Positions 1 to 33,292 of a DNA stretch of 33,292 bases are shown piece after piece. Within the stretch, counting starts at the first letter, position 1, and each line of letters begins with the position of its first letter. The stretch lies in the NCBI GenBank assembly GCA_902768325.1, contig CACXKY010000021.1:1-33292 (forward strand). Reading direction: 5' to 3'. Source of the DNA: Fibrobacter succinogenes. GTDB lineage: Bacteria; Fibrobacterota; Fibrobacteria; Fibrobacterales; Fibrobacteraceae. The translations under genes were made by a program, and so were the position numbers. The notes beneath the pieces are model-generated. The model saw nothing but the letters and a program-made list of their open reading frames with translations, was not told the DNA's origin and searched no databases.

Positions 1-1
1 T

Positions 2-253
2 CTCACGAAGGACGAAGGTGGCCGCCACACGCCGTTCATGAACGGCTACCGTCCTCAGTTCTACTTCCGCACCACCGACGTTACCGGCACGATTCAGCTT
101 CCGGAAGGCGTCGAAATGGTGACCCCGGGTGACACCGTCACGATCCACGTTGACCTCATCGCCCCGATCGCCATGGAAAAGCAGCTCCGCTTCGCTATCC
201 GCGAAGGTGGCCGTACTGTTGGTGCTGGCTCTGTAACCGAAATCATCAAGTAA
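2..253 (+). CDS. tuf: Elongation factor Tu, C-terminal fragment (5' end outside window)
   Basis: This is the last 83 codons of EF-Tu, the GTPase that delivers aminoacyl-tRNA to the ribosomal A site. The frame is open from base 2 to the TAA at 251-253. The visible part is the C-terminal beta-barrel (domain 3), recognised from the conserved stretches [28 protein letters not shown] and [13 protein letters not shown] and the ending VTEII-K. The GTPase domain lies upstream of the window. tuf directly before rpsJ is the usual junction between the str operon and the S10 operon, and only 9 bases separate them, so co-transcription is likely. Confidence 0.97.
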
Positions 254-262
254 GGAATAATC

Positions 263-571
263 ATGGCTGGTGAACGCATACGTATTCGCTTGAAGAGCTT
301 CGATCATCGTATGATCGACCGCTCTGCTCAAGACATCGTGAATACAGCTAAGCAAACGGGTGCCCGCATTGCGGGACCCATCCCTCTCCCGACGAAAGTC
401 CAGAAGTATACGGTGCTCCGCTCTCCGCATATCGACAAGACCTCTCGTGAACAGTTTGAATCCCGTACGCACAAGCGTCTCATCGACATCCTTGATGCTA
501 CGCCGCAGACTGTTGATTCCCTCATGAAACTTGACTTGCCGGCTGGTGTCGACGTCGAAATTAAGGTTTAA
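263..571 (+). CDS. rpsJ: 30S ribosomal protein S10
   Basis: The 102-residue protein has the normal S10 length and the signatures [14 protein letters not shown] at the start, GPIPLPTK and the central [19 protein letters not shown]10 sits in the 30S head and also works as NusE in transcription antitermination. The ATG is preceded by an AAGGA ribosome binding site at 252-256 that overlaps the tuf stop codon, with good spacing. It is the first gene of the classical S10 operon and lies 5 bases before rplC. Confidence 0.98.
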
Positions 572-576
572 TAACA

Positions 577-1194
577 ATGAACGGTATTCTCGCAAAGAAG
601 TTGGGAATGACCCAAGTGTTCACGGAACAGGGCGAATGCGTCCCTGTCACGGTTCTCGAAGCCGGTCCGTGCGTGGTCGTTTCCCACAAGACAGAAGAAA
701 AGGACGGTTACACTGCCGTCCAGATCGGCTTTGGTCTTAAGAAAGAACAGCGTGCCAGCAAGGCAGAAATCGGCCACTTCAAGAAGGCTGATGTTGCTGT
801 TCGCGAACACCTCGCCGAATTTGACGTCGCTGATCTCGAATCCTGGCCGGTTGGCAAGGAATTCGGTGCTGCCGACTTCGCCGATGCCAAGATGGTGAAC
901 GTCTCCGGCATTTCCAAGGGTCACGGTTTCTCTGGTGCCATCAAGCGCCACGGATTCCACAGCGGTCCTCGTTCCCATGGTACGCACAACATGCGCGAAC
1001 CGGGTGGTACGTCCGCTCACTCCTATCCGGGCCGCGTGTTCCCGGGCAAGCGTATGCCTGGTCAATACGGCAACAAGAAAGTGACCGTCAAGCACCTCCA
1101 GGTCGTCAAGATTGACGGCGACCGCAACCTGATCTTCGTCCGTGGCGCTGTCCCGGGCCCGAAGAACAGCATTATCGTGGTGAGGAAAGACTAA
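577..1194 (+). CDS. rplC: 50S ribosomal protein L3
   Basis: The 205-residue protein matches bacterial L3, an early-assembling protein near the peptidyl transferase centre. The start MNGILAKKLGMTQVF is typical of the family, and the extended-loop region contains GISKGHGFSGAIKRHGF, then GPRSHGTHN and PGRVFPGKRMPGQYG. The final A of its TAA (1192-1194) is the first base of the rplD ATG, so the two genes are translationally coupled. The predicted length is normal and no lesion is seen. Confidence 0.98.
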   Translation: MNGILAKKLGMTQVFTEQGECVPVTVLEAGPCVVVSHKTEEKDGYTAVQIGFGLKKEQRASKAEIGHFKKADVAVREHLAEFDVADLESWPVGKEFGAADFADAKMVNVSGISKGHGFSGAIKRHGFHSGPRSHGTHNMREPGGTSAHSYPGRVFPGKRMPGQYGNKKVTVKHLQVVKIDGDRNLIFVRGAVPGPKNSIIVVRKD

Positions 1195-1814
1195 TGGCTA
1201 GTGCAAAGCTTTTCGCCGCAACAGGCGATTTTAAGAATGATATCCAGCTCCCGGCTCTTTTTGATGAAGAAGTCAACAAGGTGTGCATGTACCTGCACAT
1301 CAAGGCTATCTTGAACAACCTTCGCCAGGGCAACGCCAAGACCAAGACCAAGTCTGAAGTCAGCGGCGGTGGCCAGAAGCCGTGGAAGCAGAAGGGCACG
1401 GGTCGCGCCCGTTCCGGCCAGAACACCTCTCCTGTTTGGGTGCGTGGTGCCAAGGCTCACGGTCCGAAGACTCATGACTACTTCGAAAAGGTGAACAAGA
1501 AGGTCAAGAAGATCGCTTTCCACTCCGCCCTCGCCACGAAGGCCCAGGAAGGCAAGTTCTTCGTGTTCGAATCCCTCAGCTTCGACACCCCGAAGACCAA
1601 GGACCTGCTCGCCGTTCTTACCAAGTCCGGTATCGAACAGCGCAACGTCCTCTTCGTCGTTAGCGCCAAGGACCAGAACCTGTACCTTTCCTCCAACAAC
1701 ATTCCTTGGGTTCGCTGCGCTCGCGTTGAAGATGTCAACACCTACGATATCGTCCGCGCGAACAATGTCGTGATCTCTCAAGCCGCTTTGAGCGAACTTG
1801 AAGGAGGCCGCTAA
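1194..1814 (+). CDS. rplD: 50S ribosomal protein L4
   Basis: The 206-residue protein carries the L4 signature around residues 45-85: NLRQGNAKTKTKSEVSGGG, KPWKQKGTGRARSG and SPVWVRGAKAHGP. L4 lines the exit tunnel, and in E. coli it also autoregulates its own operon; no leader of that kind can be judged here because the gene sits inside a continuous transcription unit. Its start overlaps the rplC stop by one base and its stop overlaps the rplW start by one base. Length and sequence appear normal. Confidence 0.98.
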   Translation: MASAKLFAATGDFKNDIQLPALFDEEVNKVCMYLHIKAILNNLRQGNAKTKTKSEVSGGGQKPWKQKGTGRARSGQNTSPVWVRGAKAHGPKTHDYFEKVNKKVKKIAFHSALATKAQEGKFFVFESLSFDTPKTKDLLAVLTKSGIEQRNVLFVVSAKDQNLYLSSNNIPWVRCARVEDVNTYDIVRANNVVISQAALSELEGGR

Positions 1815-2116
1815 TGAAAGAAATTCACGAAATTCTCGTTGCGCCGCACGTGACCGAAGATACCGCCAGGAACATGGTGAATCCGAAGTCTGGTGCTCGC
1901 AAGTATGTGTTCAAGGTTGCCCTCGACGCTAGCAAGGACGATATCAAGGCTGCTATCGAAAAGCGCTTCGATGTCAAGGTCGCTTCGGTCAATACGTTGA
2001 TCAACCGCGGCAAGATCAAGCGCGTCCGCATGGTCGCCGGCAAGAAGTCCAACTGGAAGAAGGCCTACATCACACTTAAGGCCGGGCAAAAGATTGCCGA
2101 GTTCGAAGGAGTATAA
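1814..2116 (+). CDS. rplW: 50S ribosomal protein L23
   Basis: The 100-residue protein begins [17 protein letters not shown], the usual L23 opening, and contains [20 protein letters not shown] followed by [14 protein letters not shown]23 lies at the tunnel exit and is the docking site for trigger factor (tig, 19440 in this window) and for SRP. The gene overlaps rplD by one base and ends 2 bases before rplB. An internal GAAGGAG sequence near the end (about 2106-2112) can serve as the ribosome binding site of rplB. Confidence 0.97.
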
Positions 2117-2118
2117 TC

Positions 2119-2949
2119 ATGGGTCTGAAATCTTATCGCCCTCTTACCCCGACGCTGCGCTACAAGCAGATTGGTGACCGCAAGGAAATCACTGCGGAAA
2201 AGCCGTACAAGCCGCTCACCGAAGGCATCAAGCGTAGCTCCGGCCGTAACAATGCTGGTGAAATCACTTCCCGCCGTCGTGGCGGTGGCCACAAGAAACT
2301 GTATCGTCTCATCGACTTCAAGCGCCAGTTCGCGGGCACTCCGTGCACTGTCGAAACGATCGAGTACGATCCGAACCGTACAGCTCGTATCGCCCTGGTC
2401 AAGTACCAGAACGGCAAGCGTGCCTACATCATCGCCCCGGCCGATATCAAGGTTGGCGATGTGCTGAATGCCGGCGAAGGTGCCGAATTCCGCGTGGGTA
2501 ACGCCCTCCCGATCCGCGACATCCCGCTGAACACCTTGATCCATAACATCGAAATGAAGCCGGGCAAGGGTGCCCAGCTGGTCCGCTCCGCCGGTGCCGC
2601 TGCTGAACTCGTTGCCAAGGACGGCAAGCTCTGCCAGGTCCGTCTCCCGAGTGGCGAAGTTCGCTACATCTCCGAAGACTGCCTCGCTGTTGTCGGTCAG
2701 GTTTCCAATATCGATCACATGAATGAATCCTCGGGCTCTGCCGGCCGCTCTCGCTGGCTCGGTAAGCGTCCCGCTGTCCGCGGTGTCGTGATGAACCCGG
2801 TCGACCACCCGCTCGGTGGTGGTGAAGGACGTACCTCTGGTGGTCGTCATCCGTGCTCTCCGTGGGGTAAGAACTCCAAGGGTGCTAAAACTCGTAACAA
2901 TAAGCGTACCGATAAGTACATCGTGCGCCGTCGTCAGAAGAGGGCCTAA
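2119..2949 (+). CDS. rplB: 50S ribosomal protein L2
   Basis: The 276-residue protein has normal L2 length. It starts [14 protein letters not shown] and contains [19 protein letters not shown], the RNA-binding fold around residues 60-200, and the C-terminal [18 protein letters not shown] segment. That segment holds the conserved histidine near the peptidyl transferase centre. L2 is needed for subunit association. The gene is followed after 3 bases by rpsS and is intact. Confidence 0.98.
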
Positions 2950-2952
2950 TTC

Positions 2953-3234
2953 ATGTCGAGATCCCTTAAGAAAGGTGCGTTCGTGGATTCCCACGTTCTC
3001 AGCAAAGCCCAGGCTATGGCTGGCTCCGACAAGAAGCAGCCGATCAAGACCTGGTCCCGTCGTTCCACCATCGTCCCGGATATGGTCGGACTCACTTTCT
3101 CCGTGTACAACGGAAAGCAGTTCCTCCCGGTCTATGTTTCTGAAAACATGGTCGGCCATAAGCTCGGTGAATTTGCTATGACCCGTACTTTCCGTGGTCA
3201 CCGCAAGACTGAAACCTCTGCTGGAGGCAAATAA
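2953..3234 (+). CDS. rpsS: 30S ribosomal protein S19
   Basis: The 93-residue protein starts [16 protein letters not shown] and carries [36 protein letters not shown] and [10 protein letters not shown], all typical of S19. S19 pairs with S13 in the 30S head. Its stop codon overlaps the ATG of rplV by one base (TAATG at 3232-3236), pointing to translational coupling. It is intact. Confidence 0.98.
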
Positions 3235-3584
3235 TGCAAGCTGTTGCTAAAGTGAAAAACGTCCGTTACGGCGTACGCAAGCTCCGCCGCGTTGTGGACC
3301 TGGTTCGTGGAAAGCGCGTTGACGAAGCTTTCGCCATGCTTTCCATCCTCCATACGCAGACCAAGGGCGCTCCGCTCATCGAAAACGCCCTCAAGTCCGC
3401 TGTCGCAAACTTCAAGCAGAAGTCTGCCGCTCCGGTAGCTGCCGAAGAACTCGTGATCAAGACCATCACTGCTGATGGCGGTACGATCATGAAGCGTATT
3501 CATCCGCGTTCCCAGGGTCGCGCTTTCCGTATCGAAAAGCCGCTCTCCCACATCACCGTCGTCGTCGCAGACAAGGAGAATTAA
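3234..3584 (+). CDS. rplV: 50S ribosomal protein L22
   Basis: The 116-residue protein matches L22, whose beta-hairpin lines the exit tunnel and is a site of macrolide resistance mutations. Recognisable parts are the start [36 protein letters not shown] and the hairpin region [19 protein letters not shown] near residues 83-101. It lies 2 bases before rpsC and is preceded by the coupled rpsS stop. It is intact. Confidence 0.97.
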
Positions 3585-3586
3585 CA

Positions 3587-4139
3587 ATGGGTCACAAAAC
3601 TCATCCTAATGGTCTTCGTCTTGGCGTTATCCGCGGTTGGGAATCCAAGTGGTATGCCGAAGAAGGTGAATGTCAACCTCTTTACCGCCCGTCCGGGTAT
3701 CATCATCGGCAAGAAGGGCGAAGAATTGGAACGCGTCAAGAGCGAACTCCAGTTCCTCACCGGTAAAGAAATCTATATTAGCGTCCACGAGATCAAGCGC
3801 CCGGAAACGGATGCCAAGTTGGTCGCTGAAAACATCGCTCGTCAGCTCGAGAAGCGTATCTCCTTCCGCCGCGCCATGAAGCGCGCCATCCAGAGCGCTA
3901 TGCGCATGGGTGTGGAAGGTATCAAGGTGCAGTGCGGTGGCCGCCTCGGCGGTGCCGAAATCGCCCGCGTCGAGAAGTATGCTGAAGGCCGCGTGCCTCT
4001 GCACACCCTCCGTGCTGATATCGATTATGCAACCTCCATTGCTAAGACCGTTTATGGCGCCATCGGTATCAAGGTGTGGGTCATGCACGGTGAAAAGATT
4101 GGTAAGGACGTCATGTCCGACAACAAGAGAGAGAAGTAA
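3587..4139 (+). pseudogene. rpsC: 30S ribosomal protein S3, broken by an internal out-of-frame deletion
   Basis: The expected S3 start is ATG 3587, just after rplV, and reads [20 protein letters not shown] then KWYAEE (26 residues). From about base 3665 the S3 homology continues in a different frame: [20 protein letters not shown], then [37 protein letters not shown] and [11 protein letters not shown], ending at TAA 4139. Compared with E. coli S3, about residues 27-60 are missing, which is roughly 100 bases; the frame change needs a deletion length of 2 modulo 3. The lost part covers the end of the N-terminal helix region and the start of the KH domain. The motif ccgaagaa at the junction could be one of two short direct repeats. 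The literal open frame downstream starts at ATG 3609, but its first 18 residues are not S3. S3 is essential, so an assembly error is the simplest explanation. Confidence 0.88.
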
Positions 4140-4141
4140 TT

Positions 4142-4555
4142 ATGCTGAGTCCTAAAAGAACATTACATCGTAAGCAGATGAAGGGCCGTATGAAGGGTGT
4201 CGCTTCTCGCGGCAACTACATGGCCTTCGGCGAATTCGGCATTCAGGCTCTTGAAAAGTGCTGGCTGACAGCTCGCCAATTGGAAGCAGCCCGTATCGCT
4301 ATGACTCGTAAGATCAAGCGTGGTGGCCGCGTATGGATCCGTGTGTTCCCCGACAAGCCGGTTACCCGTCACCCTGCCGAAGCCCGTATGGGTAAGGGTA
4401 AGGGCGCTGTGGAATTCTGGGCAGCCGTGATTCTCCCGGGTCGCATCCTTTTTGAAATGGGTGGTGTCGAACGTGAACTCGCCATGGAAGCTCTCCATGT
4501 CGCAGCACAGAAGCTCCCCCTCAAGTGCAAAATCATCGAAGAATCGGAGATCTAA
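4142..4555 (+). CDS. rplP: 50S ribosomal protein L16
   Basis: The 137-residue protein is a normal-length L16. It begins [19 protein letters not shown] and has [40 protein letters not shown] and [20 protein letters not shown], which form the RNA-binding core at the A-site tRNA elbow. Its stop overlaps the rpmC ATG by one base (4555). Confidence 0.98.
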
Positions 4556-4746
4556 TGAAAGCACGTGAATTGAAGGAACTGGGCGTTGACCAGCTCAAGG
4601 AAAAACTGGCTCAGTTGAATCTCGATTTGTTCAATTACCGTATGACTGCGAAGCTCGGTAATTTGGAAAAACCCTCTGTGATCCAGACGACCCGCAAGGA
4701 CATCGCCAGGATCAAGACCATCCTCAGCGAAAAGGCCAAGGCATAA
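4555..4746 (+). CDS. rpmC: 50S ribosomal protein L29
   Basis: The 63-residue protein starts [19 protein letters not shown] and contains LNLDLFNYRMTAKLGNLEKP and TRKDIARIKTILSEK, typical of the two-helix L29 near the tunnel exit. A longer in-frame start at 4525 exists but would lie inside rplP and adds residues unlike L29. The ATG at 4555, coupled to the rplP stop, is therefore chosen. Confidence 0.96.
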   Translation: MKARELKELGVDQLKEKLAQLNLDLFNYRMTAKLGNLEKPSVIQTTRKDIARIKTILSEKAKA

Positions 4747-4764
4747 GCCGGGCAGGAGCAGGAA

Positions 4765-5019
4765 ATGGATAGAAACCTTCGTAAAGTCAAACAGGGTGTC
4801 GTCACTTCCGACAAGATGGACAAGACCATTACGGTCGAAGTCGTCAACCGTAAGCGTCACCCGATGTACAACAAGATCATGACCACCACCAAGAAGCTCA
4901 AGGCTCACGACGAAAGTAACGAAGCCGGCGAAGGCGACCTGGTGGAAATCATGGAAACTCGTCCGCTTTCCGCGACGAAGCGCTGGCGCCTCGTCCGTAT
5001 CGTGGAAAAGAAGAAGTAA
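4765..5019 (+). CDS. rpsQ: 30S ribosomal protein S17
   Basis: The 84-residue protein reads [20 protein letters not shown], then [38 protein letters not shown] and [14 protein letters not shown]. This is the OB-fold primary 16S rRNA-binding protein S17. Its ATG follows a GGCAGGAG purine-rich stretch at about 4750-4757. A 21-base gap leads to rplN. It is intact. Confidence 0.98.
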
Positions 5020-5040
5020 ACTCCTGGAGTAAGGCGAATT

Positions 5041-5409
5041 ATGATTCAAGAAGAAACCAGACTCGTCGTGGCTGACAACAGTGGAGCCAAGGAAGTCGCC
5101 TGCATCCGTGTTTTGGGTGGCACGAACCGTCGCTATGCTAGCATCGGTGATGTCATCAAGGTAGCCGTTAAGGACGCTATCCCCCAGAGCAAGGTGAAGA
5201 AGGGTTCCGTAGCTGAAGCCGTTGTCGTGCGTACACGCAAAGAAATCTCCCGTCCGGACGGAACGTTCATTCGTTTCTCGGACAACGCCGTTGTTCTCAT
5301 CACTAAGGATGGTGAACCGCGTGGAACCCGTATTTTTGGACCGGTGGCTCGTGAGCTCCGCGAAAAGAATTACATGAAGATCATCTCCCTCGCACCTGAG
5401 GTTCTGTAA
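5041..5409 (+). CDS. rplN: 50S ribosomal protein L14
   Basis: The 122-residue protein is the standard L14 length, starts [19 protein letters not shown] and contains [32 protein letters not shown] and the C-terminal [21 protein letters not shown]14 forms an intersubunit bridge. Its stop codon shares a base with the rplX ATG. Confidence 0.98.
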
Positions 5410-5708
5410 TGGCTAACATCAAGAAGAATGATAACGTCAAGGTGATTTCCGGTGCCAACAAGGGCAAGACCGGCACCGTGATCAGTGTCAAGGCCGGCAA
5501 GGTGACCGTGTCGGGCGTGAACGTCCGCAAGCGTCACGAGAAGCCGAGCCAGACCAACCAAACCGGTGGTATCATTGAAAAGGAAATGCCGATCGACATT
5601 TCTAACGTGATGCTGCTCGAAGGCAATACTCCCGTCCGTACCCGTATCGTTCGCGAAAAGGGCAAGAAGGGCGTTCGCACCAGCGTGAAGACTGGAAAGG
5701 CTGTGTAA
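5409..5708 (+). CDS. rplX: 50S ribosomal protein L24
   Basis: The 99-residue protein begins with a KOW motif ([20 protein letters not shown], residues 6-25), followed by [20 protein letters not shown] and the typical [13 protein letters not shown]24 is an assembly initiator at the 5' end of 23S rRNA. The start overlaps the rplN stop by one base, and rplE follows after 2 bases. Confidence 0.98.
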
Positions 5709-5710
5709 CA

Positions 5711-6250
5711 ATGAACCAGATGAAGCAATTTTATCTCGAAAAAGTAGTTCCGGCCTTGCAAGCAAAGTTTGCCTACAAGAACGTGATGGAAATCCCGCGC
5801 CTCGAAAAGATCGTCCTCAACATGGGCGTTGGCGCTGCTTCCCAGAACCGCAAGATTCTCGACGAAGCTGTGGATACCCTCACTGCTATCACTGGCCAGA
5901 AGGCCGTCATCACCAACGCCAAGAAGGCTATCGCTAACTTCCACCTCCGTGAAGGTATCGGTATCGGCGCCAAGGTGACCCTCCATGGCGACATCATGTG
6001 GGACTTCCTGTTCCGTTTCATCAACATCAACCTCCCGCGTGTCCGTGACTTCCGTGGTCTCGCCCGCCGTGGTTTCGATGGCAAGGGTAATTTCACCCTC
6101 GGTATCAAGGAACAGACCATCTTTGTCGAAATCGATATCGACAAGGTTTCCCGTACGTTCGGTATGGACATCTCTTTCGTCACTTCCGCTAAGACGGACG
6201 ACGAAGGCCGTGCCCTGCTCGAAAATCTTGGACTCCCCTTCCGTAAGTAA
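5711..6250 (+). CDS. rplE: 50S ribosomal protein L5
   Basis: The 179-residue protein is normal-length L5, with [18 protein letters not shown] at residues 21-38, [20 protein letters not shown] and [19 protein letters not shown]. The C-terminal part reads [20 protein letters not shown] and [21 protein letters not shown]5 belongs to the 5S rRNA particle and contacts P-site tRNA. It is intact. Confidence 0.98.
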
Positions 6251-6259
6251 GGTAATACC

Positions 6260-6505
6260 ATGGCAAGCAGAAGAATGATTGAAAAATGCAAGCGTACTCC
6301 GAAGTTTACCGTTCGTGGGTACAATCGTTGCAAGCGTTGCGGTAGGCCGCACGCCTTTATGCGCCGCTTTGGCCTTTGCCGTATTTGCTTCCGCGAAATG
6401 GCACTCGCCGGCGAAATCCCCGGTAGTCGTCCTGGTAAGGAGAGTACAAATGGCAATGACAGATACTATCGCCGATATGCTCACCCGCATCCGCAACGCC
6501 GCTAA
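6260..6505 (+). CDS. rpsN: 30S ribosomal protein S14, zinc-binding type, with frameshifted C-terminus
   Basis: This is the short zinc-ribbon form of S14. Residues 1-55 look normal: [16 protein letters not shown], then zinc cysteines C24, C27, C40 and C43 within [10 protein letters not shown] and [10 protein letters not shown], then MALAGEIPG. The family normally ends at about 61 residues in (V/K)(T/K)K(A/S)SW. Here the bases tcgtcctggtaa (S-S-W-stop, 6427-6438) are present but in another frame, as if about 7 bases were missing after base 6424. The literal frame therefore runs on to 6505 and adds an unrelated Arg-rich tail overlapping the first 56 bases of rpsH. The native end was probably 6438, just before the rpsH ribosome binding site. 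Confidence 0.85.
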
Positions 6506-6845
6506 GGCGCAGCTGCCCGTGGTGGACATTCCTGCCAGCAACCTGAAGCGTGAAATTGCTCGCGTTCTGCAGGAAAAAGGTTTCATCAAGAAGTTCGTCG
6601 TCGTGGAAGATGGCAAGCAGGGCATGCTCAAGATCCTGCTCCGCTACACGAAGGGCGTTTCCGCTATCCAAGGCATCCAGCGCGTGTCTACGCCGGGTCT
6701 TCGTCACTACGTTGACGTTGCTAAGCTCCCGCGTGTCCGCAATGGCCTCGGCTATGCAATCATCTCCACATCTAAAGGTGTCATGACCGACCACGAAGCC
6801 CGCGAACAGAAGGTGGGTGGCGAAGTCATCGCAAAGGTATGGTAA
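6450..6845 (+). CDS. rpsH: 30S ribosomal protein S8
   Basis: The 131-residue protein starts [20 protein letters not shown] and contains [40 protein letters not shown] and the C-terminal [21 protein letters not shown]8 is a primary 16S rRNA binder and, in E. coli, represses the spc operon. The ATG at 6450 is set by AAGGAG at 6437-6442 with 7-base spacing. The frame is open upstream to 6279, but those residues are the rpsN gene read out of frame. Confidence 0.97.
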
Positions 6846-6847
6846 AG

Positions 6848-7387
6848 ATGTCCCGTATCGGTAAAGCAATTATCACTATCCCGGCTGGCGTTAAGGTTAA
6901 CGTCAACGGTCAGAACATCAAAGTCGAAGGCCCGAAGGGCAAGCTTGAAACGACGGTTCACGAACTGATCCAGATCAAGCTCGAAGGCGACCAGCTTTCC
7001 TTCTCTCGTCCGAACGACGAAAAGTTCACCCGTGCCATGCACGGTACCACCCGCGCCCTCGTTGCCAACATGGTCGAAGGTGTCACCAAGGGTTTCGAGA
7101 AGACTCTCGAAATCGTCGGTGTGGGCTACCGCGTCGAACAGAAGGGCAAGGACCTGAACCTCGTTCTCGGTTTCTCCCATCCGGTCATTTTCAAGGCTCC
7201 GGAAGGCGTCGAACTCAAGGCTCTCGATCCGCTGAAGATTTCCATCTCCGGCATCGACAAGCAGAAAGTTGGCCAGGCTGCCGCGGAAATCCGCAAGTAC
7301 CGTCGTCCTGAACCGTATAAGGGCAAGGGCATCAAGTACGCTGGCGAAATTGTCCGTCGCAAGCAAGGTAAGAAGACAGGTAAATAA
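6848..7387 (+). CDS. rplF: 50S ribosomal protein L6
   Basis: The 179-residue protein begins MSRIGKAIITIPAGVKVNVN and has two similar alpha-beta domains; the second contains VGVGYRVEQKGKDLNLVLGF, the typical GFSHPV and the C-terminal signature PEPYKGKGIKYAGE. L6 sits near the factor-binding site. An in-frame ATG at 6839 would overlap rpsH, but the AAAGG at 6833-6837 is only one base before it. The same site is 10 bases before 6848, so 6848 is preferred. Confidence 0.96.
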   Translation: MSRIGKAIITIPAGVKVNVNGQNIKVEGPKGKLETTVHELIQIKLEGDQLSFSRPNDEKFTRAMHGTTRALVANMVEGVTKGFEKTLEIVGVGYRVEQKGKDLNLVLGFSHPVIFKAPEGVELKALDPLKISISGIDKQKVGQAAAEIRKYRRPEPYKGKGIKYAGEIVRRKQGKKTGK

Positions 7388-7396
7388 GGGTAAACT

Positions 7397-7768
7397 ATGA
7401 CTGCAATCGCTAAAAAAAGAATCCAGTCCAGAATCGCACGCCATGCTCGTGTGCGCAAGTCTGTTGTCGGAACTGCAGAATGCCCTCGTTTGGCTGTTCG
7501 CCGTTCCTTGTCCCACATGATCGCCCAGGTTATCGATGACGAAGGCAAGAAGTCTATCGCTCAGGTTGCCACGACTGCTAAGGAATTCCAGAGCAAGTTT
7601 GGTGAAATGACGAAGACGGAGCAGGCTAAGCAGCTCGGTCTCCAGATTGCCGAAGTCGCGAAGTCCAAGGGCATTGAATCCGTGGTCTTTGACCGCGGCG
7701 GTTACATCTATCACGGTCGCGTTCAGGCTCTCGCTGAGGGAGCTCGTGAAGGCGGACTCAAATTCTAG
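7397..7768 (+). CDS. rplR: 50S ribosomal protein L18
   Basis: The 123-residue protein matches L18, a 5S rRNA-binding protein. It begins with a basic tail (KKRIQSRIARHARVRKSV) and contains GTAECPRLAVRRSLSHMIAQ, IDDEGKKSIAQVATT and the characteristic ending VVFDRGGYIYHGRVQALAEG then AREGGLKF. Its stop (7766-7768) lies 11 bases before the damaged rpsE gene. It is intact. Confidence 0.97.
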   Translation: MTAIAKKRIQSRIARHARVRKSVVGTAECPRLAVRRSLSHMIAQVIDDEGKKSIAQVATTAKEFQSKFGEMTKTEQAKQLGLQIAEVAKSKGIESVVFDRGGYIYHGRVQALAEGAREGGLKF

Positions 7769-7779
7769 TGAGGTACACT

Positions 7780-8155
7780 TTGGAACGCGAACAAGAACGG
7801 CAAGGTCGGTGTCGGTCTCGGTAAGGCTAAGGAAGTTTCCGAAGCCATCCGTAAGGGTACCGAAGCTGCTCAGCGCAACATTGCCGAAGTCCAGCTCCTG
7901 GACGGCACCATCCCGCACGACATCGAAGTGAAGGCCGGTTCTACCCGCATCCTTCTGATGCCGGCTGCTCCGGGTACTGGCGTTATCGCCGGTGCTGCTG
8001 CCCGTGCTGTTCTCGAACTCGCCGGTGTGCGCAACATCCTCACGAAGATTCACGGTTCTTCCAACCCGAGCACGGTCGTCCGCGCTTGCCTGGAAGGCCT
8101 GCTTTCTCAGAAGAACAAACAGGACTGCGCCAAGTTGCGCGGTTTCGAAGCCTAA
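7780..8155 (+). pseudogene. rpsE: 30S ribosomal protein S5, broken by an internal out-of-frame deletion
   Basis: S5 is expected between L18 and L30. A plausible start is TTG 7780 (reading L/M-E-R-E), preceded by a GAGG at 7770-7773. S5 homology then resumes in another frame from about base 7790: NKNGKVGVGLGKAKEVSEAI, RILLMPAAPGTGVIAGAAAR, AVLELAGVRNILTKIHGSSN and a normal end at 8155. The missing part corresponds to about residues 5-40 of the family: the VNRVxKVVKGG segment and most of the double-stranded-RNA-binding fold. It is roughly 100 bases, with a deletion length of 2 modulo 3. The repeated motif gcgaac lies at the junction. In its own frame the downstream part only has a GTG start at 7928. 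An assembly error is more likely than true loss of this essential protein. Confidence 0.86.
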
Positions 8156-8168
8156 GGAGTAATACTGT

Positions 8169-8348
8169 ATGAAGAAAGTTCGTATTACTTTGATCAAGGG
8201 TACTGTCCGCCGCCTCCCGGTGCACCGCGCTAACGTGGCCGCACTCGGTCTCCGCAAGATCGGACAATCTGTTGAACACAATTTGACCCCCACCATCCAG
8301 GGCATGATCAATGCCGTGGTCGACATGGTCAAGGTCGAGGAGATCTAA
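8169..8348 (+). CDS. rpmD: 50S ribosomal protein L30
   Basis: This 59-residue gene reads MKKVRITLIKGTVRRLPVHR, then ANVAALGLRKIGQSVEHNLT and PTIQGMINAVVDMVKVEEI. The GLRKIGQSV and the PTIQGMINxV motifs are diagnostic of L30. AAGGAG at 8154-8159, overlapping the rpsE stop, is a good ribosome binding site. The position between rpsE and rplO is canonical. Confidence 0.97.
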   Translation: MKKVRITLIKGTVRRLPVHRANVAALGLRKIGQSVEHNLTPTIQGMINAVVDMVKVEEI

Positions 8349-8350
8349 TA

Positions 8351-8791
8351 ATGGAACTCAATACTCTCAATCCTGGCAAGGCTGCCAAGGGCAAGAGCCG
8401 CAAGCGCATTGGTCGCGGTCCCGGTTCCGGCTGGGGCACTACCGGTGGTCGTGGCGAGAAGGGTGCTGGTGCTCGTAAGAGTGCTAAGGCCGGTCGCGTC
8501 GCTTTCGAAGGCGGTCAGATGCCTATCCACCGTCGTATCCCGAAGCGTGGTTTCAAGCATGCTGGCATTGAATTCCAGATTGTGAATATCAAGCGCCTCG
8601 CTGCTTGCAGCGTGACTGAATTCGATGCTAAGGTTCTGTTTGATCAGGGCTTCATCAAGAACGTCGACCTCCCGGTCAAGGTCCTTGCTTTTGGCTCTAT
8701 CGATAAGGCTATTAATGTAAAGGTTAACGCTATCAGTGAAAAGGCAAAAGCTGCCATTGAAGCTGCTGGCGGCAAAGTCGAGATCGTCTAA
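8351..8791 (+). CDS. rplO: 50S ribosomal protein L15
   Basis: The 146-residue protein starts MELNTLNPGKAAKGKSRKRI and has the glycine-rich RNA-binding extension GRGPGSGWGTTGGRGEKGAG (residues 22-41), then FEGGQMPIHRRIPKRGF. The C-terminal globular part is LPVKVLAFGSIDKAINVKV and following. It overlaps the secY start by one base (8791). It is intact. Confidence 0.97.
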   Translation: MELNTLNPGKAAKGKSRKRIGRGPGSGWGTTGGRGEKGAGARKSAKAGRVAFEGGQMPIHRRIPKRGFKHAGIEFQIVNIKRLAACSVTEFDAKVLFDQGFIKNVDLPVKVLAFGSIDKAINVKVNAISEKAKAAIEAAGGKVEIV

Positions 8792-10152
8792 TGGAAGCTC
8801 TCAAGAAAGCTATAGATGCGTTCGTCAATGCGTTCAAGATCGAGGACCTGCGTAAGAAGTTGCTCTTTACGCTCGCTGTCTTGATCATCTATCGCCTTGG
8901 CGCCCACATCACCATCCCTGGAGTCAACGCGGCCGTGCTGGCCGAGTACTTCAAAAACTCGAACAACTTGTTTGGCCTGTACGACTCCTTCACGGGCGGT
9001 GCGTTCGCGAAAGCGACGATCTTCGCCCTGGGTATCATGCCGTACATTAGCGCGAGCATTATCATCCAGTTGATGGGCTCCGTTATTCCCGCCATCCAGA
9101 TGCTCCAGAAGGAGGGTCAGGAAGGTCGTGCGAAGCTGAACCAGTATACCCGATACTTCACGGTGGTTCTTTCCGCCTTGCAGGGATGGGGTATTTCCGT
9201 ATGGCTTTCCTCGCTTAAGGTGACGACAGCTACCGGTGCAGGCGTTTCGGCCCTCGCGGACGACTTTGCCAGCGGCGCCGGTAACATCGGCTTCCGTCTT
9301 CTTGCTACCCTGACCTTCACCGCCGGTACGGTTTTCGTGATGTACCTGGGCGAGCAGATTACCTCGCACGGTGTAGGTAACGGTATTTCTCTTATAATTT
9401 TCGCCGGTATCGTCGGCGGCCTTCCGCGGGCCGTCTTGGCAGAAACGGAAATGCTGAAGGAAGGCATCCAGCCCCTCGCCATCGAGATCTTCATTCTCGC
9501 TGTCGTGGTCCTGATTGTCGGCTTCATCGTGTTCGTCGAGCAGGCGACCCGTCGCATTCCACTCCAAAGTCCTCGCAGGACCGTCGGAAACAAGGTCATG
9601 GGTGGTCAGTCCAGCTATTTGCCCTTCAAGGTGAATACCGCTAACGTGATTCCCGTGATTTTCGCAAGCTGCATCATGTTCATTCCAGCTATGATCGCAT
9701 CTTGGTTCCCGAATGTGTCTATCATGCAGGCTTTTGCTACTGCGTTCATCCCTGGCCACCTGGCATACAGCGTGGCTGACGCACTCCTGATTATATTCTT
9801 CACCTTCTTCTACACGGCAATCCAGTACAACCCTAACGACATTGCCGAAAACCTGAAGAAGTCTGGTGGATTTATTCCGGGAATTCGTCCGGGTAAGCAG
9901 ACTGCAGAATATATTGACCACGTTTTGACCCGTATTTCTCTGCCGGGATCGCTTTATCTCGCTTTTATTAGCGTTGCGCCCTGGTATCTGAAAGACGCTC
10001 TCAATATGAGTTTCTATATTGGGGGCACCTCGGTGCTTATCGTGGTCGGTGTGGCTCTGGATACTCTTCGTCAACTCGAAGCCCAGTTGCATACCATGAA
10101 TTATGAAGGTTTCCTGAAGAGCGGCCGCATTCGCGGCAGGATGGCATCTTAG
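8791..10152 (+). CDS. secY: Protein translocase subunit SecY
   Basis: The 453-residue membrane protein is the channel-forming subunit of the SecYEG translocon. It starts with the cytoplasmic helix [20 protein letters not shown] followed by [19 protein letters not shown] (TM1). [18 protein letters not shown] (TM2b) and the QASSYLPFK-like [20 protein letters not shown] region are SecY signatures. The late cytosolic loop contains [20 protein letters not shown], followed by [20 protein letters not shown] and a C-terminal GRIRGR tail. It is translationally coupled to rplO and, through TAGTG, to infA. No adk or map follows it. Confidence 0.98.
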
Positions 10153-10370
10153 TGGCTAAAGAAGAAGGCATACAAGTCGAAGGCGTTGTGTTGGAAGCCC
10201 TCCCCAATGCTTTCTTCCGTGTCCAACTCGGAAATGGTCACGAGATTCTCGCTCACGTTTCAGGAAAGATGCGTCGGCATTTCATCCGAATTTTGCCGGA
10301 CGATAAAGTGTTGGTAGAAATCTCTCCCTACGACCTCAATCGTGGGAGAATCACTTACCGTTACAAGTAA
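10152..10370 (+). CDS. infA: Translation initiation factor IF-1
   Basis: The 72-residue protein is an S1-like OB fold of exact IF-1 length: [20 protein letters not shown], then [40 protein letters not shown] and [12 protein letters not shown]. The start is GTG 10152, sharing a base with the secY TAG, so translation is probably coupled. In many bacteria adk and/or map lie between secY and infA; here they do not. Confidence 0.97.
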
Positions 10371-10397
10371 TAGGTATTTTCAAAGAAGGTCAAACCT

Positions 10398-10514
10398 ATG
10401 AAAATCAAAGCCTCCATCAAACCCAGATGTGAAAACTGCAAGATCATCCGCCGCAAGGGTGTATTGCGCATCATCTGTTCGAAGAACCCCCGTCACAAGC
10501 AGAAGCAGGGATAA
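10398..10514 (+). CDS. rpmJ: 50S ribosomal protein L36
   Basis: This 38-residue gene reads [20 protein letters not shown], then [18 protein letters not shown]. The zinc ligands C11, C14, C27 and H32 are all present, so this is the C+ (zinc-binding) form of L36. It lies between infA and rpsM as usual. AAGAAGGT at 10383-10390 is the likely ribosome binding site. Confidence 0.96.
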
Positions 10515-10523
10515 GGAGATCGT

Positions 10524-10892
10524 ATGGCACGTATAGCTGGTGTCGATTTGCCGAAAAACAAGACTGTCGAGTACGGTCTGACGGCAATCTATGGTGTCGG
10601 TCTGTTCACCGCAAACAAGGTCTGTGCTCAGCTGGGCATCGACAAGAACAAGAAGTGCGATGACCTCACCGAAGAAGAACAAGGTAAGATTCGCCATCTC
10701 TTGGAAGACGAATACTCCGTGGAAGGTCAGCTCCGCGCGGAAATTACCCTGAACATCAAGCGTTTGCAGGATATTGGCTGCTATCGCGGCATCCGCCACC
10801 GCAAGGGCCTCCCGGTCCGCGGTCAGCGTTCCCGCACCAACGCCCGCACTCGTAAGGGTCCCAAGAAGACTGTGGCTAACAAGAAGAAGTAA
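10524..10892 (+). CDS. rpsM: 30S ribosomal protein S13
   Basis: The 122-residue protein starts [20 protein letters not shown] and has the helix-two-turns-helix region [20 protein letters not shown]. The C-terminal signature is [20 protein letters not shown] then [18 protein letters not shown]13 contacts tRNA in the P site and bridges to the 50S. AAGGAG at 10513-10518 is positioned 5 bases before the ATG. It is intact. Confidence 0.98.
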
Positions 10893-10903
10893 GGAGATTC
10901 ATC

Positions 10904-11344
10904 GTGGCTGAAGAAGAAATCAAGGAAACTGCCGCCGCTGCTGAAGCTCCGGCCGCAGCTGCTACTGAAGAAAAAGTCAAGAAGGGCAAGAAGCGCATCG
11001 ACATCCAGGGCATTGCCTGCGTGTTCGCTTCCTTCAACAATACAATCGTTTCTATCACCGATGCTCGCGGTAACGTCGTGGCTTGGGGCTCTCCGGGTAA
11101 CTCCGGCTTCAAGGGCTCTCGCAAGAGCACTCCGTTTGCTGCCCAGCTCGCCGCTGAAGTCGCTGCCCACAAGGCCTACGATCTCGGTATGCGCAAGGTG
11201 GATGTCCGCGTTAAGGGTGCCGGTGGCGGTCGTGAATCCGCTGTCCGCGCCATCAAGAATGCGGGCCTCGAAGTTCTCTCTATTCGAGACGTGACGGGCA
11301 TTCCGCACAATGGTTGCCGTCCTAAAAAGAAGAGAAGAATCTAA
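10904..11344 (+). CDS. rpsK: 30S ribosomal protein S11 with an acidic/alanine-rich N-terminal extension
   Basis: The 146-residue protein has a normal S11 body from about residue 27: [40 protein letters not shown] and the conserved end [19 protein letters not shown]. The start is GTG 10904, with AAGGAG at 10891-10896. The first 25 residues (rich in E, A and then K) are an extension relative to the roughly 129-residue E. coli protein. No rpsD lies between this gene and rpoA. Confidence 0.97.
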
Positions 11345-11362
11345 TCCAAAGAGGTATCGCCA

Positions 11363-12337
11363 ATGATGTGGAAATCGCTTCAGATGCCGCGCAGCTTCCA
11401 GAAAGTGGAAACCGGCGAAGATGGCCGCTACGCCAAGTTTGTCGTAGAAGCCTTGGAACGTGGCTGGGGTATCACCCTCGGTAACGCGCTTCGTCGTACT
11501 CTCCTCTCCTCTCTGCAGGGTGCGGCTATTGTCTCCGTGAAAATCGAAGGCGTGGAAAAGGAATTTTCTACCATTCCGGGTGTCAAGGAAGATGTCACCG
11601 ACATTATCCTGAACCTGAAGAGCATCCGCGTGAAGCTCCTTTCCGACCACGACGAAACCCTTCACCTGGACATGTCCGGTGACGGCGAAGTCACGGCGAA
11701 GGACTTCATGGACAATCCGAACGTCGCTATCTTGACTCCGGATGTCCATATCGCGACATTGAACGGCAACGCTTCCTTGTCGATGGACGTGAAGATCTCC
11801 TGCGGTCGTGGCTATGTCACTGCCGACGAGTTGAAGGACAAGGACGCTCCGATTGGCGTGATCGCCATGGACGCGAACTTCAACCCGGTGCAGAAGGTCG
11901 CTATGCACATCAGCGATACCCGCGTTGGACAGCGTACCGATTTCAACCGCCTGGAACTTGAAATTACGACCGACGGCTCCATCGATCCCGAAGACGCTCT
12001 CGCATACGCTGCAAAGCTTCTCGTCGATCACTTGGAAATCTTCATCAACTTCGAAGGCGATCTGGAATCTCCCGAAGAACTCGAGATGGATGAAGAACGT
12101 CAGCGTATTGCAACGCTCCTGCGCACTCGCGTGGACGAACTCGAACTCTCTGTTCGCTCCAGCAACTGCCTCCGTATGGCCAACATCCATACCGTCGGCG
12201 AACTTGTGCGCAACAAGGAAAACGATATGCTCAAATACAAGAACTTCGGTAGGAAGTCCTTGGTAGAACTTAACGAGGTGTTGACCTCCATGGGCCTCTC
12301 TTTTGGCATGGACGTCGATGATTACTTGAAGGATTAA
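11363..12337 (+). CDS. rpoA: DNA-directed RNA polymerase subunit alpha
   Basis: The 324-residue protein is a full-length alpha subunit. The N-terminal dimerisation domain has EALERGWGITLGNALRRTLL then SSLQGAAIVSVKIEGVEKEF, and RTDFNRLELEITTDGSIDPE. The C-terminal domain, which binds UP elements and activators, starts after an acidic linker at about residue 235 and contains LELSVRSSNCLRMANIHTVG then ELVRNKENDMLKYKNFGRKS. ATG 11363 and ATG 11366 are adjacent; 11363 is used because the AAAGAGG at 11347-11353 is at suitable distance from either. Confidence 0.98.
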   Translation: MMWKSLQMPRSFQKVETGEDGRYAKFVVEALERGWGITLGNALRRTLLSSLQGAAIVSVKIEGVEKEFSTIPGVKEDVTDIILNLKSIRVKLLSDHDETLHLDMSGDGEVTAKDFMDNPNVAILTPDVHIATLNGNASLSMDVKISCGRGYVTADELKDKDAPIGVIAMDANFNPVQKVAMHISDTRVGQRTDFNRLELEITTDGSIDPEDALAYAAKLLVDHLEIFINFEGDLESPEELEMDEERQRIATLLRTRVDELELSVRSSNCLRMANIHTVGELVRNKENDMLKYKNFGRKSLVELNEVLTSMGLSFGMDVDDYLKD

Positions 12338-12339
12338 CA

Positions 12340-12813
12340 ATGAGACACGGTGTAAAAAACAAGAAACTGGGTGTTAACTCCCAACACAAGCGTGCCATCC
12401 TCCGCGCCCTTACCACATCCATCATCGGCAAGGGCATGGAAGCGGAACAGTCTGCCCGCTACGTGCGCACGACTCTCCACAAGGCGAAGATTGTTCGCTC
12501 CAACGTGGAACGCATGATTACCTATGCAAAGAAGGGTGACCTCTCTGCCCGTCGCGAAGCCGCTCGCTTCGTCATGGACCCGAAGGTCCTCCAGGATTTG
12601 TTCAACACGATCGGACCGCGTTACGCCAACCGTAACGGTGGTTATACCCGCATCATCAAGCTCGGCCCGAACCGCGCCGGTGACGCAGCTGAAATGGCCC
12701 TGATCGGTCTCGTCGAAGACGAGATCGTCGCCAAGGCCAAGAAGGCTTCCGAGCCCGCCAAGGCTGATGCCGCTGTGGATATGGTCGAAGGCGAAAGCAA
12801 GTCCGCTAACTAG
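12340..12813 (+). CDS. rplQ: 50S ribosomal protein L17
   Basis: The 157-residue protein starts MRHGVKNKKLGVNSQHKRAI and carries LTTSIIGKGMEAEQSARYVR, TLHKAKIVRSNVERMITYAK, FNTIGPRYANRNGGYTRIIK and LGPNRAGDAAEMALIGLV. Its last 30 residues form a lysine/alanine/glutamate tail longer than in E. coli. It is the last gene of the superoperon and is followed by an intrinsic terminator. Confidence 0.98.
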   Translation: MRHGVKNKKLGVNSQHKRAILRALTTSIIGKGMEAEQSARYVRTTLHKAKIVRSNVERMITYAKKGDLSARREAARFVMDPKVLQDLFNTIGPRYANRNGGYTRIIKLGPNRAGDAAEMALIGLVEDEIVAKAKKASEPAKADAAVDMVEGESKSAN

Positions 12814-12828
12814 TTGCTAGTTACTTTG

Positions 12829-12867
12829 GAAAAAAGGACACGGTCTACTTGCCGTGTCCTTTTTTTG
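12829..12867 (+). terminator. Intrinsic terminator of the ribosomal superoperon
   Basis: A perfect 8-bp stem GGACACGG (12836-12843) pairs with CCGTGTCC (12852-12859) around an 8-base loop. An A-run lies before it and 7 T residues follow it (12860-12866), which can lengthen the stem and provide the U-tract. It directly follows rplQ and immediately precedes the -10 element of the next gene. Confidence 0.93.
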
Positions 12868-12873
12868 TATATT
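12868..12873 (+). promoter_or_regulatory. -10 promoter element, leaderless start of the polysaccharide locus
   Basis: TATATT is preceded by a T-run ending in TTTTTG and ends 7 bases before ATG 12881. Transcription would start at or next to the A of the ATG. No Shine-Dalgarno sequence is present. The sequence is nearly identical to that before 31339. No convincing -35 box is seen. The function is inferred from placement. Confidence 0.6.
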
Positions 12874-12880
12874 ATTCCCC

Positions 12881-14044
12881 ATGTATGCTGTTTTGATATT
12901 GCTGATGGCGGCCTTTAGCTTCGCCGCTTCTGCCGACGATATGTCCATGCCTACGGCATTGCCGACGTTCCAGGGGCAAGAAGGGAAGTTCCAGAGAAAC
13001 AACATTGTTTCGGAACCGCTGAAGTTGGAAACGACTATTGACTCGACGTATATCGTCGGTCCTGGTGACTATTTTGAAATTCTGACGCCCAAGGGATTCG
13101 ACGTGGTTCAGGTATCCCCCGAAGGCAACATCTCGGTCCCGAGCTGCGGCATGGTCATGGTGGACAAGATGACGCTGAACGAGGCGAAGGACTCCCTTAA
13201 GAAACTTCTTTCCTCCAAGTTTGACGAACGTTATGTGCAGGTCCAGCTGGTCCGCACCAAGAAAATGTCTGTTTCCGTACTGGGGGCCATCCAGGCGCCC
13301 GGCCGCGCGACGGTGGAACAGCAGACGCGTTTGAACGGCGTTATCGCCCTCGCGGGCGGATTCATGCCCATGGCCGACCGCAAGTCGATCAAGGTCATCC
13401 GCAACGAAGGCAAGGATACGCTGGTCGTGAATTACATCGACTACGAGACGGAAGGCAAGGGCGACGTGAACATCGTTCTCGAAGCGGGCGATGTCATCTT
13501 TATTCCCTATATCAAGTCCGATGCGACCATCACCGTCGAGACTCCGGGCTCGAACAGCACCGTTCCGTACGTCGAAGGCCGTACGCTCGGCGAATACCTC
13601 GACAGGGTTCCGGGCGTGCTCGAAGTAAAGGCCAAGTGGGTGAAGGTCAAGAAGCCTTCCGGTACGGTTGACGTCTACGAAGTCTCGAAGGCCCGCGACT
13701 TGCGCCTGGAACCGCAGACGCATATTGAACTGTGGAACAAGGACCCGTACGTCTATGTGGGCGGTGCCGTGGCTGCGGTGGGCAAGGCCCTGTACACTCC
13801 CGGCCTGCATGCGATTGACTACATCGGCGCTTCTGGCGTGACCATCATTACGGGTTCGTGGCGTCGCGTGTCGCGCATCCGCGATGGCAAGTGCGAATCG
13901 ATCGACCCGTACAAGGGCGAAATCTTGCCGGGCGACTACATCGAAATCCCGCGTAGCATTTATGAATCCGTCAAGGACGTGACCCTCTTCCTCGCATCGC
14001 TTTTGAGCGTGGTCGCGACGGCAATCATCATATCTACATACTAG
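12881..14044 (+). CDS. Polysaccharide export protein (Wza-like, Poly_export/SLBB)
   Basis: The 387-residue protein begins with a signal peptide (hydrophobic residues 2-16, then ASADD, likely cut by signal peptidase I). A Poly_export domain follows at about residues 45-125 (STYIVGPGDYFEILTPKGFD, PSCGMVMVDKMTLNEAKDSL). An SLBB-type repeat follows (SVLGAIQAPGRATVEQQTRL, NGVIALAGGFMPMADRKSI), and further soluble modules follow. Such proteins form the outer-membrane exit pore for capsule or exopolysaccharide. Two features differ from E. coli Wza: there is no lipobox cysteine, and the C-terminus is a strongly hydrophobic segment of about 20 residues (DVTLFLASLLSVVATAIIIS). The start at 12881 is preferred over an upstream ATG inside the terminator because it gives a clean signal peptide. 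It is the first gene of a five-gene run. Confidence 0.88.
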   Translation: MYAVLILLMAAFSFAASADDMSMPTALPTFQGQEGKFQRNNIVSEPLKLETTIDSTYIVGPGDYFEILTPKGFDVVQVSPEGNISVPSCGMVMVDKMTLNEAKDSLKKLLSSKFDERYVQVQLVRTKKMSVSVLGAIQAPGRATVEQQTRLNGVIALAGGFMPMADRKSIKVIRNEGKDTLVVNYIDYETEGKGDVNIVLEAGDVIFIPYIKSDATITVETPGSNSTVPYVEGRTLGEYLDRVPGVLEVKAKWVKVKKPSGTVDVYEVSKARDLRLEPQTHIELWNKDPYVYVGGAVAAVGKALYTPGLHAIDYIGASGVTIITGSWRRVSRIRDGKCESIDPYKGEILPGDYIEIPRSIYESVKDVTLFLASLLSVVATAIIISTY

Positions 14045-14050
14045 GTGCAT

Positions 14051-15235
14051 ATGGCGTACTTTGACATATTCTGCTATTGTCTGTCGAAGAAAAAGTTTTT
14101 CCTTTTTCCGGTAATCGTCGCTGTGCTCTGCTTTGTGCTGGCATGGGTCATGCCGCCTATCTATACGACAGAAATCAGGTTGCAGATCGATACCTCCGGC
14201 TCCGAAACGGGTAGCCTGGGTGCGGTTTCCTCGATGTTCAAGTCGTCTTCGATTGGCGGTTTCTCCGGTTCGGGACTTTCGTCTATCTTGGGAATGCAGG
14301 GCGCCATCAAGCCTTCGGACCTGTACCTGGAAATCCTTTCGGGGCGCGAGGTCGCGCTCAATACCATCCACAAGTTCCGCCTGGATACGCTGTACAAGAA
14401 GAAGGCCGACGAGCTTTCCTTGAAGCGCTTTGCGAAGGACGTGATGATTGCCGAAGATGCAAGCGGCATTATCAGCTGTTCGTTCGAGGCGAAGGACAAG
14501 GTGATGGCCCGCGATATTGTCCGCCACATGGTGCAGATGTCGAACGAGCGCTACCTGACCTTGCAGAAGGAACGCCTGCAGTACTCCATCGAATACCTCA
14601 AGGCGCAAGAAAAGGAACTGGTGGACAGCGTGCGAGCGATTAGTGACGAGCTGGTCCGCTTCTACAGGGAAAACAACCTGGTGGACCTGGAAACGCAGAC
14701 GGAACTGACGGTGAAGGCCTTGGCCGGCTACGAGACGCAGATCAACAACTACAAGCTTTCGGAACAGGTGCAGGGCCGCGACAATGCCGATGCTAGCGAC
14801 ATGCGCAAAAAGCGCCAACTGCTCGAACGCAAGTTCAGGGAACTGCGCGGCAAGTACGACGAGAAGTACGTGCCGACGGACAAGTCCCTCTACATCAATT
14901 CGGACTGGGCGTCTGAAAAGCTCCTTTACCAGCAGCAGCGTTCGGCCGACCTGAAGCGTTACTACTCGCTTCTGGAATACGTTTCTACCGAGAAGATGAA
15001 TACCGAGTCCCAGAGTCTGAAGAACCAGCCGGTAATCCAGATTGTCCAGGACGCCTACCTGCCCGACTGGAAGACCCGCCCCAAGCGCGCCATCTGGGCC
15101 CTTGCAGGCTTTGCCGCTTCGTTCGTCATGACGCTTTTCTTTGTGATTTACCAGGGCATCCGTACCGGAGGCATAGCCAACAGTGGCGAAACCCTCCGGA
15201 AATTGGAGCAGATCAAGGCGTCAATGCGTAAATGA
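14051..15235 (+). CDS. Wzz/GumC-like polysaccharide chain-length determinant protein
   Basis: The 394-residue inner-membrane protein has one N-terminal TM (about residues 16-34, FFLFPVIVAVLCFVLAW) and one C-terminal TM (about 347-370, AIWALAGFAASFVMTLFFVI). Between them lies a large periplasmic part rich in charged helices (for example LQYSIEYLKAQEKELVDSVR), typical of polysaccharide co-polymerases. The proline-rich YLPDWKTRPKRA just before TM2 is the family hallmark. The cytoplasmic tail is only about 24 residues, and there is no Walker motif, so the BY-kinase domain of Wzc-type proteins is absent. GTG 14045 is also in frame; ATG 14051 is chosen because AGG at 14043-14045 is at better spacing. 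It would set the length of the polymer made by the following Wzy-like protein. Confidence 0.85.
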   Translation: MAYFDIFCYCLSKKKFFLFPVIVAVLCFVLAWVMPPIYTTEIRLQIDTSGSETGSLGAVSSMFKSSSIGGFSGSGLSSILGMQGAIKPSDLYLEILSGREVALNTIHKFRLDTLYKKKADELSLKRFAKDVMIAEDASGIISCSFEAKDKVMARDIVRHMVQMSNERYLTLQKERLQYSIEYLKAQEKELVDSVRAISDELVRFYRENNLVDLETQTELTVKALAGYETQINNYKLSEQVQGRDNADASDMRKKRQLLERKFRELRGKYDEKYVPTDKSLYINSDWASEKLLYQQQRSADLKRYYSLLEYVSTEKMNTESQSLKNQPVIQIVQDAYLPDWKTRPKRAIWALAGFAASFVMTLFFVIYQGIRTGGIANSGETLRKLEQIKASMRK

Positions 15236-16749
15236 TTCCCAAGTTCTTCATCCTTATCCTTTTGCCGATCTTGTTGACGGTTGTCTACCTTGGCTCCGCT
15301 GACGAGAACGTCATTGGGATAGTGTCGCTTGGGATTATGCTGGTCGGCCTTTTCTGCACGATGGTCATCAAGACCCCGATTTGGGGTTGCCTTTTATTGA
15401 TTATATCGCTCCATTGGTTCCAGCTGGAAGGAATTTCTTATTCCATCTATTTGATGTTCCTTGCATCGGCTGTGTTTACTTTGTATGTAACGCGGGCAGG
15501 GGACTTGAAAATCGATAAGACCTGGCTCTTCTTGATGTTGAGCCAGTTTGCTTACTTGGCGTTGCTTGTTCTGGTGCGCCCCTACCAGATGATGATGATT
15601 TTCTTCTTCGTGAATGTCACCGGGCTTGCTTTCTTCTTGGGGGCGTCCTTGGTGCGGTGGGATGCGTCGAAGGTGCAAAAGCTATTGACGGTCCACATGT
15701 CCTTCATGATTATCTGGGCCTTTGTCGAAAGGATTATTTCTACGGAAACCCGTATCGAGGGGCCGTCGCTCAGCTCGACGAACTTTGCCGTGCTTTTGGC
15801 GGTTTCGTGGACAATCTGGTTTATCAACGGCTGGCTCAGCAAGAAGACGAACGTTTTGTGGCTTGGTCTTGTTTCTATCCTTGTCTTTGTATCGATTCTG
15901 TTCAGCGGAACCCGAATGGGAATCTTGGGCATGGGCATGGGTTCGGTCCTAGCGGTGATGGGCAAGCTCTTGATTGTCCAGCGGGCCCGTGTGATGGGAA
16001 TCCTTTTCCGGTTTACGATTATCATAGCGGTACTTGCCCTTTGTGCGGTGGGCCTGTGGGCGCTCTTGCCCGATGACTTGTTCTTGAAGCAGGGATTCCA
16101 GCTTTTGCTGAGCGGCAAGATGGATGCGAGTTCGATGGGGCGTATTGCGGCATGGCGAACGGCGCTTTCCGTAATCAAGTCGCATACCTTGTGGGGCGTT
16201 GGCCCCGGCAATTTCTTGGCATATAACGTGGAGTTCCTGGCGCGCTACAACTTCTTGCCGATTGTGCAGACGTTGCCGCGGCTCGGGCATGCCCATAACC
16301 TGCTTTTGATGGTGCTTTCGGAACAGGGGCTTATCGGGCTTGCGACGTTGATGATTATTTGTATCACCTGTGCAAAGCGCCTGCTGGTTTATATACGTTA
16401 CCTGTGGGACGGATTTGGCTTTGCGCTGCTGAGTGGCGGCCTCGTGACGTTGTTCCTCGGGTTGTTTGACGTGTTCCCGCTGTTCCCTTCGTCGCTCGGA
16501 TGGGGCGCCTGGTATATGGGCGTGCTGTTCTCGCTGAAGGCGACGAGCGATAAGGCCCGCGAACAGTCCTTGGAGCCGAGGGATGTTGGGACGGCTGCGG
16601 AGGTTGGGACTGCGGCGGGTATTGAAACGTCCGCGGAGGTTGGGGCGTCCGCGAATTTAGGGGCGGCCGCGGATGTTAAAACGTCGGTTCTTGAAACGTC
16701 TGCGGATCAAGTGAGCGAGACGGGCTCTACATCGGAGGGCGGCAAATGA
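15232..16749 (+). CDS. O-antigen polymerase/ligase-like membrane protein (Wzy_C type) with repetitive C-terminal tail
   Basis: The 505-residue polytopic protein has about 10-12 hydrophobic segments. The Wzy_C (O-antigen ligase/polymerase) signature is in the second half: SGTRMGILGMGMGSVLAV, then TLWGVGPGNFLAYNVEFLAR and LGHAHNLLLMVLSEQGLIGL, where the H-A-H-N and E-Q-G-L-I-G motifs are family hallmarks. The large loop between them would be the periplasmic catalytic loop. The last 55 or so residues are hydrophilic and consist of 6-residue repeats encoded by an 18-bp tandem repeat (16582-16713). The start overlaps the preceding stop by four bases (ATGA) and the end overlaps the next gene in the same way. 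Polymerase versus ligase cannot be told from sequence; the Wzz and Wzx neighbours favour polymerase. Confidence 0.83.
   Translation: MIPKFFILILLPILLTVVYLGSADENVIGIVSLGIMLVGLFCTMVIKTPIWGCLLLIISLHWFQLEGISYSIYLMFLASAVFTLYVTRAGDLKIDKTWLFLMLSQFAYLALLVLVRPYQMMMIFFFVNVTGLAFFLGASLVRWDASKVQKLLTVHMSFMIIWAFVERIISTETRIEGPSLSSTNFAVLLAVSWTIWFINGWLSKKTNVLWLGLVSILVFVSILFSGTRMGILGMGMGSVLAVMGKLLIVQRARVMGILFRFTIIIAVLALCAVGLWALLPDDLFLKQGFQLLLSGKMDASSMGRIAAWRTALSVIKSHTLWGVGPGNFLAYNVEFLARYNFLPIVQTLPRLGHAHNLLLMVLSEQGLIGLATLMIICITCAKRLLVYIRYLWDGFGFALLSGGLVTLFLGLFDVFPLFPSSLGWGAWYMGVLFSLKATSDKAREQSLEPRDVGTAAEVGTAAGIETSAEVGASANLGAAADVKTSVLETSADQVSETGSTSEGGK
16582..16713 (+). repeat. 18-bp tandem repeat encoding A-x-(V/I/L)-(G/E/K)-(T/A)-(A/S) units
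   Basis: Degenerate units starting GCG occur every 18 bases at 16597, 16615, 16633, 16651 and 16669, flanked by shortened 15-base units at 16582 and 16687 and a last partial unit at 16702. Examples are GCGGAGGTTGGGACTGCG and GCGGAGGTTGGGGCGTCC. The period is a multiple of three, so unit number can vary without a frameshift. Confidence 0.85.
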
Positions 16750-17870
16750 GAATAGCGGTCCTTACGACGGTATTTATCGGCGAATACGGTGTGACCCGCG
16801 TTCTGGCGAACCAGCTGCCCTACCTGCTGGATGATCGCCACCGCATAGACCTTTTTGCCTGCGATTTAGACCGGCGTTTGGTACCGCGTGGCGTGCATGC
16901 CGTGAGGGTGCCGACGCATTTCAAGGGTATTCCCGAGGCGTTGCGGGCAGGCCGCTATGATGTGGTGATTGCCTGTACGGACCCGTTCTTTAAGATTGTG
17001 GCGGACCTGAAACTTGACGCGGTGACGATTGCTTACGAACACGGTTACATCCCGGTGGAATTGACGATTCCCGAAGAGCGGGAACAGCACCGCCGGATGG
17101 TGGAAGCCCGCGTTGGCGAAATCTACCCGGCGTTTACCGCGGTCGTGACCATCAGCCATTACGCGGCACAGTACATTCGTTGGCCCGCGGCTATGGTGCT
17201 GTACAACGGTGGCGACCATTTTGCAAAAATGCTGCCGCGTTCGGCACCTGCTTCGGCGGGAGCCAAACTGCGCGTGCTCGCGGTGACGCGGTTCCGTACG
17301 ACGGAATGGCTTTACAAGGGCCTTGACGATCTTTGCCGGCTCAAGAAAGATTTGGGCGACGGCTATGAAGTGGTCGTCGTAGGCGGTGGTGACGAATCGA
17401 CGTACGCGAAGTTGCAGCAGGCGGGTATCGATGCGCGCCCGGCTATTTCGAACCCGCGTGAGATGGCCGAGCTGTACTATGGCTGTGACGTGCTGGTGAG
17501 TTTCTCGCGGTGCGAAAACTTCAACCTGCCTCTCGTGGAAGCGGGCTTTGCCCGCAAGCCGGCGCTTGCGCTGAACGTGTGCGCGCATCCGGAAGTGACG
17601 CCGTTCGTGTTTGACGGTTACGACGGTATTCGCGATTATTTGAAGGCGGCGACTCGGGAATCCTTGGTGGCCGATGGCGAAAAGATGTTCCGGTTCGTGG
17701 ATGCGCAGTTCCGCTCCGTCGATAACGGCAAGCGCTTTGCCCAGCTGGTCGATGACCTCTGCCCGGAACCTCTCGGCAGGCATGCCAGGCCTTCGTTCTT
17801 TTTCCGCTGGGCTTTCTGGGTCGGGCGTGAAACGGTCCGGAAAGTCTATAAGAAGTTGCGGGGTAGGTGA
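16746..17870 (+). CDS. Glycosyltransferase, GT-B fold (GT4-like)
   Basis: The 374-residue soluble protein has two Rossmann-like halves. The N-terminal half opens MRIAVLTTVFIGEYGVTRVL and contains ITISHYAA-like TVVTISHYAAQYIRWPAAMV with VLYNGGDHF, where the acceptor domain passes to the donor domain. The C-terminal half has LRVLAVTRFRTTEWLYKGLD, YEVVVVGGGDES and the donor-binding signature SFSRCENFNLPLVEAGFARK, followed by a P and an E in the E-x7-E-type arrangement. It is probably a retaining transferase that adds a sugar from a nucleotide donor to a lipid-linked intermediate; sugar specificity cannot be read from sequence. It is the only glycosyltransferase of the locus and overlaps the genes on both sides. 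Confidence 0.85.
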   Translation: MRIAVLTTVFIGEYGVTRVLANQLPYLLDDRHRIDLFACDLDRRLVPRGVHAVRVPTHFKGIPEALRAGRYDVVIACTDPFFKIVADLKLDAVTIAYEHGYIPVELTIPEEREQHRRMVEARVGEIYPAFTAVVTISHYAAQYIRWPAAMVLYNGGDHFAKMLPRSAPASAGAKLRVLAVTRFRTTEWLYKGLDDLCRLKKDLGDGYEVVVVGGGDESTYAKLQQAGIDARPAISNPREMAELYYGCDVLVSFSRCENFNLPLVEAGFARKPALALNVCAHPEVTPFVFDGYDGIRDYLKAATRESLVADGEKMFRFVDAQFRSVDNGKRFAQLVDDLCPEPLGRHARPSFFFRWAFWVGRETVRKVYKKLRGR

Positions 17871-19261
17871 TGCGTGCGAATTCCCTCCTCGTAAACGCCT
17901 TTATGAACGGCTCCGCCCAGGGTTTGGGCAAGCTCGTGCGCTTCGTGGTGACGAGTATTGCCATTTTGCGGTTCGGTTCCGCATCGTGGGGCGAGGTCGT
18001 CTTTGCACTCACGCTGGTGACGTACCTGAATTTCGTCCTGGATTTCGGGCTGTCTTCGCTCGCGCTCATTGAACGCCCTGACGACGAAAAGATGGACCGC
18101 AAGCTGTTTGTGGCCATGGGTTACGTCCGCGGGATTGTGCTCTTGCTGCTGGCCGCGATTGGCGCCGGCATCTATTTCACTATGGACCTTTCCGGCGGTT
18201 TTGTACTGAAGGTCTACTTGCTGCAGGTATTCTTGCGCCCGGCGAATCTGGACTGGTGGCTTTCGCGCAAGGGCTATGCCGGTATCAATCCCGTGGTGCA
18301 GTTCTTTAGGCAGCTCATGGTGCTGGGCGTCATGTGGTTTGCCGGCTTGTCGAGTATCGAACAGTTTGCCGCCCTGGACATCGGCACCGAAGTGCTTGCG
18401 ACCGCGAGCCTCTGGTTCCTCGGCCCTAAGCGCAAGTTCTCCGTCGCCCTGCCGGCAAAAGCGGAATGGCGCAGCGCCTGCAGCTGTTACCGCAGCTCCT
18501 TTATCTTGTTCTTCTCGTCTTCGCTGTTGTTGCTGCACCAGAACGTCGACATCTTTTTCCTCAAGTTTTTCTGCGGCAACAGTGCCGTGGGCGTCTACGA
18601 CTACTGCTTCCGCTATGCGATGTTCGTGTTCGTTCTGGGTGGCGCCCTGAGTGTACCGCTGCGCCGCCAGCTGGCCCGCCTGCGCGAATTCGGGCAGCAC
18701 GAAAACAGCGCTACGCTGGTGCAGTCCTCGCACAAGATCCTCGGGACGATGAGCGCGCTGTTCCTCCTGGGCACAATCGCATTTTCCGAGAAGTTCTTTA
18801 CGCAGGTGATTCCGCTTGACGGAGACCTGCCCGCCGCCAAGGTGATGATCCTCTTTGCCGGTTGGCTCGTAATCTCGTTCTATTCGGTGCCGTGGAGCGA
18901 ATGGCTCATTTCGACATCGCGCAGGGATTACCTGAAACTCGCCTTGGTCGCGGGTATAGTGAACGTGATATCGAACGTGTCGTTCGTTCCGGAGTTCGGG
19001 GTGCTCGGTGCCGCCATGGCAAAGATCTGCTCGGAGACGGGCATATTCCTGTTCTTGCTCACCCGTGTTACGCCCGCGATGCGCAAGCAGTTCTGCCGCG
19101 TGATCGTCATACACTTGTTGATTGTTCCTTGCGTCGTGTATTATTGGGTTGTAGGCAACGCCCCCTGGTGGTGCGTCGCAGCGACTGCCGCCGTTCTGGC
19201 TGTAACCGTCGTATTGGGCTACGTATCGAAAAACGACCTGAAAATACTGGCCCGTAACTGA
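17870..19261 (+). CDS. Oligosaccharide flippase (Wzx-like, MOP superfamily)
   Basis: The 463-residue protein is almost entirely hydrophobic, with about 12-14 TM segments. It opens MRANSLLVNAFMNGSAQGLG then KLVRFVVTSIAILRFGSASW, the usual start of Polysacc_synt/MOP flippases. HQNVDIFFLKFFCGNSAVGV then YDYCFRYAMFVFVLGGALSV in the middle is also typical. It would flip undecaprenyl-linked repeat units across the inner membrane for the Wzy-like protein. ATG 17870 overlaps the preceding TGA; GTG 17867 is a less likely alternative. It is the last gene of the run, and no intrinsic terminator is evident before the tRNA. Confidence 0.83.
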   Translation: MRANSLLVNAFMNGSAQGLGKLVRFVVTSIAILRFGSASWGEVVFALTLVTYLNFVLDFGLSSLALIERPDDEKMDRKLFVAMGYVRGIVLLLLAAIGAGIYFTMDLSGGFVLKVYLLQVFLRPANLDWWLSRKGYAGINPVVQFFRQLMVLGVMWFAGLSSIEQFAALDIGTEVLATASLWFLGPKRKFSVALPAKAEWRSACSCYRSSFILFFSSSLLLLHQNVDIFFLKFFCGNSAVGVYDYCFRYAMFVFVLGGALSVPLRRQLARLREFGQHENSATLVQSSHKILGTMSALFLLGTIAFSEKFFTQVIPLDGDLPAAKVMILFAGWLVISFYSVPWSEWLISTSRRDYLKLALVAGIVNVISNVSFVPEFGVLGAAMAKICSETGIFLFLLTRVTPAMRKQFCRVIVIHLLIVPCVVYYWVVGNAPWWCVAATAAVLAVTVVLGYVSKNDLKILARN

Positions 19262-19304
19262 TGTTTTAATGCTTCCAGAGGTGTTCCGGTTCCGCCAAAT
19301 TTTC

Positions 19305-19310
19305 TAAATT
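19305..19310 (+). promoter_or_regulatory. -10-like element before tRNA-Leu
   Basis: TAAATT is preceded by a T-rich ATTTTC and ends 13 bases before the mature 5' end of the tRNA. It matches the TAnnTT pattern seen at other starts in the window and would give a short 5' leader of about 5-7 bases. A -35 box is not convincing. The 62-base gap 19262-19323 holds nothing else recognisable. Confidence 0.45.
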
Positions 19311-19320
19311 GGGGGGCTGA

Positions 19321-19403
<83 letters not shown>

Positions 19404-19439
19404 GAATTTTAAAAAACAAACACGCATATCGGAGTCTAT

Positions 19440-20696
19440 ATGTCCGTTGAAATTAAAGAAACCAGCGCCACTCTGCGCACCCTCAACATCACTATCCCGC
19501 AGGCGGACCTTGCTGAACCTTTCGAAAAGAAGCTTTCCCAGTACAAGAAGCAGGTGACCTTGAAGGGTTTCCGTCAGGGAATGGTTCCGAAGGCCATGAT
19601 CCTGAAGCAGTTTGGCGACGCCATTCACCACGAAGTCGTGAACGAAATGGTCGACAAGATTATCAACGACGAACTGAAGAAGGCGAACATCATTCCGGTA
19701 GGCCAGCTCAAGGTGACGGATTTCAAGGACGACAAGGCTAGCGACATCACGCTCACCGTCGAAGTGGAAATGGATCCGGAAATCGACATCAAGGGTTATG
19801 CCGATACGGGCGTGACCGTTCCCGATACCGCGGTTCACGAAGAAGAAATCAAGGACGAACTCGACCGCATGAAGCAGATGTGGAGCAAGGACGAACACGT
19901 TGATCGCGCCGCTGCCAAGGGCGACGTCGTCGTGGGCAACTACGTTGAAGTCGTGATCGACGGCGAAACGCAGGAACTCCCGGCCAACAAGGAATTCCGC
20001 AGCCTCCTCGGTGAATCCGCTTCTCCGGGATTCGATGAAGGCCTCGTGGGCGTGAGCGCCGGCGATAAGAAGGAAATCAACTTCAAGTACCCGGATGACC
20101 ACAAGGACGAACGCTACCGCGGCAAGACCGCCCAGTTCAAGGTGGAAATCACGGACGTCCGCCAGATTGTCCCGCCGACCTTCGACGAAGAATTCTGCAA
20201 GCAGATTGGCGTGAAGGACGAAGAAGACCTGAAGAATAACGTTGCCGAAAGCCTCGCCAACCGCAAGCGCGACGCTGCCAAGGCCAAGGCCGTTGATGAA
20301 GCCATCGACAAGATTATCGAACAGAACCCGTTCGACGTGCCGCATGCCCGCGTCGTGGATCTCATCAAGTGGTCCATCAACCGCAACGTGCAGGATCCGA
20401 AGGATGCCGTCGAACCGACCGAAGAACAGGTCAACAGCCTTTCTGCCGAAGCCATCCGCGAAATCAAGAAGCACCGCATTCTCGACTTCGTGGCCAACAA
20501 GGAAAAGCTCAAGGCTTCCCAGGAATCTGTGGACGAACGCCTCAAGATGATGGCCCAGGCCTACCAGGTGGATTTCGAGACCCTTAAGGGCCACTTCCGC
20601 CAGTCCGGCCGTATCAATGGCCTCCGCGAAGAACTCCGCATGCAGATGGCTGCTGACTTTATCGTTGGAATCCGCCCGGCTGCTGAATCCAAGTAA
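19440..20696 (+). CDS. tig: Trigger factor
   Basis: The 418-residue protein is the ribosome-bound chaperone with peptidyl-prolyl isomerase activity. The ribosome-docking signature G-F-R-x-G-x-x-P lies at residues 43-50 (GFRQGMVP), ending an N-terminal domain that binds L23 (rplW in this window). A central FKBP-like PPIase domain at about 155-245 contains GDVVVGNYVEVVIDGETQEL and DHKDERYRGKTAQFKVEITD. The C-terminal helical arms contain FDVPHARVVDLIKWSINRNV. The ribosome binding site is CGGAG at about 19430. clpP follows 11 bases after its stop, and this tig-clpP-clpX order is common in bacteria. Confidence 0.97.
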   Translation: MSVEIKETSATLRTLNITIPQADLAEPFEKKLSQYKKQVTLKGFRQGMVPKAMILKQFGDAIHHEVVNEMVDKIINDELKKANIIPVGQLKVTDFKDDKASDITLTVEVEMDPEIDIKGYADTGVTVPDTAVHEEEIKDELDRMKQMWSKDEHVDRAAAKGDVVVGNYVEVVIDGETQELPANKEFRSLLGESASPGFDEGLVGVSAGDKKEINFKYPDDHKDERYRGKTAQFKVEITDVRQIVPPTFDEEFCKQIGVKDEEDLKNNVAESLANRKRDAAKAKAVDEAIDKIIEQNPFDVPHARVVDLIKWSINRNVQDPKDAVEPTEEQVNSLSAEAIREIKKHRILDFVANKEKLKASQESVDERLKMMAQAYQVDFETLKGHFRQSGRINGLREELRMQMAADFIVGIRPAAESK

Positions 20697-20707
20697 GAGG
20701 TTAGTCG

Positions 20708-21298
20708 ATGATTATACCTACCGTTATTGAAACCACCGGTCGCGGGGAACGTGCCTACGATATCTATTCCCGCCTCCTCAAGGAACGCATTATCTTCTTG
20801 GGAACGCCTATCAACGACGAAGTGGCGAACAACGTCATGGCCCAGCTGATTTTCCTTGAGTACGAGAACCCGGAAAAGGATATCACGCTGTACATCAACA
20901 GCCCCGGTGGTTACGTTTCGGCAGGCCTCGCTATTTACGACACGATGCAGCATGTGCGCCCGAACATCGCGACCATCTGCATCGGTAACTGCGCTTCTAT
21001 GGCGGCGGTGCTCCTGGCAGCCGGGACGAAGGGCAAGCGCTATGCGCTCCCGCATTCCCGCATCATGCTCCACCAGCCGTCGGGTGCGGCCACGGGCCAG
21101 TCTACGGATATCCAGATTACCGCAAAGGAAATCGTGCGTACCAAGGACACCCTCACCGAAATCGTCGCGAAGCATACGGGCAAGTCTATCGAAGAAGTCC
21201 GTGCCAAGACGGACCGCGATTTCTACATGGGCCCCGAAGAAGCCAAGTCGTTTGGCGTTATCGATGAAATTTTTGTACCGCGTAAAGAGGACGTTTAA
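20708..21298 (+). CDS. clpP: ATP-dependent Clp protease proteolytic subunit
   Basis: The 196-residue protein aligns without gaps to mature E. coli ClpP numbering. The catalytic triad is S97 (GNCASMAA), H122 (RIMLHQPSG) and D171 ([12 protein letters not shown]). The oxyanion/substrate loop [18 protein letters not shown] is present. It forms the tetradecameric peptidase barrel that works with the ClpX ATPase encoded next; the stop overlaps the clpX ATG by one base. No long propeptide is evident. Confidence 0.98.
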
Positions 21299-22593
21299 TG
21301 TATCGTAGCGGGAAAAATCACCCGGCGGTGGTTTGTAGTTTCTGTGGCAAGCCCGCAGAACGTGTTGAGAAGATGATTACGGGCGCGGGCGTGCAGATCT
21401 GTAGTGACTGCGTCGCCATGTGTTACCGCATCATCGAAGAAGACAAGTCCCGCGCGATGAAGGAAAAGGCGGAAGCCGAGCTCGCTACCCAGAAGCCGCT
21501 TCCGCTCCCCACGGAAATCAAGGCCCACCTCGACGAATTCGTCATTGGCCAGGATTCCGCGAAGACGGCCCTCTCTGTCGCCGTTTATAACCACTACAAG
21601 CGCTTGCGCTACAAGCAGGCCCACAGTTCCAAGGACGAGGTCGAGGTCGAAAAGTCCAACCTGCTCCTGGTGGGCCCCACGGGTAGCGGCAAGACGCTCC
21701 TTGCCCAGACGCTGGCTCGCTTTTTGGACGTGCCGTTCACTATTGCCGATGCGACCGTTTTGACGGAAGCTGGCTACGTGGGCGAAGACGTCGACAGCAT
21801 TATCGTGCGCCTGTTGCAGGCCGCCGACTACGACGTGTCGAAGGCTGAACGCGGCATCATCTTCATCGACGAAATCGATAAGATTGCACGCAAGACCGCG
21901 AACCCCTCCATCACGCGCGACGTGAGTGGCGAAGGCGTTCAGCAGGGCCTTTTGAAGCTGTTGGAAGGGACCGTTGCCGCGGTTCCGCCGAAGGGTGGCC
22001 GTAAGCACCCCGAACAGCCGCTCGTGCAAGTGAATACGAAGAACATCTTGTTCATTTGCGGTGGCGCCTTCGAGACGCTCGACAAGATTATCGCCCAGCG
22101 TGTGAACAAGGGCGGCATGGGTTTCGGTGCCGACATCCGCAGCGAAAGCGACAATACGCTCAGCGAACTCTTCAGGCAGCTCGAACCGGATGACCTTATC
22201 AGGTTCGGCCTGATTCCCGAAATCGTCGGCCGTTTGCCGATTGCCGTCGCTTTGGAAGAATTGGACGAAAACGCGATGCTCAACATTTTGACCCAGCCGA
22301 AGAACGCGCTCGTGAAGCAGTTCAAGAGCTTGTTCGCGATGGACGGGGTCGAGCTCGATTTTACCGATGACGCTCTCAAGGAAATCGTTCGCGAAACGAT
22401 TAGCCGCAAGACGGGCGCCCGCGGGTTGCGCTCCGTGATGGAACGTACCTTGCAGAAGGCCATGTTCGAAGTTCCCGGGTCCGAGGTGAAGAAACTCGTG
22501 ATTACGGCCGAAATCGTAAAGAACGGCTTGAGCTCTACGGCGATTGTCGCCGAGAAGAAGACGAAGAAAAAGTCCGGCAAGAACGTCGCGTAA
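21298..22593 (+). CDS. clpX: ATP-dependent Clp protease ATP-binding subunit ClpX
   Basis: The 431-residue AAA+ unfoldase has an N-terminal zinc-binding domain with C13, C16, C35 and C38 (CSFCGKP and QICSDC). The Walker A is GPTGSGKT (126-133), the pore loop GYVGED (159-164), and the Walker B IIFIDEID (187-194). The sensor-2 region [20 protein letters not shown] follows. It selects and unfolds substrates for ClpP. The lysine-rich end ([12 protein letters not shown]) is a species-specific tail. Start and order with clpP are standard. Confidence 0.98.
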
Positions 22594-22628
22594 TTCGATT
22601 GACGCGGCAACTTTGTCCGGTCATTTCC

Positions 22629-22634
22629 TATTAT
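22629..22634 (+). promoter_or_regulatory. -10-like element before lon, leaderless geometry
   Basis: TATTAT ends 7 bases before the lon ATG (22642), in the 48-base gap after clpX, and no Shine-Dalgarno sequence precedes the ATG. A TTGACG at 22599-22604 is 24 bases upstream, too far for a standard -35. The promoter role is inferred from spacing shared with four other genes. Confidence 0.45.
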
Positions 22635-22641
22635 TGCTAGT

Positions 22642-24972
22642 ATGAGTTTTGATTTTTCGAAAACGTATCCCATGCTCCCGCTTCGGGATGCCGTAGTGTT
22701 TCCGATGACGACCCGCCGTATCTTGGTGGGCCGCGAAATGTCTTTGCATGCCATCGAGTATGCGGAGAACAATGATAATCTGATTGTCTTGGTCGCCCAG
22801 CGCGACGTTACGGTCGAGGAATTGCAGAACCCGATGCTCGACCTGTATACCGTCGGCGTGATGGCCCGCGTATCGAACGTGACGCCGTTCCCGAACGGTT
22901 GCGTGAAGGTGGTGCTCGAAGGCGAACAGGTGGTGGACCTGCGTTCGATCTTGATGCAGAACGGTTTCTTGAACGTGACCGTCTCCCCGAGAAAGAATTC
23001 CATCAAGCTCGATTCCAAGACGACGCTCTTTGACGAAGTGCTCACGAAGTTCCGCGAATACGCGACGAAGCGCAACATCGCCGAAGGCATGGTCGATGCG
23101 TTCTTCGGCATGGAAAGCCAGCTGAACGCCTATTACGGGATGGTTCCCTTCTTGCAGGTGTCGCTGGCCGAAAAGCAGAGCTTCCTCGAGATGGAATCCT
23201 TGGACGAAATGTCCGAGAAGTTGCTCGCGTTGATGTCGTTTACCGATGACAACGAGAACGTGCTCGTGCGCATCCAGCAGAACGTCCGCCAGAAGATGGC
23301 GCAGCAGCAGAAGGAATGGTTTATTTCCGAACAGATCCGCCAGCTCCAGGAAGAACTGGACGGCGATGGTGACGGTTCTTCAGAACCCGAACAGCTGCTC
23401 AAGAAAATCAAGGCGAAAAAATTTAGCCCGGCAATTGTCGAAAAGCTCGAAGACGAAATCGGCCGCATGAAGCTCATGCAGCCTACGTCGCCCGAGTACG
23501 CGGTCAGCCGCAACTATATCGACTGGTTCCTGAACTTGCCCTACGGCGTCTACACCGATACCGTGCTCAACATGAAGAAGGTGAAGAGCGAACTCGACTC
23601 CAAGCACTTCGGGCTCGACAAGGTGAAGGAACGTATTATGGAATACGTTGCGGTGCTCAAGCTCACGGGCACGGAACGCCGTTCTCCGATCCTCTGCCTC
23701 GTTGGCCCTCCGGGCGTGGGTAAGACGACGCTCGTGGAATCGATTGCGAACGCCATGCAGAGGAACTTTGTGCGCATCACGCTTGGCGGCGTGCGTGACG
23801 AAGCTGAAATTCGCGGTCACCGCCGTACTTATATCGGTGCGATGCCGGGCCGCTTTATCAATGCGCTGCGCCGTGCGAAGTGCATGAACCCGATTATCTT
23901 GCTCGATGAAATCGACAAGATGGCGAGCGATTTCCGCGGTGACCCGGCGAGTGCGATGCTCGAAGTTTTGGACCCGGAACAGAACCACGATTTTACCGAC
24001 CACTTTATGGAAGTGGGGCTTGACCTTAGCCGCGTGCTGTTTATCGCGACGGCGAACAGCGAAAGCGAGATTCCGGAAGCGCTGCGCGACAGGCTCGAGA
24101 TTGTGCGCCTGCCCGGTTACTACCCGCACGAAAAAATCCAGATTGCTAGCAACTACCTGTTGCCGCGCATCTGCGAACGTACGGGCGTCAAGCTTGGCGA
24201 ACAGGTTTCTTTTGACGATGCCATCGTGACGGAAGTGATGCGGGGCTGGACCCGCGAAGCGGGCGTGCGCGAATTGGAGCGCACCCTCGAGAACATCGTG
24301 CGCCATCGTGCGAAAGAAATCGTGATGGGCAAGAAGTTCAAGCCCGAAATTACGGGAAAGCAGTTGCAGGAATATCTGGGGGCGCCGAGGTTCCTCGATA
24401 GCCAGCTCCCGGAACCGGGACGTCCTGGAATCGTGACGGGCCTTGCCTGGACAAGCGTCGGCGGCGAGATTCTCCCCATCGAATGTATGCTCCTGAGCGG
24501 TAAGGGCCAGATTATCATGACGGGTAAGCTCGGCGACGTGATGAAGGAATCCGCGCAGATTGCGGTTAGCCTCGTGCGTGAACGCTTGCACCGTTTCGGT
24601 ATTGATCCGGCCATCGTGAAGAAGACGGACATCCACATCCACGTGCCGGAAGGCGCGGTGCCGAAGGACGGTCCCTCGGCGGGTATCGCCCTGACGCTCT
24701 GCTTGCTTTCTGCATTCACGAGGATTCCTGTGGCGCCGGACATCGCGTTTACCGGCGAAGTGAGCCTTACGGGCGCTTGCCTTGCGATTGGCGGCCTGAA
24801 CGAGAAAGCGCTTGCTGCCCTCCAGGCCGGCGTGAAGACGCTTAGACTCCCGGCGCAGAACAAGAAGGACGTAGACGAACTCCCGGCTCCCGCGAAGAAG
24901 GGCCTCAAGATCTATACGCACAAGCACATTGACGAAATCGTGAAGATATTGTTCAAGAATGCGAAAAAATAA
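22642..24972 (+). CDS. lon: ATP-dependent protease Lon
   Basis: The 776-residue protein is a full-length LonA. The N-terminal substrate-binding domain starts with YPMLPLRDAVVFPMTTRRIL, followed by a coiled region (QKEWFISEQIRQLQEELDGD). The AAA+ domain has Walker A GPPGVGKT at 355-362 and NPIILLDEIDKM as Walker B. The protease domain has the catalytic dyad S679 (PKDGPSAG) and K722 (GGLNEKALAAL), the same residue numbers as in E. coli. Lon degrades damaged and regulatory proteins in the cytoplasm. Its own promoter is likely, because the start lacks a ribosome binding site and has a -10-like hexamer next to it. Confidence 0.98.
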   Translation: MSFDFSKTYPMLPLRDAVVFPMTTRRILVGREMSLHAIEYAENNDNLIVLVAQRDVTVEELQNPMLDLYTVGVMARVSNVTPFPNGCVKVVLEGEQVVDLRSILMQNGFLNVTVSPRKNSIKLDSKTTLFDEVLTKFREYATKRNIAEGMVDAFFGMESQLNAYYGMVPFLQVSLAEKQSFLEMESLDEMSEKLLALMSFTDDNENVLVRIQQNVRQKMAQQQKEWFISEQIRQLQEELDGDGDGSSEPEQLLKKIKAKKFSPAIVEKLEDEIGRMKLMQPTSPEYAVSRNYIDWFLNLPYGVYTDTVLNMKKVKSELDSKHFGLDKVKERIMEYVAVLKLTGTERRSPILCLVGPPGVGKTTLVESIANAMQRNFVRITLGGVRDEAEIRGHRRTYIGAMPGRFINALRRAKCMNPIILLDEIDKMASDFRGDPASAMLEVLDPEQNHDFTDHFMEVGLDLSRVLFIATANSESEIPEALRDRLEIVRLPGYYPHEKIQIASNYLLPRICERTGVKLGEQVSFDDAIVTEVMRGWTREAGVRELERTLENIVRHRAKEIVMGKKFKPEITGKQLQEYLGAPRFLDSQLPEPGRPGIVTGLAWTSVGGEILPIECMLLSGKGQIIMTGKLGDVMKESAQIAVSLVRERLHRFGIDPAIVKKTDIHIHVPEGAVPKDGPSAGIALTLCLLSAFTRIPVAPDIAFTGEVSLTGACLAIGGLNEKALAALQAGVKTLRLPAQNKKDVDELPAPAKKGLKIYTHKHIDEIVKILFKNAKK

Positions 24973-24976
24973 GGAA

Positions 24977-25039
24977 GGTCATTGGTCAATGGTCATTAGT
25001 TTATAGTTGCTAATGACTAATGACTAATAACTAACGACT
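24977..25039 (+). repeat. Heptanucleotide repeat array forming a long imperfect hairpin
   Basis: Nine consecutive 7-base units fill the gap between lon and the next gene: GGTCATT, GGTCAAT, GGTCATT, AGTTTAT, AGTTGCT, AATGACT, AATGACT, AATAACT, AACGACT. The last four are reverse complements of the first type, so the array folds back on itself. 24991-25000 pairs with 25016-25025, and the two outer units on the left can pair with 25026-25039, allowing G-U pairs. It may act as a transcription attenuator or mRNA end for lon, or be a mobile or slippage-generated repeat. Confidence 0.85.
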
Positions 25040-25042
25040 ATT

Positions 25043-25807
25043 ATGGAATTCACACTCGAAGAAATGCGCGAGCACCTTGCAGCTCTTGAAGCAAGGATTA
25101 GTGACGCCTGCAAGATTGCGGGCCGCAGCCGCGACTCGGTAAAGCTCGTTTGGGTGAGCAAGTTCCACCCGGCGGAAGCCGTGGAAAATGCAATTGCGCT
25201 TGGTGCGACCGACTTTGGCGAGAACCGCGTGCAGGAAGCCGAACTCAAGTTCAGCGAGCCGCGTATGGCGAAAGACGGTAGCCGCGTGCGTTGCCATGTG
25301 ATTGGCCCCGTGCAGAGCAACAAGCTCAAGAAGGCGGCCATCGTCGCCGACTGCATCCATTCCATCGCGAGTATCGAGGCCGTGGAAAAACTGGAAAAAG
25401 TCTGCGCAGCCCAAGATAAAACGCTCGACATCCTTTTCCAGGTGAACGCCGGCGAAGAAGAAACCAAGAGCGGTCTCGACGTACACGAGGCGGAAGCGTT
25501 CCTCGCTGATTTGGAAAAGCGTGCGGGTGCCGCGACTGCCGACGGCAAGAGCGAAAACTTCCCGCATTTGCGTTTCCGCGGGCTTATGACTATCGGCAAG
25601 AATACCGGTGTGGCTGAAGATTCCCGCGAATGCTTCGCCTTCTTACGCGCCCTGCAGCAAAAATTCCTCGCGAAGGGCGGCGCGTTTGCCCATTTCGATC
25701 AACTCTCCATGGGCATGACGGGCGACCTGGAGGTCGCCATCGAAGAAGGCTCCACGATGATCCGCGTGGGAACGGCGCTCTTCGGCGAGCGCGATTATTC
25801 GAAGTAA
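25043..25807 (+). CDS. YggS/PLPBP-family pyridoxal phosphate homeostasis protein
   Basis: The 254-residue protein matches the PROSC/YggS family, a single-domain alanine-racemase-like TIM barrel that binds PLP and keeps its free level balanced. The PLP lysine is K40 in KLVWVSKFHPAEAVENAI. GATDFGENRVQEAELK, CHVIGPVQSNKLKK and the C-terminal LSMGMTGDLEVAIEEGSTMI then RVGTALFGERDY are family signatures. A short insertion around residues 145-175 (GAATADGKSENFPH region) is slightly longer than usual. Its stop lies only 4 bases from the stop of the convergent gene on the minus strand, with no visible terminator. Confidence 0.93.
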   Translation: MEFTLEEMREHLAALEARISDACKIAGRSRDSVKLVWVSKFHPAEAVENAIALGATDFGENRVQEAELKFSEPRMAKDGSRVRCHVIGPVQSNKLKKAAIVADCIHSIASIEAVEKLEKVCAAQDKTLDILFQVNAGEEETKSGLDVHEAEAFLADLEKRAGAATADGKSENFPHLRFRGLMTIGKNTGVAEDSRECFAFLRALQQKFLAKGGAFAHFDQLSMGMTGDLEVAIEEGSTMIRVGTALFGERDYSK

Positions 25808-25811
25808 ATCA

Positions 25812-27383
25812 CTAGAAGTTAATGAACATCCCGATGGAGGTCGCCATCTCTTCGGTGGTGGAGAACGATCCGAACGGGTTGCTCAGGAATTGCTTGGTAA
25901 ACGCCAGTTCGAGTGCGGTGAGTTCGTACTCAAGGCGGAACCCGATATTGGCCGTCGTGAATCCCGACGAGATGTCCACCGTCTTGGTGGAAACGTCCCT
26001 GATGTAGGAATCCCTGTACCGCACCAAATCCCACTGGTGGCTTGCGCTACCGAAGGCGACGACGTACTTGCCGAGCATCACTTCGCCCAAGATGTTGGGC
26101 GTGGTTACGAGGGCGTATTCGTTATGCCTGCTGCAAACGTCTACGATGCGGTCGTAGGTGGCGAGCGGAGCCATCGTGTTCAAGCCGATGAATACGCGGC
26201 CCTTTTCGTGACGGAGGATGGCCCAGCCGATATTGAATTCGGGGACGACTTCGACACGTGCGGTAGAGTCGGTCATGTGAGTTGTCGATGTCGCGAGGAA
26301 GCGCTTGCCTTCGCGTTCGATGATGCTCTTTTCCGTAGTCGTGTACTTGGAATTATAGCGCTGGACGCCGACGGCCGCGGTCCAAGAAACCTTCTTCCCG
26401 GCCTTCGATACGGAGAACGCTCCTCCGAGATTCCAGTTTTCAGATTCCTTCTCGACTTCTCCGCTGTGGATGGAACCGTCACTTTCAGGATGGTGGTAGA
26501 CGCCCCTGATGGCGAAGTCGAGACCGGCCAGCTTGGCGGACACGGTACCGCCCAAAGCGGTTCCGGCAGAAGTTCCCTTGACGGTTTCTTCAGAACCGGT
26601 CTTGTCGTCGTCGACGTAGCGCCACTGCTTTCCGACGGCACCTTGAAGGAGAATACCGAACGATTCCCTGGCGAGACCGGCGGAAACGAGAGCGAGGTCA
26701 TCGCTGTTGTTGAAGGCGAAGAAGAACGTGGTTCCCTTGCCGAACGATACGACGCCCTCTTCGTCAACGGGTTCAAAATAAGCAAAGTTGCGATTCGCCA
26801 TGTGGTGCGGGATGGCCATTTCTCCGGCGACGGTGGCGGCCGCCGCCTCGTTCCCTACGAGGTTATAGGCGTTGCCGTGCAGGATCTTGTCAAGCGGGCT
26901 TTCGATTTCGGGTACCGTTTCGACAGGCTTGGCGGTATCGGCGGGGGCCACAGCCACGGTCGCCGGGACGAATGCGGCGGAGTCGACCTTGGGCTGTTCA
27001 GCGACGGGCTGGACCGTATCGCGGGCCGTGGTGTCGGGTACAGCGGCGACGGTATCGCGCTTGGTTGTGTCGGCCGGGGCGGCTGCGGCGTTGGCGGTCG
27101 TATCGACAGCGGCGCTATCGGTGGCGACGGCCTGTGAATCGACCGGGGCAGAATTGGCCGGGACCGAATCGGTAACGGCAACTTCTGCAGGGGCTGCGGT
27201 AACGGCAGTGTCCGGAGCCTGTTGGACCATTTGAGTGGTATCGGCCGGCTGAGCTAACGGATCCGCTGCGGCAGGCGTTGCTTCAGGCGATGCGACTTGG
27301 AAATCAGGGGAGGCCGGCTGTTGCGCCCAGGCGGCAATCGAGATGCCGAAGGCGAGGGAAAGAACTTTGCTTGAGATTTTCAT
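25812..27383 (-). CDS. Predicted outer-membrane beta-barrel protein with Pro/Ala/Asp/Thr-rich linker
   Basis: The 523-residue protein has a signal peptide (MKISSKVLSLAFGISIAAWA, cut before QQ). A low-complexity stretch at about 22-162 repeats P-A-D-T-T or P-D-T-T-like motifs between Ala and Val runs. From about residue 190 on there are alternating hydrophobic/polar strands with glycines (GTALGGTVSAKLAGLDFAIR, ANIGFRLEYELTALELAFTK), and the protein ends in phenylalanine (GMFINF), as outer-membrane barrels do. No specific family is recognised. An open frame extends upstream to 27551, but only the start at 27383 gives a signal peptide. A TAGATT hexamer lies 7 bases upstream. Confidence 0.8.
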   Translation of the reverse strand: MKISSKVLSLAFGISIAAWAQQPASPDFQVASPEATPAAADPLAQPADTTQMVQQAPDTAVTAAPAEVAVTDSVPANSAPVDSQAVATDSAAVDTTANAAAAPADTTKRDTVAAVPDTTARDTVQPVAEQPKVDSAAFVPATVAVAPADTAKPVETVPEIESPLDKILHGNAYNLVGNEAAAATVAGEMAIPHHMANRNFAYFEPVDEEGVVSFGKGTTFFFAFNNSDDLALVSAGLARESFGILLQGAVGKQWRYVDDDKTGSEETVKGTSAGTALGGTVSAKLAGLDFAIRGVYHHPESDGSIHSGEVEKESENWNLGGAFSVSKAGKKVSWTAAVGVQRYNSKYTTTEKSIIEREGKRFLATSTTHMTDSTARVEVVPEFNIGWAILRHEKGRVFIGLNTMAPLATYDRIVDVCSRHNEYALVTTPNILGEVMLGKYVVAFGSASHQWDLVRYRDSYIRDVSTKTVDISSGFTTANIGFRLEYELTALELAFTKQFLSNPFGSFSTTEEMATSIGMFINF

Positions 27384-27390
27384 AAAAATA

Positions 27391-27396
27391 AATCTA
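27391..27396 (-). promoter_or_regulatory. -10-like element for the minus-strand outer-membrane protein gene
   Basis: On the minus strand TAGATT ends 7 bases before the ATG at 27383 and is preceded by an alternating TATATATA stretch. No Shine-Dalgarno sequence is present. It lies in the 64-base divergent region shared with the gene at 27448. It follows the same spacing rule as the elements at 12868, 27956 and 31325. Confidence 0.5.
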
Positions 27397-27447
27397 TATA
27401 TATTTTTGTATAAAGGAACTAGGGGCCGTAATAAAAACGACTTATTT

Positions 27448-27951
27448 ATGAATAAAACGAAAAATTCTCGAGAATTCGTTACACACGAGTTTCCGGCGGT
27501 TTTCGACCGCGGTTCGTGCGTGCTGTTGCTCGGGTCGATTCCCTCGCCCAAATCCCGCGAGGAAGGCTTTTATTATGGGCATCCGCAGAACCGCTTTTGG
27601 AAGGTGCTTGCCACCGTCTTCGGCGAAAGCGTACCTGCGACAATCCCGCAAAAAAAGGCGATGCTCAAAAAGCACCATGTGGCGCTCTGGGACGTGCTGG
27701 AAAGCTGCACCATCGTTGGCGCGAGCGACACGAGCATCGAGGACGCCGTGCCGAACAGGATTGGCGACCTCGTGAAAAAATCGAAGGTTTCCCGGATTTT
27801 CTGTACCGGGGCAACGGCCTACAGGCTTTATCAGAAATACTGCGCTGCGGAAGTCGGCATGGATGCCGTAAAACTCCCGTCCACATCGCCCGCGAATTGT
27901 GCCGTTTCGATGGAAAGACTTGTGGAGGCGTACAGGGTGATTCTGGGATAG
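27448..27951 (+). CDS. Uracil-DNA glycosylase superfamily protein, probable DNA-deoxyinosine glycosylase
   Basis: The 167-residue protein resembles the hypoxanthine-DNA glycosylase group of the UDG superfamily. Motif 1 is LLLGSIPSPKSREEGFYYGH, followed by PQNRFWKVLATVFGE. ALWDVLESCTIVGASDTSIE is the middle region, FCTGATAYRLYQKY is the central strand, and PSTSPAN is the C-terminal motif that replaces the usual HPS loop. It would remove deaminated bases from DNA. The frame is open from 27343, but residues before MNKTKNSREF run through the divergent promoter region, so 27448 is chosen. The likely ribosome binding site is not obvious. Confidence 0.82.
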   Translation: MNKTKNSREFVTHEFPAVFDRGSCVLLLGSIPSPKSREEGFYYGHPQNRFWKVLATVFGESVPATIPQKKAMLKKHHVALWDVLESCTIVGASDTSIEDAVPNRIGDLVKKSKVSRIFCTGATAYRLYQKYCAAEVGMDAVKLPSTSPANCAVSMERLVEAYRVILG

Positions 27952-27955
27952 TTTT

Positions 27956-27961
27956 TATATT
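27956..27961 (+). promoter_or_regulatory. -10 element before the FISUMP lipoprotein gene
   Basis: TATATT, followed by TG, is preceded by GTTTT and ends 7 bases before ATG 27969, so the transcript would be leaderless or nearly so. TATATTTG also fits the Bacteroidetes-type TAnnTTTG -7 pattern. No -35 box is evident, and there is no Shine-Dalgarno sequence. Confidence 0.55.
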
Positions 27962-27968
27962 TGATGGT

Positions 27969-29762
27969 ATGAAAAAACAGACCCTTTCTGTCATTGCATT
28001 TTTAGCGCTGTTGCTCGCAGCTTGCAGTGACGATTCGAGCGATCCGATTCAGAATTATTGGGATTCGTTAGATGCAGACAACGCGGAATACGAGGCCCGT
28101 TGCCTAGACAAGTTTGGATTGTCCGCAGAAGACGAATGGCTGACTTCCATTCCAGAGGGAAGCTCCCTGGACAGCGTCGTTTGTGACGAATTGTCCATGC
28201 ATATGCGCACGATGCTTTCATTTTACGCAATTTGCGTGGAGTCCAAGTACAGTGCGTCGGCAAACCGTTTTAATGTAAGAACCTTGGCTGAACGAGGGTA
28301 CAATTCTCTTTGGGCGGACGTCACGGGTTGTAAGTACAAATTTTCGAGCGAGGATAATTACGCCAGTTTGGTTACTAGGGACAGGGAATGGTCCTTTGAC
28401 GAATGCCTTTGCAAGCAGGAATCCGGGGTAGCCTATTACCGTGTGCCCAAGGAAGCCTCCAGTTCTTCTTTGAGTAGCTCCTCTGCGAAGAGTTCTTCCG
28501 GGAAATCTTCCAGTTCCATCTCGTCTAGTTCCGCGAAGTCTTCTTCGAGCAGCGCTCCTGCAAGGTCTTCTTCTAGCCTGGTGTACAATACGAAATTGGA
28601 AGCCGTGGATATTGGCGGGTTGCTCTGGGCTACAAAGAATTTGGATGTGGAAGTGAATGGCAGCATGTGCTACAAGGGTTCTGCAGACAACTGCAAAAAG
28701 TACGGCAGGATATACACGTGGGCCATGGCGATGGGTTTAGACACGGCCTATGATCGCAAACATTTCGGTTCTATAAAGCAGCCTTATCGCGGAATATGCC
28801 CTGAAGGCTGGTATCTCCCGAGCCATGAAGAATGGACTTATTTGAGCAAATATGTAGAGCAATATCCTGAATACAAGGCCTACTTTACGAACCAGATTGG
28901 CGGAGCCTATGATTATCAGGGCTTTTACCGGTCGGAAGATGTCGAGACCTTGTTCTGGAGTTCTTCGGAATATAAGGATTATGATTCTTTCGCCTGGCTT
29001 TGGGCATACCGGAAAGACCTCTCTATCGCGACGGACAACGCCCATAAATATACGGGCGCCTATGTTCGCTGTCTCAAGGAAGGGTCCAAGGCAACCTGGA
29101 GTTCCAGCGTAGCGAAATCGTCTTCCAGTTCCGTCTCGTCTAGTTCCGCGAAGTCTTCTTCAAGCAGTGTTCCGGCATCCTCTTCGTCCGAGATTTCCTC
29201 CTCGTCTGAGGAATCGTCTTCGTCCAATTCGGTATACCGCCCCGATGTAGATGAAGTGCTGATCGGTACACAGGTCTGGTCGACAAGGAACTTGAATGTT
29301 CCTGTGGAAGGCAGCATGTGCTACGCCGATAAACCGGAAAATTGCGAAAAGTATGGTAGGATATACACGTGGGCCATGGCGATGGGCGTGGATGTCAAAT
29401 ACGACAGGGAGGAACTCGGCCCGATTGAATTGCCCTACCGTGGAGTGTGCCCTGAAGGCTGGCACCTTCCGAGTTATGAAGAATGGCAGTCGATGAACAG
29501 CTATGTTACCGAAAATCCCGATTACAAGGCGTATTTTACGAACCAGATCGGTGGTGCCTACGATTATAACGGACACTATCGTTCGGAAGGAGAGGAGACT
29601 TTGTTCTGGACATCGACGGAATACGATGTGTCTGGATCGGGTTTCCCTTATGAATATGCATGGCTTTGGGCCAACCGAAAGAACCTTTCTGTCGCGACGG
29701 ACAATGCCCATAAGTATACCGGGGCGTATGTCCGTTGCATAAAGAATACGGTGCAGGAATAA
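27969..29762 (+). CDS. Lipoprotein with two Fibrobacter succinogenes major paralogous (FISUMP) domains
   Basis: The 597-residue protein starts with a lipoprotein signal (MKKQTLSVIAFLALLLAACS, lipobox cysteine C19). An N-terminal module of about 140 residues (20-160) contains at least six further cysteines and is not recognised. A polyserine linker (about 162-204) leads to FISUMP domain 1 (about 211-372). A second Ser/Glu-rich linker (about 377-422) leads to domain 2 (about 424-594). Each FISUMP copy has W-x-T/K-x-N-L-[DN]-V, SMCY, C-x-KYGRIYTWAMAMG, CPEGW-x-LPS-EEW, YFTNQIGGAYDY and DNAHKYTGAYVRC. Family knowledge: these domains are abundant in secreted Fibrobacter proteins, but their function is unknown. 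An open frame reaches back to 27516 but lies over the preceding gene. Confidence 0.93.
   Translation: MKKQTLSVIAFLALLLAACSDDSSDPIQNYWDSLDADNAEYEARCLDKFGLSAEDEWLTSIPEGSSLDSVVCDELSMHMRTMLSFYAICVESKYSASANRFNVRTLAERGYNSLWADVTGCKYKFSSEDNYASLVTRDREWSFDECLCKQESGVAYYRVPKEASSSSLSSSSAKSSSGKSSSSISSSSAKSSSSSAPARSSSSLVYNTKLEAVDIGGLLWATKNLDVEVNGSMCYKGSADNCKKYGRIYTWAMAMGLDTAYDRKHFGSIKQPYRGICPEGWYLPSHEEWTYLSKYVEQYPEYKAYFTNQIGGAYDYQGFYRSEDVETLFWSSSEYKDYDSFAWLWAYRKDLSIATDNAHKYTGAYVRCLKEGSKATWSSSVAKSSSSSVSSSSAKSSSSSVPASSSSEISSSSEESSSSNSVYRPDVDEVLIGTQVWSTRNLNVPVEGSMCYADKPENCEKYGRIYTWAMAMGVDVKYDREELGPIELPYRGVCPEGWHLPSYEEWQSMNSYVTENPDYKAYFTNQIGGAYDYNGHYRSEGEETLFWTSTEYDVSGSGFPYEYAWLWANRKNLSVATDNAHKYTGAYVRCIKNTVQE
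28506..28552 (+). repeat. Serine-linker DNA repeat, copy 1
   Basis: This 47-base segment in the first polyserine linker matches 29121-29167 with two mismatches. The domain parts also share near-identical DNA, such as 28707-28735 with 29358-29386. The copies show that the FISUMP unit was duplicated together with its linker and is open to recombination. Confidence 0.85.
29121..29167 (+). repeat. Serine-linker DNA repeat, copy 2
   Basis: This is the direct-repeat partner of 28506-28552, 615 bases downstream, with two mismatches over 47 bases. It lies in the second polyserine linker of the same gene. Synonymous similarity beyond what the protein requires suggests recent duplication or ongoing gene conversion. 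Confidence 0.85.
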
Positions 29763-29776
29763 ACAAGAGGTTTTAT

Positions 29777-31318
29777 ATGAGTGTTACGATGCAAGAAGTG
29801 ATGAAACAGTCCGGCGTGGCTTTTGGAACGAGCGGTGCTCGCGGCCTGGTGACGGCGATGACGGACCGCGTTTGCTACGTATATGCGCGTTGCTTTATCA
29901 AGTACTGCGAAGCCAGCTACAAGTGCGAACACACGATTGCGATTGCGGGCGACTTGCGCCCGAGTACCGAACGTATTCTGAAGGCGCTCGTGAAGGCGGG
30001 CGAGGACAGCGCATGGAAGGTCGTGTACTGTGGCCGCATCCCGAGCCCGGCGATTGCGCTGTACGGCATCGACAAGGCGCTCCCGACCATCATGGTGACG
30101 GGTAGCCATATCCCGGCCGACCGCAACGGCATCAAGTTCAACCACCCGCAGGGTGAAATTTCCAAGAAGGATGAACAGGGAATCGTCTCGCAGGCGGTGG
30201 ATTTTGACGAAAGCATTTTTGACGCGGCTGGCATGCTGAAATCTGCTCCCGCGCTCCCGGCAGTGGAAAAGGAAGCCGAAGAAAATTATTGCAAGCGCTA
30301 TCCGGAATTCTTCGGTACTAAAGCTTTGCAGGGCCTCACTATCGGCGTGTACCAGCATTCCGCCGTGGGCCGCGATATCGTGGTGAAGGTTTTGGAAAGC
30401 TTGGGTGCGACGGTGAAGCCGTTTGCCCGCAGTGAAACGTTTATCCCGGTCGATACCGAGGCAATCCGCAAGGAAGACGAAGACTTGGCCCGCGACTTTG
30501 CGCACAAGGATTTCGTCGACGCGATTTTCAGTACGGACGGCGATAGCGACCGCCCGCTCTTGGCAGACGATGTAGGCATGTGGCTGCGTGGCGACGTGCT
30601 GGGCATCTTGGCTGCCCAGGCGCTTGGCGTCAAGCGCATTGCAACTCCGGTGAGTTGCAACACGTCGCTCGAGAAGTCCAAATCCTTCGAGAAGATTTGC
30701 CGCACCCGCATCGGCAGCCCCTACGTGATTGCCGGCATGGAAAGCCTTGTCGACGAAGCCGACCCGAGCATCTCTGTCGCGGGCTACGAAGCAAACGGCG
30801 GATTCCTGCTGCAGACGAACCTCACGCGCGCCTTCGAAGACGGTACGCGCACGCTCCCGGCACTGCCGACCCGTGACGCCCTCCTCCCGATGATTGCGGT
30901 GATGGTGAGCGTCCGCGAACAGCGCATGTGCGTCGTCGACTTGCTCAAGAAACTCCCGAAGCGCTTTACGCTCAGCGACCGCCTCAAGGAATTCCCGACA
31001 GAAACTTCGAAGGCCAAACTTGCCGAAATCCGTGAACAGAAATTGGGCGAAAAGCTCTTTGGCGCGCTCACCGCGAAGCCGAGCCGTTTTGCCAAGCCCG
31101 ATGATTCGGGCAAGATGCCGGCCCCCTTCCAGGGAAAGATTGTCGCCATCGACGAGACGGACGGCTACCGTATGGAATTCGATTCCGGCGATATCGTACA
31201 CCTGCGCCCGAGCGGTAACGCTCCGGAATTCCGCTGCTATGTGGAAACCGAAGACAAGGTGCGTTCCGCCGAACTTTTGGCCGACTGCATGAAAATCATG
31301 GAAGGCTGGCGGAAGTAA
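29777..31318 (+). CDS. Alpha-D-phosphohexomutase (phosphomannomutase/phosphoglucomutase family)
   Basis: The 513-residue cytoplasmic enzyme interconverts hexose 1- and 6-phosphates through a phosphoserine. All four family loops are visible. The catalytic loop is TGSHIPADRNG with S110, and GTSGARG lies near residues 17-23. The metal-binding loop is DGDSDRP (254-260), the sugar-specificity loop is GYEANGGF, and the phosphate-binding loop is RPSGNAPEFR (477-486). The TGSHIP form is closer to ManB-type phosphomannomutases than to GlmM, but the substrate cannot be settled here. ATG 29777 follows AAGAGG at 29765-29770; an upstream in-frame start at 29735 lies within the lipoprotein gene and is rejected. 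It may feed sugar nucleotides to surface polysaccharides such as the locus at 12881-19261. Confidence 0.92.
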   Translation: MSVTMQEVMKQSGVAFGTSGARGLVTAMTDRVCYVYARCFIKYCEASYKCEHTIAIAGDLRPSTERILKALVKAGEDSAWKVVYCGRIPSPAIALYGIDKALPTIMVTGSHIPADRNGIKFNHPQGEISKKDEQGIVSQAVDFDESIFDAAGMLKSAPALPAVEKEAEENYCKRYPEFFGTKALQGLTIGVYQHSAVGRDIVVKVLESLGATVKPFARSETFIPVDTEAIRKEDEDLARDFAHKDFVDAIFSTDGDSDRPLLADDVGMWLRGDVLGILAAQALGVKRIATPVSCNTSLEKSKSFEKICRTRIGSPYVIAGMESLVDEADPSISVAGYEANGGFLLQTNLTRAFEDGTRTLPALPTRDALLPMIAVMVSVREQRMCVVDLLKKLPKRFTLSDRLKEFPTETSKAKLAEIREQKLGEKLFGALTAKPSRFAKPDDSGKMPAPFQGKIVAIDETDGYRMEFDSGDIVHLRPSGNAPEFRCYVETEDKVRSAELLADCMKIMEGWRK

Positions 31319-31324
31319 TTTTTG

Positions 31325-31330
31325 TATCTT
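31325..31330 (+). promoter_or_regulatory. -10 element before the PorV-like gene, leaderless geometry
   Basis: TATCTT is preceded by TTTTTG and followed by ATTCCC, ending 8 bases before ATG 31339. The 18-base region matches that before 12881 with a single difference. No Shine-Dalgarno sequence is present in the 20-base gap after the mutase gene. Confidence 0.6.
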
Positions 31331-31338
31331 ATTCCCAT

Positions 31339-32259
31339 ATGATCAAGAGACTTCTCGCTTTCGCCCTCGCTGCAGGATCCCTCGCTTTTGCCGGGGAGTA
31401 CTGGAACGTGGATCCGGGTGGAACCACCATGAAGTTCCTGTCGATGCATGTGTCGCCGCGTACGGCTGCCATGTCTGGAGCCGGTGTCGCCGATGTTGCC
31501 CGTGCATCTGAAGTGTCCCGCAATCCGCTCGCCATGAGCACTGCGGAAATTCCGGAATTCGGTATCAACCAGATTATCATGGACGGGGCGGCCCTGGACA
31601 AGTTCACGTCGGCCTATTTCGCCTTTCCGGTGGCCAAGAGTTTTGCGGCCGCCGCGACGGTGGATTTTCTCGGATACGATGAAATCGAAGGCCGTGACGA
31701 AGAAGGCATGAAGACGGCTGATTACGGCGCCTACGCCTGGAGCGTTCAGGCCGGTTTCGGTAGCCGTGACCGCGTGTTCAACTGGGCGGGCAGTTTCCGC
31801 TTTGCTTCGCAAACGATTGACGATGCGACGGCGTTCGCCTTCTTGGGGAACGTGGGCGGATCGTTCCGCGTGAACCGCTACTTTGCCTTTGCGGCCACCT
31901 TGACGAACGCGGGTTACGTGACGGAATACGAGGACGAAGACGAATATGCTCCGATGGCTTTGCAGGCTGGCGTGACGGGCGTCGTGCCCTTTAGCGAAAA
32001 GTGGGCGTTGCACCTTTCTGCCGATGCCTACCGCCGTGCCGATACCGACCCGCAGTGGCTCTTTGGCGGCGAGCTTTCGTATGCCGAAGCGTTGATGTTC
32101 CGCGCCGGCTATGCGGTGCGTACGCAGAACGGGACCGAGAACGGTATCAGTTGCGGTCTCGGCGTGCTCATTGGCTTGATCGTCTTTGACTACGCCTACG
32201 AACCGCGTCCGGCTTTCGAGGGCGGCAACCATTACCTGGCTCTCGGACTTAGATTCTAA
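31339..32259 (+). CDS. PorV/PorQ-like outer-membrane protein
   Basis: The 306-residue protein has a signal peptide (MIKRLLAFALAAGSLAFA, cut before GEYW). The early motif FLSMHVSPRTAAMSGAGVAD then VARASEVSRNPLAM resembles the R-A-x-A-M-G-x-A and x-N-P-A-x-L start of the PorV/PorQ (FadL-like) family. The rest is a run of amphipathic beta-strands with aromatic girdles, ending HYLALGLRF with a C-terminal phenylalanine. It would be an outer-membrane barrel; in Bacteroidetes PorV helps type IX secretion, but that role is not shown here. A strong hairpin with a U-tract follows it. Confidence 0.75.
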   Translation: MIKRLLAFALAAGSLAFAGEYWNVDPGGTTMKFLSMHVSPRTAAMSGAGVADVARASEVSRNPLAMSTAEIPEFGINQIIMDGAALDKFTSAYFAFPVAKSFAAAATVDFLGYDEIEGRDEEGMKTADYGAYAWSVQAGFGSRDRVFNWAGSFRFASQTIDDATAFAFLGNVGGSFRVNRYFAFAATLTNAGYVTEYEDEDEYAPMALQAGVTGVVPFSEKWALHLSADAYRRADTDPQWLFGGELSYAEALMFRAGYAVRTQNGTENGISCGLGVLIGLIVFDYAYEPRPAFEGGNHYLALGLRF

Positions 32260-32267
32260 ACATTTTT

Positions 32268-33194
32268 CTAGGCCGTTTGCGACGCTTGCGAAGATTGAAG
32301 CAGCGTCGCTTTTTTTATTTGCAGGTAGAGGTTGCTGCGGCTGATGCCGAGGGCGCGGGCGGTCTGCATCTTGTTGCCGCCAAAATGGTGCAGCGTATTT
32401 TCGATGACATCCCAGGCCGGTTTTGCGGGCAGCGGTGATGCGGGCCTTTCGCGGCAGATGCCGATGTCGTATTCATCTTTCAGGATTTCTTCTAACGTAA
32501 TCCCGTGTGGCCTGAGCAGGGCGAACCGCTGCAATACGTTTTTCAACTGGCGGATGTTCCCGGGCCAGGGATACATATGGAGTTGCAGGAGTTCGGGATA
32601 GGTGAGGCTGTCGCCTGTGCCGGGCGGCACGATGCCGCCAAGCTTGAAGACTTCGTTCCATAATTCCATGGCGAGCTGGTCGAAATCGTCGCGCTCGCGG
32701 AGCGGCGTGAGGCGGATGGGGAAGGTGTTCAGGCGGAAAAAGAGGTCTTCGCGGAATCGGCCTTCGGCAACTTCTTCCTTGAGGTCTTTGTTGGTGGCGC
32801 AGACAAGGCGGAAGTCTACGGGGATGGCGGTGGCCGAACCGATGGGCATCACGGTGCGCTCTTGCAAAATGCGCAACAGCTTGCTTTGCATGTCGAAGGG
32901 CATCTCGCCGATTTCGTCGAGGAAGAGCGTCCCGCCGTGGGCCGACCGCACGACCCCGGGCTGGTCGGCGGTGGCGCCTGTGAAGGCGCCCTTCTTGGCG
33001 CCCTCCAGCGTACTTTCGGCCAGGTTCTTCGCGATGGCCCCGCAGTTGAGCGCCACGAACGGCCCACGGCAGCGGTCGCTTTCGCGGTGCAGCTGTCGGG
33101 CCGCGACCTCCTTGCCGGTGCCGGATTCGCCCTGCAGCAGGACGGTAATGGTGGATTTTGATGCAATCTTGAGCAATTCCTTTGCAGATTTCAT
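32268..33194 (-). CDS. Sigma-54-dependent transcriptional activator lacking a sensory domain
   Basis: The 308-residue protein consists of the AAA+ activator domain and a C-terminal Fis-type helix-turn-helix. Walker A is GESGTGKE (22-29), the sigma-54 contact loop GAFTGA is at 69-74, Walker B is GGTLFLDEIGEM (87-98), and RFREDLFFRLNTFPIRLTPL then RERDDF is the sensor-1/arginine-finger region. YPWPGNIRQLKNVLQRFALL precedes the linker, and NKMQTARALGISRSNLYLQI is the DNA-binding helix pair. There is no receiver, GAF or PAS domain: an in-frame TAA is only four codons before the ATG, and GGTGGAGG is a good ribosome binding site. This resembles PspF, which is controlled by a partner protein. Confidence 0.9.
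   Translation of the reverse strand: MKSAKELLKIASKSTITVLLQGESGTGKEVAARQLHRESDRCRGPFVALNCGAIAKNLAESTLEGAKKGAFTGATADQPGVVRSAHGGTLFLDEIGEMPFDMQSKLLRILQERTVMPIGSATAIPVDFRLVCATNKDLKEEVAEGRFREDLFFRLNTFPIRLTPLRERDDFDQLAMELWNEVFKLGGIVPPGTGDSLTYPELLQLHMYPWPGNIRQLKNVLQRFALLRPHGITLEEILKDEYDIGICRERPASPLPAKPAWDVIENTLHHFGGNKMQTARALGISRSNLYLQIKKATLLQSSQASQTA
32279..32317 (+). terminator. Intrinsic terminator inside the 3' end of the opposite gene
   Basis: An 8-bp perfect stem GCGACGCT (32279-32286) and AGCGTCGC (32302-32309), with a 15-base loop, is followed by eight T residues (32310-32317). It ends the plus-strand PorV-like transcript. The whole hairpin lies within the last 17 codons of the minus-strand regulator gene. 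Confidence 0.88.
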
Positions 33195-33292
33195 GGAGCC
33201 TCCACCTTATTAAACGGATTTTTGTCCGCTTTTGTTCCGTTCTTTACTGCATTTTTTTTGTGCACGCTCCTTTTTTTACAAAACCTTGCCGC
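33195..33292. other. Upstream region of the sigma-54 activator; no gene seen
   Basis: These 98 bases hold the GGTGGAGG ribosome binding site of the minus-strand regulator (33200-33207) and AT-rich runs of T on the plus strand. A GTGCAC palindrome lies at 33260-33265. No open frame, RNA gene or convincing promoter was recognised. Confidence 0.5.

Follow-up and report, generated by a model that had tools for sequence, protein, structure and literature searches.

A predicted surface lipoprotein of Fibrobacter succinogenes combining two FISUMP domains with a six-cysteine module

Gene, product and neighbourhood

The window analysed here is the whole 33,292-nucleotide stretch of Fibrobacter succinogenes contig CACXKY010000021.1 (assembly GCA_902768325.1), and all positions are those of this stretch. 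The coding sequence at 27969–29762 on the plus strand runs from an ATG at 27969 to a TAA stop at 29760–29762, exactly the limits proposed in an initial annotation that was made from the sequence alone. It encodes a precursor of 597 amino acids with a mass of 66.9 kDa and a pI of 4.96, and all of the features described below lie on the same strand. The precursor begins with a type II signal peptide (27969–28025), whose lipobox, LLAA-C, was recognized by sequence and pattern and ends at the lipid-bearing Cys19, in agreement with the earlier description of a lipoprotein. The lipid-bearing cysteine is followed by SDDSSD (28026–28043), which resembles the lipoprotein export signal of Bacteroidota when compared with the published consensus (PMC5080379). 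A six-cysteine module occupies residues 41–160 (28089–28448), with C45, C72, C89, C121, C146, and C148 and the invariant residues W57 and Y157. It leads into a first serine-rich linker (residues 159–205, 28443–28583; 60% Ser) and FISUMP domain 1 (residues 205–372, 28581–29084; Cys 234, 242, 277, and 368), and a second serine-rich linker (residues 378–419, 29100–29225; 69% Ser) connects this to FISUMP domain 2 (residues 422–597, 29232–29759; Cys 451, 459, 494, and 590). The polyserine linkers noted initially were thus present. Apart from the lipid-bearing cysteine, the number of cysteines is even in each folded segment (6, 4, and 4). Overall, the initial interpretation stood for the FISUMP domains, the lipidation, the linkers, and the unrecognised module, and its reading of the motifs had to be corrected.

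The Pfam scan of the neighbours identified a gene of the uracil-DNA-glycosylase superfamily 17 bases upstream (27343–27951, plus strand) and a phosphoglucomutase/phosphomannomutase gene 14 bases downstream (29777–31318, plus strand). The uracil-DNA-glycosylase-superfamily gene stood beside the lipoprotein in only 1 of the 18 relative loci examined, and the lipoprotein was located directly upstream of the phosphohexomutase gene in 8 of the 18 (L039, L056, L057, L058, L060, L061, L062, and L064); L039, from F. succinogenes isolate RUG14062, is the nearest named relative. The gene is not adjoined by carbohydrate-degrading genes in the same scan, its neighbour being the phosphohexomutase. No transporter family was detected among the scanned neighbours, two of which, at 31339–32259 (plus strand) and 25812–27551 (minus strand), gave no Pfam match at 0.001. 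In L060 and L064, too, the counterpart of the gene at 31339–32259 lies close to the phosphohexomutase gene.

FISUMP domains and the repertoire of the genome

The two FISUMP domains claimed initially were recovered with both family profiles above the curated cut-offs: PF09603 matched in two copies (3.3e-31; 109.4 bits against a cut-off of 33.9) and TIGR02145 gave 9e-55 (186.1 bits against 41.65). FISUMP domains have been described as extracytoplasmic by sequence and as about 175–200 residues long (PMC4704652); the present protein carries a lipobox, and its domains comprise 168 and 176 residues as cut. The genome (2.91 Mb in 231 contigs, about 85% complete) contains 110 PF09603 matches, so the gene at 27969–29762 belongs to a large repertoire. 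These matches fall in 86 extracted open frames, 57 of which have a lipobox by pattern. According to the counts given in PMC4704652, the Fibrobacteres carry 17 to 119 copies of the family per genome, and C. alkaliphilus has none.

The product is therefore a member of a large known family, in which its module and its subfamily signature are new. It shares with the family two domains above the cut-offs, the four family cysteines, and the CPxGW and VRC motifs, and it is a lipoprotein with serine linkers, like many FISUMP proteins of this genome. In contrast to the family at large, it belongs to an NxHK-type subfamily and carries a six-cysteine module that has no Pfam or PDB sequence match. Of strain S85, Table 1 of PMC4619616 lists the FISUMP protein Fisuc_2249 among the envelope proteins found only on cellulose; this listing applies at the level of the FISUMP family. 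According to PMC6851124, of 49 lipoproteins that were quantified, 40 decreased on cellulose.

Motifs and constraint in the FISUMP heads

CPEGW, LPSxEEW, and DNAHKYTGAYVRC occur in both FISUMP domains. We counted these motifs across the 110 FISUMP matches of the genome. The CPxG-type and VRC-type motifs were found in 99 and 97 matches, respectively, LPSxEEW in 3, and DNAHKYTGAYVRC in 2, both in the present protein; N[AGP]HK was likewise found in 2 of the 110 domains, again both in this protein. The CPxG-type and VRC-type motifs are hence general, and LPSxEEW, DNAHKYTGAYVRC, and NAHK are special to a subfamily. A search with domain 2 as the query separated this subfamily sharply, at E values of about 1e-57 or better followed by a gap to about 1e-30, and most of the subfamily members read carry the NxHK signature.

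Identity between the two domains is 67%. In the last block of their alignment (columns 151–180), the residues are 92% identical and the third codon positions 38% identical, which indicates constraint at the protein level and a DNAHKYTGAYVRC stretch held by selection. Given the same low identity at third positions, a recent tandem duplication was rejected as the cause of the identical motifs. A different pattern was observed between domains 1 and 2 of the relative L010/L039, where two middle blocks are 96–100% identical at third positions and the first and last blocks 53–66%; the middle blocks have the appearance of a gene-conversion tract between tandem heads.

In an alignment of 42 FISUMP domains (A6; 41 from the source genome, including those of the present protein, and one from a viral contig), the cysteines of CPxGW and VRC (C73 and C169) were invariant, and C30 and C38 were near-invariant. 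In C-type-lectin-like domains, a long-range disulfide links the start of a helix to the last strand, and the CPxGW/VRC pair would fit such a bond. Because these cysteines are found family-wide, they point to a structural disulfide rather than to one binding site. The initial annotation had taken the nearly unchanged motifs as a conserved binding or folding site. The constraint is borne out by the difference between residues and third positions, and the single binding site is not: the cysteines look structural, and NxHK is specific to the subfamily.

Fold of the FISUMP domain and its link to Lcl_C

An AlphaFold model of the FISUMP domain had a pLDDT of 57 and a pTM of 0.60. With this weak model as the query, 25 of the 31 Foldseek rows were C-type-lectin-like by title, none at E ≤ 0.001, and Foldseek searches against PDB and BFVD gave nothing at that threshold. 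All 46 rows shown by VIA were likewise C-type-lectin-like by title, a list from which the absence of other folds carries no meaning; none was significant, and the best match had a Z of 3.6 and an rmsd of 3.8 over 88 aligned residues. Profile searches of PDB sequences with the subfamily alignment (A2) and the 42-member alignment (A6) returned no match.

PF07603 (Lcl_C/DUF1566) matched residues 217–369 weakly (3.7e-7), and its 30.9 bits lie under the curated cut-off of 34.9, so the protein was not assigned to Lcl_C. DUF1566 and Fib_succ_major are reported to be similar by HHsearch, and both to be targets of diversity-generating retroelements (DGRs) (PMC4159848). For Legionella Lcl, a crystal structure has shown the C-terminal domain, which contains PF07603, to be C-type-lectin-like; this head forms trimers, has no disulfides, and binds glycosaminoglycans (PMC11162425). 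The present protein and Lcl share a C-terminal head on a stalk, a likely C-type-lectin-like fold, and the weak profile match, whereas the disulfide-free trimeric head of Lcl sits on a collagen-like stalk and each head here has four cysteines and follows a serine linker. As no fold match reached significance, it is from the uniform match lists together with the Lcl_C link that we judge the FISUMP fold to be probably C-type-lectin-like. The earlier statement that FISUMP domains have no known function accordingly holds in part: the related Lcl_C domain is the glycan-binding head of an adhesin (PMC11162425), and FISUMP domains are known as DGR targets (PMC4159848).

The six-cysteine module

The N-terminal module had been described as roughly 140 residues long with at least six cysteines; the six cysteines were confirmed, and its extent proved to be about 120 residues (41–160). 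Its own genome has one copy of it. A profile built from 33 members (A1) located 47 places in 35 of 167 genomes of the phylum; these places fall within a single family and within 3 of 40 genera. Across the 33 members, C45, W57, C121, C146, C148, and Y157 are invariant, and 32 members retain C72 and C89; the one exception, L053, has lost both together, which suggests a C72–C89 pair. The spacing of the six cysteines (about 26, 16, 31, 24, and 1) fits 41 of the 44 module proteins read, the others being L053 and two proteins extracted with a late start (L019 and L021).

The description of the module as unrecognised was upheld. Pfam returned no family for the module of the present protein and matches at chance level only among the 33 members, and the A1 profile had no match to PDB sequences at E ≤ 10. 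We also looked in Pfam for a known enzyme family, which would have spoken against the initial annotation, and found none. The best chance match, Glyco_transf_11, appeared in 1 of the 33 members at 0.0014, and in the full-length protein L014 it scored 13.9 bits against a cut-off of 23.9; an enzymatic assignment was rejected. An AlphaFold model of the module made with two sequences (the present protein and L039) had a pLDDT of 39, and no fold is claimed for it. We infer that this is a previously undescribed module of disulfide type with a putative role as a base or docking piece.

Exchange of heads behind the module

A total of 46 module proteins were extracted, and 44 entered the head counts after L054 and L055 had been left out by eye; the counts do not take in the module places G077:C2 and G069:C5. 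A serine run follows the module in all 44. The heads behind it are FISUMP domains, one or two, in 28 proteins, Laminin-G/ConA-like domains in 11 (three confirmed by Pfam PF13385 and the others by BLAST to these), and diverged in 5, three of which show merely a short FISUMP-like patch. Three Laminin-G/ConA-like lipoproteins (L038, L052, and L053) have the same module (with four cysteines in L053), lipobox, and serine run as the present protein, but their head is of the PF13385 type, not FISUMP. Conversely, at three of the eight module-less loci read (L216, L217, and L223), the phosphohexomutase-adjacent position, the lipobox, the serine linker, and both heads are kept and the module is absent. 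These module-less orthologues and the variety of heads indicate that the module is optional and exchangeable.

Five module proteins (L014, L019, L021, L025, and L032) have a common long C-terminal region, for which no Pfam or NCBIfam model reached its cut-off in L014, L025, and L032; it is possibly a strongly diverged FISUMP domain. L055 (G097:C15) contains a diverged module copy (profile E value 2.3e-9), apparently located C-terminally in a longer lipoprotein that has no FISUMP head.

A putative surface-export signal

The SDDSSD that follows the lipid-bearing cysteine places polar and acidic residues at +2 to +6, directly after the lipobox. The published consensus of the export signal is SDDDD in B. 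fragilis and SDDFE in F. johnsoniae (PMC5080379); like B. fragilis SDDDD, the present tether has a polar residue at +2 and acids at +3/+4, here as a sequence signature. In the literature searched, we found no report of a lipoprotein export signal in Fibrobacter. An acid at +3/+4 was present in 53 of the 57 FISUMP lipoproteins of the genome. A tag was obtained for 42 of the 44 module proteins, and 38 of these have the acid; two of the four proteins lacking it are those extracted with a late start (L019 and L021). In the control lipoproteins, an acid at +3/+4 was present in 3 of 26 BamD and 0 of 30 Pal sequences. The BamD set comprised 30 loci, four of which had no automatic lipobox call, and those four sequences show no acid at +3/+4. 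A basic residue occurred at +2 to +4 in 28 of 30 Pal. The Fisher p value for FISUMP against BamD plus Pal was 1.5e-23, which overstates the independence of the data because the controls are two gene families. MlaD, taken as a further control, was uninformative, with 3 lipobox-like matches in 30 loci (L240–L269). Most FISUMP lipoproteins have [S/G]-[D/E]-[D] directly after the lipid-bearing cysteine, and most Pal are basic at +3.

Among 18 other candidate lipoproteins of the fetched loci, 8 likewise have at least two acids within +2 to +6, and the signature may therefore not be confined to surface export. The surface display proposed initially has nevertheless gained a putative basis in SDDSSD. 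If the signal is a true one, it would place most of the FISUMP repertoire on the cell surface.

Proposed function

The domain architecture, the family formed by the module, the exchange of heads and of the module among relatives, the constraint on the motifs, and the acidic tether signature were all observed. From them, we consider it fairly likely that the product is a modular outer-membrane, probably cell-surface lipoprotein that functions as an adhesin of lectin-like type or in the capture of glycans, and whose ligand and surface location we infer. The precursor would be lipidated at Cys19, as its lipobox predicts, and the acidic SDDSSD tether may then direct it along a surface-export route like that of Bacteroidota to the outer leaflet. 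At the membrane, the compact, disulfide-stabilised module could serve as a base or docking piece, from which the flexible serine-rich linkers would hold out two heads of C-type-lectin-like fold. Each head would be closed by the pairing of the CPEGW and VRC cysteines and by a short Cys–Cys loop; for head 2, the predicted pairs are Cys494–Cys590 and Cys451–Cys459. With two heads, the protein could bind its ligand with avidity, this being a polysaccharide or a glycoprotein and plausibly one related to plant fibre. The adhesion role suggested initially is retained as the likeliest one. The cellulose-only listing of Fisuc_2249 speaks for this reading; against it stand the low confidence of the AlphaFold models, the fold searches that gave no significant match, the PF07603 score under its cut-off, the phosphohexomutase in place of a carbohydrate-degrading gene as neighbour, and the decrease of most quantified lipoproteins on cellulose (PMC6851124).

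The strongest alternative, although an unlikely one, is a protein–protein scaffold, in which the FISUMP heads would dock partners at the surface (enzymes, fibro-slime proteins, or OmpA/TPR complexes) in a cohesin-like manner instead of binding glycans. The suggestion that TIGR02145 may be an analogue of cohesin has been put forward before (Warnecke et al. 2007, cited in PMC4704652). Several rows of our fold lists are also protein-binding C-type-lectin-like domains. However, the module bears Laminin-G/ConA-like heads in 11 of its 44 relatives, a fold often used for glycans. It is improbable that the N-terminal module is instead the working part, as an enzyme or a specific binder, and the heads are accessory: its conservation across 35 genomes with invariant cysteines, W57, and Y157 would suit such a role, but the conserved positions are mainly cysteines and aromatics with no obvious catalytic set, the best enzyme-family match (Glyco_transf_11) is at chance level, and the orthologues that lack the module keep the heads. 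About equally improbable is a lipoprotein that captures a nutrient or cofactor and hands it to an outer-membrane transporter, by analogy with the BtuG/BtuH-type proteins of Bacteroides; the acidic tether does resemble those of Bacteroidota surface lipoproteins, but the scanned neighbours include no transporter family (two have no Pfam match), and the neighbour kept in relatives is a phosphohexomutase. Active diversification of the heads by a DGR is very improbable despite the known targeting of FISUMP domains (PMC4159848; PMC8934634), as no reverse transcriptase (RVT_1) was matched in the about 85% complete genome, a DNA search with both domains found no template-like copy (patches of ≤68 bases at 76–91%), and third codon positions vary where motif residues are fixed.

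Returning to the lectin-like adhesin, a wider reading may be offered tentatively. The Fibrobacterota might use a Bacteroidota-type export signal, [S/G]-[D/E]-D, to display more than 50 C-type-lectin-like FISUMP lipoproteins, with the six-cysteine base module and the heads (FISUMP or Laminin-G) swapped like cassettes and gene conversion acting between tandem heads; such a set could hold and probe plant fibre independently of cellulosomes. It has long been asked how Fibrobacter manages to hold plant fibre in the absence of cellulosomes, and the FISUMP proteins form a very large unexplained repertoire. Three handles on this are offered by the module family with its exchangeable lectin-type heads, by the natural orthologues that either have or lack the module at a single locus, and by the putative export signal.

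FISUMP sequences in viral contigs

A search of viral contigs with a single domain as the query found no relative, and the subfamily FISUMP profile (A2) located two loci; phage records gave two weak matches, at 25.9% identity. One viral contig (IMGVR_UViG_3300028327_000033, L073:1782–2519) carries a gene for a FISUMP lipoprotein of its own (PF09603, 4e-23), which has a short serine-rich linker. By eye, this gene sits between a methylase-like gene and an opposite-strand gene, maybe for a tail protein.
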